A stretch of 48,184 nucleotides of DNA from Acidithiobacillus montserratensis. GTDB taxonomy: Bacteria > Pseudomonadota > Gammaproteobacteria > Acidithiobacillales > Acidithiobacillaceae. Shown here in pieces: positions 1 through 48,184 of this stretch. Every line of letters begins with the position of its first letter. Within the stretch, counting starts at the first letter, position 1. Under the pieces are notes generated by a model, which did no database searches, was not told the origin of the DNA, and worked only from the letters and a program-made list of their open reading frames with translations. The position numbers were made by a program, and so were the translations under genes. The DNA lies in the NCBI RefSeq assembly GCF_018853465.1, contig NZ_JABBOU010000056.1:1-48184 (forward strand), given 5' to 3'.

Positions 1-1
1 C

Positions 2-1975
2 ATCAAGGTACGCGGCATTTGCGGGCTGGATGGTGTGGCGGAATGGGCAAGACGGGGGGGGGATGTACTGGCGGCGGGACGCATAAGGGGTGAAGCCTGG
101 TTTCGCCTGGAAAGTGACGAAGCCCGGGGTTTCCTGCTGGAGGTGCTGCCCGGTTTCCGCATGGGCGCTCATAAGCGCCTCTTTGGCCTGCTTTTGCAGG
201 CTTGGACAGGCTTGCATCTGCCCCTGGAAGAGGGTGACTGGAGTCTGGAAGGGGGGCGCAGTTTTCTGGAGACTGACGGTCGCAGTCTTTTTGTGCCGGC
301 CGTCATGCCCGATCGGGAAGAAGCCCTGCTGGCTTTTTACCATACCGGCGCGCATCTGGCTTTTGACAGTTACGAGCAGGACGCCATTCACGCCCTTTTT
401 GCGGAAATCGGGATGGAACATCCCCCTCTGGACCCCGATCAGCGCATTACCTGGCGACCGCTTTTTGCCCAGTTTGGCGAGGATATGATCCGCTTCCAGA
501 TGATTTTTGATCTCTGCGAAGATTTGCGGGTGGATGTGGCCCTGGATCGGGAAATGCCGGGCTATATTTCCCGGGTTTTGCAGGCAGTGCGTAAGCATGG
601 ACTGCCCGAAGGCGTGGCCGCTGCTTACTATGCACAGGCACAGCAATATCTGGAAGACTACCAGCAGGGCCGTCTGACCCCGGAACTGGCAGAGCTAACC
701 CGTACTGAAGCCGGAATTGTGGATGCTTTTCGAGCGGCTCTGGGCCTGTATGCAACAACGACTTTACCTCCGTTGACGGTGGTGGAGCGTGCCCGGGCTT
801 ATCTGCCCGGTCATTCTCCCAATGCCGCACGGCCGGTTTATCCCCGGCAAAAACGCGGCAGTGATGCCCCGGAAATGGACGGTGACAGCGCCCTGGGGGC
901 GGCCGGGCATCAGGAAAAGCCCAAAGAGGCGCCGCAATCGGCTGAAGGGAATGATCCGGATATGGAAATTCCGCCGGAGGACATTCAGGGCACCGGTGGT
1001 CGGGTAGGCGTGGGTATTCCCCTGCCGGCCAAGGTCGCGGGCAGCGGTCGCGGGGTCAAAGGCCCCAAGGGCGGCTGGCCTTACCGGGAATGGGATTACC
1101 GCCATCAGCAGTACAAGATGGATTGGGCACGGGTACATGAACGCAAGCTGCGTGAGCAGGATGAAGCCAAGGCCATCGAAATAGCTGCTGAGTATGACGG
1201 CACCCTGCGCCGCCTCAAACGCGCCCTGCAGGCCCAGAAACCGACGCGGATGGCGCCACGCCGTCGTCAGTATGAAGGGGAGGAACCGGATCTGGAGGCT
1301 GCGGTCCAGTTTCTCATCGAAAAGCGCGCCGGACGTTCACCCAAGGCCAGCGTATATTTGCAGCGCCGCCCTCAGCAGCGGGACACCGCCGTGCTGCTGT
1401 TGGCAGACCTATCTACCTCCATCATGGCCGAAGCTGGCGATTCCGGGGTAAGGGTGGTGGATCGCCTGCGCGCCGCCATGCTGCTCTTTGGCGAGGCTCT
1501 GCTAGAAGTGGGCGACCCTTTTGCGGTCTATGGTTTTGCCAGCAAGTATCATGATGAAGTGCTGATGTATCCCATCAAACGCTTCGCCGACAAATTTGAT
1601 GCCCGCGCCAGAGCCATCCTGGGAGGCTTGTCGGGACGTTTGGCCACGCGCATGGGGGCGGCTATCCGCCATAGTACCCGCTTGATGTTGCGCAGTCCCG
1701 CCCAACGGCGCTTGTTGCTGATTCTTTCGGATGGGCGCCCGGCGGATTATGATGACGGCGGCGATCCGCGCTATTTGCAGGAAGATACGCGGATGGCCGT
1801 GCGCGAGGCTCTGGAATTGGGAATTCACGCTTTTTGTATCAGTCTTGATCCTCAGGGTGGAGAATATCTGCCCCAGGTGTTCGGGCAGGGGCATTACCTG
1901 GTCCTCCCTCATCTCGACAGCCTGCCGGCGCGCCTGCCGGAAGTCTATCTGCGCCTGCGAGGGCATGGCGGATGA
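2..1975 (+). CDS. cbbO: CbbO/NorD-family VWA protein (Rubisco activase subunit), 5' partial
   Basis: The frame is open from base 2 with no stop, so the N-terminus lies outside the window; an internal GTG at 35 is unlikely to be the true start. About 657 residues are visible. The C-terminal third is a von Willebrand factor A domain with a MIDAS motif (DLSTS, near bases 1408-1422) and a later SDGRP segment. The middle is charged and low-complexity, as in CbbO and NorD. In chemoautotrophs CbbO works with the AAA+ ATPase CbbQ to remove inhibitory sugar phosphates from Rubisco; NorD is the paralogue for nitric oxide reductase. CbbO is preferred because the rest of the window suggests an autotroph, but cbbQ/cbbL would lie to the left and are not seen. 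The stop overlaps the next start (ATGA). Confidence 0.75.
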   Translation: MKVRGICGLDGVAEWARRGGDVLAAGRIRGEAWFRLESDEARGFLLEVLPGFRMGAHKRLFGLLLQAWTGLHLPLEEGDWSLEGGRSFLETDGRSLFVPAVMPDREEALLAFYHTGAHLAFDSYEQDAIHALFAEIGMEHPPLDPDQRITWRPLFAQFGEDMIRFQMIFDLCEDLRVDVALDREMPGYISRVLQAVRKHGLPEGVAAAYYAQAQQYLEDYQQGRLTPELAELTRTEAGIVDAFRAALGLYATTTLPPLTVVERARAYLPGHSPNAARPVYPRQKRGSDAPEMDGDSALGAAGHQEKPKEAPQSAEGNDPDMEIPPEDIQGTGGRVGVGIPLPAKVAGSGRGVKGPKGGWPYREWDYRHQQYKMDWARVHERKLREQDEAKAIEIAAEYDGTLRRLKRALQAQKPTRMAPRRRQYEGEEPDLEAAVQFLIEKRAGRSPKASVYLQRRPQQRDTAVLLLADLSTSIMAEAGDSGVRVVDRLRAAMLLFGEALLEVGDPFAVYGFASKYHDEVLMYPIKRFADKFDARARAILGGLSGRLATRMGAAIRHSTRLMLRSPAQRRLLLILSDGRPADYDDGGDPRYLQEDTRMAVREALELGIHAFCISLDPQGGEYLPQVFGQGHYLVLPHLDSLPARLPEVYLRLRGHGG

Positions 1976-3153
1976 ATGAAAAACAGCTCCTGCATCCCCA
2001 AATTACCGCGACCCGTCCGGCCCGATTTGTGGGCGCCGCCCGCTACCGGCGCGCCAGCTACGGCAGCAATCATCCCCTGGCGATTCCCCGTGTTTCCCTG
2101 ACCCTGGATCTGATCAATGCTTGCGGTGCCATGGCACCCGAGGAATATTGTCCGGGTCGTCCGGCCAGTCATCGGGAACTGTTCGGATTTCACACCCGCG
2201 ATTACATTCAGGCCTTTGAGCGTGCCCAGTTTCGCGGTAATGTGCGTGATGCCGACCGCAAACAATATCAATTAGGGACGCTTGAAAATCCCTGTTTCCC
2301 CGGTTTTTTTGATACCCCCAATCTGGCTACAGGCTCCAGTATCCTGGGCGCGGAGCTGGTATTGCAGGGTTTTACCGCCTTCAGTCCGGCAGGAGGGATG
2401 CATCATGCCGCCCCCGCTCAGGCGCGGGGATTCTGCTATCTGAATGATCCGGTACTGGCTATCCAACGCTTGCGCAAGGCGGGGCTGCGGGTGCTCTACT
2501 GGGATATGGACGCTCATCATGGCGACGGTGTCGAAGCGGCCTTCCGGGAAGACCCCGATACCCTGACGGTGTCTCTGCACATGGATACAGCTTATGCCTA
2601 TCCCTTTCAGGGGGGTGGGCTGGATGACCAGGAAGGCCTGGCCGTGAATCTTCCCCTACCGGAGGAAATCAATGACACGGAATATGCCCATGTTTTTGCT
2701 GCCCTCTGGCCCCGGGTACTGCAGCAGTTTGCGCCCGATGTGCTGGTTCTTCAAGCCGGTACGGATATTTTATCGCCTGATCCCTTGAGCAAATTCCGCA
2801 TTTCCAATGGTCTGTTCTGGGACATTGTCCGGAGAATCGTTGCCGAAAGCCCGCGTTTGCTGGTGCTGGGTGGGGGAGGCTATCATCCCATAGCCCTGGC
2901 CCGTTGCTGGACCGGTGTCTGGGCGGCTCTGTCAGGGCGCACTCTGGATATGGCCCTGCCCGAAACCGGGCGAACTCTGCTGGAGGGGGTGGAATGGGAT
3001 CTGGACGATGAAGATGCGGCGGATTATAGCCGTCAGTTCCAGTACCTGGATGATCTGCCATTGCCGGGCCCCCTGCGTCCGGAAGTGACAGCGCGTCTGG
3101 ATTATCTGTTCCATCATCATCCCCTTTTTGCCAATAGGAGAAACGCTGCGTGA
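1972..3153 (+). CDS. Histone deacetylase superfamily (AcuC-like) zinc deacetylase
   Basis: This 393-residue protein matches the arginase/deacetylase fold family of class II HDACs and acetoin-utilisation AcuC proteins. The visible hallmarks are GGMHHA (active-site histidine pair), the zinc-binding DMDAHHGDG segment, AGTDILSPDPLS (third metal ligand region) and GGGGYHP (transition-state Gly-Tyr). All catalytic positions appear intact, so it should be an active cytoplasmic hydrolase of acetyl-lysine, acetylpolyamine or a related amide. The substrate is unknown. It overlaps the cbbO stop by 4 bases and itself overlaps the next gene by 4 bases, so the three are probably made from one mRNA. An acetylation-control role in CO2 fixation is inference from position only. 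Confidence 0.85.
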   Translation: MNEKQLLHPQITATRPARFVGAARYRRASYGSNHPLAIPRVSLTLDLINACGAMAPEEYCPGRPASHRELFGFHTRDYIQAFERAQFRGNVRDADRKQYQLGTLENPCFPGFFDTPNLATGSSILGAELVLQGFTAFSPAGGMHHAAPAQARGFCYLNDPVLAIQRLRKAGLRVLYWDMDAHHGDGVEAAFREDPDTLTVSLHMDTAYAYPFQGGGLDDQEGLAVNLPLPEEINDTEYAHVFAALWPRVLQQFAPDVLVLQAGTDILSPDPLSKFRISNGLFWDIVRRIVAESPRLLVLGGGGYHPIALARCWTGVWAALSGRTLDMALPETGRTLLEGVEWDLDDEDAADYSRQFQYLDDLPLPGPLRPEVTARLDYLFHHHPLFANRRNAA

Positions 3154-4295
3154 ATGCTGCAGATAACACCTTGATTCCCGGTGCTGCCAATAGTGTGGGC
3201 AGTAAGGCTTATGTGGCGCGCTTTGCGGACACCCTAGCGGAAGAGCATTTTAGTGATTTTCTCAATACCCGGATCAAACTGTCTTCATTGGGAGTGGGTA
3301 CTTTTCCCGGCGCGGTGGATGATGTGACCGATCTGGCTGTGGCCGCCATCGTCGCCCAGGCCCTGCAGTCCGGAATCAACGTGATTGATACCGGTGCCAA
3401 TTATCGCTTTGGCCGGGCCGGACGGGCCGTGGGTGCCGGCATTGCCAAGGCCATGGCCGCAGGTATTCGCCGGGAAGAGTTTTTTGTGGTGGGCAAGGGC
3501 GGATTTTTGACCTTTACAGCGGGGCGGCCGGAAGATCCCCTCGCATTTTTTCGTGAACAAGTGGTCGCCAAAGGGCTGGGCAAAGAGGAGGATCTGGCTG
3601 GAAATGTGCATTGTCTGAGTCCGGAATATATTGCCTGGCAACTGGATGACCTGCGTCAGCAAACCGGCCTGGATACCCTGGACGTGTTTCTGGTGGATCA
3701 GCCGGAAGTGCATATTCCCCTGATCGGCAAGGAACGGATGTACCAGAAGCTGCTCGACGTATTTACGATGCTGGAACAAGCCGTCCAGGAAAACAAAATT
3801 CGCTATTACGGGATTTCCACCTTCAATGCCTGTCGGGTGGAAACGGACCATACCCTGTTCCAGTCCCTCACCAGTCTCATTGGTCTGGCCGAAAAAGCGG
3901 CGGGAGAGGGCAACCGGCACCATCTGCGCGTGGTGGAATTACCCTTCAACGCGCTGATGCCCGAAGCCTACACGCGTTTCAGCCAGGTGACCGGACAGGG
4001 CAATATCGGCTCCACCATTCAGGCGGCTTTTCAGCTCAAGCTGACCATCATGGCCAGCCACACTCTGGGCAAGGGATTATTGGCCCAGGAAGAAATTCCT
4101 TCCCTGCTGGAAGGCATTCCCGAGCTGGCCAACGCCGCCCAGCGCGCCATTCAGTTTGTAAGGTCAACGCCGGGAATTGGTGTTACCCTGGTGGGTATGA
4201 GTACCCCCCTGCATCTGGCTGATTTTCTCGCCGTCGCCAAGCAGTTGCCTCTCCCCAAAGAACGTTATCTGGCAATGTTCGAAAAAGAAAAATAG
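3150..4295 (+). CDS. Aldo/keto reductase family protein with altered catalytic His
   Basis: This 381-residue protein starts at a GTG overlapping the upstream stop, with AGGAG about ten bases before it. AKR features are visible: the Asp-Tyr part of the tetrad (VIDTGANYRFG), the lysine strand (VVGKGGF), and the usual C-terminal cofactor region (TPGIGVTLVGMSTP). The strand that normally ends Leu-His-x-Pro reads VDQPE, so the catalytic histidine seems to be Asp. In some AKRs a change at this position alters the reaction (5-beta-reductases carry Glu). A normal NADPH aldehyde reductase role is therefore uncertain. It is the last gene of the cbbO-deacetylase-AKR run and longer than typical AKRs (about 280-340 residues). 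Confidence 0.75.
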   Translation: MNAADNTLIPGAANSVGSKAYVARFADTLAEEHFSDFLNTRIKLSSLGVGTFPGAVDDVTDLAVAAIVAQALQSGINVIDTGANYRFGRAGRAVGAGIAKAMAAGIRREEFFVVGKGGFLTFTAGRPEDPLAFFREQVVAKGLGKEEDLAGNVHCLSPEYIAWQLDDLRQQTGLDTLDVFLVDQPEVHIPLIGKERMYQKLLDVFTMLEQAVQENKIRYYGISTFNACRVETDHTLFQSLTSLIGLAEKAAGEGNRHHLRVVELPFNALMPEAYTRFSQVTGQGNIGSTIQAAFQLKLTIMASHTLGKGLLAQEEIPSLLEGIPELANAAQRAIQFVRSTPGIGVTLVGMSTPLHLADFLAVAKQLPLPKERYLAMFEKEK

Positions 4296-4308
4296 ACATG
4301 GCATTGCC

Positions 4309-4346
4309 AAGCAGAGTCTTGAGAAATGTGGGTCAAGAACCTGCTT
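4309..4346. terminator. Two-part hairpin between convergent genes
   Basis: AAGCAG pairs with CTGCTT and, inside it, TCTTGA pairs with TCAAGA, with a 2x2 internal mismatch and a 10-base loop. It lies between the AKR stop (4295) and the convergent TM2-like gene stop (4365). There is no strong U-tract on either strand, so it is a plausible bidirectional transcript end or mRNA-stabilising hairpin rather than a textbook intrinsic terminator. Confidence 0.4.
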
Positions 4347-4364
4347 TAGCGGTAAGTGCCGTCA

Positions 4365-4949
4365 TCAGTCATTGCCATCAGTTTTGTCTTTAGCGCCACT
4401 GGCAATTTCCCGCAGCAAGCGCTCCTGTTCGGCAAAGGACATGCGTCTTTGCCCCGGCGCAAAACCTTTGCTGGCGGGATTTTGAGTGGCGGGATGACCC
4501 GCCCGCTCACTTTCCTTGGTCGCCGTATAGTCTTGCAACTCCCGCTGCCACTGGGCAGGGGCTTCACCGGTATCGGTGCGGCCCTGGTAATTGGCAGGGG
4601 CAGCCGGTGTTTGCCGGGCAAACCAGGTGGCCTTGCGCAGTTCCTTGTTGTAGTTGCTGATCCATTGCTGGATGCGGCTGAGATCCCAAACAGCGACTCC
4701 CAGGAGCAGCACGGCTAAAACAACGGCTTCCCAGAACAGGCCGAGTAGGGCGAGGATCACAATGCCCGTCGTGACCAGCGGAAACACCCAGGCCCAGGAT
4801 TCTTCCAGGTAAAAACGATGAGCACCCACAGGAAACAAACACCAGTATAGATAGGCCCATAGAGGTTTTTTCTGGAGTTTTTGCAAGCGAATTTGTAAAC
4901 TCTGTACCCCGGCGCCTTGCAGATCGAGCTTTTCCCAAGCCTTGGGCAT
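4365..4949 (-). CDS. TM2-domain-like membrane protein
   Basis: A 194-residue protein. Residues about 25-95 hold hydrophobic segments and the TM2-type signature GAHRFYL between the first two. The C-terminal 90 residues are hydrophilic, Gln/Arg/Ala-rich and probably cytoplasmic. TM2 proteins are small inner-membrane proteins of unknown function. A strong GGAGGAT ribosome site precedes the ATG. It is divergent from the LysR gene and convergent with the AKR gene, so it is a single-gene transcript. No function is claimed. Confidence 0.6.
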   Translation of the reverse strand: MPKAWEKLDLQGAGVQSLQIRLQKLQKKPLWAYLYWCLFPVGAHRFYLEESWAWVFPLVTTGIVILALLGLFWEAVVLAVLLLGVAVWDLSRIQQWISNYNKELRKATWFARQTPAAPANYQGRTDTGEAPAQWQRELQDYTATKESERAGHPATQNPASKGFAPGQRRMSFAEQERLLREIASGAKDKTDGND

Positions 4950-4962
4950 GGGTTATCCTCCG

Positions 4963-5001
4963 TAATACTGTATTGAAGCGCTCAGATATTACCCCTAAAC
5001 T
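4963..5001 (+). promoter_or_regulatory. LysR-type dyad and putative promoter for the LysR gene
   Basis: TAATACTG (4963-4970) and CAGATATTA (4983-4991) form an inverted repeat with a 12-base spacer and one bulged base. A sigma70-like promoter toward the LysR gene fits TTGAAG (4973-4978), 17 bases, TAAACT (4996-5001). LysR regulators commonly bind such dyads in the divergent region next to their own gene, so autoregulation and possible control of the TM2-like gene are inferred. Confidence 0.4.
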
Positions 5002-5032
5002 CATTAAAAGTCGCGGGTGACTAAGGATTTCC

Positions 5033-5959
5033 ATGGCAGATAGACGGTTACAGGTTTTTCATACGGTGGCAAGGCTGCTCAGCTTTACCAAGGCGGCAGA
5101 TACTTTGCACATGACGCAACCGGCGGTCACTTTTCAGGTCAAGCAGCTCGAAGAACAATTCAACACCCGTCTCTTTGACCGCACCCATAACCGCATCAGC
5201 CTTACCGAAGCGGGTATGGTGGTCTACGAATACTCGGAGCGCATCATTTCTCTTTATACGGAAATGTCCAATCGAGTCGGGGAAATGACCGGCGATTTGC
5301 GCGGTCATCTGCTCATTGGTGCCAGTACCACCATTGCCGAATACATGCTTCCCCGTCTGCTGGGTGACTTCAAAATGAAATATCCCGATGTCCAGGTCCG
5401 CCTGCATGTAGGGAATACCGATAAAATTGTCCACATGATTGAAGACAACAGCATTGACCTGGGCCTGGTGGAAGGGGTGGTGACCAATAAAAGTCTGGCC
5501 ACCCTCAAGTGTTGCATGGATTCCATGATTGTCATCGCCCAGCCCGATCATGCCCTGGGTTTACATGAAAGTGTGTCTGCCCAGGAGCTGCTGGATTATC
5601 CCTTTGTTTCCCGCGAGGAAGGTTCGGGGACCCGGGAAGTGACCATGGAATATCTGCATCAGGCCGGTATTGATACGGAAGATCTGCACATCACCATGGA
5701 ATTGGGCAGCCCTGAAGCGGTCAAGGGTGCAGTGGAAGGGGGTCTGGGTGTCGCCATTGTTTCCGAGGCGACGGTGCTGAAAGAACTGGCCCTCGGTACC
5801 TTGCTGGCCCGCCCCCTGAGTCCGGCCCTGGCCCGTCCCTACTTTTTTGTCTATCAGAAGCAGAAATTCCGCAGTCTGGTCATGGATGAGTTCCTGGAGT
5901 TTGCCAAGGAACGCTGCAGCAAGGATATGCTGGCCATGCCGGTGCGCCGCGAAGTCTAA
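5033..5959 (+). CDS. LysR-family transcriptional regulator (CysL/CbbR-like)
   Basis: 308 residues. An N-terminal winged helix-turn-helix (residues about 5-60, with SFTKAADTLHMTQPAVTFQVKQ character) is followed by a two-lobed substrate-binding-protein-like effector domain, which includes a conserved SREEGSGTRE segment. The effector domain resembles the CysL/CbbR branch, which responds to metabolites of sulfur or carbon fixation, but the ligand cannot be read from sequence. The ATG at 5033 gives the normal family length. A dyad and promoter lie just upstream. The three following genes are closely spaced and may be co-transcribed with it. Confidence 0.85.
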   Translation: MADRRLQVFHTVARLLSFTKAADTLHMTQPAVTFQVKQLEEQFNTRLFDRTHNRISLTEAGMVVYEYSERIISLYTEMSNRVGEMTGDLRGHLLIGASTTIAEYMLPRLLGDFKMKYPDVQVRLHVGNTDKIVHMIEDNSIDLGLVEGVVTNKSLATLKCCMDSMIVIAQPDHALGLHESVSAQELLDYPFVSREEGSGTREVTMEYLHQAGIDTEDLHITMELGSPEAVKGAVEGGLGVAIVSEATVLKELALGTLLARPLSPALARPYFFVYQKQKFRSLVMDEFLEFAKERCSKDMLAMPVRREV

Positions 5960-5986
5960 TCAGTGAAGCAGTAGTACGGAGAATTC

Positions 5987-6739
5987 ATGAAGCATTTTGC
6001 TGTCGTGCAGCACAGTTATTCCGAGTTTCTGGGAATCGTGGAAAGCCAGCTGGAAAAGCGCGACATTGGTTTCAGTTATTTTCGGGTGTTTTTGAGTGGT
6101 GAACTTCCAGGGAATGCGCTGACTTTTGATGCCCTGTTTTTGCTGGGTGGCCCCATGTCGCCGCTGGAAACTGAAAAATACGCTTGGCTGGAGCAGGAAA
6201 TCAAGACCATTGCCATGTTTCGCAAAAACCGCCGACCGGTGGTGGGTTTTGGTCTGGGCGCGCTGCTGCTGGCCCAGTATGAAGGAGCGGAATTGCAACT
6301 GGAGCCTTATCACAACGCCTACTTCACCACTGCCCATGCCACGGAAGCGGGCAAGGATGATCCTCTGGCGCAGGCGGTAGATGGCGCTCAGGTGATGGTC
6401 TGGTCGCCGGGAAGCGCCATTCTGCCCCAGGGCGTTGCGCCGCTGGTGGTGGATGATGAGGGGCGTTGGATTGCATTCCGCCCCGAAGACGGGGCGGTGG
6501 GTCTGCTCTTCCGTCCGGAAATGAAGCCGGGTCTGATTGAAGATATTCTCATGGAAGAAGACCGCGAAACCCCCGAAAATGTCGGGGAACTGCTGGAACA
6601 ATGCCGCCAGCTCTGGCCGGAAATGCAGAAAACCACGGATCGGGTGATTGTTGCCCTGGTACGGGAACTGGCGCTGATGACCGAAAAGCGCAAACCGCCG
6701 GTATTTTCCCTGAAAGTGGATACAGGTGACGACGTATGA
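5987..6739 (+). CDS. Class I glutamine amidotransferase-like protein lacking catalytic Cys and His
   Basis: 250 residues. Residues 1-185 follow the class I GATase fold: an FLLGGPMSP loop, a strand-elbow-helix VVGFGLGALLLA, and a late FRPE. In active enzymes the elbow is GxCxG and the last motif is HPE. Here Cys is replaced by Gly and His by Arg, so glutaminase activity is not expected. The C-terminal 65 residues are helical and family-specific. It starts 27 bases after the LysR stop and overlaps the next gene by four bases. Likely a pseudoenzyme with a binding or scaffold role. Confidence 0.65.
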   Translation: MKHFAVVQHSYSEFLGIVESQLEKRDIGFSYFRVFLSGELPGNALTFDALFLLGGPMSPLETEKYAWLEQEIKTIAMFRKNRRPVVGFGLGALLLAQYEGAELQLEPYHNAYFTTAHATEAGKDDPLAQAVDGAQVMVWSPGSAILPQGVAPLVVDDEGRWIAFRPEDGAVGLLFRPEMKPGLIEDILMEEDRETPENVGELLEQCRQLWPEMQKTTDRVIVALVRELALMTEKRKPPVFSLKVDTGDDV

Positions 6740-7098
6740 ACACTCGGGAACGCCAGTTTCTGAAAGTCATACGCAAACTGGATACTGCCGGGCAGGAGCA
6801 GGTGGTGGCTTTTGCAGAATTTTTACGCAGTCGTCAGAAACCGGAACAGCCCCAGGAAAAAGTCATCGAAAAACCCAAACTGTTGCCGCGCCGGGAAGGT
6901 GAAACCGTCGTGGGAGCCATCAAGCGTCTGCGGGAAAGTTATACCATGTTGGATGCGAAGGATATGCTCAATGATACGTCCAGTTTGATGTCTAAACATG
7001 TCATGGGCGGGATCGAGGCGGAAACCGTCATTGCCGAGCTCGAAGTCATGTTTGAAAAGCACTACCAGCGCTACTGTGGGACGACGGAAGATGCCTGA
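6736..7098 (+). CDS. Small conserved hypothetical protein
   Basis: 120 residues, soluble and mostly helical by composition. The N-terminal 35 residues (leucine/glutamine-rich, ending AEFLRSRQ) are followed by a charged Pro/Glu/Lys linker, then a conserved-looking block VVGAIKRLRESYTMLD and a helical end. I recall similar short proteins next to DedA genes in beta/gamma relatives, but cannot name a family with confidence. It overlaps the upstream GATase-like gene (ATGA) and the downstream DedA gene by one base (TGATG), so all three are translationally coupled. Confidence 0.6.
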   Translation: MNTRERQFLKVIRKLDTAGQEQVVAFAEFLRSRQKPEQPQEKVIEKPKLLPRREGETVVGAIKRLRESYTMLDAKDMLNDTSSLMSKHVMGGIEAETVIAELEVMFEKHYQRYCGTTEDA

Positions 7099-7745
7099 TG
7101 CATGATCTTCATGCCCTGCTGCAGATTCTTCTGCATTTTGACCCGTATTTGCTGCAGTTTCTCCGTGAATACGGGGCCTGGGTATATGCCCTGCTTTTTT
7201 TGATTCTGTTTGCGGAAACCGGGTTGGTCATCATGCCTATTCTCCCCGGAGACTCCATGCTTTTTGTCTGTGGCACGCTGGCCGGGGTCGGGGCCATGAG
7301 TCTGCCCTTGCTGCTGGTGCTGCTGGTGACGGCGGCGGTGTTGGGCGATGCAGTCAATTACGGGGTGGGCAAGCGCTGGGGCGTGCATCTGTTCGGGGGG
7401 AAATTGCTGAATATCCGCCATCTGGAAAGCACCCAGCGTTTTTACGCCCGGCATGGCGGAAAAACCGTGGTGATCGCCAGGCTGCTCCCCATCATCCGCA
7501 CTTTTGCACCCTTCGTGGCGGGCATTGCCGCCATGCCCTATCGGCGTTTTTTTGTCTTCAACCTGAGCGGAGCGGTGCTCTGGGTAGGGGGACTGCTCGG
7601 CGCGGGTTATTTCCTGGGCAGCTTTCCCTGGGTAAAAACCCATCTGAATCTGGTGTTAATCGCCATTATTGTCATTTCCCTGCTGCCTGCCGGCTTCGCC
7701 TGGCTGCAGCAGCGTCTGCAGCCCGCCAGTAATCCGGCGCCCTGA
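7098..7745 (+). CDS. DedA family inner-membrane protein
   Basis: 215 residues with four to five membrane segments. Diagnostic DedA motifs are visible: FAETGLVIMPILPGDS, which contains the acidic residues (Glu and Asp) needed in E. coli YqjA/YghB, and the arginine motif RLLPIIRTFAPFVAG. DedA proteins are proton-motive-force-dependent membrane proteins linked to envelope lipid turnover and pH tolerance; some act as undecaprenyl-phosphate flippases. In an acidophile a role in envelope or pH homeostasis is plausible. The start overlaps the upstream stop. The 3' end lies 16 bases from the convergent puuD-like gene. Confidence 0.9.
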   Translation: MHDLHALLQILLHFDPYLLQFLREYGAWVYALLFLILFAETGLVIMPILPGDSMLFVCGTLAGVGAMSLPLLLVLLVTAAVLGDAVNYGVGKRWGVHLFGGKLLNIRHLESTQRFYARHGGKTVVIARLLPIIRTFAPFVAGIAAMPYRRFFVFNLSGAVLWVGGLLGAGYFLGSFPWVKTHLNLVLIAIIVISLLPAGFAWLQQRLQPASNPAP

Positions 7746-7761
7746 ATTTCCGGGTTTTTGC

Positions 7762-8514
7762 TCAGCCCTTGTTTTCCTGACGTTCAATGGTCCGCACAAT
7801 GCGGCGTTCGGCACGTTTGACCAGCCAGTTGAACAGTGCCTGCTGATGGGGATCGCCGGCGGCGGTGTGCTCCGGATGCCACTGCACGGCAAAAATATCG
7901 GGGTTGTCCGGCATGTCCACCGCTTCGATGACGCCATCCTCGGCAATGGCATTGATGCGCAGGGAAGGGGCCATGTTGGCAATAGCCTGATGGTGCCAGG
8001 AGGAAATTTCCAGAGTATCGCGGCGCACTAAGCTGCCCAGCAGGGTGTCGGGCAGCACAATGACTTCATGCATGATGGGATCTCCATCCTGATTGCGATG
8101 ACAAATGCGGGTGCCGATGTTTTTGGGTAAGTCCTGGAGGAGATCCCCACCCAGGGCGACATTGATAATCTGCAGACCGCGACAGATGCCCAGCACCGGA
8201 ATGCGCCGGGCGATGGCTTCCCGGGCCAGGGCGATTTCTGCAGCATCCCGATCCGGGTGCACCATGTGGATACTGTCATCGCAGGCGGCCCGATAAAATT
8301 CCGGGGAAATATCGCCACCACCCGTCAGTACCAAGGCATCGCAGCGCGACAGGATAATCCGTGCTTCCGGACACTGGGGCGGAAACAGGATCGGCAGCCC
8401 CCCGGCCTGACAGACGGCAGCGGCATACTGGGGGGCGAGGGAATAGGGTTCACCATTGCGCTCATAGGCACTGAGGGCGATGACGGGTGGTTCCGGGGGG
8501 AGGATCTCATCCAT
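7762..8514 (-). CDS. puuD: Gamma-glutamyl-gamma-aminobutyrate hydrolase-like (peptidase C26)
   Basis: About 250 residues of the class I GATase-like hydrolase family. The nucleophile elbow GICRGLQ carries the catalytic Cys, LTGGGDISPEFY forms the oxyanion loop, and QWHPEH supplies the His and Glu. PuuD removes glutamate from gamma-glutamyl-GABA in putrescine breakdown; related proteins act on other gamma-glutamyl amides. The start is ambiguous: ATG 8514 gives an 8-base overlap with the upstream amidase gene, ATG 8529 a 23-base overlap. A long open frame reaching 9099 is antisense-like noise over the amidase gene. Pairing with an aguB-like gene supports polyamine or agmatine metabolism. Confidence 0.8.
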   Translation of the reverse strand: MDEILPPEPPVIALSAYERNGEPYSLAPQYAAAVCQAGGLPILFPPQCPEARIILSRCDALVLTGGGDISPEFYRAACDDSIHMVHPDRDAAEIALAREAIARRIPVLGICRGLQIINVALGGDLLQDLPKNIGTRICHRNQDGDPIMHEVIVLPDTLLGSLVRRDTLEISSWHHQAIANMAPSLRINAIAEDGVIEAVDMPDNPDIFAVQWHPEHTAAGDPHQQALFNWLVKRAERRIVRTIERQENKG

Positions 8515-9379
8515 GGGCGCTATGGCCATCGAGGCTGAGAATGGGGCCATAGAGTTTCGGGCGACGATCCCGGAATAACCCCCATTCAGCGCGTTGTGCT
8601 GCCAGTTGGAGCAAGTCCAGATCGGCATAAAGGATGTCTTCCTCCAGATCGGCCTGGGCGAGGAGGGCGCCGGTGGGGTCGCTGATGAAAGAACCCCCGT
8701 AAAAAGTGAGGGTACTTTCTGCGCCGACTTCTCTGCCGATCCGGTTGGCGGCAACAACAGGCACCAGATTGGCGGCGGCATGACCCTGCATGACCCGGGT
8801 CCAATGTCCGCGACTGTTGACTTCCGGGGCGCGCGGTTCGGAACCGATGGCTGTGGGATAAAAGAGGATCTCGGCACCTTGCAGGGCCATGATGCGGGCC
8901 GGCTCGGGAAACCATTGATCCCAGCAGATGGCCACGCCAATGCGTCCATAATGGGTATCGAAAACCTTGAAGCCGGTATCGCCGGGGCTGAAATAAAATT
9001 TTTCCTGATAACCCGGGCCATCGGGAATATGGGCTTTGCGATACAGGCCCAGATCTTTGCCATCGGCGTCAAAAACCACCAGACTGTTGAAAAAGGCATT
9101 ATTGGCGCGCTCGAAGAAACTTACCGGCAGCACCAGTTGGCGGTCTTTTGCCAGTTTTTGCAGGGCCAGCAAGGCCGGATGGGAAGTACGGGGCCGGGCC
9201 AGTTCAAAAAAATCCGGGTTTTGATCCTTGCAGAAATAGGGTGTGCTGAATAATTCCTGCAGCAGAATGATGTGGGCACCCGCATCGGCGGCCCTGTGGA
9301 CCATCTGCAAGGCTTTGTTGATATTTTCTGCTTCGTTCTCGCCGACGGCCATCTGAATGGCGGCTACTTTTACCTGCAC
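8507..9379 (-). CDS. aguB: N-carbamoylputrescine amidase (nitrilase superfamily)
   Basis: 290 residues, the usual AguB length. The Glu-Lys-Cys triad of carbon-nitrogen hydrolases is visible: Glu42 in LLQELF, Lys in YRKAHIPDG, Cys in ICWDQWFPE. The segments GHWTRVMQGHAAANLVPVVAANR and FYGGSFISDPTG are typical of N-carbamoylputrescine amidases. The reaction is N-carbamoylputrescine to putrescine, CO2 and ammonia, the last step of the agmatine route. An agmatine deiminase (aguA) is not in this window. The gene overlaps the PuuD-like gene downstream. Confidence 0.85.
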   Translation of the reverse strand: MQVKVAAIQMAVGENEAENINKALQMVHRAADAGAHIILLQELFSTPYFCKDQNPDFFELARPRTSHPALLALQKLAKDRQLVLPVSFFERANNAFFNSLVVFDADGKDLGLYRKAHIPDGPGYQEKFYFSPGDTGFKVFDTHYGRIGVAICWDQWFPEPARIMALQGAEILFYPTAIGSEPRAPEVNSRGHWTRVMQGHAAANLVPVVAANRIGREVGAESTLTFYGGSFISDPTGALLAQADLEEDILYADLDLLQLAAQRAEWGLFRDRRPKLYGPILSLDGHSAHG

Positions 9380-9477
9380 GATGCACTCCTGTCCCGGAAT
9401 CGGTGGTTCATGACTCGCTTACGAGTATAGAGGAGCTATCGATGCGGACAAGAGGCTATACCGGGTATGCGTTCGGT

Positions 9478-9783
9478 TCAGGTGTGTTGGCGGGGATGAA
9501 AGGTCAGCACCGTTTCGGAATTGCTTGGCTCCCGCCAGCGCCAGGCCAGCATATCCGGGTGCCGGGACGAATGATTGCAGCCAGTGCAACTCCCCGTAGC
9601 ACAGCTGCTGCCACAAGATTTCGCGGCATGAAGCGGAACGACTTCGGCCTGACCACGGCGCTGCCAGTATTGCAGCATGTCTTCTACTGTATCCGTAGAC
9701 AGCCCCAGGTTGGCAGCAATCTGGCTGCTGGTCAGGACTGATTGACTGCGCAAGAGGTCGCGCACCGCAAAAAGAGTGGTCAT
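9478..9783 (-). CDS. feoC: FeoC-like [Fe-S]-dependent regulator
   Basis: 101 residues. An N-terminal winged helix of the FeoC type (VRDLLRSQSVLTSSQIAANLGLS) is followed by a cysteine cluster with Cys57, Cys61, Cys66 and Cys69, the pattern that binds an iron-sulfur cluster in FeoC proteins. The C-terminal 30 residues are family-variable. FeoC is a small cytoplasmic protein that modulates FeoB stability or feo transcription. Its ATG overlaps the feoB stop (ATGA), so it is the last gene of the feo operon. Confidence 0.85.
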   Translation of the reverse strand: MTTLFAVRDLLRSQSVLTSSQIAANLGLSTDTVEDMLQYWQRRGQAEVVPLHAAKSCGSSCATGSCTGCNHSSRHPDMLAWRWREPSNSETVLTFHPRQHT

Positions 9784-12119
9784 AACGCTGCCTGTTTGCG
9801 GAGTCGGGCTGGATGGGCATCATGGCGGCGGCCATACATACGTAGCGCCAAGACCAGCAAGCCGAAAGTCCCCAGAATGCCGAAAATCCAGGCCAGAGAA
9901 CTGGCCGGGTGCAGGGCCATGGTCCCGATCTGATAGATCATGGTGCTGCTTCCCCAAGCCAGGCCCGTGCCATAGAGCAGGGAAAATCCCATCCAGCCCC
10001 AACCGACTTCCCGGCGCAGGGCACCCATGGTGCTGGCGCAGGGCACATAGAGCAGGACAAATACCAGATAGGCAAAAGCCGACAAGGGGGTGAAGCCGGC
10101 AGCGATAGCCCGCAGGGTAGCGCTCTCGGCACCGGAGGCCTGCTCGGTAGCCGATGTGGAGCCCATGGCCGCCAGACCCAGAGGATCATCCAGGGTGCGG
10201 AAAAAAGTGAGGGCATTGGCAGGAATGCTGTGCAGGGCATCCTCCAGTTGTCCGGTAATGTCGGGATGCCGATAATCGGCCATCAGGTCGGCAGCATTCT
10301 GTCGCTGGTAAATGCCATTGAGGGTACCAATGACGATTTCCTTGGCTGCCGCCCCCGCGATGAGGCCCGATACCGCTGGCCAGTTGTCCTTCTGGATACC
10401 CATGGGGGCAAATATCGGCACCAGCGCCTGGCTCCCCTGGGCGAGCAGAGAATGATCGATGTCGGTACTGCGCAAGCCCTGGTTGGTCCAGCCGATGCCG
10501 GGCAGGATGAACAAAACCAGGCCGATGACGGCGATGACTTTGCCGACTCGAAACAGGAATACCCGCAAGCGCTGCCAGCTTTGCAGAACCACACTGCGAA
10601 AGCTCGGCAGGCGATAAGGCGGCAATTCCATGACAAAGGGCATGGCTTCACCGCGCAGGGCGGTCTTGCCCAGCAGCCAGGCGGTGAGCAGAGCCACGAG
10701 AATGCCCAAAACATAGAGGGCAAATACCACCTGACCGCCATTACTGCGGAAAAACACCACGGCAAAAGCCATATAAATAGTGAGCCGTGCCGAACAGGAC
10801 ATGAAAGGCTGCATCAGTACGGTCAAAATCCGTCCGCGCGGATCTTCGATGATACGCGCACCCATGATGGCCGGCACATTGCAGCCGAAGCCGATGACCA
10901 TCGGCACCAGCGCATTGCCCGGTAATCCCAGGCGGCGCATCAGGCGATCCATAGCATAAGCAGCGCGGGCCATGTAGCCCGAATCATCAAGAAAAGCCAG
11001 AAAGAGAAAGGTGAGCGCTATGGGTGGAATGAAAGAGATCACCAGATTGAGACCGCCACCCACACCCCCGGCGATGACCGCAACCAGCCATTCTGGTAAG
11101 CCGGCGATTAACAGGAGGTGGCCGACACCATGGATGAGCAGGGCCGCCGAAGCCTGATCAAAAAAATCCAGGAAAATGTTACCGCCACTGAAGCTCACCA
11201 CAAAAACCAGATAGAGGACCAGCAGGAACACCGGCACCCCCAGCCAGTCATTGAGGACGATGCGGTCGAGGTGGTGGTTGATACTTTCGCGTAGGCCGGC
11301 TTTGCCAGTGCGTTGCAAGGTGAGGGCAGCCATTTCCTGAGCCCAGGAAAAACGCCGGTCCATGATCAGATCAGCCGGATCTTCGCCGCTGATGGCCTGG
11401 ATTTGTTCGCGCAGGCTCTTCAGCAGGGTTTGCGTCTGTCGGGTTTCTGCTTCTGTCGCGCCTTCCAGCAGGCGCAGAGCGGCAATGCGGGTTCGGCCAG
11501 CATTTTGATCCGACAGCGTATTCGCCAGGGTTTGCAGAGCTTCTTCCACCGGCAATGGATACTTCACCTGCTGTCCCTGAGGCCGCTGCTGCAGTGCCCG
11601 GGTCATGCTCTGCAGTAACTGTTCCTTGCCCTGATTTTTACGGGCCACCATGGGTACTACGGGAATCCCCAAAGCCTTTTCCAGATCGGCACAACGCAGT
11701 TTCCAGCCCCTGGCTGTTGCTTCATCGGTCATGTTCATGAGCAGCAGCATGGGATGCCCGGTTTCCAGCAACTCCGCCGTCAGGACGAGGTGGCGTTCGA
11801 GATTGGAGGCGTCAACAATGTTGATGATGAGATTGACCGGCGTATCCAGCAGAAAATCCCGGGCTACCCGCTGGTCTTCGCCACCCCCACCCATCAGGCT
11901 GTAAACCCCGGGGAGATCCACTATCGCCATTTTATCGGCGCCGAGTTGCAGATTTCCGCTGCGTTTTTCCACCGTCACCCCGGGCCAGTTGCCGACCTGT
12001 TGATGAGCCCCGGTAAGGAGATTGAAAACCGTGGTTTTCCCGCAGTTGGGATTGCCTGCGAGAACGACGATTTTATCCGAAGTTGCACAGGCGGTCGTAT
12101 TGGCGTGACAAGCACTCAT
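9780..12119 (-). CDS. feoB: Ferrous iron transport protein B
   Basis: 779 residues. The cytoplasmic N-terminal G domain shows GNPNCGKTT (G1), DLPGVYS (G3) and NMTDE (G4). A helical GDI-like linker follows to about residue 275. The C-terminal membrane domain carries Gate motifs, including PMVIGFGCNVPAIMG and PFMSCSARLTIY, each with the conserved cysteine. FeoB moves Fe(II) into the cytoplasm. In an iron-rich acidic habitat this operon would need tight repression by iron, which agrees with the Fur-box-like site upstream of the porin gene. It overlaps feoA upstream and feoC downstream by four bases each. Confidence 0.97.
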   Translation of the reverse strand: MSACHANTTACATSDKIVVLAGNPNCGKTTVFNLLTGAHQQVGNWPGVTVEKRSGNLQLGADKMAIVDLPGVYSLMGGGGEDQRVARDFLLDTPVNLIINIVDASNLERHLVLTAELLETGHPMLLLMNMTDEATARGWKLRCADLEKALGIPVVPMVARKNQGKEQLLQSMTRALQQRPQGQQVKYPLPVEEALQTLANTLSDQNAGRTRIAALRLLEGATEAETRQTQTLLKSLREQIQAISGEDPADLIMDRRFSWAQEMAALTLQRTGKAGLRESINHHLDRIVLNDWLGVPVFLLVLYLVFVVSFSGGNIFLDFFDQASAALLIHGVGHLLLIAGLPEWLVAVIAGGVGGGLNLVISFIPPIALTFLFLAFLDDSGYMARAAYAMDRLMRRLGLPGNALVPMVIGFGCNVPAIMGARIIEDPRGRILTVLMQPFMSCSARLTIYMAFAVVFFRSNGGQVVFALYVLGILVALLTAWLLGKTALRGEAMPFVMELPPYRLPSFRSVVLQSWQRLRVFLFRVGKVIAVIGLVLFILPGIGWTNQGLRSTDIDHSLLAQGSQALVPIFAPMGIQKDNWPAVSGLIAGAAAKEIVIGTLNGIYQRQNAADLMADYRHPDITGQLEDALHSIPANALTFFRTLDDPLGLAAMGSTSATEQASGAESATLRAIAAGFTPLSAFAYLVFVLLYVPCASTMGALRREVGWGWMGFSLLYGTGLAWGSSTMIYQIGTMALHPASSLAWIFGILGTFGLLVLALRMYGRRHDAHPARLRKQAAL

Positions 12120-12373
12120 GTCCGTATTTCCTCCACAAAAATTTCCTGGGCCAGGCTTTTACCAATGGCAAAGCGCCCCCCCTGAATCTGGATGACCACC
12201 CCGCGTTTGTTGGGTCCATGAACGATTTTCAATGTAACGCCCGGTCGGATACCCAGCATTTTCAGGCGTTGCTGCTGGGCACGATCTCCGGTGATCTGGG
12301 TAATTTGTGCAGGATGGGCGCTGCTGAGTTGATCCAGACGACAGGACGATGTTGGTGATGCTGGGGTAGGCAT
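12116..12373 (-). CDS. feoA: Ferrous iron transport protein A
   Basis: 85 residues with the SH3-like FeoA fold: L-x-GIRPGVTLKIVH, then GGRFAIGKSLAQEIFVE. FeoA is a small cytoplasmic partner of FeoB. The start at 12373 is only 16 bases after the porin stop and has no strong ribosome site, so translation may be coupled to the upstream porin gene. The stop overlaps feoB. Confidence 0.93.
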   Translation of the reverse strand: MPTPASPTSSCRLDQLSSAHPAQITQITGDRAQQQRLKMLGIRPGVTLKIVHGPNKRGVVIQIQGGRFAIGKSLAQEIFVEEIRT

Positions 12374-12389
12374 GGGTTATATGTCCGAT

Positions 12390-13637
12390 TCAGAAAAATT
12401 CAACATGCAGACGCAGCATGCCCACCAGGGCATCGGGATAGTAGCCCGAGGGATGCTGGATATACTGGAGGTCCGGCTGGATATTGATGTGCCTGGTCAG
12501 TTTGGCCAGATAGGTCAGTTCATAGCTGGTTTCTGCAGAATGAATGGTGGAAGGAGCTACATCCAGACCCGCAGCCACGACATCCGGGCGCAACCAGGCT
12601 TTGGCCATGCCTATGGAAATACTGTCATCGGGGCGGCTGGCAAAGGGATGCCCCAGACGCAGACCCAGGCCCAGATACCAAGGGACGGGATTGATATTCT
12701 CCGGCGCCGCGCCGGCCTGCAGAAACGCGCCCAGTTGCCGCTCACCGGCCAGGGTCCAGTTCCCTTCGACAATGCCGTAAACCCCCGCTGTACTGGGCGA
12801 TAGATTGTAGCGCTCGGGATTGGCCTGCTGATATCTCCAGGCACCGACTTTCAGTTCGTACTGACCATACTCATCAGTGTTGTCTTCCATATCTTCGTCC
12901 GCTTTGTGGCCCCAATGTACTGCCCCTTCCCAGAGGGCCATATAACCGCGTGTAAAAGCCGATGTCTGGTGTTGGGGATCGCCCTGGAAAACCGCAAACT
13001 TGTTACTCAGGTGTGCGCTGTGGGTGCTGACCAGCAGCCCCAGCCCGGAATAGGGATAGGTGGCGGTGCCCGGAACATTGATCGTGATGGTGGGAGCCAT
13101 GCCAAAGGAGCTGTTGAGGAGCTGCAAGGCATTGGCGGTCACATCGAAGTAGTAGTTGACATCCATATAACCGACCCGGGTGTTGAGCCAGTCCGTCCAG
13201 CGCTGCCGGTAGGCGGCATCGTAAAAGCGTACCGCATTGGGCGCCCAGATATTGCTCGCAGTCTGAATGTCGCCACTATAGTTCTGCTGGACACCGCTAC
13301 TGTAAATGCCCATCAGGGAAAGTGTGAATTTTCCGCCCTTCCAGAGTCCGGCTTTTTCGGTGTCATATTCTGCGCCAATCTGCCCGACGATGTTGCTCTC
13401 ACTGCCTGGCTTGATGCCCCCGGAGAAATTGGAGAATATTTCGCTGTCCAGATGTCCCGCCCAGGAAAGTCCATTTCCAATATGGGTATAGGCTGGCAGA
13501 TATTTGGCCGAGAGGCCTGGAATGTTGGGAACGGCGGATTCGGGAGTGCCGTTCGCCGTATCTGCAAGGCCTGCTTTTGAATAGCCGAAAAGGGACGCTG
13601 CACAGAGTGCAGTGACCACTGAAACACGAGACAGCAT
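12390..13637 (-). CDS. feoP: Outer-membrane porin of the feo operon (OprB-like)
   Basis: 415 residues. An N-terminal Sec signal peptide ends near GLADTANG. The rest is rich in aromatic and alternating polar/non-polar strands, with a C-terminal Phe-Phe as expected for a BAM-assembled beta-barrel, and fits the carbohydrate-selective porin (OprB) type. In acidithiobacilli a porin gene of this kind precedes feoABC and is called feoP; it is thought to admit Fe(II) through the outer membrane. It is the first gene of the operon, directly behind a Fur-box-like promoter. Confidence 0.85.
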   Translation of the reverse strand: MLSRVSVVTALCAASLFGYSKAGLADTANGTPESAVPNIPGLSAKYLPAYTHIGNGLSWAGHLDSEIFSNFSGGIKPGSESNIVGQIGAEYDTEKAGLWKGGKFTLSLMGIYSSGVQQNYSGDIQTASNIWAPNAVRFYDAAYRQRWTDWLNTRVGYMDVNYYFDVTANALQLLNSSFGMAPTITINVPGTATYPYSGLGLLVSTHSAHLSNKFAVFQGDPQHQTSAFTRGYMALWEGAVHWGHKADEDMEDNTDEYGQYELKVGAWRYQQANPERYNLSPSTAGVYGIVEGNWTLAGERQLGAFLQAGAAPENINPVPWYLGLGLRLGHPFASRPDDSISIGMAKAWLRPDVVAAGLDVAPSTIHSAETSYELTYLAKLTRHINIQPDLQYIQHPSGYYPDALVGMLRLHVEFF

Positions 13638-13666
13638 GAATACGCTCCGTTATTTAGAATATTAAC

Positions 13667-13685
13667 GATAATGATTCTTAATATT
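13667..13685 (-). promoter_or_regulatory. Fur box of feoPABC
   Basis: Read on the plus strand, the 19-mer GATAATGATTCTTAATATT matches the classical Fur consensus at 14 of 19 positions, with the left half (GATAATGAT) perfect. It overlaps the predicted -10 of the feoP promoter, so iron-loaded Fur would block RNA polymerase. A wider dyad surrounds it: CCGTTATT (13647-13654) with AATAACGG (13688-13695), and AATATTAA (13658-13665) with TTAATATT (13678-13685). Confidence 0.75.
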
Positions 13686-13708
13686 ATAATAACGGTGTTC
13701 TCTGTCAA
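13681..13708 (-). promoter_or_regulatory. Sigma70-type promoter of feoPABC
   Basis: On the minus strand a perfect TTGACA (13703-13708) is followed by 16 bases and TAATAT (13681-13686). The feoP ATG lies about 45 bases downstream. Confidence 0.65.
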
Positions 13709-13790
13709 TACCTTCTGAAAACTTTCTGGTAAGGAAAAACAACTACCGGGAAGGGGTCAGATGCCGGCTGGAACCGGTCGTTGTCTGCTT

Positions 13791-14423
13791 TTACTGAAGG
13801 CCCTTCAACGTCTGCGCCAGATTTGTGGGGTCAAGTACCTGCCAGACAATCCGGGGCTGGTTTTGGCGATTTCGATAGAGCATGGTGGGAACGGTTTTTT
13901 GCCCTGTGGCCTCAAGGATACTCAGATTGTTTTTGAGAGCCTTTTCGGTCGCAGCACTGGGCAGGATTTCCTGAATGGCACCATCGTGTCCCTTTTCGGT
14001 GAACCCTTTCTCATTTTCCCAGAGAGCCTGTAGCGGATTTTTGGCTTCGAGGATAGCGGCAGCTTTGCCCATGCTGGAAGGCTCCAGAAATCCGACTGGC
14101 ACATAGCGGATAGTCAGGGCGTCGGGTTTCAGGAGGGGTTGCAGTTCGTTGATGAGGAGATGGCAGTACGGACAGTTGGGATCGAAGAGGAGATAAATGA
14201 TGTGTGGACCGGAGCCCTGGGTGAACCAGCGGGCGTGGTTCAGTCGCTCCCAGATCTGTGCTGGTGTTGCCGTTGTGCGCTTTGGGGCAAAGCTGGCGGC
14301 AGCATCGGCCAGCGTTGTAGCCTGCGCCGTTGTGCTGATACCGCTCGCCAGGCTTGTGACGATAATCGTCAAGCCTATGTAAAAAAAGCGAGTTATTTGT
14401 TTATTCGCAACGATAAGTGACAT
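13791..14423 (-). CDS. Periplasmic DsbG/DsbC-like thiol:disulfide protein
   Basis: 210 residues with an N-terminal signal peptide (hydrophobic to about residue 35, ending STTAQA). A thioredoxin-fold domain follows with the DsbG/DsbC active site FDPNCPYCH, and a cis-Pro segment TVPTML. The N-terminal dimerisation domain of full DsbC/DsbG is shorter than usual. It probably reduces or isomerises disulfides in the periplasm. It is in the same direction as the feo operon but separated by a strong promoter, so it is likely independent. Confidence 0.8.
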   Translation of the reverse strand: MSLIVANKQITRFFYIGLTIIVTSLASGISTTAQATTLADAAASFAPKRTTATPAQIWERLNHARWFTQGSGPHIIYLLFDPNCPYCHLLINELQPLLKPDALTIRYVPVGFLEPSSMGKAAAILEAKNPLQALWENEKGFTEKGHDGAIQEILPSAATEKALKNNLSILEATGQKTVPTMLYRNRQNQPRIVWQVLDPTNLAQTLKGLQ

Positions 14424-14525
14424 CTGTGCGCTCCGTTTTTTGTCCTATCTCTTTGTATTCAAGCAATACTCAGGCCAGTTTCGACAATGTATCGGATCTG
14501 TCATAAAAAAATGACGTTTTAGGAC

Positions 14526-14554
14526 TTGCCTGGGCGGGCAAATCCTCCTATATT
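14526..14554 (+). promoter_or_regulatory. Orphan sigma70 promoter
   Basis: TTGCCT (14526-14531), 17 bases, TATATT (14549-14554). Predicted transcription start is near 14561, about 180 bases before a strong terminator and 300 bases before the next gene start. Confidence 0.5.
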
Positions 14555-14560
14555 CCCAAA

Positions 14561-14738
14561 TAAGGACTATGGAGCATCGATTTTACTAATGGCTAATATT
14601 CGGATGCATTTGGGAGAAAATATCGGGGTTACAGAGAGCTTGGCTCTTCAGAATCCTGCTGTTTTGGGTTTGGGTTTAGCCCGCGTGCGCCATGTTCTGG
14701 TACATATAGATCGAGCCGAACCGTTGTTCGGCTTTTTT
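14561..14738 (+). ncRNA. Candidate small RNA of about 180 nt
   Basis: Bounded by the promoter at 14526-14554 and the terminator at 14714-14738. An internal hairpin AGAGC-TTG-GCTCT is visible near 14634-14646. I do not recognise a known family: the length is like 6S RNA, but the 6S closing stem and bubble are not evident. It could instead be an attenuated leader of the downstream NlpC/P60 gene. Confidence 0.35.
14714..14738 (+). terminator. Intrinsic terminator
   Basis: Perfect 8-bp stem AGCCGAAC (14714-14721) with GTTCGGCT (14726-14733), 4-base loop, followed by a run of Ts ending at 14738. Confidence 0.8.
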
Positions 14739-14860
14739 ATTGGGTTCAGGGGGTAGCCTCGAAGTTTCTCTATCGGCTATGAGAAATGGCAATGTCTCTG
14801 CATAATCAGCCTCTTGGCAGATTACGCAGCGATAATTCCCAGGTGATTCTGGAGAGAAGA

Positions 14861-15964
14861 ATGACAAAGAAGCATCGCTGGCAAATTGCTTTGGCAGTGG
14901 CCATGTGTTTAGGTTATACAGGTGTAGCCCAAGCGGCTACCCATCCCGCCACCCACCCGGTAAGGACGTATGCGCAGCGGGGCGTAAAGCACCATATCCA
15001 TTCGGTGAAAGGGCACGAACATCTGCACACACTGCGGTATCATTCTGTTAAGCAGATTCATGGGCTTTCCCGTCATCACCCGACTTTGCCTGCAGTTGCC
15101 GATGATTATACGGCCCTGACCCCCACGGCCTTGCAATTGATGCATCTTTCCCCGGTGGAATTTGCAGGAGTGGGCGCAGCACCGCAACCCGTATCGGATT
15201 ACGTCTATCATTTTCAGTCATTTCCCGAGACCGGCAAAAGTTCGGTCACCAGCCCGGAGTTTGTGGATCAATCGCTGGTGCTCGTAAAAACTGGACTGCC
15301 AGCTGCTGGCGTTCATGAGGAGGCGCCGGTCAAGGTGGCAGCTCCGGTAGATGCCCTGAGCGTCACTTCAACGCCTGAGCAATCGCATTTGCGTCTGGCC
15401 CTGGAAATGCTCGCCAGTCAGGCCTATCACTGGGCTCGTCATCCGCTTCAGGCTTTGGAGTCCAATGGCGATGCCGCCAGTGGTCCTCAGGCTGCGGAGC
15501 AATTGGCCAATGATATTGCCCAGCAGGCCAGTCAGTATGCCGAAGGCGGCAGTGATACCGCATCTACTGGTGACTCTTGGTTGTCTCCCCGTGCCATGGT
15601 GGTTTCTGCGCTGAAGTTTATTGGCGCGCCGTATCGTTGGGGGGGTATGAGCCCTTCAGGATTTGATTGCAGTGGCTTCGTGAAATACATCCTGGCCAAG
15701 TTTGACATTCGGGTGCCGCGTACGTCTTATGCTCAGGCGGCAGATTTGCGCAAGGTATCCCGGGAAAATCTCAAACCCGGCGATCTGGTGTTTTTTGACA
15801 CCATGCATCGGCCTTTTTCTCATGTGGGCATTTATATCGGTCATCAACGTTTTGTCAGTGCCCAGACCCCCCGCACAGGTGTGCAGGTAGGGAGTCTGAA
15901 TGATCCTTACTGGGCAGCCCACTACGATGGGGCCCGGAGCCTGCCGGGAACGCATGATTCTTGA
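14861..15964 (+). CDS. NlpC/P60-family cell-wall endopeptidase, exported
   Basis: 367 residues from ATG 14861, chosen because GGAG sits seven bases upstream and the signal peptide (MTKKHRWQIALAVAMCLG, cut near AQA) then begins at residue 1; an in-frame ATG at 14786 would bury it. A long His/Ala-rich linker is followed by the NlpC/P60 domain in the last 130 residues, with catalytic Cys in GFDCSGFVKYI and His in FSHVGIYIG. These enzymes cut D-Glu-diaminopimelate bonds in peptidoglycan stems. The histidine-rich N-terminal 70 residues are unusual and could bind metal or be protonated at low pH. Confidence 0.85.
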   Translation: MTKKHRWQIALAVAMCLGYTGVAQAATHPATHPVRTYAQRGVKHHIHSVKGHEHLHTLRYHSVKQIHGLSRHHPTLPAVADDYTALTPTALQLMHLSPVEFAGVGAAPQPVSDYVYHFQSFPETGKSSVTSPEFVDQSLVLVKTGLPAAGVHEEAPVKVAAPVDALSVTSTPEQSHLRLALEMLASQAYHWARHPLQALESNGDAASGPQAAEQLANDIAQQASQYAEGGSDTASTGDSWLSPRAMVVSALKFIGAPYRWGGMSPSGFDCSGFVKYILAKFDIRVPRTSYAQAADLRKVSRENLKPGDLVFFDTMHRPFSHVGIYIGHQRFVSAQTPRTGVQVGSLNDPYWAAHYDGARSLPGTHDS

Positions 15965-15990
15965 GTGGTCAGCTTATTCAATAGCGCGAT

Positions 15991-16020
15991 AAACCCGCAG
16001 TCAAATGACTGCGGGTTTTT
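15991..16020. terminator. Strong bidirectional terminator
   Basis: AAACCCGCAGTCA (15991-16003) pairs with TGACTGCGGGTTT (16006-16018), with T-runs on both strands. It serves both the NlpC/P60 gene and the convergent ccsA gene. Confidence 0.9.
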
Positions 16021-16051
16021 AAGTACCCGTTATCACGGGCTGAAAGATGGT

Positions 16052-17221
16052 TCACAGCTTTCCATAAGAATGCAGGCCACCCAGGAACAAATCCACACCG
16101 ATAAAGCAGAAAGTGACGACGATCAGGCTAATGAATGCCCACCAGGCCATCGGCCGCCCTTCCCAATTGCGCTGACTGCGTGCATGGAGGAAGCCGGCAT
16201 AATTCAGCCAGACGATCAGCGCCCAGGTTTCCTTGGGATCCCAGGACCAGAATCCACCCCAGGCCTTGGCCGCCCAGACAGCACCGAGAATGGTGCCCAC
16301 CGTGAAAAACAAAAAGCCGAAGGCAATGGTGCCCGAAAACGTCTTGTCCAGCAGTTCCAGGCTGGGCAGGCGATCGCGCAGGAAGTTTCCACTGCTCAGG
16401 GCGCGTTCTTTCAGCAAGTAAGCCAAACCCGCCATGGCGGAAATATAAAAATTGGCATAGGCAATGAACATCGAGGGTACATGGATTTTCATCCAGAAAC
16501 TCTGTAATGCTGGAATGAGGGGTTGAATCCGGTTGAGATGATAGGCGGCACCCACCCAGATGAGAAAAATATCGGCAACTAGAACCAACGGTAATACGAA
16601 TGCCCCAAGTCCACGGTTTTCCGTGCGATTTTCATGAAACAGATAGAACAAAATCGTGGTTGCACAAAATAGCACCATGACATCGTAAATATTGCTGACG
16701 GGAATATGTCCCCAGGAAGGATGGCCGATATAGGTTTCCCGCCAGCGAATGGCCAGGCCGGCAAAGCCCAGAACCACAGCCACCCAGGCCAGACGGTGCC
16801 CCCAGTTCCCGGCGTTTTGCTTACCTGCAAACAAATACAGATAGTAGCCCCCGGCACTGAGCAGAATGGCCGCGCTCATCCAGTAGAACATGGCATTACT
16901 ATGGAAAAAATAGCGTATGGCCAGACTGTCACTGCTGGTGAATCCGAGTTGATAAAGCCCGACTCCAGTGCCGGCGATAGCCAGGACGGCCAGAAATAAA
17001 ATCCGGAATGCCGGCCATTTCAGGCCAAACCACATGAGACCGACATACCACATGCCGAGGATGATGAACTGCCACATCCAGAATTCAGCACGAAAAATGG
17101 CCCAGGTAGCCACGGCACCGACACTCAGGAAAATGGCCCAGGCAATTCTCTGGGCTTTGGAGTTTTCTATGCTGCTGGGCTCTTTGAGGGAAAAATAGGG
17201 AGATTGGAGTTGCGCAGACAT
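16052..17221 (-). CDS. ccsA: System II cytochrome c biogenesis protein CcsA/ResC (CcsB family)
   Basis: 389 residues, an integral membrane protein with about ten segments. The tryptophan-rich WWD-type haem motif is visible as WGGFWSWDPKETWALIVW, and conserved histidines occur in KIHVPSMFIAYANF and elsewhere. CcsA carries haem across the membrane for attachment to apocytochromes c, working with Ccs1/ResB. No resB neighbour is present within the window. Relevant to an iron or sulfur oxidiser, which needs many c-type cytochromes. Confidence 0.9.
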   Translation of the reverse strand: MSAQLQSPYFSLKEPSSIENSKAQRIAWAIFLSVGAVATWAIFRAEFWMWQFIILGMWYVGLMWFGLKWPAFRILFLAVLAIAGTGVGLYQLGFTSSDSLAIRYFFHSNAMFYWMSAAILLSAGGYYLYLFAGKQNAGNWGHRLAWVAVVLGFAGLAIRWRETYIGHPSWGHIPVSNIYDVMVLFCATTILFYLFHENRTENRGLGAFVLPLVLVADIFLIWVGAAYHLNRIQPLIPALQSFWMKIHVPSMFIAYANFYISAMAGLAYLLKERALSSGNFLRDRLPSLELLDKTFSGTIAFGFLFFTVGTILGAVWAAKAWGGFWSWDPKETWALIVWLNYAGFLHARSQRNWEGRPMAWWAFISLIVVTFCFIGVDLFLGGLHSYGKL

Positions 17222-17471
17222 CTTTCAGGCTCCTGTTTCGCGGGAATATAGGACAACTGTAAAATAGTCGCTACAAGCAAAAAATGCGCCCGTAAGCTAC
17301 AGGCACAACTATCAATGATACCGGCTCTGTTCCCGGTATACAGGATCAAACGCCGCTGCGGATTGTGCCGCTGGCTGGACCTATCCGAACAATCTGGACA
17401 TGAAAAAGGCTCCGAAAAGGCCAATGTTGCCGACCGGCAATTTGCCGGAACTTCCAGGTCGAGCAGGTAGT

Positions 17472-17810
17472 TCACTCAGCCTCAGCCTCAGACCGGGCGG
17501 GCGGTGGTGCACTGTGATCCAGTCGCGCCAGCAATTGAAAACCTCCGATGACCCCGAGAATGCGGGTGCGCAATGCGTCGCGGTCAGAAGAGTCTGGCCA
17601 GAATTTGCATTGGGTATGGGTAGCACGTTCCCGATCCGGAATGCCCGCACAGTCCAGTGCAATCAAAAGATCCGGCCAGGAGATGTCACCGCACTCGGCC
17701 CGGGCTTCCAGCCATTGACCGCCCAGTTGGTTGGCCAATTGGGCAGCGAACTGGGCTTTTTCGGGCTGATGGGGGTGCCAGAAGAGAATATGTGCGCGGC
17801 GTTTGTACAT
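17472..17810 (-). CDS. LMW-phosphatase/ArsC-like protein lacking the catalytic loop
   Basis: 112 residues from ATG 17810 (an upstream in-frame GTG would add 22 residues). The pattern resembles thioredoxin-coupled arsenate reductases and low-molecular-weight tyrosine phosphatases: an initial strand HILFWHPHQPEKAQFAAQLANQLGG, a central DLLIALD strand, and a late KFWPDSSDRDALRTRILGVI helix. The Cys-x5-Arg loop that should follow the first strand is absent (HPHQPEKAQ). It is probably catalytically dead or has another role. It is divergent from the helicase gene and 250 bases upstream of ccsA. Confidence 0.5.
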   Translation of the reverse strand: MYKRRAHILFWHPHQPEKAQFAAQLANQLGGQWLEARAECGDISWPDLLIALDCAGIPDRERATHTQCKFWPDSSDRDALRTRILGVIGGFQLLARLDHSAPPPARSEAEAE

Positions 17811-17894
17811 GAATGCCCTTTTTGTGACGGAAATATGTAAAAATAGCAGGACAAGTTGCAAAGCGGGAGTAGGCATGAAATTCAGGTGTTGCCA

Positions 17895-19808
17895 GTGACC
17901 ATACCAGACTGGTCGGAAAATCTGGGGCAGAACGGAGCCTTGGCGCAGCGTCTGCCGCAGTTTCGGGCGCGTGCCCAGCAGCAGGCCATGGCCGCGCAGG
18001 TCGCTCAGACCTTGCAGCTAGGCGGGGTGGCTTTGATAGAAGCCGGTACCGGTACCGGAAAAACCTTTGCCTATTTGTTGCCGGCCATGCTCTCGGGACG
18101 CAAGGTACTGGTTTCCACCGGCAGCAAGGCTCTGCAAGACCAGATTCTGGAAAAGGATATTCCCGTGCTTCTGGAAGTCGTCAGAAAACCGCTGCAGGTC
18201 AGTCGCCTCAAGGGACGTTCCAATTATTTATGTCTGCACCGTTTGCAGCGTTTCAGCAGCGAGGGGGTGGCTCCGCTCCTGGCTGCCCCCCTCGCCAGAA
18301 TTGTGGATTGGGCGGGACGCACTCGTGCAGGAGATATTGCCGAAGTCGGCGGCATTCCTGAGGACTCGGGCGTCTGGCCCCTGGTGACCTCCACCCGGGA
18401 TAATTGTCTGGGCAGTGACTGCCCAGATTATCAGCGCTGTCATGTGGTTGAAGCGCGGCGTAAAGCCCAGGAAGCCGATGTGCTGGTAGTCAATCACCAC
18501 CTGCTGTTTTCCGATCTGGCGCTCAAGGCCAACGGGATGGGCGATCTGTTGCCCCGGGTGGAGGCAATGATTCTCGATGAGGCCCATCAGGTGCTGGACT
18601 TGGCAGGCCGCTATTTTGGCCGCCAGCTCAGTAGCCATCAGCTCTGGGACTGGGCCAGGGACAGCCGCAGTGAGGCTGTCGCAGAGGCTCCCGATGATGC
18701 GCCTTTGCTGCAGGCTGCCGCCGAACTGGAAAAGGCGACCAGCGCATGGCGCAATGCCCTGGGTTCTGGAGAAGACCGCGCACCCTGGTCACTGGTGCCC
18801 GGTTCTCCACCCCAGGCTGCCTTTATGCTGGTCTACCAGGCGGTCAGCACTTTGCAGCAATGCTTGCAGCAGGCTGCTGCCCGGGGCAAGGGGCTGGAGC
18901 AATGCGCTGCTCGTGGTGCGATTCTGCTGGACAGTGTGGCATTTTTTATGCGCCATGACGCCGCAGAGATGATTTTCTGGATGGAAAAGAAACCCCGGAC
19001 GGTGCATCTGCACGCAACCCCCCTGGATGTGGCGCCGCCCTTGCAAAAATATTTGCTGGAACCCGTGGAGGCCGTGATCATGACCAGTGCCACCCTCCGG
19101 GTAGGGGGCAGTTTCGCCAATACGGAAAGAGCGCTGGGACTTAGTGGCGCACAGACTTTTGCGGCGGCGTCGCCTTTCGATTATGCCCGACAATCTTTGC
19201 TCTATCTGCCCCCGGGCCTTCCCGAACCCAATCAGCCAGATTATACGCGGGCCTGTCTGGACGCGGCCATTCCCGTGATTAAAGCCTGCGGTGGCCGTAC
19301 TTTCATGCTGTTTACCAGTCATCGCGCCCTGCAGGAAGCCGCAGCGCATTTGCCGCATGCTTTGGACTTTCCAGTGCTGGTGCAGGGCAGTATGCCCCGT
19401 TCGCGCTTGCTGGATCGTTTTCGTAGTTTGGGAAATGCCGTCCTGCTGGGTGCGGCCAGTTTCTGGGAGGGCGTGGATGTGCAGGGCGAAGCCCTGTCCT
19501 GCGTCATTATCGATAAGCTGCCTTTTGCAAGTCCTTCTGACCCGATTTTGCGGGCGCGTACCGAGCAATGCCAGTCCGCCGGTGGTGATCCTTTCCGGGA
19601 ACTGCAGATTCCCCAGGCGGTGATTGCCCTCCGCCAAGGGGTGGGACGCTTGATTCGCTCGGAAAATGACCGGGGTATCCTGATGTTGTGCGATCCCCGT
19701 CTGCGCAGCAAAGGGTATGGAAAAATTTTCCTGGACAGCCTGCCACCCATGCGCCGGGTAACGGACCTGCTTGCCGTGCAGCAGTTCTGGCAGGATGCAG
19801 CGTTATGA
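17895..19808 (+). CDS. yoaA: ATP-dependent DNA helicase, DinG/YoaA family
   Basis: About 637 residues, the size of E. coli YoaA (636). Walker A is EAGTGTGKTFAYLLPA, the DEAH box is ILDEAHQVLD, and motif VI is near QGVGRLIR. Four cysteines between motifs Ia and II (NYLCLHRL, DNCLGSDCPDYQRC) match the XPD-type iron-sulfur cluster site. It is a 5'-3' helicase for repair and replication-fork problems. I chose GTG 17895 because it gives the family N-terminus (MTIPDWS...LAQRLPQFRARAQQ); a TTG at 17856 is the alternative. The stop overlaps tsaB (ATGA). Confidence 0.88.
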   Translation: MTIPDWSENLGQNGALAQRLPQFRARAQQQAMAAQVAQTLQLGGVALIEAGTGTGKTFAYLLPAMLSGRKVLVSTGSKALQDQILEKDIPVLLEVVRKPLQVSRLKGRSNYLCLHRLQRFSSEGVAPLLAAPLARIVDWAGRTRAGDIAEVGGIPEDSGVWPLVTSTRDNCLGSDCPDYQRCHVVEARRKAQEADVLVVNHHLLFSDLALKANGMGDLLPRVEAMILDEAHQVLDLAGRYFGRQLSSHQLWDWARDSRSEAVAEAPDDAPLLQAAAELEKATSAWRNALGSGEDRAPWSLVPGSPPQAAFMLVYQAVSTLQQCLQQAAARGKGLEQCAARGAILLDSVAFFMRHDAAEMIFWMEKKPRTVHLHATPLDVAPPLQKYLLEPVEAVIMTSATLRVGGSFANTERALGLSGAQTFAAASPFDYARQSLLYLPPGLPEPNQPDYTRACLDAAIPVIKACGGRTFMLFTSHRALQEAAAHLPHALDFPVLVQGSMPRSRLLDRFRSLGNAVLLGAASFWEGVDVQGEALSCVIIDKLPFASPSDPILRARTEQCQSAGGDPFRELQIPQAVIALRQGVGRLIRSENDRGILMLCDPRLRSKGYGKIFLDSLPPMRRVTDLLAVQQFWQDAAL

Positions 19809-20479
19809 GTCATCCGGTATTTCTGGCCGTGGATACGGCTACTGAGGCTTGCTCCGTGGCAATCAATGGCCCTGCTGGGCTGGTTGAGGAATGTCAGGTG
19901 CTGGCCAATGCCCACAGTCAGATTCTCTTACCCATGATCACCCGGGTGCTGCAACGCGCCGGCCTGCAGCTCGCCGATGTGCAGGCCATTGCCTGCGGGG
20001 TAGGGCCGGGTGGCTTTACTGGCGTGCGTATTGGCGTGAGTACCGCGCAGGCTCTGGCAATGGCGCGGGGCTTGCCGGTTTATCCGGTTTCCAGCTTGCA
20101 GGCATTGGCGGCAGGCATTGCCCAGCCCCGGGTGCTGGCCGCCCTGGATGCTCGTAAAGGCGAAGTGTATGCCGCTGAGTATGTGCAGGATGCGGATGGC
20201 TTACCCGTACTGCAGGGGGCAGAGCGGGTTTGCCCGCCGTCGGCGGTGTCCTGGCCAAGTGATGGATTTTATTGGGGAGTGGGTACGGCCTGGCCCTTGT
20301 ATCATCTCTGCTGGCAACAGGAAAACATTCTCGGCTGGACGCAAGACCATTTTCCCCGGGCTGCTGCCGTACTGCGTTTGGCCAGCGCCCGTCAGGCCAG
20401 GGGCGATACCGGTTGCGCGGCTGTCCAGCTGGAACCTCATTACATCCGGCCATTTTTGCCGGAGGATCAGCAAAAATGA
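19805..20479 (+). CDS. tsaB: tRNA threonylcarbamoyladenosine biosynthesis protein TsaB
   Basis: 224 residues. The ASKHA-fold N-terminus FLAVDTATEACSVAI and the motif GVGPGGFTGVRIGVSTAQALA are diagnostic. TsaB has no catalysis of its own; it forms the TsaB-TsaD-TsaE complex that makes t6A37 in ANN-reading tRNAs. The ATG at 19805 overlaps the helicase stop and the gene ends in a four-base overlap with rimI, the usual tsaB-rimI pairing. Confidence 0.95.
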   Translation: MSHPVFLAVDTATEACSVAINGPAGLVEECQVLANAHSQILLPMITRVLQRAGLQLADVQAIACGVGPGGFTGVRIGVSTAQALAMARGLPVYPVSSLQALAAGIAQPRVLAALDARKGEVYAAEYVQDADGLPVLQGAERVCPPSAVSWPSDGFYWGVGTAWPLYHLCWQQENILGWTQDHFPRAAAVLRLASARQARGDTGCAAVQLEPHYIRPFLPEDQQK

Positions 20480-20946
20480 ACCTGCGTCCCATGCTGGCAG
20501 AAGATCTGGATGCGGTGGCGGCTCTGGAATCCCATATTTCTCCGGGGCCCTGGACCCGGGGGATATTCCGGGATTGCATCCAGGCCGGTTATGATGCCTG
20601 GGTCATGGATGACGAAGCGGGTCATCTGGCGGCGTTCGGGGTGCTTTCTACGGGCGCGGCAGAAGCCCATGTCCTTAATCTGGGGGTGAGCCCGACCCTG
20701 CGACGGCGGGGTTATGGCCGCAAGATGCTCATGCACCTGCTCTGTCGTGCCGGACAGTTGGGGGCGGAGCGCGCTTTTCTGGAGGTGCGGGTATCCAATG
20801 TCGCGGCCCAGCAACTCTATCGTTCTGCCGGATTTCATGAAATTGGGGTACGCTTGAATTATTATCGTAATACTGAAGGTCGCGAGGACGCCCTGGTCCT
20901 GTCCCTGCCACTGCAGCGCGATGTGCAATTTTTCAAAGAAGGTTAA
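20476..20946 (+). CDS. rimI: Ribosomal protein S18-alanine N-acetyltransferase
   Basis: 156 residues of the GNAT family. The acetyl-CoA loop is visible as [15 protein letters not shown] (R/Q-x-x-G-x-G/A), followed by [15 protein letters not shown] strand and [19 protein letters not shown], the RimI hallmark, and a double-Tyr segment [12 protein letters not shown]. It acetylates the S18 N-terminus. It overlaps tsaB and is five bases from prfC. Confidence 0.93.
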
Positions 20947-20951
20947 AAATT

Positions 20952-22574
20952 ATGTCTTCCTCTCCTGAAGCGCTGGTCACGACTGCCGATGATTTCATCG
21001 CTGCCATCCAGCGGCGCCGCACTTTTGCCATCATTTCCCACCCCGATGCGGGTAAGACCACCCTGACCGAAAAACTACTGCTCTTTGGCGGTGCCATTCA
21101 GCTCGCGGGAACCGTCAAGGCCCGCAAAAGCAGCCGCCATGCCACCAGCGACTGGATGGCCATCGAAAAAAATCGCGGTATTTCAGTGGCCAGCTCGGTG
21201 ATGCAATTTGAATATGCGGATCATGTCATCAATCTGCTGGATACCCCGGGTCACCAGGATTTTTCTGAGGATACTTATCGGGTGCTGACCGCCGTGGATT
21301 CGGCCCTGATGGTGATTGACGGTGGTAATGGTGTCGAAGCCCAGACCATCAAACTGCTGGAAGTCTGCCGTTTGCGGGATACCCCCATCATTACCTTCAT
21401 GAACAAGTTTGACCGGGAAAGCCGGGATCCTACCGAGCTCATGGATGAGGTGGAGTCGGTGTTGGGAATTCAGTGTGCTCCCGTCACCTGGCCCATTGGC
21501 ATGGGTAAACGCTTTCGCGGCGTCTATCATCTGCTGCGCGATGAAGTACTGGTGTTTGCTGCGGGTGAAGAAACCCGGGATCAGCAACTGGAACGCATCG
21601 CCGGTTTGGATAATCCCGAACTGGATCGCCGTTTTCCCGAAGAAATGCCGGAGTTGCGCGAGCAGGTGGAACTGCTGCGCGCCGCATCCAACCCCTTCTG
21701 TCTGGAGGATTTTCTGGAGGGTCAGCAGACACCGGTATTTTTTGGCTCGGCCATCAACAACTTCGGGGTGCGTGAGTTGCTGGGCGCGTTGATTGACTGG
21801 GCCCCCTCACCGCGTTCCCGCCCGACTACCGGGCGCAAGGTCAGCCCTGAAGAAGCAGCCTTCAGCGGTTTTGTGTTCAAGATTCAGGCGAACATGGACC
21901 CCCAGCATCGCGATCGGGTCGCCTTTTTGCGGGTATGTTCGGGGCATTTTCAGCGGGGCATGAAAATCCGCCATCTGCGTCTGGGCCGGGATATTCAGGT
22001 GCATAATCCCATCACCTTCCTCGCCCAGGAGCGGGAACTGGTAGAAGATGCCTATGCGGGAGACATTATCGGCCTGCATAATCACGGCAGTATCCAGATA
22101 GGAGATAGTTTCAGTCAGGGTGAGGCATTGCAATTTACCGGAATTCCGTATTTTGCACCGGAATTGTTTCGCCGGGTGCGGCTGCGCAATCCCCTGAAAG
22201 CCAAACAGTTGCAAAAAGGTTTGCAGCAATTGGCGGAGGAGGGTGCCACCCAGGTATTCAAACCCTTGCAGGGTGGCGACATGATCCTGGGAGCCGTTGG
22301 CGTGCTGCAGTTTGATGTGGTCGCCGAACGCCTGAAAGGCGAATATGCGGTGGAAGCCCTCTTTGATCCGGTCACGGTGCAGACCGCACGCTGGATTCAC
22401 TGTGAGGATCCGAAAATGCTCGCAGAGTTTACCCGCAAGCATGAAGAACAATTGGCCGAAGACGCCGGTGGGCGACTGGCCTATCTGGCACCGTCCCGGG
22501 TGAATCTGGATTTGACCATGGAGCGCTGGCCGCAGGTGGTCTTCCATGCTACCCGGGAACATGCCGATACCTGA
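20952..22574 (+). CDS. prfC: Peptide chain release factor 3
   Basis: 540 residues, a translational GTPase. G motifs: SHPDAGKTT (G1), DTPGHQDF (G3), NKFD (G4). The switch I region with [24 protein letters not shown] is RF3-specific. RF3 recycles RF1/RF2 after termination. Start ATG 20952 follows the rimI stop by five bases, so this gene is likely read from the dinG-tsaB-rimI transcript. Confidence 0.97.
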
Positions 22575-22595
22575 CAGTTCTGCCAAGGAGTTGAA

Positions 22596-23075
22596 ATGAA
22601 AGTAGCCAAAATGAGCTTGTTTTTGTTACTTGCCGCCCTGCCAGTAGTGGCGGCGGCGGAAGATATGGAATCTCTGCGCGATCAGGCCGAAACGGATCCG
22701 GTTGCCCTGCACCATCTGCAGGATCTGGCCCGGGGTAATAATGCTGAAGCCGCTTTTTACCTGGGGACGCTTTATGCACCGCGTATTACCCGCAAGGAAG
22801 TCACGGTCAGCAAAAACTGGCCGGAAGCTTTGCATTGGTATCGTAAGGCCGCCCATCTCGGCCTGGCGCGTGCGGATTTTGATCTCGGCCTGGCCTACGA
22901 AAAAGGGCTGGGGGTACCCAAGGACCCCCAGCGGGCCCAGGTCTACTTTGACCGGATGGCGCATATTGCCGAAGTGGAAACCGCTCTGCCCCATGGTAAG
23001 GAGACTGCGTCCCGCACCGTCGGTCCCCATGGCGTTTCCTCTGAGTCGTCGGGGATTTCTCGGGAGGGCGGTTAG
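22596..23075 (+). CDS. Secreted Sel1-repeat protein
   Basis: 159 residues with a signal peptide cut near AAAEDME. Residues about 45-120 contain two Sel1-like (TPR-type) repeats: AEAAFYLGTLYAP...WPEALHWYRKAAHLGLARADFDLGLAYEKGLGVPKDPQRAQVYF. The C-terminal 35 residues are Ser/Gly-rich and unstructured. Sel1 proteins are periplasmic or outer-membrane scaffolds. It follows prfC by 21 bases with a GGAG ribosome site and probably ends that operon. Confidence 0.75.
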   Translation: MKVAKMSLFLLLAALPVVAAAEDMESLRDQAETDPVALHHLQDLARGNNAEAAFYLGTLYAPRITRKEVTVSKNWPEALHWYRKAAHLGLARADFDLGLAYEKGLGVPKDPQRAQVYFDRMAHIAEVETALPHGKETASRTVGPHGVSSESSGISREGG

Positions 23076-23127
23076 ATCATCACGTCCGTGGATGGGGTCA
23101 CTGCTTGGTAAGAGGCGATACCAGCAT

Positions 23128-23241
23128 TTATTTTTTGCGGATCAACACCAGGACGACAATACCAAAAAATATCAGGCCGCCAGCCAGGGCCAATAACACC
23201 AAAGGATTGCTTAAACCGGCAAAGGGGCTTGCGCCGTATAT
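23128..23241 (-). CDS. Candidate 37-residue membrane peptide with an AUA start
   Basis: On the minus strand a perfect AGGAGG (23247-23252) lies five bases before an ATA codon at 23239-23241. The frame then encodes YGASPFAGLSNPL, a 20-residue hydrophobic segment rich in Leu/Val/Ile/Gly, and ends IRKK-stop at 23128. This is the layout of a single-pass small membrane protein. No ATG, GTG or TTG exists at the expected position; the frame is open further upstream but without a usable start. It lies 75 bases downstream of comM. It could also be a damaged gene whose ATG mutated to ATA. Confidence 0.35.
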   Translation of the reverse strand: MYGASPFAGLSNPLVLLALAGGLIFFGIVVLVLIRKK

Positions 23242-23315
23242 CTTCTCCTCCTGTATCCTGTAGCTGAAAAACCAGCTTTTATCTGCGTAAACCGTTGTTT
23301 GGTAAACGTCAGCGA

Positions 23316-24827
23316 CTACTGCCTGAGATGCTGTGCCAAACGCCGATACTGAATAGCCTCGGCCAGATGTTGGGTTTGTATGACCGCACTGGCTTCCAGG
23401 TCGGCAATACTCCGGGCGATCCGTAAAATACGGTGATAACCTCGGGCAGACAGATGCAGGGTGTCCGCAGCGCGAGCCAGCAAACGGCTCCCCTCAGACG
23501 CTAAAGCACAATATTGGTCTTGCGCCTCACCCTGAAGTTGGGCATTACGCCCGGATTGGCGTTGCCACTGTATATCGATGGCAGCGCTGATCCGCTCTCG
23601 CCAATAGGCAGTGTTTTCGCCCTGGGGAGCGTTTTGCAGCATTTCCACCGGCAGGGCCGGGACTTCTACTTGAATGTCCATGCGATCCAGCAGGGGACCG
23701 GACAGGCGGTTGCGGTATTGGGCAATTTGCGCTGGCGTACAAACGCAAGACTGGAGGGGATGCCCCAGGTTGCCGCAAGGGCAGGGGTTCATGGCGGCAA
23801 TCAGTTGAAAGCGGGCGGGAAAGGTGCTTTGGCGGGCAGCCCGGGAAATATGAATTTCCCCGGATTCCAGGGGTTCCCGCAACACTTCCAGCACGCTGCG
23901 GGAAAATTCGGGCATTTCGTCGAGGAAGAGAATGCCTTGATGGGCCATGCTGATCTCTCCGGGACGGGGCTGTGAGCCCCCACCGACCAGTGCCGCCGAA
24001 GAAGCACTGTGATGGGGGGAGCGAAAGGGTCGCTGCCCCCAGCGTTGCACATCAAAACCGCCACTTTGCAGGCTGTGAATGGCCGCGACTTCCAGGGCTT
24101 CACTGCGGCGCAGGGGAGGTAACAGCCCCGGCAGGCGCGCTGCCAGCATGCTTTTTCCGGTACCGGGCGGCCCGGAAAGGAGAATATGGTGCCCACCTAC
24201 GGCGGCAATGATCAGCGCCCGCTTGGCTGTTTCCTGACCGCGTACGTCGCGCAAGTCCGGGTAAGGAGATGTATCCGCAGAGATGCCGTCCTGGGACGTT
24301 GTTTCAGAAAGCTTCCGGGTGCCGCGCAGGTGTGCCACGGCTTCGGCAAGGTTATGGCAGGCAAAAACCGGAGCAGATTGGGCCAAAGCGGCTTCTATGG
24401 CATTGCCGACAGGCAGCAGCAGGGCATGTCCGGCAGTGCCGGCAGCCAGACTACTGGAGAGGGCACCGGTTACTGGCCGCAGGCTGCCATCCAGGGCCAG
24501 TTCGCCGATCATCTCCAGCTGTTCCAGAGCTTTTAACGGTATCTGCCCACTGGCGGCGAGAATGCCGATGGCAATGGGCAGATCGAAGCGCCCGCCATCC
24601 TTGGGCAGATCGGCGGGAGCCAGATTGACGACCATGCGCCGGGCTGGAAATTCAAAGCCGCTATTCTGGATGGCGGAGCGCACCCGGTCCCGAGATTCCT
24701 TGACGGCGGTTTCGGCCAGCCCGACTACGGCAAAGGTGGGCAGACCGGGTCCCAGATCGCATTCTACGGCGACTGCCGCAGCGTGTACGCCGGTGAGCGC
24801 ACGACTCTGGACAACCGCCAGTGGCAA
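23316..24827 (-). CDS. comM: YifB/ComM family Mg-chelatase-like AAA+ ATPase
   Basis: 503 residues. An N-terminal Lon-like fold (to about residue 170, with CDLGPGLPTFAVVGLAETAVKESRDRV) precedes the AAA+ core: Walker A GPPGTGKSMLAARL, Walker B ILFLDEMPEF. A cysteine-containing CPCGNLGHP segment and a C-terminal Mg-chelatase domain with HLSARGYHRILRIARSIADLE follow. ComM is a hexameric branch-migration helicase that helps integrate DNA taken up by natural transformation. It starts three bases after ubiK, so co-transcription is likely. Confidence 0.93.
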   Translation of the reverse strand: MPLAVVQSRALTGVHAAAVAVECDLGPGLPTFAVVGLAETAVKESRDRVRSAIQNSGFEFPARRMVVNLAPADLPKDGGRFDLPIAIGILAASGQIPLKALEQLEMIGELALDGSLRPVTGALSSSLAAGTAGHALLLPVGNAIEAALAQSAPVFACHNLAEAVAHLRGTRKLSETTSQDGISADTSPYPDLRDVRGQETAKRALIIAAVGGHHILLSGPPGTGKSMLAARLPGLLPPLRRSEALEVAAIHSLQSGGFDVQRWGQRPFRSPHHSASSAALVGGGSQPRPGEISMAHQGILFLDEMPEFSRSVLEVLREPLESGEIHISRAARQSTFPARFQLIAAMNPCPCGNLGHPLQSCVCTPAQIAQYRNRLSGPLLDRMDIQVEVPALPVEMLQNAPQGENTAYWRERISAAIDIQWQRQSGRNAQLQGEAQDQYCALASEGSRLLARAADTLHLSARGYHRILRIARSIADLEASAVIQTQHLAEAIQYRRLAQHLRQ

Positions 24828-24830
24828 GAT

Positions 24831-25094
24831 TTAGTCCTTTTCGGAATTTTCGTCGAGAGCGGCCTTAGGAGCCATTGCGTCCAGACGGGCTTCCAGGGCG
24901 GCAACCCGGGCTGCCAGTCGGGAGAGCAGCTCCTGCTGAATGTCAAATTCATCGCGGGTAACCAGATCGAGGCGATCCAGGGCATTGGAGAGAATGGCCC
25001 GGGCCTGTTTGTCCACGTCTTCCTTGACAGTACCCAGACGGGCAAAGGCGTCTCCAAAGGCGGCAGCTATGTCATCAGCGATACGGTGTTGCAT
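24831..25094 (-). CDS. ubiK: Ubiquinone biosynthesis accessory factor UbiK
   Basis: 87 residues, normal UbiK (BMFP/YqiC) length. An amphipathic N-terminus (MQHRIADDIAAAFGDAF) precedes a C-terminal coiled coil (ELLSRLAARVAALEARLDAM). UbiK forms a membrane-associated complex with the SCP2-domain protein UbiJ that holds ubiquinone intermediates for the hydroxylases. The ATG has an AAGGAG ribosome site. The gene sits directly after two ubiquinone hydroxylase genes. Confidence 0.9.
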   Translation of the reverse strand: MQHRIADDIAAAFGDAFARLGTVKEDVDKQARAILSNALDRLDLVTRDEFDIQQELLSRLAARVAALEARLDAMAPKAALDENSEKD

Positions 25095-25104
25095 GGTAGT
25101 CTCC

Positions 25105-26301
25105 TTAAAGGCCCATGGCCTGACGGATGAGAAAGCGTTTGACCGGAGGCAACAGCCCTGTTCCCAGCATTCCCAGGTCGCGTAAACGGGCCAGCCCCCG
25201 ACTACGGTTGGAAAAGAGGTGGCTGAGAGCGCCACAGGTCATGACATTGACCAGATTATCAGGGCGGCGCGCTCTTTGATAGCGGCGCAATGCAGGACTG
25301 TCTCCCCAATCCTCGTGCCGCGTCCGTGCTTCCTGAATGCTCTGGGTCAGCGCCTCGACATCGCGAAAGCCCAGATTGACGCCGAGGCCCGCCAGTGGAT
25401 GCACGCCATGGGCACTATCTCCCAGGACCACGCAGCGATCCCCCACATAGCGACTACTGTGCAGGCCCGACAGGGGATAACTGTTGCGCTGGCCGATGCG
25501 TACAAAATGCCCGAGCTGGGGGCCAAAAGCCTGGTGGAGTGCTGCTAAAAAGGCAGCATCATCCAACTGCATCAGTCGCCGCGCCAGAGTATGTTTGGCA
25601 CTCCAGACGATGGATGCCCGAGGGCGCCCGGCGCTGTCGGGACTGAAGGGCAGGACCGCCAGGGGGCCAGTAGGGAGAAAACGCTGATAGGCGATGCCGC
25701 GATGGGGTTTTTCCATCCACACCGTCGCGGTGATGGCATCCTGACCATAGGCTTCCTGAAAAACCGGTGCCTGGATAAGCTGTTTGCGCAGCAGCGACTG
25801 GCGACCTTCGGCAATGGCAAGGAGGGTCGTTCCATAGCTGCTTTCCCGGGATGTGTTGCTGGTGCTGATGTGCATCTGTTCCTGGTCCGCCCAGGCGGTG
25901 CTGATTTCCTGTTCGTAAAAAACCGCCACTCCTTGTTCGGCGAGAGCAGCATGAAGCGCTTGCTCCAGGCGACGGTTTTCGACGATGTGTCCGAGAAAAC
26001 TTTCTCCTGCTTCTTCTGCATCCAGATGAATGCTGCCAGTGGTTTCAGCGTCCCAGACCCGCATTCTTTCCACAGGGCTACCCAATATGGCCACGTCAAT
26101 GCCGATTGTCTGCAAAAAGCGGCCCGAACCGGCAGCAACCAGGCTGGCACGTTCATACGTGTCGGGCAGGGCACAAATGGCTTGGGGACGTTTTTCAAAA
26201 ACAGCGACCCGCAGTCCGGTCTGCTGGGCCGCAAGGGCCAGACTGGCCCCTACCATGCCGGCACCGGAAATAATCAGATCGTAATGGGGATCAACGGACA
26301 T
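25105..26301 (-). CDS. UbiH/UbiF/UbiI-family FAD-dependent ubiquinone hydroxylase
   Basis: 398 residues from ATG 26301. The FAD dinucleotide motif is ISGAGMVGASLALA; the ribityl/GD motif GDSAHGVHPLAGLGVNLGFRD is clear. The middle DG motif, usually ADGxxS, reads AEGRQS. The family adds hydroxyls to C1, C5 or C6 of the benzoquinone ring; the exact position cannot be assigned, and UbiI, UbiF, UbiL and UbiM are all possible. It overlaps ubiH by 11 bases and is followed by ubiK. Confidence 0.85.
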   Translation of the reverse strand: MSVDPHYDLIISGAGMVGASLALAAQQTGLRVAVFEKRPQAICALPDTYERASLVAAGSGRFLQTIGIDVAILGSPVERMRVWDAETTGSIHLDAEEAGESFLGHIVENRRLEQALHAALAEQGVAVFYEQEISTAWADQEQMHISTSNTSRESSYGTTLLAIAEGRQSLLRKQLIQAPVFQEAYGQDAITATVWMEKPHRGIAYQRFLPTGPLAVLPFSPDSAGRPRASIVWSAKHTLARRLMQLDDAAFLAALHQAFGPQLGHFVRIGQRNSYPLSGLHSSRYVGDRCVVLGDSAHGVHPLAGLGVNLGFRDVEALTQSIQEARTRHEDWGDSPALRRYQRARRPDNLVNVMTCGALSHLFSNRSRGLARLRDLGMLGTGLLPPVKRFLIRQAMGL

Positions 26302-27520
26302 GGGCGGGCGCTCTTTGCAGATCGGGAATGGCACTGCCGACGGGCAGGCGAATGCCGGCCAGCCGCGCCGCCAGCTCGCGTTTGCCGAGAGTGCTTTGCT
26401 CCAGCAGGGCCAAGGCGGCAGCGCGCGCTACACGAAGAGGAAAACGGGGATTGCTGAACAGGCGATTCATGGCCTCGGTAAACGCGATGGTTTCCAGCCG
26501 GTCGCGACGACGAATACGGCTATAATCTTCGAGCAAACGCCTGCTGCCGGGATCCTGACCCGCAGCGGCGGCCTCCCGGAGCAGGGCAGCAAGGGTGATG
26601 ACATCGCGCAAACCCAGATTGTAACCCTGACCCGCAATAGGATGCAGGGTCTGGGCAGCATTGCCCACCAGAGCCAGACGTTGCCCGGGTTGTGCCCAAA
26701 GACGCTGGAAAAACAGGGGATACACACTGCGTGGACTGGCCGCGACCAGGGGGGGCAGCTGAGGCGGTCGCTGGCGGTTCAAGGCTTCCAGAAAAGCGGC
26801 ATCATGAAGATCCATGACCTGACTGGCGGCCCCAGGACGCAGGCTCCAGACGATGGAGAACTGTTGTTGACCAAAGGGTAGAAAGGCCAGCGGTCCACTT
26901 TCCTGAAAGTGCTCAAAGGCGATACCAGTAAGGGGTTCGCGGGGGGTGACGGTGGCGACGATGGCATGGCGATTATGATCCCAGCCCATGCGTTGCAGAG
27001 ACGCCAGACGGGCGAGCCCACCATGTCCACCATCAGCGACCACCGCCAGCGCCGTTTCCACCCGCAGGTCCGGCCAGTCCAGTTGCAGGCGATCAGGAAA
27101 CCACTGCAGGGATTCCAGAGGACCGGCGGCTAACTGCTGGATGGATGGATTTCGGGTCAAAGGCAGCGCCAGCGCTGCCTGCAAGGTGTTCAGCCCGGCC
27201 ACTTCCCCCAGGCGCTGTTCGGGAGCATCGAGCAGCTGGTGCTCAAGACGGACCCGACCGGTGAGGCCTTGCTGGGTAATCTGCACCGTTTCGATGGCAG
27301 CCGCACCAGACAGAGGCATTTCCACCCCCAGATGGCTCAGTAGACGCCGGCTACCCAGGGCCAGAGCAACGGTTCGGTCCTGATGCACGGGGCGGGCTTG
27401 CTGAAGGGGGAAGGTATCGACAATCAGTACCTTGAGGGCGATTTCACCCAGGGCCAATGCCAGACTGTGTGCCACAGGGCCGCTACCGAGGATGGTAATA
27501 TCGGCAGTCAGGCTACGCAT
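26291..27520 (-). CDS. ubiH: UbiH-like FAD-dependent 2-polyprenyl-6-methoxyphenol hydroxylase
   Basis: 409 residues from ATG 27520, which has a GGAG ribosome site (an upstream GTG at 27562 is less likely). FAD motifs are TILGSGPVAHSLALALG, ADGGHGG and GNAAQTLHPIAGQGYNLGLRD. It is most like UbiH among the family. It is the first gene of a minus-strand operon ubiH - second hydroxylase - ubiK - comM, and is divergent from the TatD-like gene across 66 bases. Confidence 0.85.
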   Translation of the reverse strand: MRSLTADITILGSGPVAHSLALALGEIALKVLIVDTFPLQQARPVHQDRTVALALGSRRLLSHLGVEMPLSGAAAIETVQITQQGLTGRVRLEHQLLDAPEQRLGEVAGLNTLQAALALPLTRNPSIQQLAAGPLESLQWFPDRLQLDWPDLRVETALAVVADGGHGGLARLASLQRMGWDHNRHAIVATVTPREPLTGIAFEHFQESGPLAFLPFGQQQFSIVWSLRPGAASQVMDLHDAAFLEALNRQRPPQLPPLVAASPRSVYPLFFQRLWAQPGQRLALVGNAAQTLHPIAGQGYNLGLRDVITLAALLREAAAAGQDPGSRRLLEDYSRIRRRDRLETIAFTEAMNRLFSNPRFPLRVARAAALALLEQSTLGKRELAARLAGIRLPVGSAIPDLQRAPAHVR

Positions 27521-27586
27521 GATTTCTCCAGCATTTGAGCATATCCTGACATTTAAGACCAAGACGGGCCTGGCGGCAAGTCATGA

Positions 27587-28384
27587 ATGGAGGATTTTGT
27601 CAGGATAATGCGCGTACCGGAATTGATTGACAGTCACTGCCACCTGGATGATGCGGCATTTGATCCGGACCGGCCGGACGTCCTCCGCAGAGCCCGGGCA
27701 GCGGGCGTACAGAAAATCATCGTACCTGCCTATAATCCCTTGTTCTGGCCCCGTCTACAGCAGCTTTGTGCCCGGAATGTCATGCTTTATCCGGCTTATG
27801 GCGTGCATCCCTTGTATCTCCATGACTGCGCTTCTGACTGGCTTGAGGCATTGCCGGTTTTGCTGGAACAGGCCGTGGCCCTGGGAGAAATCGGTCTCGA
27901 CCGCTCGGCTAATGCCCCCGATCATGGGGCGCAAGTCGTTTGCCTGAAAAATCAGTTACAGCTGGCGCGGGAGCTGGGTTTGCCGGTGATCCTGCATGCG
28001 CGGGGTACGCTCGAAGAGCTGATCCTGATTCTACGTACTTTTCCCGGACTGAGGGGGGTGGTGCATAGTTTTTCCGGGAGCCTGGTGCAGGCACAGCGAC
28101 TGATGGACAGCGGGTTTTATCTGGGACTGGGTGCTGCCTTCACCCATGCCCGGGCCCTGCGTTTGCAAGCCACGATTCGCTCCTTGCCGCTGCAGCAAGT
28201 CGTGATTGAAACCGACGCCCCCTGGCAGTCGGGTGCAACCTTTAAGGGGCAACGCAATGAGCCGGCTTACCTGCGGGAAACGCTGGAAGCACTTGCCGGT
28301 CTGCGTGAAATCCCTGCCCGGCAGTTGGCAGAACAGCTCACCCGTAATACCCTCAGCCTTTTCCGTTTGCAGGAAATTGTCTAA
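27587..28384 (+). CDS. TatD-family metal-dependent hydrolase
   Basis: 265 residues of the amidohydrolase-like TIM barrel. Metal-binding histidines occur in DSHCHLDD and LGEIGLDR (Glu), with later HAR and HSFSG histidines and the ETDAPW motif. TatD proteins are Mg-dependent 3'-5' exonucleases or D-aminoacyl/peptide hydrolases. Two starts are possible, ATG 27587 and in-frame ATG 27608; neither has a well-spaced ribosome site. It is followed immediately by tcdA. Confidence 0.85.
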   Translation: MEDFVRIMRVPELIDSHCHLDDAAFDPDRPDVLRRARAAGVQKIIVPAYNPLFWPRLQQLCARNVMLYPAYGVHPLYLHDCASDWLEALPVLLEQAVALGEIGLDRSANAPDHGAQVVCLKNQLQLARELGLPVILHARGTLEELILILRTFPGLRGVVHSFSGSLVQAQRLMDSGFYLGLGAAFTHARALRLQATIRSLPLQQVVIETDAPWQSGATFKGQRNEPAYLRETLEALAGLREIPARQLAEQLTRNTLSLFRLQEIV

Positions 28385-29131
28385 ATGCCGCATCCTTTTG
28401 AACGCAGTGAAATTTTGCTAGGTGAGCCCGCAGTGGTGGATTTACATCGCCGCCATGTATTGATTGCCGGCGTGGGCGGTGTGGGTGGTTATGTAGCCGA
28501 AAACCTCGCCCGTGCCGGTGTCGGTCATATCACGCTGGTGGACCATGATGTGGTTTCGCCATCCAATATCAATCGTCAGGTAGTGGCATTGCATTCGACC
28601 CTGGATCAGCCCAAGGTGGCGGTAATGGCGGCACGTATCCGGGATATATCCCCGGCTTGTACAGTTGTTGCCCGCCGGGAATTTATTACTGCCGACAATG
28701 TGGAGCAGATTCTCCGCGAGAGTGGCACCGAACTGGTGGCAGATTGTATTGATGCCATTGCCTGGAAAGCGGTGTTGATCCAGTCTGCCCAGCAGCTGGG
28801 TCTCGAAGTTTTTTCCAGTATGGGCGCCGGAAATCGCCTGGATCCGCGCCGGGTGCGGGTGGCCAAGCTGAATCAGACCGAAAAATGTCCGCTGGCGCGG
28901 GAAGTGCGGGCGCTACTACGCAAAAATGGTGCCAGTCTCGATTTTTTGACGGTGTTTTCAGACGAAACGCCTCGTCCGACCGCTCCGCCTGAGCCGGTTA
29001 CAGGCCCCCAAGGGCGACCCAAAACCGTCAATGGGACGATTTCGTACATGCCCGCTCTGTTTGGTGTGATGCTCTCTGGAGTGATCATGCAATTTTTGCT
29101 GGAGACTGGCGAAAATGAAAAAAACATCTAA
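28385..29131 (+). CDS. tcdA: tRNA threonylcarbamoyladenosine dehydratase (TcdA/CsdL)
   Basis: 248 residues of the E1/ThiF/MoeB superfamily. The ATP-binding GVGGVGGYVAENLARAGV and the motif DHDVVSPSNINRQ are clear. TcdA cyclises t6A37 to ct6A, so this window holds two genes of the t6A pathway (tsaB and tcdA). The start is directly at the TatD-like stop. The last residues (ENEKNI) are non-conserved. Confidence 0.9.
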   Translation: MPHPFERSEILLGEPAVVDLHRRHVLIAGVGGVGGYVAENLARAGVGHITLVDHDVVSPSNINRQVVALHSTLDQPKVAVMAARIRDISPACTVVARREFITADNVEQILRESGTELVADCIDAIAWKAVLIQSAQQLGLEVFSSMGAGNRLDPRRVRVAKLNQTEKCPLAREVRALLRKNGASLDFLTVFSDETPRPTAPPEPVTGPQGRPKTVNGTISYMPALFGVMLSGVIMQFLLETGENEKNI

Positions 29132-29166
29132 CTATAATTGAAAGATAAAGCAGGGAATTTAACAGT

Positions 29167-29186
29167 ATATAAACAAATTATTATAT
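29167..29186. promoter_or_regulatory. A/T-rich inverted repeat upstream of the SCP2 gene
   Basis: ATATAA (29167-29172), 8 bases, TTATAT (29181-29186), 28 bases before the ATG at 29214. A perfect 6-bp dyad in a strongly A/T-rich 80-bp gap. Possible operator of a winged-helix repressor. Confidence 0.35.
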
Positions 29187-29213
29187 GTAGTAGTTAGCGT
29201 AGAGGCGCTTTCA

Positions 29214-29606
29214 ATGATGGCAAAATTCATGAGTACGGAATGGATCCGGCTGGTGGGCAAACAGTGGGATACACACCCGGAAATTCAGAAAGATCTGAAA
29301 AATTTCAATGCGACTTGGGAATATTACATCGAAGACCGGCCGGACATTCCCCACGTCATGCTCTTCTGCAAGGCTGGGAAAGTCATTTATGCCGGGCCAT
29401 CCGATGGCCGCCGCCGTGACTTCATCATGTGGACGAGTATGGATAACTGGAAGAAGATCCTCTCCGGTGAGTTGTCGGGTAAAGCCGCCTTGATGACCCG
29501 CAAGCTCAAGTTCAAGGGATCGATGATGACCGCCATGAAATATATGACGCCTTTTAATATCCACTTGAGTATTCTCGGCGAAATTCCCGTCGATTTTGAT
29601 ATTTAA
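29214..29606 (+). CDS. SCP2 sterol-binding-domain protein
   Basis: 130 residues, a stand-alone SCP2 domain: the fold appears as WEYYIEDRPDIPHVMLFCKAGKVIYAGPSDGRRRDFIMWTSMDNWKKILSGELSGKAALMTRKLKFKGSM. SCP2 domains form hydrophobic tunnels for lipids. In ubiquinone synthesis UbiJ and UbiT use them for quinone intermediates. With ubiK and two hydroxylases upstream and ubiD downstream, a UbiJ/UbiT-like role is suggested, but this protein is shorter. A neighbouring dyad and A/T-rich leader suggest a dedicated promoter. The PhnD-like gene follows. Confidence 0.7.
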   Translation: MMAKFMSTEWIRLVGKQWDTHPEIQKDLKNFNATWEYYIEDRPDIPHVMLFCKAGKVIYAGPSDGRRRDFIMWTSMDNWKKILSGELSGKAALMTRKLKFKGSMMTAMKYMTPFNIHLSILGEIPVDFDI

Positions 29607-29616
29607 GGTAAATGCG

Positions 29617-30492
29617 GTGATAAATGAAGAATCGGCAGCCAGTAACAGCATCCTGAACTTTACGGTGGACCCCAATTATTCGGGTAAAAATCTGCCGGGC
29701 TGGTTTCTGATGAATACCTATCTGCAACGTCATCTGGGTCAAGTGATGCATTTCCAGCCCCAGGATGATTTTGACAGTGGCCGAGCGGCCGTGCTTTCCG
29801 GTCAATTTGATCTGGTCTATGCGAACCCCTTCGACTGGGTGCAATATCAGCAGAAGCTGGCGTTCCGGCCCATCGTCAAGCCCCGCAATCATTTTGACGA
29901 AGTGTATTTGTGCGGAAAAGCTGATGGGCCGATGCACAGCCCCGAGGATTTTCCGGAACGCATACGCATTGCCTCGGCACATCCCGGCACGCTGGTCCAT
30001 ATGGTTGGACTGTTTCTGATGGACAAGGCCGATATTGACCGAGCACGCCTGGAGTTTGTGTTTACCGGCAGTTATCAAGGGGTACTCAAAGCCCTCCTGC
30101 AGGGGCAGGCGGACCTGGGTTTTCTGTTTGATGAGGTGTATCTCAGTGCCAGCAAGCTGATTCGCGAGCGTCTGCGCATTATCGATCAGTCGGATGATGC
30201 CTTTGCTTTTCATGCTTTTTGCATCGGCCCCCGCCTGTTTTCGCAGCAGGACATGCTGACCGATCTGCTTTGTGCCATGGATGCGGATGTGCGCGGAAAA
30301 GTGCTGCTGGACGATCTGGGCTTTGCCGGCTTCGAGGCGGTATCGGAAGACGAAATAGCCTGCCTGAGTACCCTGGCCGATGAGTACATCAGTGGTCACG
30401 AAGCCATTGATATTCGGGCCACCTCCAGCCTGGAAGTGGCGGACAGTGCCTTTGTGGTCGCTCGCGAAGATCCCGGGGAGGGGACAAACTAG
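29617..30492 (+). CDS. PhnD/SsuA/transferrin-like substrate-binding protein without signal peptide
   Basis: 291 residues from GTG 29617, chosen because AAGG lies eight bases upstream; a TTG at 29596 would overlap the SCP2 gene. The fold is the type 2 periplasmic-binding-protein family of phosphonate/phosphite binders (motifs VLSGQFDLVYANPFDWVQYQ, ASAHPGTLVHM, GSYQGVLKALLQGQADLGFLFDEVY). No signal peptide, lipobox or membrane segment is present, and no ABC transporter genes are adjacent. It is therefore likely a cytoplasmic sensor or binding protein rather than a transporter subunit. Its coupling to the SCP2 gene is unusual. Confidence 0.65.
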   Translation: MINEESAASNSILNFTVDPNYSGKNLPGWFLMNTYLQRHLGQVMHFQPQDDFDSGRAAVLSGQFDLVYANPFDWVQYQQKLAFRPIVKPRNHFDEVYLCGKADGPMHSPEDFPERIRIASAHPGTLVHMVGLFLMDKADIDRARLEFVFTGSYQGVLKALLQGQADLGFLFDEVYLSASKLIRERLRIIDQSDDAFAFHAFCIGPRLFSQQDMLTDLLCAMDADVRGKVLLDDLGFAGFEAVSEDEIACLSTLADEYISGHEAIDIRATSSLEVADSAFVVAREDPGEGTN

Positions 30493-30510
30493 AGCGGCTG
30501 TGGTTACAAT
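30481..30510 (+). promoter_or_regulatory. Putative ubiD promoter giving a leaderless mRNA
   Basis: GGGACA (30481-30486), 18 bases, TACAAT (30505-30510). The A of the ubiD ATG (30517) sits about seven bases after the -10, where transcription would start, and there is no ribosome site before it. Confidence 0.35.
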
Positions 30511-30516
30511 GCGCGT

Positions 30517-31989
30517 ATGAGCTATCGTGACCTGCGTGCCTTTATTGCCGATCTGGAAAAACGGGACCTGCTGCGTTCTCTCCGGGTGCCCGTATCTCCG
30601 CAACTGGAGATGACAGAAATTTGTGATCGCACTCTCCGGGCCGGTGGCCCCGCAGTGCTATTTCAGCAGGTGAGCGGCTTTAATATGCCGGTGCTGGGAA
30701 ATCTTTTTGGTACGACGCAAAGAGTGGCCCTGGGTATGGGCGCCGAGTCACTGGCGGATTTACGGCAGATCGGTCAATTGCTGTCCTACCTCAAGGAGCC
30801 CGACCCGCCCCGTGGGTTGAAGGACCTATGGCATAAATTGCCGACTCTGCGCAAAGTGCTGTATATGGCGCCGACGACCGTTGCCCGCCCCCCCTGTCAG
30901 GAAGTCATCCTGCGCGGCGATGACGTGGATTTGTCTACTCTGCCGGTACAGACCTGCTGGCCGGAAGATGCCGCCCCGCTCATGACCTGGGGCTTGACCA
31001 TTACCAAGGGTCCGCACAAGCGCCGGGCCAACATGGGTATTTATCGCCAGCAGGTCATTGGCCGCAACCGGGTGATCATGCGCTGGTTGGCGCATCGGGG
31101 TGGGGCACAGGACCTGCGCGAATTTCAGAAGCAGCATCCGGGCGAGCCTTTTCCGGTGGCGGTAGCCTACGGTGCCGATCCGGCAACCATTCTCGCTGCG
31201 GTGATTCCTATTCCGGATACGGTTTCCGAGCATCAGTTTGCCGGATTGTTGCGGGGTGGTCGTACCGAGTTGGCCAAGGCCCTGACGGTACCGCTACAGG
31301 TGCCTGCCCGCGCCGAAATCATTCTGGAAGGTCATATATACCCCGATGATATGGCCGAAGAAGGTCCTTTTGGAGACCATACCGGATACTACAACGAAAC
31401 CCAGAAATTCCCGGTGTTTACCGTGGAAGCCATCACCCATCGGGAAAACCCCATTTATCACAGTACCTATACCGGGCGCCCTCCTGATGAGCCGGCCATT
31501 CTCGGTGCGGCACTGAATGAAGTGTTTGTGCCATTACTGCAGAAGCAATTCCCGGAAATTGTGGATTTTTATCTGCCCCCCGAAGGCTGCTCCTACCGCC
31601 TGGCGGTCGTCAGCATCCGCAAGGGCTATCCGGGGCATGCCAAGCGCGTCATGTTTGGCATCTGGGGATTTCTGCGCCAGTTTATGTATACCAAATTCAT
31701 TATTGTGGTGGATGACGATATCAATGTGCGCAGTTGGGAAGATGTGATCTGGGCCATGACAACCCGGATGGACCCGGTGCGGGATATCACTCTGATTGAA
31801 AATACGCCTATTGATTATCTGGATTTTGCCTCACCTGTGGCGGGTCTGGGTGGCAAGACCGGTTTTGATGCGACCAATAAGATGCCCGGAGAAACCCAGC
31901 GGGAGTGGGGGCGGCCGATTCAGATGACTGCAGCAGTGCGGGAGCGGGTAGACGCCATACTGGGCAGTCTGGATCGGCCACTGTACTGA
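30517..31989 (+). CDS. ubiD: UbiD-family prenylated-FMN decarboxylase
   Basis: 490 residues, typical of E. coli UbiD (497). Recognisable segments are [39 protein letters not shown] (containing the catalytic Glu region) and the late [17 protein letters not shown] block. It decarboxylates 3-octaprenyl-4-hydroxybenzoate in ubiquinone synthesis using prenylated FMN from UbiX. ubiX is not in this window. It may have its own promoter. Confidence 0.95.
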
Positions 31990-32063
31990 ATGACTTATGA
32001 CATGATGTTATAAATCTGGGGTTTCTAAAATTGTTGTATGGGGTTATTCTCATCCGCTGATAA

Positions 32064-32137
32064 TGGAGCGGGTGATGGGAATCGAACCCACGTCATGAGC
32101 TTGGGAAGCTCAGGTTCTACCATTGAACTACACCCGC
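32064..32137 (-). tRNA. tRNA-Gly (anticodon CCC)
   Basis: 74 nt with encoded CCA (32064-32066). The 7-bp acceptor stem is GCGGGTG with CACCCGC; the anticodon arm is TGAGC-TTCCCAA-GCTCA, giving CCC at positions 34-36; the T loop is TTCGATT. It reads GGG codons. Confidence 0.95.
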
Positions 32138-32146
32138 GTTGTGCGG

Positions 32147-32175
32147 ATTCTATGCGGTTGAAGTGTAAAAGGCAA
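32147..32175 (-). promoter_or_regulatory. tRNA-Gly promoter
   Basis: On the minus strand TTGCCT (32170-32175), 17 bases, TAGAAT (32147-32152), with the mature tRNA starting 10 bases downstream. It shares the intergenic region with the ArsR-family gene. Confidence 0.7.
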
Positions 32176-32204
32176 GGCGGAGACAAAACTTCGCGCTACA
32201 ATTT

Positions 32205-32214
32205 TTTAATTAAA
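32205..32214. promoter_or_regulatory. A/T palindrome upstream of the ArsR-type gene
   Basis: Perfect palindrome TTTAATTAAA, 37 bases before the ATG. Could be an operator of the regulator itself; no biochemical support. Confidence 0.25.
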
Positions 32215-32250
32215 GTCAATAAGATGGTTATTAGACCAAGAGGCAAGAAT

Positions 32251-32553
32251 ATGGAAGAGTTACCAACCAGGGAAGAGGACATCGAACAGGCTTCGCGTTC
32301 TCTGAAGGCCATGGCCCACCCACTGCGTCTCAAAGTACTGTGTGTGTTGGGTTCGGAAGAAATGAGTGTGCAGGATATTGTCTCGGCAGTGGGGACCACC
32401 CAGAGTAATATTTCCCAGCATCTGGCGATCCTGCGCGAAAAAGATATTCTCCGGGCGCGTAAGGATGCCAACAAAGTCTATTATCGGGTCGGTGATCCGC
32501 GAACCTTGCGGCTGATTTCCATGATGAGTGACGTCTTCTGCAGTATCCACTGA
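32251..32553 (+). CDS. ArsR-family regulator of BigR/SqrR persulfide-sensor type
   Basis: 100 residues. Winged helix with AMAHPLRLKVLCVL, the recognition helix TTQSNISQHLAILREKDIL and the wing KDANKVYYRV. Two cysteines, Cys31 and Cys97, are 66 residues apart. BigR (Cys42/Cys108) and SqrR (Cys41/Cys107), which form a tetrasulfide bridge on reaction with persulfides, have the same spacing and surroundings (L-C-x-L and F-C near the end). Metal-binding motifs of ArsR/SmtB are absent. It probably represses itself and the downstream efflux-rhodanese genes. ATG 32251 is chosen; upstream in-frame ATGs lie in or near the tRNA. Confidence 0.8.
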   Translation: MEELPTREEDIEQASRSLKAMAHPLRLKVLCVLGSEEMSVQDIVSAVGTTQSNISQHLAILREKDILRARKDANKVYYRVGDPRTLRLISMMSDVFCSIH

Positions 32554-32620
32554 ACCATCGGAAAATTCCGGGCCGGAGGCGGGAGAATGGAGCATCGGGA
32601 TTAATCTGTTAGATGCACGT

Positions 32621-32649
32621 TTGTGGTATATGGTTATATTCTGATATGC
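32621..32649 (+). promoter_or_regulatory. Candidate promoter/operator of the tolC-RND operon
   Basis: TTGTGG (32621-32626), 17 bases, ATATGC (32644-32649), in a segment with three phased TATAT/ATAT steps, ATATG / TTATATT / GATATG. It lies 100 bases before the TolC ATG and would be a natural site for the ArsR-type repressor. Confidence 0.3.
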
Positions 32650-32750
32650 TCCGCCACCTGCGCTTTTGCCCTGCTGAGCGCGTCGGTAAAAACTGTGTGC
32701 GCTGTTTTCCTGAACAGTTATGGATGTGGCTTGAAGTGGCGGAGATAAGT

Positions 32751-34181
32751 ATGTTTGAAGGTCCCTGTAAAAAATCCCTGGTGCTGCTGACGGCGGCTAT
32801 AGTGGGATCTCTGCTGGCAGTGCCGGCAATGGCCCTGGATTTTAACCAGTGTGTGACTTTAGCTCTCAAGCAGAATCCGCAGATGCTTGCCGCTAAGGCG
32901 CAACAGGCGGAAGCCAAAGGTGCTGTATCTGAGGCGCGGGGTCATTTGCTGCCGAAGCTGAATGCCTCCTTTTCTGCCAGCCAGTCCAATAACGCCCTAA
33001 CGGTTTTTGGAATGAAGCTGTCCCAGCGCCAGGCCACTTTCAATGATTTTGGCGCCAGTCAGTTCAATCCCAGCAACCCCAACAGCCTGAATGTGGCGCC
33101 GGCTGGTCTCAATCTTCCGGGCAATTACCATAATTACGGCACCAAACTCCAACTGGAAATACCCATCTGGAATGGAGGCGAAATCTGGGGACGCCTGAGT
33201 CAGGCCCATGCCATGCTCGAAGCCGCCCAAAGCGGGAATGTCATGGCCCGCCAGAAACTGACTTTTGCCGTGCTTCAGGCATACGACAGTGTCATTGCTG
33301 CTGACAGCGCCATTCAGGTCGCTAAAAAAGCCGAAAAGGCCGCCGAATCCTATGTGAAAACCAGCAAGTTGCTCCTCGACAAGGGAGTTCTGGTCAAAAG
33401 CGACTGGTTGGCGGCGGAAGTGAATCTCGAAAAAACCCGGCTGGCTCTGGAGAACGCCCGGAATGATCATGCCAATGCTTTGGAAAATCTGTCTATTATG
33501 ATCGGCTGGCCGGAAGGGAAGACCCTTGCCGTGGAACAACCCGTGCAACCGCTATTGCCGAGCCATTCCCTGACGGATTTGCAGCGCGAGGCGCTGACCG
33601 ACAATGCCGGTATTATCGCTTTGCAGCACAAGCTGAAAGCCGCGCAGGATGGCATCCAGGTGGCCCGCGCCGCCTACCTCCCTCATGTCAATGCCATGGC
33701 CAACCAGGAATGGAATGGCAGCTCTCTGGGAAATGCTGCACCCTCCTATACCGTTGGTGGTGAAGTGACCTGGAATGTGCTGGATTTTGCCCGAGGCGGC
33801 GGGATGGACCGGGCCCAGGCTGAACGCGAACAAGCCATGGCCACCTTGCAGGAAGCCCAGGATAAACTGCGTTTGCAGGTGGCAGAAGCCTGGCGCAGTG
33901 CCCGGGAGGCGGCGCTGCGCGTGAAAATGCGGCAGCTGGCGGTGCAGCAAATGGAAGAATCCCAACGTCTGGTGCGTTTGCGTTATGAAAATGGGGTCGA
34001 AACCATTACCGGACTGTTACATGGTCAGGCCGAACTGGATCAATCCCGGGCGGAGCTGGTGTCGGCTTATTATGCTGAGGCCGTCCAGCGCGGCGCGCTG
34101 CTGCTGGCTATGGGCAAATTGAATCCGCAAGAAATCGTCGATGTGGCCCCGGTGTCCGTCGTAGAAGGAGTGCAACAATGA
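32751..34181 (+). CDS. TolC-family outer-membrane efflux protein
   Basis: 476 residues. Start ATG 32751 has GGAG six bases upstream and begins a clear signal peptide (cut near AMALDF); an ATG at 32613 in frame would put it internally. Repeated long helices (AAESYVKTSKLLLDKGVLVKSDWLAAEVNLEKTRLALENARNDHANALENLS and its later copy) are the internal duplication of TolC/OEP proteins. It forms the outer-membrane exit duct for the adaptor and RND pump encoded next. It overlaps the adaptor gene by four bases. Confidence 0.9.
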   Translation: MFEGPCKKSLVLLTAAIVGSLLAVPAMALDFNQCVTLALKQNPQMLAAKAQQAEAKGAVSEARGHLLPKLNASFSASQSNNALTVFGMKLSQRQATFNDFGASQFNPSNPNSLNVAPAGLNLPGNYHNYGTKLQLEIPIWNGGEIWGRLSQAHAMLEAAQSGNVMARQKLTFAVLQAYDSVIAADSAIQVAKKAEKAAESYVKTSKLLLDKGVLVKSDWLAAEVNLEKTRLALENARNDHANALENLSIMIGWPEGKTLAVEQPVQPLLPSHSLTDLQREALTDNAGIIALQHKLKAAQDGIQVARAAYLPHVNAMANQEWNGSSLGNAAPSYTVGGEVTWNVLDFARGGGMDRAQAEREQAMATLQEAQDKLRLQVAEAWRSAREAALRVKMRQLAVQQMEESQRLVRLRYENGVETITGLLHGQAELDQSRAELVSAYYAEAVQRGALLLAMGKLNPQEIVDVAPVSVVEGVQQ

Positions 34182-35257
34182 TGAACTGGAAGCGCGGCGC
34201 GCTGGTGTCAGTCATAGTATTGAGCAGTGCCGGCCTGGCTGCTTGCAGTAAATCACCTCCCCGGTCCCCGGCCATCCATCAGCGCGTGAATGCCCCGGTC
34301 ATGCAGATTGGCGGGAAGGATATGGCAGCCTACAGTCAGATTCCCGGTACGGTAATTGCCGCCCAGCAGGTGCAGATCAGTTCGCGGCTCAGTGGTTATA
34401 TTCGCCACCTGAATCTGCGCGAAGGGCAGACCGTCAAAGCGGGCCAGTTACTTTTTGAGGTGGATCCGACCGATGTCCAGGCCCAGGTGCAGCAGGCCCA
34501 GGCGGGTTTGGCGGAAGCCCAGTCCAGTCTCAGCGATGCCCGCTCCAATTATGTGCGTTTCAAGGCGCTCTACGCGCAGCAGGCGATTCCTGAAAAACAA
34601 TGGGATCAGGTGAAATCCGCTTATGCTATGGCCCAGGCGCGTGCTGCTGCAGCCCATGCCGGTATTGCCAGTGCCCAGGCACAGATGCGCTATGCCCGGG
34701 TGACGGCCCCCTTTTCCGGCATCATCATCAATAAGCAGGCGCAAAATGGTGATATGGCGTCGCCGGGACAGCCAGTGCTGACCCTCGCCAATCCCGGTCA
34801 ACTGGAAGTGCGTTTTGCCGCTGGCAGTGCGTTATTCCAGAGCCTGAAAAGGGGCCAGACCCTGGAGGTGCTGGCAGATGGGCGCAGGGTGCCCGCGACG
34901 GTGCTGGATTTGGTGAGTACGGCGGATCCCATGACCCATGCCCACACGGTCAAGCTGAGTTTGCCGGCCGACAGTCATCTGCAGGCAGGAGATTACGTGA
35001 CAGTCGAGGTGCCACTGGCGGCGCGGCAGGTGATGACCGTCCCGGCCAGCGCCTTGCAGGATCGCGCGGGTATTCCGGGAGTTTTTGTAGTGGATGCCCA
35101 CGGTATTGCTCACTACCGCATGGTACGCAGCGGTCCGCAAACGCCCGATGGCGTGGAAATTCTTTCCGGTTTGAGCGCGGGTGAAACCGTGGTGATCGGC
35201 AATGTTGCCGCCGTGAATAATGGCGACCAGATCGATGTCGGGGCAGCCCATGGCTGA
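34178..35257 (+). CDS. RND efflux periplasmic adaptor (HlyD/MFP), lipoprotein
   Basis: 359 residues. A lipoprotein signal with lipobox LAAC (Cys near residue 23) anchors it to the inner membrane. The barrel-sandwich/lipoyl half-motifs (RLSGYIRHLNLREGQTVKAGQLLFEVD and VTAPFSGIIINKQAQNGDMASPGQ) flank a coiled-coil hairpin. The C-terminal beta-barrel and membrane-proximal domains follow. It bridges pump and TolC. Two adjacent ATGs (34178 and 34181) are equally plausible starts. Confidence 0.92.
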   Translation: MMNWKRGALVSVIVLSSAGLAACSKSPPRSPAIHQRVNAPVMQIGGKDMAAYSQIPGTVIAAQQVQISSRLSGYIRHLNLREGQTVKAGQLLFEVDPTDVQAQVQQAQAGLAEAQSSLSDARSNYVRFKALYAQQAIPEKQWDQVKSAYAMAQARAAAAHAGIASAQAQMRYARVTAPFSGIIINKQAQNGDMASPGQPVLTLANPGQLEVRFAAGSALFQSLKRGQTLEVLADGRRVPATVLDLVSTADPMTHAHTVKLSLPADSHLQAGDYVTVEVPLAARQVMTVPASALQDRAGIPGVFVVDAHGIAHYRMVRSGPQTPDGVEILSGLSAGETVVIGNVAAVNNGDQIDVGAAHG

Positions 35258-38200
35258 TCAGCAGCACAAGATGAATCTGGCGGGTCGTCTGGCCCGGTCT
35301 TTTTACCAATCCAAAATTACCGTACTTATCATGATCGCCATTGCCCTCTTCGGGCTCCTGGCGGTAACGGTGACTCCGCGCTTGTATAACCCCGAAATTG
35401 TGGTACCGGCGGCAGAAATATTCGTGATGCGCCCCGGTTCCAACAGTGAGGAAATCCACAATCTGGTGATTCGCCCTCTGGAAGCTCTGATGGCTTCCTT
35501 GCCTGGTGTGCATCATACCTTCGGATATTCGGTCAATGACATGGGTATTGTCACCGTGGAATTCCAGGTGGGCGCCAACGAAGAAAAAAGCCTGCTGGAG
35601 GTCTATAACCAACTCAGTCGCAATATGGACAAAATGCCGCCGGGGACTGAACAGCCGCTGGTGAAATCCATCGGCATCAATGATGTGCCAATCATGACGG
35701 TGACCTTGAGTAGTGCAAAGCTGAATACTTTGGCTTTGCGTCAGGTGGCTATCCGCCTGATGGATCAGTTGCAGAATGTGCCCGATGTAGCCAATGCCAC
35801 CCTGATTGGCGGGGGCAGGCAGGCAGTCAATGTCTGGCTCAACCCGGCCAAACTGGCCAGTACTGGCCTCAGCCTGAAAAATATCCAGCAGTCTCTGCAG
35901 GGCAATAATGTCATTCTTCCCGGCGGACATCTGGTCAATGACAATCATGAAATCCCCTTACGCATCAATGGCGCTTTGGGTTCTGCCCAGGCGGTTGGCA
36001 ATGTGATTATCGGCAGTCATGATGGACAACCCATATTCTTGAAGGATGTCGCACGGATTGAAGAAGGTGCGGCAGAAACTCAAACCGCCACCAGTAACAC
36101 AGCAGGGCTGGCCAACCAGATGCGCTTGCCCGCTGGCACCAGCATGCCCGCAGTGACCATTGCCCTGGCCAAGCGTCCCGGTACCAATGCGGTGACTGTG
36201 GCGGATGCCCTCAAAGCCAAGCTGGGACGCCTGGAGCGGGAAGCCCTGCCTCAGGGAGTGCATGTCAGCATTACCCGTGACTATGGTGCCCGCGCCAATG
36301 ATGCTGTGAGTACCTTGTTCGAGCATCTCAGTATTGCCATCGGCGTAGTGGCCATCATTCTGATGATTTTTCTGGGTTGGCGTGAAGCCGGTATTGTGAT
36401 TTTGACTGTTCCCCTGACCCTGGGAGCGGTACTGGGTATTGGCTGGTTGCTGGGACAGACCATTAACCGTATTACCCTTTTTGCCCTGATTTTGTCGCTG
36501 GGGTTACTGGTGGATGGCGGCATTGTGGTCATTGAAAACATCCATCGTCATTTGCATGGCTGTGCCAAGGGTGGTTTTGCCGATTGCGTCATTCATGCCA
36601 CGAATGAAATCGGTAATCCCACCAATATTGCTACCCTTGCGGTCATTCTGGCTTTTGTGCCCATGGCTTTTGTCACCGGCATGATGGGGCCTTTCATGCT
36701 GCCCATTCCGATTTTTGTACCCATCGCCATGATTGCTTCGGTTCTGCTGGCCTATACGGTGGTTCCCTGGGGAGCCTACCGCTTTCTGCGCCGGAAGGCG
36801 GCCAAGGCAGCAGCTGCGCATGGCGACGAAGATGCTGGTGGCGCCCAGTCTTCCCCGGACGCCCTGCAAAGAGGGTATCTGCGAGTGGTGACACCATTGC
36901 TCAAATCGTCTGGGCGGCGCAATATTTTCTTTCTGGTGGTGGTGATTCTGCTCCTGTTGGCCATGTTGATGCCCTTGTGGCAGTTTGTCCGTCCTCAGGG
37001 AATGAACGGCCCTCTCAGCGCTCTGGGCGTGAACCTGAAAATGCTGCCGGAAGGTAATGTCAGTGATTTCATGATCCAGGTAGATACTCCCGCTGGTACG
37101 GCATTGGATGCTACCGGACAGGTGACGGAAGCCGTGGGCAATGTCCTCAGTCACAATCGCTATATTGAAAATTTCCAGACCTATCTGGGGCATTCAGCAC
37201 CAGTGGATTTTGCCGGACTGGTGCGCGGTGACATGATGCGCGAAGGCAGCAATTACGCCCAGATCCAGATCAATCTGGTGCCCCGTGATGAACGTCCCAT
37301 GTCTCATACGGTGGCTGTGGAAGTCTATAAGGCCTTGCAGGGCGTACGTGAGCGTTTTCCGCAGGCGGTCATCAAGATTTTTGAGGTGCCTCCGGGTCCA
37401 CCCGTGCGCGCCCAGGTGGTTGCCGAACTCTATGGTCCGAACTACCAGAAGCTCCGGGAATTGGCAGGGACTGTAGAGCAGCGTTTCCGGAAAGTCTACG
37501 ACATGATCAATGTCGATGATTCGGTAACGGCTACAGTGCCCGAGTACCAGATTCATGTGGACCGGCAAAAGGCGATGCTGGCTGGTGTGGCTCCGGCTCA
37601 GGTGGCTGAACTGGTGCATGATTATATTGCCGGTACCAAGCTGGGTGCCCTGCACGATCCTTCTGCCCGGGAACCGGTAGATATCATTTTGCGGGTGCCG
37701 CCCCAGGATCGCGCCTGGCGGCAGCAGATTCTCGATCTGCATATTCGCAACAGCCAGGGTCAGCAGGTGGCTTTGTCGAGTATCGTGCAGATCCAGAAAA
37801 CGACACTGGCAAAACCGATTTACGATCGGGACCAGCATCCAGTGGTGTATGTGACCGGTGATCTGATCGGTTCGAGTCCGGTTTATGCGGTTTTGAGTCT
37901 CAATGATTGGCTGGATGACCAGCATCTGGATGGCGTGCATCTGAGCACCGGCAATCTGGGTTTTACGCCTGCCCAACCCGATGATATTACTCATTACCAG
38001 ATTCTCTGGGGGGGCGACATGCGCCTGACTCTGGACGTGTTCCGCGATCTGGGTGCGGCTTTTATTGTAGCTCTGGTGTTTATTTATTTGATGCTGGTGG
38101 CCTACTACCAGTCTTTTATGATGCCGGTGATTGTGATGGGCGCGATTCCGATGACGCTGATCGGCGTGTTTCCCGGACACTGGCTGCTCCATACGCCCTT

Positions 38201-38546
38201 CAATGCCACCTCCATGATCGGAGTGATCGCTCTCGCCGGGGTGGTTGTTCGTAACTCATTATTGTTAATAGATTTTATTATTGATTACCGGCGTCAGGGC
38301 TTTCCGTTGGAAGAGGCGGTTTTACAGGCGGGTGCTGTTCGCTTCCGTCCTATTTTGCTAACCGCGCTGGCTATTATGTTCGGTTCGGCCATCATGGTCA
38401 CCGATCCGGTCTTTGGTGGTTTGGCCGTTTCCTTGATTTTTGGCACCTTCGCCTCCACACTCCTGACATTAGTAGTGATTCCGCTACTGTATTTTTTATG
38501 GGAGCGGCGCCTTGAAAAACAGTCTCAGAGGATGGTACATCAATGA
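35250..38546 (+). CDS. RND efflux transporter permease subunit
   Basis: 1098 residues, with 12 predicted membrane segments and two large periplasmic loops. TM4 reads SLGLLVDGGIVVIENI: one of the paired aspartates of AcrB-type pumps (Asp407/Asp408) is Gly here (Asp422, Gly423). TM10 has LAGVVVRNSLLLIDF, with Arg1001 where AcrB has Lys940. The proton relay therefore differs from the classical HAE-1 group. The substrate is unknown; given the redox-thiol neighbours, a sulfur- or metal-thiol-linked compound is possible. It overlaps the adaptor (8 bases) and DUF2892 gene (4 bases). Confidence 0.9.
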   Translation: MADQQHKMNLAGRLARSFYQSKITVLIMIAIALFGLLAVTVTPRLYNPEIVVPAAEIFVMRPGSNSEEIHNLVIRPLEALMASLPGVHHTFGYSVNDMGIVTVEFQVGANEEKSLLEVYNQLSRNMDKMPPGTEQPLVKSIGINDVPIMTVTLSSAKLNTLALRQVAIRLMDQLQNVPDVANATLIGGGRQAVNVWLNPAKLASTGLSLKNIQQSLQGNNVILPGGHLVNDNHEIPLRINGALGSAQAVGNVIIGSHDGQPIFLKDVARIEEGAAETQTATSNTAGLANQMRLPAGTSMPAVTIALAKRPGTNAVTVADALKAKLGRLEREALPQGVHVSITRDYGARANDAVSTLFEHLSIAIGVVAIILMIFLGWREAGIVILTVPLTLGAVLGIGWLLGQTINRITLFALILSLGLLVDGGIVVIENIHRHLHGCAKGGFADCVIHATNEIGNPTNIATLAVILAFVPMAFVTGMMGPFMLPIPIFVPIAMIASVLLAYTVVPWGAYRFLRRKAAKAAAAHGDEDAGGAQSSPDALQRGYLRVVTPLLKSSGRRNIFFLVVVILLLLAMLMPLWQFVRPQGMNGPLSALGVNLKMLPEGNVSDFMIQVDTPAGTALDATGQVTEAVGNVLSHNRYIENFQTYLGHSAPVDFAGLVRGDMMREGSNYAQIQINLVPRDERPMSHTVAVEVYKALQGVRERFPQAVIKIFEVPPGPPVRAQVVAELYGPNYQKLRELAGTVEQRFRKVYDMINVDDSVTATVPEYQIHVDRQKAMLAGVAPAQVAELVHDYIAGTKLGALHDPSAREPVDIILRVPPQDRAWRQQILDLHIRNSQGQQVALSSIVQIQKTTLAKPIYDRDQHPVVYVTGDLIGSSPVYAVLSLNDWLDDQHLDGVHLSTGNLGFTPAQPDDITHYQILWGGDMRLTLDVFRDLGAAFIVALVFIYLMLVAYYQSFMMPVIVMGAIPMTLIGVFPGHWLLHTPFNATSMIGVIALAGVVVRNSLLLIDFIIDYRRQGFPLEEAVLQAGAVRFRPILLTALAIMFGSAIMVTDPVFGGLAVSLIFGTFASTLLTLVVIPLLYFLWERRLEKQSQRMVHQ

Positions 38547-38764
38547 ATACAGAACGTTGGGTAAGGGTGCTTGCCGGTTTTTTTGTCCTGGTCAGTGTCG
38601 TCCTGGGCGCTCCCGCCAGTCCCATCTTTATCAGTGAATGGTTTCTGGCGTTTACGCTTTTTGTGGGATTCAATTTGTTGCAGAGCGGCTTCACCTGCTT
38701 TTGTCCCCTGGACCGAATTTTGTTGAAACTGGGCGTTCCCGGCTCGGGGTCCTGCGGGAGATAA
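38543..38764 (+). CDS. DUF2892/YgaP-type transmembrane protein
   Basis: 73 residues. Two hydrophobic segments and the pattern FVGFNLLQSGFTCFCPLDRILLKLG match the C-terminal membrane domain of E. coli YgaP (DUF2892), including the conserved Cys-Pro. Additional cysteines in FTCFCPL may be redox-active. It overlaps the pump stop (ATGA) and ends three bases before the rhodanese gene, so the two appear to be a split YgaP. Confidence 0.8.
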   Translation: MNTERWVRVLAGFFVLVSVVLGAPASPIFISEWFLAFTLFVGFNLLQSGFTCFCPLDRILLKLGVPGSGSCGR

Positions 38765-38767
38765 ATC

Positions 38768-39193
38768 ATGGAAGCCAAAATTATCACTTTTGCCCAAGCG
38801 CAATGGCCCCTTTTGCTGGCGGCAGTGGCCTTGATTGTCATGATTTTCAAAGGCCCCCTGACCCGCAAGGCGGCAGGTATCAGTGAAGTGGATGCCAAGA
38901 CCGCTGTTCAGCTCATTAACCACGAAGAAGCCGTGGTCATTGATGTGCGTGAACAAAATGAATGGGCTCAGGGACATCTCCCCGGTGCCCGTCATATCCC
39001 TCTGGGGGATTTGCCCAAGTACATGAAAGATCTGGAAAAACATCGGGGTCACCATGTGATTTGCCAGTGCGCCAGCGGCATGCGTTCGGCTCGGGCCGCC
39101 GCCAGTCTGAAAAAAGCCGGTTTTGACAAAATCTACAGTCTCAAGGGTGGCATCGGCGCCTGGCGCAGTGCCGGTTTGCCGGTCGAAAAATGA
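38768..39193 (+). CDS. Membrane-anchored single-domain rhodanese
   Basis: 141 residues. One N-terminal membrane segment (residues 13-28) is followed by a rhodanese domain: DVREQNEWAQGHLPGARHIPL and the active-site loop CASGMRS with catalytic Cys101. Rhodaneses hold a cysteine persulfide and pass sulfane sulfur to thiols. Membrane anchoring next to an RND pump and DUF2892 protein suggests sulfur trafficking at the inner membrane. The stop overlaps the glutaredoxin start. Confidence 0.9.
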   Translation: MEAKIITFAQAQWPLLLAAVALIVMIFKGPLTRKAAGISEVDAKTAVQLINHEEAVVIDVREQNEWAQGHLPGARHIPLGDLPKYMKDLEKHRGHHVICQCASGMRSARAAASLKKAGFDKIYSLKGGIGAWRSAGLPVEK

Positions 39194-39468
39194 AAGTCGC
39201 CGCTGAAGTCGTCATGTACGCCACGGGAGCCTGCCCCTACTGTCACCGGGCCGAAGCCCTACTGCGCAGCAAGGGGGTTAATCCTACTGTTATCCGCGTC
39301 GATCAAAATCCGGCCCTGCGCCGGGAAATGCAGCAGCGTGCCCACGGTCGCCATACGGTGCCACAGATTTTCATCAATGGATTGCATGTGGGTGGATCTG
39401 ATGATCTGGCCGCATTGAATCATCGCGGTGGGCTGGATAGTCTGTTACAAACGCCTCCCCAGGCTTAG
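39190..39468 (+). CDS. grxC: Glutaredoxin (GrxC-like, CPYC)
   Basis: 92 residues, a class I glutaredoxin with active site ACPYCHRAE, TVPQIFING and GGSDDLAAL (glutathione groove). It starts in a four-base overlap with the rhodanese gene. It reduces mixed disulfides, and in this setting could reduce rhodanese or glutathione persulfides. Confidence 0.9.
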   Translation: MKVAAEVVMYATGACPYCHRAEALLRSKGVNPTVIRVDQNPALRREMQQRAHGRHTVPQIFINGLHVGGSDDLAALNHRGGLDSLLQTPPQA

Positions 39469-39505
39469 TTTCGCACGATGATGGGTATGTTCTCAGGGGG
39501 TTAAA

Positions 39506-39940
39506 ATGACAACATTGATGCTGGTGTGTCCTTCCTGTGGGGGACTGAATCGTGTTCCCCAAGAGCGCTTGGGGGATAAAGCCAAATGTGGTAAATGCCA
39601 TGCCGAACTATTACCTGAGCATCCTGTCAACCTGGATGCCGGACATTTCAATACCTATATCCAGAAAAACGCACTCCCGGTGCTGGTGGACTTTTGGGCT
39701 CCCTGGTGCGGACCCTGCCGGAGTATGGCACCTCAGTTTGAACAGGCTGCACGCACTCTGCGGGGGCGGGTATTGTTTGCCAAGGTCAATACCGAAGCCG
39801 AGCAGTCTCTGGGGGCGCGCTTCCAGATTCGCTCGATCCCGAGCATGCTGCTCTTCCAGAATGGACAGGAAACAGCCCGCGTCAGTGGTGCCATGGGTGC
39901 AGCGGAAATACAGCGCTGGCTAGGGTCCCAGGGGGTGTAG
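39506..39940 (+). CDS. trxC: Thioredoxin 2-type (zinc-ribbon) thioredoxin
   Basis: 144 residues. An N-terminal zinc ribbon (CPSC ... CGKC) precedes a thioredoxin fold with WCGPC and the cis-Pro SIPSM. TrxC is an oxidative-stress thioredoxin, more resistant to oxidation than TrxA. A ribosome site AGGGGG precedes ATG 39506. It lies 37 bases after the glutaredoxin gene and may belong to the same transcript, completing a sulfur-redox set. Confidence 0.93.
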   Translation: MTTLMLVCPSCGGLNRVPQERLGDKAKCGKCHAELLPEHPVNLDAGHFNTYIQKNALPVLVDFWAPWCGPCRSMAPQFEQAARTLRGRVLFAKVNTEAEQSLGARFQIRSIPSMLLFQNGQETARVSGAMGAAEIQRWLGSQGV

Positions 39941-39974
39941 GCGGATTACAGAGGCAAAACCATATGCATACGCC

Positions 39975-40002
39975 TTGACTTCCCCAGAATAAACACTAAA
40001 TT
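39975..40002 (+). promoter_or_regulatory. Promoter of the amiC-type gene
   Basis: TTGACT (39975-39980), 16 bases, TAAATT (39997-40002), about 40 bases before the GTG start. Confidence 0.5.
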
Positions 40003-40044
40003 ACCCCTATAACTTGAGAACTTAATATAAGTTGGGGGCGTGCT

Positions 40045-41031
40045 GTGCGTTATTCATCCTGTGTTTGTTCCAGTCGGCGACAGTTTCTGCAGCAGTTGGC
40101 TCTGGGTGGAGCCCTGCTGGGAACCTGGAAAATGGCTGAAGCCAGCAGGGCTGCGTTAGTCCTTCCGCGTGAACGTCCCATTGTGGTTTGTCTGGATCCC
40201 GGGCACGGCGGCCACGATCCCGGCGCGGTAGGGCTGCGCGGTACCCGGGAAAAAGATGTGGTCCTCGATGTGGGCCTTATTCTTGCGCAACATCTGCGCA
40301 GGACACCCGGGGTTCAGGTGCTCATGACCCGGCAAAGCGATCAGTATGTTCCTCTGTTGTCGCGCATGCATCTGGGTACACAGCGACGGGCAGACCTGTT
40401 TATTTCCATTCATGCCGATGCTTTTCCGGATCCCGACGTGCGTGGTTCTACGGTCTGGGCATTATCCGCGAAGGGGGCCAGTAATGCCGCTGCCCGCTGG
40501 CTGGCAAAATCCCAAAATTCGGCAGACCCGATCCTCAGTAAATGGTCCACCGGTCGGCAAGATCCCTTGCTGAACGAGGTGTTGATCAACATGACCCAGA
40601 CGGCGGCCATGAATGCCGCCGCAGCGGCGGCAGATGTCATGATTCGTGGTCTGGCAGGGGTGGAAGGCTTGCATAATGCGGCAGTACAGCATGCCAATTT
40701 TGTGGTGCTGCGCGCCCCCGATGTGCCTTCCATGCTGGTTGAGACAGCCTTTATTTCCAATCCCCAGGAAGAGCAGCGACTGCGCGACCCGGAATTCCGC
40801 CAGACCCTGGCGCGGAGTATGCACGACGCCATCGTGGCCCATTTTGTCAAAGCACCACCCACCGATAGTTGCTGGTCTGCGGCTAATCATGTGCTGGGAC
40901 ATCATGAAACCCTCAAGGAAGTGGCACGACGTTACGGCCTCAGCGTGCAAGCGCTGCGCCTTGCCAACAATCTTGCCCAAGGGGAAGAGCCGACTGGCAC
41001 CCATTTGCGCGTGCCGATCATGGGTGCGTGA
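40045..41031 (+). CDS. amiC: N-acetylmuramoyl-L-alanine amidase with LysM, Tat-type signal
   Basis: 328 residues from GTG 40045 with a GGGGG stretch upstream. The N-terminus SSRRQFLQQLALGGALLG is a twin-arginine-like signal. The amidase_3 domain carries zinc ligands in LDPGHGGHDPGA, the Glu of REKDVVLDVG, and SIHADAF, ending MLVETAFISNP. The last 45 residues form a LysM repeat (HHETLKEVARRYGLSVQALRLANNL). It cleaves the peptide stem from muramic acid at division. Tat export is typical of AmiC. Confidence 0.92.
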   Translation: MRYSSCVCSSRRQFLQQLALGGALLGTWKMAEASRAALVLPRERPIVVCLDPGHGGHDPGAVGLRGTREKDVVLDVGLILAQHLRRTPGVQVLMTRQSDQYVPLLSRMHLGTQRRADLFISIHADAFPDPDVRGSTVWALSAKGASNAAARWLAKSQNSADPILSKWSTGRQDPLLNEVLINMTQTAAMNAAAAAADVMIRGLAGVEGLHNAAVQHANFVVLRAPDVPSMLVETAFISNPQEEQRLRDPEFRQTLARSMHDAIVAHFVKAPPTDSCWSAANHVLGHHETLKEVARRYGLSVQALRLANNLAQGEEPTGTHLRVPIMGA

Positions 41032-41058
41032 AATCGCAGCTTGAAAATAGAGAGCCGG

Positions 41059-41086
41059 TTGCTATTATTGTCGGGATCTTTATAAT
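41059..41086 (+). promoter_or_regulatory. tRNA-Glu promoter
   Basis: TTGCTA (41059-41064), 16 bases, TATAAT (41081-41086, perfect). The tRNA starts at 41097. Confidence 0.7.
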
Positions 41087-41096
41087 TTGTGACCCT

Positions 41097-41172
41097 GCTC
41101 CCATCGTCTAGCGGTCTAGGACACTGGCCTCTCACGTCGGTAACAGGGGTTCGAACCCCCTTGGGAGCACCA
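41097..41172 (+). tRNA. tRNA-Glu (anticodon CTC)
   Basis: 76 nt including encoded CCA (41170-41172). Acceptor GCTCCCA with TGGGAGC; the anticodon loop in CTGGC-CTCTCAC-GTCGG gives CTC; T arm AGGGGTTCGAACCCC. It reads GAG codons. The anticodon stem carries two G-T wobble pairs. Confidence 0.95.
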
Positions 41173-41186
41173 TTTTAGTCTGGTCA

Positions 41187-42551
41187 CTATTCCAGGAAAT
41201 TCCATGATGGTACGCATGTTTTCAATGCTTCCAGACAATCGGGATCAATGGCTTTACCTGTCTCCTGTTCCATGATTGCCAGGGTGCGGGCCACCGGCAC
41301 TGCATCACGGTACGGCCTTTTGGCTGTGATCGCATCAAATATGTCGGCAGTAGTGATGATTCTGGTTTCCATCGAAATGTCTGGTGCCTGTAAGCCCAAC
41401 GGATAGCCTTTACCATCCAGGCGTTCATGATGAGCTCCAGCGATCGCCGCCATCTCCTGAAAATGAAAAATTCTTTCCAGCACATTCTTAGTCAGGCCTG
41501 CATGTCTGCGGACTTCTTCCCACTCCAGATCATCCAGTTTGCCGGGTTTGTCGAGGATGTGGTTACTGACGCCCAATTTCCCGACGTCATGTAACAAGGC
41601 GCCGCGCCTTAAACAGCGCCGATGCTCTGCAGTCAGGCCCATTTCTACGGCGATGCCATCTGCGTAGAGGCTTACCCGACGACTATGGTCATGGGTATAG
41701 GGACTTTTGATATCGACAATGGAGGCAAATACCTCGGCAATGCGATCCAGCCTATCTTCGTCGATGAAGGTTCGGCAAGCAACGGGTTCCAGCGTGCTGA
41801 CCCGGGATTCCAGCTCTTCATCTCTGAGTCCTTCCCAGAAGGTTTCGGTAGGATTGATTGCATGAAATATGCGAACTAAATCAGGGTTGAACCAGGTTCC
41901 TGAGCGCCGCTCCAGTTCTTTCATCACATCATGCCGAGACCCGGTTTTATAAAAAACATCAATGACCTGCGCAATCAAGGCTAATTGTGAAAACAAAGGG
42001 ATCTGATTTCCTTTGAGACCTTCGGGACGGCCTTTGCCATTCCAGTGTTCATCCAGACTCTTGATGCTTTCGGCAACTCTCGTATTGAAGCCTAACTCCA
42101 GTGCTATGTTGGACCCTCTTTCACAGCGCGTTTGGACGAGTTCGGTGGCTAGTTCTTCGCCTTTGCTCCCCAGATGGATCACGCGGCGCATCCTGTCGAG
42201 AAGATCTTCATGTTTGCCGGCGTGGCGGAAAACAAAGCGGGCCAGTTGCAGCAGGCTCTGGTTATCGACTAGTTTGAAGTCTTTTTTGACCAGTCTTTCG
42301 TCATCTCCATAAAGCTCCCAGAGACGCGCCGCGTTACTACTGCAACCGGCATCTTTGAGCAGTACCGAGTAATAGAGATCGGTCAACGCCGCATCATCCA
42401 GTTGCAATGCCTGACCGATATGCATAGCTATCCAGGTGCAGCGCAGGGAGTGTCCCGCAGGCTGACCCTCGGTCAGATCCAACGCAAAACTGATGGCGCC
42501 GACGATTTCAGCGAGGGAGGCCGTTGATTCTGGATGAGCATTGCTTTGCAC
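41187..42551 (-). CDS. HD-GYP-type cyclic-di-GMP phosphodiesterase
   Basis: 454 residues with two HD-like halves. The C-terminal half (from about residue 260) has HDHSRR, LLHDVGKLGVSNHIL, RRHAGLTKN, AGAHHERLDGKGYP and ITTADIFDAITAKRPYR, the full HD-GYP set of metal and GYP residues, so hydrolysis of c-di-GMP is expected. The N-terminal half is a degenerate copy (its HD is replaced: VLLKDAGCSSNAARLWEL). No membrane segment or receiver domain is visible. GAGGAG precedes the ATG. It is convergent with tRNA-Glu. Confidence 0.9.
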   Translation of the reverse strand: MQSNAHPESTASLAEIVGAISFALDLTEGQPAGHSLRCTWIAMHIGQALQLDDAALTDLYYSVLLKDAGCSSNAARLWELYGDDERLVKKDFKLVDNQSLLQLARFVFRHAGKHEDLLDRMRRVIHLGSKGEELATELVQTRCERGSNIALELGFNTRVAESIKSLDEHWNGKGRPEGLKGNQIPLFSQLALIAQVIDVFYKTGSRHDVMKELERRSGTWFNPDLVRIFHAINPTETFWEGLRDEELESRVSTLEPVACRTFIDEDRLDRIAEVFASIVDIKSPYTHDHSRRVSLYADGIAVEMGLTAEHRRCLRRGALLHDVGKLGVSNHILDKPGKLDDLEWEEVRRHAGLTKNVLERIFHFQEMAAIAGAHHERLDGKGYPLGLQAPDISMETRIITTADIFDAITAKRPYRDAVPVARTLAIMEQETGKAIDPDCLEALKTCVPSWNFLE

Positions 42552-42569
42552 ATTGTGCTCCTCTTACCG

Positions 42570-42591
42570 AATGTACCATATGTAATACATT
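42570..42591. promoter_or_regulatory. Perfect inverted repeat over the HD-GYP gene's predicted start site
   Basis: AATGTA (42570-42575), 10 bases, TACATT (42586-42591). It covers the transcription start expected from the promoter at 42592-42621, a position typical of a repressor operator. Confidence 0.4.
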
Positions 42592-42621
42592 AGCATAAAA
42601 TGTGTATATTATTTAATGCAA
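42592..42621 (-). promoter_or_regulatory. Putative promoter of the HD-GYP gene
   Basis: On the minus strand TTGCAT (42616-42621), 18 bases, TATGCT (42592-42597), about 40 bases before the ATG at 42551. Confidence 0.45.
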
Positions 42622-42728
42622 TCCAGTGAGAAAGTGCTGCAGGTCTTTTCTTGAAGAGGTCCAGGAATGCTGATTTTCCAGGATTCAGTATTTGTCGGGG
42701 TCAGATCTCGCCCGTTTTCATGCTTTAC

Positions 42729-42752
42729 CTTGCCAGTCTCCAATTCGGCAAG
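42729..42752 (+). promoter_or_regulatory. Hairpin in the dapA leader
   Basis: CTTGCC (42729-42734) pairs with GGCAAG (42747-42752) around a 12-base loop, about 50 bases before the dapA ATG. It does not resemble a lysine riboswitch. Confidence 0.3.
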
Positions 42753-42801
42753 TACCATCCCATGCAGAAATGGAACGCGTAAGAGCGGGAGCATAACAAT
42801 C

Positions 42802-43677
42802 ATGTTTCACGGCAGTATGGTAGCTTTGGTGACGCCCATGCGCGCAGATGGCGTTGTGGATGATCACGCGTTACGGGATTTGGTAGAGTGGCATATCAGT
42901 GAAGGTACCCACGCCCTGGTGGCTGTCGGGACTACCGGTGAATCGGCCACTCTGGAAATGAAAGAGCATGTCGCGGTGATCCGCAGTGTCGTGGAGCAGG
43001 TCCGGGGACGCGTGCCGGTCATTGCCGGGACCGGCGCCAATGCCACCCACGAAGCCATCAGTCTGACCAAAGCGGCCATGGAAGCCAAGGCGGACGCCGC
43101 GCTCCTGGTCTCTCCTTACTACAATAAACCCACCCAGGAAGGACTTTTTCAGCACTATACCGCCATTGCCGAAGCCTGCCATTTTCCCATGATACTCTAT
43201 AATGTGCCGGGTCGGACGGGCGGGGATATCCTCCCGGAAACCGTGGCGCGGCTTGCGCCTCGCGCTTGTGTGGTGGGTATCAAGGAAGCCAGCGGCAAGG
43301 TCGAGCGGGTGGCGGAAATTCTCCAGCTCTGCGGTGATCAAGTGGAAGTCTATACCGGCGATGATGCCGCCGCCCTCGCAGCTATGTCATTGGGTGCGCG
43401 AGGGGTTATTTCGGTAACCGCGAATGTGGCCCCCCGGATGATGGCAGAAATGTGTCAACTGGCCCTGGCTGGTGACTTTGTGGCGGCAAGAGCAGTCAAC
43501 GCCCGGCTGGTGGGGCTGCACCGAGACCTATTTGTTGAATCCAATCCGATTCCAGTGAAATGGGCCTTGCAGGAGATGGGACGTATGGGCCCAACCTTGC
43601 GCTTGCCTCTGACACCATTAGCCGAGATGTATCACGAGCGTCTGCGCAGTAGTTTGCGAGCAGCACGTTGTCTTTGA
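42802..43677 (+). CDS. dapA: 4-hydroxy-tetrahydrodipicolinate synthase
   Basis: 291 residues, the usual DapA size. The start ATG 42802 gives the family N-terminus MFHGSMVALVTPM; an in-frame ATG at 42667 would add a 45-residue extension without homology sense. The catalytic Tyr lies in YNVPGRT, the Schiff-base Lys in GIKEASG, and the GTTGESATL motif is intact. It condenses pyruvate with aspartate semialdehyde for lysine and peptidoglycan diaminopimelate. The dapA-bamC order is the one seen in E. coli. Confidence 0.96.
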   Translation: MFHGSMVALVTPMRADGVVDDHALRDLVEWHISEGTHALVAVGTTGESATLEMKEHVAVIRSVVEQVRGRVPVIAGTGANATHEAISLTKAAMEAKADAALLVSPYYNKPTQEGLFQHYTAIAEACHFPMILYNVPGRTGGDILPETVARLAPRACVVGIKEASGKVERVAEILQLCGDQVEVYTGDDAAALAAMSLGARGVISVTANVAPRMMAEMCQLALAGDFVAARAVNARLVGLHRDLFVESNPIPVKWALQEMGRMGPTLRLPLTPLAEMYHERLRSSLRAARCL

Positions 43678-43714
43678 TTTTTGTCGCGCTCTGTCGCGTT
43701 TAGTGGAGTATTGC

Positions 43715-44833
43715 ATGCGCCGTTATGTTGCACTTGCCGTGGTCACCAGTCTGGGTTTGGGGGGATGCTCGTACATCCCTTTCCTGCATACAAGTACGGG
43801 TCCTAAATATGCGGATTCCCAGGTCATGAAGCCCCTCGCGGTTCCGCCTGACCTCTTGGCACAGGTGCCGGCACCAGGGGTAACCATACCGGGAGGCGCA
43901 GTCAATCCAACTACTGTAACAGACAGTACTGCTGGCGGATATGGTATTTTCCAGCCCCGCGAAGCACCGGGACAGCAGCCCGTCGAAGAAAAATCGCTGG
44001 CTGGCGTAGGTTCCCGGATTCTGGGGACGGGTGCGGACCTGAGCTTGAGTACCCAGGCGCAGCCCGCCCAAATCTGGTCGGCCGTGAAAGCAACTTTGGC
44101 AGACAGCAAAACACCCATTGAAAAGTTTGCTCCGGAGCAGGGGGAGTTAGTGACCGGCTGGCATAATTTCCGGACCGGCATTGCCGCCTTTTTCGGCAAT
44201 ACCCTGGCTCCCTCTCATCGTGAAAGATATGCCTTTCATTTGCAGCCTGGTGCCGATGGCGACCAGGTGCTGAGCATCCAGCAGGAACGCTACTGGAATA
44301 ATCCCCAGGGCAGTTCGGTGGAATGGAAGAAAGTTGCTCCCGATGCCGATCATAACCGGGACCTGCTCAAGGCCATTCAGAAGCACTTACAGCAGACCAG
44401 CATTCTGGCAGAAATGCCCAAAATCAAGGTCACCCGCTATCGCGACGATCGCGGCCCTTATCTGGTACTCAATGCGGTTCCGGCCAAAGCTCAACCGGCG
44501 GTGGAGATGGCTTTGCAGGGGCTCGGCTATCCGCTGCGCAGTGAAGGGTTGGGCGACTGGACAGTGATGGTCCATGCAGGCAGCCAGCAAGCTGCCAAAA
44601 AACAGGGTTTTTTCGGCGGGATGTTCAGCCGCGCCTGGAGCAGTATCCAGGATATCTGGAGTAGTCCGAAAGACCGGGAACCGGTTTCCGTGCGGGTCCG
44701 TTTGCTGGCCATGAAGGACGATTCCGGCAGTGTGCTTGAAACCGAACCGAAAATGGGTAAAAAGGCGCCGGAAGCAGCCCTGGAAATCCTCGACAAGTTA
44801 CAGACCGCTCTGACTCCCCAGGCGGAGGGTTAA
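43715..44833 (+). CDS. bamC: Outer-membrane assembly lipoprotein BamC
   Basis: 372 residues from ATG 43715, preceded by GGAG (an upstream GTG at 43703 would add MEYC to the signal). Lipobox LGGC at residues about 15-18. A long unstructured N-terminal region (residues 20-95) precedes two helix-grip BamC domains (WSAVKATLADSKTPIEKFAPEQGELVTGW and the C-terminal LNAVPAKAQPAVEMALQGLGYPL half). BamC is an accessory of the BAM complex. It lies between dapA and the pur genes, as in E. coli where nlpB sits between dapA and purC. Confidence 0.85.
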   Translation: MRRYVALAVVTSLGLGGCSYIPFLHTSTGPKYADSQVMKPLAVPPDLLAQVPAPGVTIPGGAVNPTTVTDSTAGGYGIFQPREAPGQQPVEEKSLAGVGSRILGTGADLSLSTQAQPAQIWSAVKATLADSKTPIEKFAPEQGELVTGWHNFRTGIAAFFGNTLAPSHRERYAFHLQPGADGDQVLSIQQERYWNNPQGSSVEWKKVAPDADHNRDLLKAIQKHLQQTSILAEMPKIKVTRYRDDRGPYLVLNAVPAKAQPAVEMALQGLGYPLRSEGLGDWTVMVHAGSQQAAKKQGFFGGMFSRAWSSIQDIWSSPKDREPVSVRVRLLAMKDDSGSVLETEPKMGKKAPEAALEILDKLQTALTPQAEG

Positions 44834-44836
44834 CCC

Positions 44837-46144
44837 ATGATCGAGCGTTATACCCGCCCTGAAATGGGCGCCTTGTGGACCCAGGATGCCAAATATCAGG
44901 CCTGGCTTGATGTCGAACTGGCTGCCTGCCGGGCTTTGGCGGCGCGGGGAGAAATACCTGCCGAAGCCCTGACAGAAATCGAGGCGAAGGCGGCATTTGA
45001 TAGTGCCCGCATTGCCGAGATCGAGCTGGAAGTAAAACATGACGTCATCGCTTTTTTGACCTCGGTGGCGGAGTTTGTCGGACCTTCCAGTCGTTTTATT
45101 CATGTCGGCCTCACCTCTTCGGATGTGGTGGATACGGGTTTTGGCTTGCAGCTCAAACGATCCGGTGAACTGCTCCTGAAGGGCATGGACCGGCTTTGTG
45201 TCGCCCTGGAGCAGCTCGCCTGGAAGCACAAGGACACGGTCATGATGGGTCGTTCCCACGGCATTCATGCCGAGCCCATTACCTTTGGACTGAAAGTGGC
45301 TGTCTGGTATGCCGAAGCCCAACGCAATCATCAGCGCCTGCAGCATGCTATCAACGCGGTTTCGGCAGGGATGCTTTCCGGCGCCGTGGGCACTTTCGCC
45401 AACATTGATCCGGATATTGAAGAAGCCGTTTGCCGCGAACTGGGGCTGAGTCCGGAACTGGCCAGCACCCAGGTGATCTCCAGGGATCGTCACGCCGAAT
45501 TTTTCAATACCCTGGCCATCATCGCCGGTTCCATCGAGAAAATTGCGGTGGAAATCCGCCACCTCCAGCGTACGGAAGTGCTGGAAGCTGAAGAGCCCTT
45601 TACGACTGGACAGAAGGGCAGTTCTGCCATGCCCCACAAGCGCAATCCCATACTGTCTGAAAACCTGACCGGTCTGGCCCGACTGCTGCGCGGTTACGCC
45701 AGTATGGCGCTGGAAGACATTGCGCTCTGGCATGAGCGGGATATTTCCCATTCCAGCGTCGAGCGGGTCATTGGCCCCGATGCCTGTATCGTCATGGATT
45801 TCATGTTCCACCGGGTCAGCGGCTTGTTAGAGAAATTGGTGGTGTATCCCCGGAATATGATGGATAACCTGAACCAGATGCACGGCCTGATTTTTTCCCA
45901 ACGGGTCTTGCTGGCGCTGACGGCCAAGGGCATGCTGCGCGAAAACGCCTATCGCGTCGTCCAGCGCAATGCCATGCAGGTCTGGGAAAAACAGGCGGAT
46001 TTCAAGGCGCTGCTGGCCGCCGATCCTGATGTTTCCCAGTATTTGCAGGAGCAGGATCTGGCTGAACTCTTTGATCTGGCTTACCACACCCGCAATATTG
46101 ACCGGATTTTCGCACGGGTATTTCCCCAGGGGAGGCCGCAATGA
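44837..46144 (+). CDS. purB: Adenylosuccinate lyase
   Basis: 435 residues, the B. subtilis-like short type rather than the 456-residue E. coli type. The fumarase/ASL signature is [13 protein letters not shown], and [17 protein letters not shown] and [11 protein letters not shown] hold the catalytic histidine. It acts in two steps of AMP synthesis and in SAICAR cleavage. It begins three bases after the bamC stop and overlaps purC by four. Confidence 0.97.
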
Positions 46145-46851
46145 GTGATCGCGAGCTGCTGTATGAAGGCAAGGCCAAAATGGTCTATACCAGCGACACC
46201 GCCGATGCGCTGATCCTCCATTTCAAGGATGACACCTCGGCATTTGATGGGGAGAAAGTGGAGCAGCTTGCCCGCAAGGGTGAAGTCAATAATGCTTTCA
46301 ATGCCTTTATCATGGAATATCTGCAATCCGAAGGGGTACCCACCCATTTTATCCTGCGCCTGGACGCCCGTGAGAGTCTGGTGCGGCGTCTGGACATGAT
46401 TCCGGTGGAATGCGTGGTGCGCAATCGGGCAGCGGGTTCTTTGACAAAACGCCTGGGTATTGAGGAAGGACGCGTGCTGGAACCGCCGACTCTGGAGTTT
46501 TTTCTGAAAAATGATGCTCTCCACGATCCTATGATCAACACTTCCCATATTCGCACCTTTGGCTGGGCCACTGCCGAAGAAGTGGAAGCCATGCGTCGTT
46601 GGACCATGCGCGTGAATACTTTGTTAAAAGCACTGTTTGCCAAGGCAAATTTGATTCTGGTGGATTTCAAGCTGGAATTCGGGCGTTATCAGGGCGAATT
46701 GTATCTGGGCGATGAATTCAGCCCCGACGGTTGTCGCCTCTGGGATGCCCACAGCCTGGAAAAAATGGACAAGGACCGCTTCCGTCGCAATCTGGGAGGG
46801 GTAGTCGAGGCTTACCTGGAAGTGGCGCAACGCCTGGGCGTGCCTCTCTAA
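46141..46851 (+). CDS. purC: Phosphoribosylaminoimidazole-succinocarboxamide synthase
   Basis: 236 residues. Motifs [25 protein letters not shown], and [30 protein letters not shown] are typical of SAICAR synthase. It makes SAICAR from CAIR, aspartate and ATP, the step before PurB. It overlaps purB (ATGA), so the two enzymes of consecutive steps are translationally coupled. Confidence 0.97.
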
Positions 46852-46934
46852 GTAAAGCATTTCCACGCGGTCGATGACGCGGGGTTCGTCAACCAGGCTG
46901 AATCCTGCCAGATTTTTTGAAAGAGGACACATTC

Positions 46935-48184
46935 ATGCTGCTGCTGCGCGGCTCTGCGGCCCTATCCGCCTTTCGTCTGCAACATCTACTGACCCGCTTG
47001 CAGGAAGCCCATGTTCCGGTGCGTTCTCTGCATGCCCGCTTCGTGCATCTGCTCGATCTAAGTGCCGCACTCACAGCTGAAGAGGTCGCGCTGGTCAGCA
47101 CCCTGTTGCACTATGGGGAGCCTTTTGTCGAGGCCGATCATGAGGGCATCCAGGAGCTTTGCGTGCTGCCGCGTTTGGGGACGATTTCTCCCTGGTCAAC
47201 CAAGGCCAGCGAAATCATGGGCCATTGCGGACTCAGCAGTGTGCGCCGGGTGGAGCGCGGCATATCTTATATGTTGATCAGGGAAGATGGGGCGGAATTC
47301 AGTGACGCAGAACGGGCACAAATCCGCCAGCATCTTCACGATCCGATGACCGAGTCGATGCTGCCGGACTGGGAAGCCGCAAAGGCTATCTTCTCGCACC
47401 AGGAACCGGCGCATTTGCATCGTGTCCCCCTCCAGACCGAGGGGTTAAATGCTTTGCTGGCCGCCAATCGCGATATGGGTCTGGCCCTGTCGTCGGCAGA
47501 GCTGGAGTATTTGCGCCGGTATTTTGCCGATCTCGGCAGGGATCCCAGTGACGCAGAGCTGATGATGTTTGCCCAGGCGAATTCCGAACATTGCCGCCAC
47601 AAGGTATTCAACGCCCATTACCGCCTCGATGGAGAGCCCCAAGCCCAGAGTCTGTTTGGCATGATCCGCGAAACCCATCGTTTGCATCCTCAGGGGACCC
47701 TGTCGGCATACAAGGATAACGCTGCGGTGATGACCAGCATTGCGGTCAGTCAGCCCTTCGCTGTCGACCCGGATGGATATTACCGGATCATCCAGGAAAA
47801 TACCGCCATCCTGATGAAAGTGGAAACCCATAATCATCCGACTGCCATATCGCCGTTTCCGGGGGCGGCAACTGGCAGCGGTGGCGAAATCCGTGATGAA
47901 GGCGCTACCGGGCGGGGCGGTAAGCCCAAAGCCGGCCTGACAGGTTTTTCCGTATCCCATCTGCGTATTCCGGATTATATCCAGTCCTGGGAAAGACAGG
48001 ATTACGGCAAACCCGCGCGCATCCGCTCGGCGCTGGAAATTATGCGTGACGGTCCCCTGGGGGCGGCGGCTTTCAATAATGAATTCGGGCGCCCCGCCAT
48101 AGCCGGCTATTTCCGGGTGTTTGAATGTGATCAGGATGGCCTGCATCGCGGTTATCACAAGCCGATCATGCTGGCGGGTGGACT
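46935..48184 (+). CDS. purL: Phosphoribosylformylglycinamidine synthase, 3' truncated by the window
   Basis: The first 416 codons of a long PurL (family about 1,290-1,300 residues) are visible; the frame is still open at the right edge. GAGG lies eight bases before ATG 46935. The N-terminal PurS-like domain and linker with QANSEHCRHKVFNA, then KVETHNHPTAISPFPGAATGSGGEIRDEGATGRG, are diagnostic of the large proteobacterial enzyme. It makes FGAM from FGAR and glutamine. The preceding 83 bases hold no gene. Confidence 0.95.
   Translation, partial: MLLLRGSAALSAFRLQHLLTRLQEAHVPVRSLHARFVHLLDLSAALTAEEVALVSTLLHYGEPFVEADHEGIQELCVLPRLGTISPWSTKASEIMGHCGLSSVRRVERGISYMLIREDGAEFSDAERAQIRQHLHDPMTESMLPDWEAAKAIFSHQEPAHLHRVPLQTEGLNALLAANRDMGLALSSAELEYLRRYFADLGRDPSDAELMMFAQANSEHCRHKVFNAHYRLDGEPQAQSLFGMIRETHRLHPQGTLSAYKDNAAVMTSIAVSQPFAVDPDGYYRIIQENTAILMKVETHNHPTAISPFPGAATGSGGEIRDEGATGRGGKPKAGLTGFSVSHLRIPDYIQSWERQDYGKPARIRSALEIMRDGPLGAAAFNNEFGRPAIAGYFRVFECDQDGLHRGYHKPIMLAGG

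Follow-up and report, generated by a model that had tools for sequence, protein, structure and literature searches.

Gene content and layout of the operon

Eight co-directional genes lie at positions 32251-39940 on the + strand of the window, the 48,184-nucleotide stretch of Acidithiobacillus montserratensis DNA analysed here, in the order arsR-tolC-MFP-RND-DUF2892-rhodanese-grx-trxC. All eight genes named in a preliminary description of this DNA were found, on that strand. The same description had most neighbours overlapping by 4-8 bases, and four of the seven junctions do overlap (tolC/MFP by 4, MFP/RND by 8, RND/DUF2892 by 4 and rhodanese/grx by 4 bases). The remaining junctions are gaps of 3 (DUF2892/rhodanese), 37 (grx/trxC) and 197 bases (arsR/tolC).

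The first gene (32251-32553, +) encodes a 100-aa protein with an HTH_5 domain, a putative repressor of the SqrR/BigR/YgaV group with two cysteines, C31 and C97. It is followed by genes for a tripartite pump: a TolC-type outer membrane protein (OEP; 32751-34181, +; PF02321, 198.7 bits), an RND periplasmic adaptor, MFP (34178-35257, +; RND_mfp above cut-off), and an RND permease of 1098 aa with an AcrB-type fold, which passes the gathering score of the ACR_tran model (35250-38546, +; PF00873, 521.6 bits). Next comes a small DUF2892/YgaP-like membrane protein (38543-38764, +; PF11127 YgaP-like_TM, 43.7 bits where the cut-off is 25.3), and then a YibN-type rhodanese with an N-terminal hydrophobic segment and the active loop CASGMR (38768-39193, +; PF00581). 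The operon closes with a glutaredoxin 3 of the GrxC type (39190-39468, +; CPYC motif, GRX_bact above cut-off, 58% identity to GrxC) and TrxC, which carries an N-terminal zinc ribbon (39506-39940, +; TrxC equivalog above cut-off, PF21352).

This arrangement is strongly conserved. Among 20 loci read, out of 31 genomes of the order, 19 keep the exact eight-gene order, so that conservation reaches far beyond this one strain; the exception, L053, has no DUF2892 match. The RND protein is matched at E <= 1e-100 in 31/31 order genomes, our own included, with the match clipped at contig ends in G019 and G024. Of the eight proteins, ArsR shows the highest conservation (93-100% in the family).

A putative sulfane-sulfur sensor and its predicted operator

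The regulator had been proposed to be of the persulfide-sensor type, and its residues are consistent with this. C31 and C97 fall at the positions of YgaV C31/C98, giving the protein the two cysteines of the dithiol sulfane-sulfur ArsR group. Neither varies across 13 aligned regulators, YgaV included, and both occur in 44/58 ArsR-domain matches near relatives of the pump. Since they are the protein's only cysteines, it lacks the CxC metal site that is a feature of metal-sensing ArsR proteins. Its best solved relatives are entries 6o8k-6o8o, labelled 'ArsR family' in the output, which we take to be R. capsulatus SqrR and in which both cysteines align. Next among the solved relatives is NolR, which has neither cysteine and counts against the sensor reading, and the score with the BigR equivalog NF040642 is 73.3 bits, below its cut-off of 155. 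The known SqrR, BigR, YgaV, SoxR and sHdrR repressors share fold, length and two conserved cysteines with this protein and, as here, adjoin sulfur-handling genes.

The arsR-tolC gap (32554-32750), which the preliminary description had picked out for regulator binding, contains a conserved AT-rich predicted operator at 32625-32646 (+, 27.4 bits). A strict palindrome pattern found zero matches in the window, and a weight matrix was therefore fitted. The site is present in 21/21 sequences from the order, the same set used for fitting, with a log-likelihood of 177 vs 60-68 in 12 shuffled sets. In held-out relatives, it was recovered in 5/6 full gaps: that of Gallionella (27.2 bits) and four of five in beta relatives, or 3/5 with the beta gaps truncated to 230 bases. 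The L112 gap site scores 22.0 bits; in L111 the gap between arsR and tolC lacks a site, and the one site lies before arsR. The SqrR consensus ATTC-N8-GAAT, as given in PMC9774250, is absent by eye from 32625-32646 and its flanks, and a scan for sigma-70-like promoters near the site returned none that passed. These two findings and the L111 gap count against the model set out below.

YgaV represses its own operon, whereas no operator was detected before arsR in Acidithiobacillaceae, where the best score was 6.9 bits in 19 regions scanned (220 bases each, L043 shorter). Scores of 11-15 bits do occur before arsR in L052, L053, L110, L111, L112 and L117. Divergent from arsR lies a tRNA-Gly (CCC) gene (32064-32137, -). 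Two conserved blocks 5' of arsR, ATTCTAT and GCAAGG, were considered as an operator, and are explained by a promoter-like site for this tRNA at 32175-32147 on the - strand.

A second operator-like site lies upstream of the neighbouring genes (29164-29185, +, 21.1 bits). They encode an SCP2-domain protein (29217-29606, +; PF02036, 56 bits; start possibly 29214), a PhnD-like protein with a Phosphonate-bd domain (29614-30492, +; PF12974, 136.7 bits; start codon uncertain) and a UbiD decarboxylase (30517-31989, +; PF01977, PF20695, PF20696). SCP2 was found in 14/16 regions fetched, plus the window. Sites of at least 12 bits occur in 12/15 of these upstream regions, against 0.44 expected from shuffles, with the threshold set after the scores were known and three of the 12 at 12.3-13.1 bits. 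Judged from these sequences, the SCP2 gene is a possible second target of ArsR, and the SCP2-PhnD-UbiD genes probably belong to its regulon.

We make no claim for a wider regulon. A genome-wide pattern search gave 8 matches with <=2 mismatches in our own genome vs 5 for the reversed control. Across 31 order genomes, there were 96 matches vs 30 (summed columns), a surplus that contains many of the arsR-tolC sites themselves. Ten stretches around matches included the SCP2 site once and the same helicase site three times.

The pump, its relatives and its possible substrates

In a search for relatives of the pump, the best 80 of at least 596 confirmed candidates were kept. A DUF2892 gene lies within 6 kb of the pump at 61/106 loci of its clade, which include at least one pair (L102, L121) with identical pump sequence, vs 0/20 in another RND clade. 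In this control, 22/30 loci passed the RND profile and all 20 fetched loci were scored. A two-cysteine ArsR is near the pump at 19/106 vs 0/20 loci, and SQR, PDO or TauE at 10/106 vs 0/20 (p 0.17, alone not significant). The neighbourhood of the pump includes Blh-like genes in L183 and L184 and SQR-like genes in L153 and L163, all below model cut-offs. Counting against the favoured reading, many pump relatives, including those of the sulfur oxidisers Hydrogenovibrio (L113) and Thiomicrorhabdus (L115), have no ArsR and DUF2892 within 6 kb; the missing ArsR of L108 is uninformative, as its contig begins inside the operon. C54 of DUF2892 is invariant in 91/91 aligned rows, some loci being entered twice. 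Among the loci checked, no open frame shared by DUF2892 and another operon protein was found. A DUF2892 gene also lies about 4 kb from the second RND paralogue of our own genome (C152), not adjacent to it. That distant bacteria often have a related pump next to a small membrane protein of this kind hints at a possible export route for reactive sulfur.

Could the pump instead export metal-thiol or metal-sulfide complexes, with sulfane sulfur merely signalling their build-up? The organism comes from a group used in metal leaching, and glutaredoxins and thioredoxins act on metal-thiol stress too, which both speak for this. PMC5358917 also suggests metal-sulfide export for H2S-induced RND pumps. 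Against it, the CusA/CzcA (HME-RND) model TIGR00914 gives 281.8 bits where its cut-off is 701.45, and is outscored by the best subfamily model, multidrug RND, at 449.5 bits; this is a weak test, as the multidrug models are also under their cut-offs and no RND subfamily model reached its own. The nearest solved chains are mostly of the OqxB/MexB/AcrB types, which dominate the PDB, with ZneA lower in the list. The regulator's missing CxC site is a further objection, as are the sulfide and persulfide genes noticed near the pump in the relatives read, metal genes being outside that count. A metal pump is the less likely reading, and we consider this explanation unlikely.

It seems quite improbable to us that this is a broad drug or solvent exporter, brought by chance under ArsR and upstream of the housekeeping yibN-grxC genes, with no functional tie to sulfur. 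Support for this view comes from the multidrug model heading the subfamilies, though below cut-off, from yibN-grxC-secB being a housekeeping neighbourhood in E. coli, and from TetR or AraC regulators beside some more distant relatives. Chance placement does not sit well with an order kept in 19/20 loci or with the DUF2892 linkage. Further, the gene set turns up at distinct places in the pump tree, which calls for three or more gains or losses, and Gallionella L176 keeps regulator, predicted operator, DUF2892, rhodanese and glutaredoxin with a pump from another subclade.

The split YgaP first proposed is not supported. YibN is the best match of the rhodanese among the E. coli proteins compared, and in E. 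coli yibN-grxC-secB-gpsA a homologous rhodanese and glutaredoxin 3 are adjacent in the same order as here; that locus has no pump, ArsR, DUF2892 or TrxC, all of which are present in this operon. The pair is thus yibN-grxC, and in relatives it adjoins gpmM, envC, secB, gpsA or trmL homologues. E. coli ygaVP resembles this operon in joining a dithiol ArsR to a rhodanese and to a membrane domain of the YgaP type. It has no pump, and its YgaP is a single fused protein containing both the rhodanese and the PF11127 domain, whereas here separate genes encode the two. That DUF2892 and the rhodanese supply one YgaP activity from two genes is very improbable: the genes are adjacent and DUF2892 can be aligned to the YgaP membrane region (35.6% over 59 columns), but the rhodanese is nearer YibN (76.3 bits over 132 columns) than the rhodanese domain of YgaP (46.6 bits) and brings a membrane segment of its own, the arsR-pump-DUF2892 block is placed between gpmM and yibN-grxC-secB in order-f2 and beta relatives, and many loci have DUF2892 beside the pump with rhodanese absent within 6 kb.

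A proposed model for sulfane-sulfur-responsive export

This analysis rests on gene content, conservation, two predicted sites and linkage. We favour, with some reserve, a reading in which a sulfane-sulfur-responsive repressor controls an operon for export and thiol reduction, and sulfane sulfur relieves the repression. Reduced ArsR would occupy 32625-32646 and keep tolC-MFP-RND-DUF2892-rhodanese-grx-trxC low. With no site detected before arsR in Acidithiobacillaceae, the repressor itself is probably made steadily. Persulfide build-up during sulfur oxidation would then join C31 and C97 by a polysulfide bridge, as for YgaV, whose C31 and C98 are joined as a tetrasulfide (PMC9774250), and ArsR would leave the DNA. 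The YibN-type rhodanese, Grx3 and TrxC may transfer bound sulfane sulfur or reduce it, and the tripartite pump would eject a product of sulfur stress through both membranes. DUF2892, with its one invariant cysteine, could be a co-worker of the pump or a donor of sulfane sulfur to it.

More tentatively, and with considerable doubt, we speculate that the pump belongs to a widespread, unnamed RND subfamily with the YgaP-like membrane protein as dedicated small partner, and that this subfamily sends sulfane-sulfur compounds such as polysulfide, organic persulfide or zero-valent sulfur out through both membranes. The Acidithiobacillus operon would be the version under a polysulfide-sensing ArsR, with a regulon that would also take in a perhaps quinone-linked SCP2-UbiD operon. 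On this view, the export of reactive sulfur would rank among the core functions of sulfur oxidisers.

Relation to earlier work

Parts of this picture have precedents. RND pumps are named among likely targets of two-cysteine sulfane-sulfur ArsR regulators in PMC12423496 (2025). As described in PMC5358917 (2017), the RND-SQR-MFP operon of Azospira suillum (Dsui_3440-3443: unknown protein, RND pump, SQR, MFP) is H2S-induced and gave a signal in Bar-seq; elsewhere in that genome, a DUF2892 gene rises about 10-fold with H2S. Counting against the parallel, deletion of the operon left the H2S oxidation rate unchanged. RND pump and adaptor are common to both operons, a likeness by gene type, and SQR lies inside the Azospira operon, unlike here; the words ArsR, rhodanese and glutaredoxin are absent from the text of that paper. 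In A. ferrooxidans, the RND protein AFE_2367 is up in pyrite biofilm vs iron-grown cells, and from tag spacing alone we infer that it is a member of this operon. The suggestion that the module is undescribed holds in part: no description of the eight-gene operon was found in the literature searched, which extended to the main text of PMC12423496, but RND pumps as likely targets and an H2S-induced RND-SQR-MFP operon were already on record in the papers above. Novelty is limited accordingly.

Implications for sulfur oxidisers

The known ways for bacteria to dispose of surplus sulfane sulfur are mostly the enzymes SQR, PDO and rhodanese, and YeeE or TauE transporters (PMC12423496 and general background). 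If the proposed reading is true, export through both membranes would join these, by way of a tripartite pump that answers to a sulfane-sulfur sensor, and the orphan DUF2892/YgaP membrane domain would gain a partner. The predicted operator offers a handle on persulfide-responsive genes in Acidithiobacillus, and biomining sulfur oxidisers are a direct test case for the pairing of sensor and pump.

Operon layout and conservation

The eight genes on the plus strand, arsR (32251-32553), tolC (32751-34181), MFP (34178-35257), RND (35250-38546), DUF2892 (38543-38764), rhodanese (38768-39193), grx (39190-39468) and trxC (39506-39940), have the positions and identities given in the preliminary description. 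It also had most junctions overlapping by 4-8 bases; four of the seven do overlap, by 4 or 8 bases, and at the other three the genes stand 197, 3 and 37 bases apart. Upstream of arsR is a tRNA-Gly gene in divergent orientation. Strong matches to the RND permease occur in all 31 genomes of Acidithiobacillales, its own included, and the nearest named records, among the matches listed, are Acidithiobacillus. Conservation of gene order beyond one strain, a check proposed in the same description, was found: the exact eight-gene order recurs on a single strand in 19/20 loci read in the order, the exception being L053, a locus of another family, where DUF2892 was not found.

ArsR is the best conserved of the eight proteins, with a mean identity to the window's copy of 97% (93-100) across 18 loci of Acidithiobacillaceae. 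Over the same loci, RND averages 84%, DUF2892 81% and the rhodanese 79%, with the tolC, MFP, grx and trxC products at 66-71%. A regulator acting at several sites on DNA would be expected to be as conserved as ArsR.

The ArsR regulator and its predicted operator

The only cysteines of ArsR, C31 and C97, both align with its closest solved structures, entries 6o8k-6o8o (E 3.6e-16), which are labelled simply "ArsR family" in the structure-search output and which we take to be Rhodobacter capsulatus SqrR. NolR, without these cysteines, ranks second among solved relatives, followed by BigR, 5znx, HlyU and YgaV. Both residues are invariant across 13 aligned regulators, including E. coli YgaV, and are present in 44 of 58 ArsR-domain matches near pump relatives (absent in 13, one cut), some loci being counted twice. 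With 73 bits against a cut-off of 155 in the NCBI BigR model, the protein is not named BigR. In YgaV, which has the two cysteines in common with the window's ArsR, sulfide is reported to yield a C31-C98 tetrasulfide (PMC9774250). Judged by sequence and precedent, the sulfane-sulfur sensing proposed for ArsR is well supported.

A weight matrix fitted on the arsR-tolC gaps of the order recovers a 22-base AT-rich candidate site in 21/21 sequences of that same fitting set (18.9-32.2 bits). The log-likelihood, taking one sequence from each of 13 groups, was 177, against 60-68 in 12 dinucleotide-shuffled sets. The predicted operator, at 32625-32646 (GGTATATGGTTATATTCTGATA), is the top-scoring match in the whole window. 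Unlike the SqrR operator, it does not contain the consensus ATTC-N8-GAAT, and a sigma-70 scan found no promoter there. Among held-out related gaps, five of six hold a candidate: L110 (14.7 bits), L112 (22.0), L116 (16.8) and L117 (13.0), all betaproteobacterial or related MAGs, and Gallionella L176 (27.2), whose site is an almost perfect palindrome. The sixth, L111, has no operator-like site in the gap, with a 13.4-bit site before arsR instead; within Acidithiobacillaceae, the top matrix score before arsR is 6.9 bits.

A possible wider regulon

The second-best match in the window (29164-29185, 21.1 bits) lies upstream of an SCP2-domain gene (29217-29606), the first of a set continuing with PhnD-like and UbiD genes. 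At 12 bits or more, a threshold chosen once scores were known, this site recurs in 12 of the 15 upstream regions available, with 0.44 expected from shuffles; 42 of 2598 windows reach that score over 18 loci of the order, arsR-tolC gaps included. Across Acidithiobacillaceae, copies of the SCP2 protein share 87-100% identity, close to the level seen for ArsR.

Pattern searches returned 8 matches in the own genome versus 5 for the reversed control, and 96 versus 30 across 31 genomes (summed columns), a surplus that makes further operator targets possible. Several genomes of the genus share a site, one or two mismatches off the pattern, 5′ of a gene for a DEAD-box-like helicase (L298:3484-3503, L289:3357-3376, L294:3010-3029). 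In another subgroup of the genus, a two-mismatch site recurs between two genes that, by eye, resemble TonB-dependent receptors (L291:3057-3076, L292:2981-3000).

Genomic setting and origin

The preliminary description took DUF2892 and the rhodanese for a split YgaP. We reject that reading: although the membrane part of YgaP can be aligned with DUF2892, the rhodanese is nearer to YibN of E. coli, and the glutaredoxin shares 58% identity with GrxC of that species. Residue C54 of DUF2892 is invariant in all 91 aligned rows.

In E. coli, gpmM-envC is divergent from yibN-grxC-secB-gpsA. Comparison with E. coli proteins showed eight loci (8/8) in which arsR is preceded by opposite-strand homologues of envC and gpmM and the pump is followed by yibN-grxC: L052 and L053 of another family of the order; L110, L111, L112, L116 and L117, which are betaproteobacterial or related MAGs; and Gallionella L176. 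Further downstream, secB and gpsA follow in six (exceptions L110 and L112), and four carry a trmL homologue. Loci L109, L041 and L045 have, of this neighbourhood, yibN-grxC-trxC only. Probably the arsR-pump-DUF2892 block was inserted ahead of yibN-grxC and the entire set was relocated later in Acidithiobacillaceae. Gallionella L176 has an ArsR 67% identical to the window's with an operator in its gap, a pump of only 37% identity from another subclade, and a 592-aa frame between DUF2892 and rhodanese; here the pump seems to have been swapped and the setting retained.

The pump and its relatives

Pump relatives extend, among the matches listed, from Proteobacteria to Bacteroidota, Acidobacteriota and Nitrospirota. 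Within 6 kb of the pump, DUF2892 occurs in 61/106 relatives' loci versus 0/20 in a control RND clade (Fisher p 3e-7), and a two-cysteine ArsR in 19/106 versus 0/20 (p 0.03), both values being too good, as loci share kinship. DUF2892 lies directly 3′ of the pump in 43/80 named loci (the best 80 of at least 596), 28/30 of the order and 10/26 of the class, versus 0/22 controls. SQR, PDO or TauE genes near the pump (10/106 versus 0/20, p 0.17) are alone not significant. Blh-like persulfide dioxygenases are found near it at L183 (380 bits) and L184 (371; cut-off 625, set for a longer fusion), and SQR-like flavoproteins at L153 (104) and L163 (89; cut-off 525). Many relatives, such as Hydrogenovibrio L113 and Thiomicrorhabdus L115, have none of these neighbours. 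A quick tree of the pumps implies no fewer than three gains or losses of the complete gene set. Plasmid-borne distant relatives (L235-L237, 43-45% identity) adjoin TetR or AraC regulators and AarF/UbiB or lipid genes, with DUF2892 not among the listed genes; the tie to sulfur is thus not universal.

In Bacteroidota, a P-II-like frame of about 105 aa lies between pump and DUF2892 (L131:11462-11779, L142:3129-3455), one cluster comprising 11 loci; the L131 copy is a weak P-II match (20.1 bits, below cut-off) and the L142 copy has no Pfam match. Elsewhere in the own genome (L202, contig C124), another ArsR-family gene lies near a different RND pump, beside frames resembling, by eye, DsrE, an MFS transporter, DsbD and two disulfide isomerases.

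What the pump may export

No RND subfamily model reached its cut-off (multidrug best 449.5 bits, heavy-metal 281.8), and the predicted fold (mean pLDDT 77) is nearest AcrB, OqxB and AcrD in a library dominated by AcrB entries. A neighbourhood survey reports that RND efflux pumps appear to be among the targets of two-cysteine sulfane-sulfur ArsR regulators (PMC12423496). In A. ferrooxidans, the RND protein AFE_2367 was up in pyrite biofilm cells versus iron-grown cells, along with Hdr and DsrE proteins (PMC6450195), and rhodanese AFE2364 is also listed (PMC2621215); tag spacing suggests that both belong to this operon.

In Azospira suillum, Dsui_3440-3443 (unknown protein, RND pump, SQR, MFP) were highly expressed during H2S oxidation and prominent in Bar-seq, and a DUF2892 gene rose about tenfold; deletion of either left the H2S oxidation rate unaltered, with a minor onset delay for DUF2892 (PMC5358917). 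Those authors suggested metal-sulfide export (PMC5358917), and the main rival here is likewise that the pump exports a metal-thiol or metal-sulfide species.

We favour a sulfur-stress product as substrate, itself a guess, as is the role of DUF2892 alongside the pump. Sulfane sulfur would lift ArsR repression at the operator; the rhodanese, Grx3 and TrxC would transfer and reduce bound sulfur; and the pump, with DUF2892, may export the product of sulfur stress.
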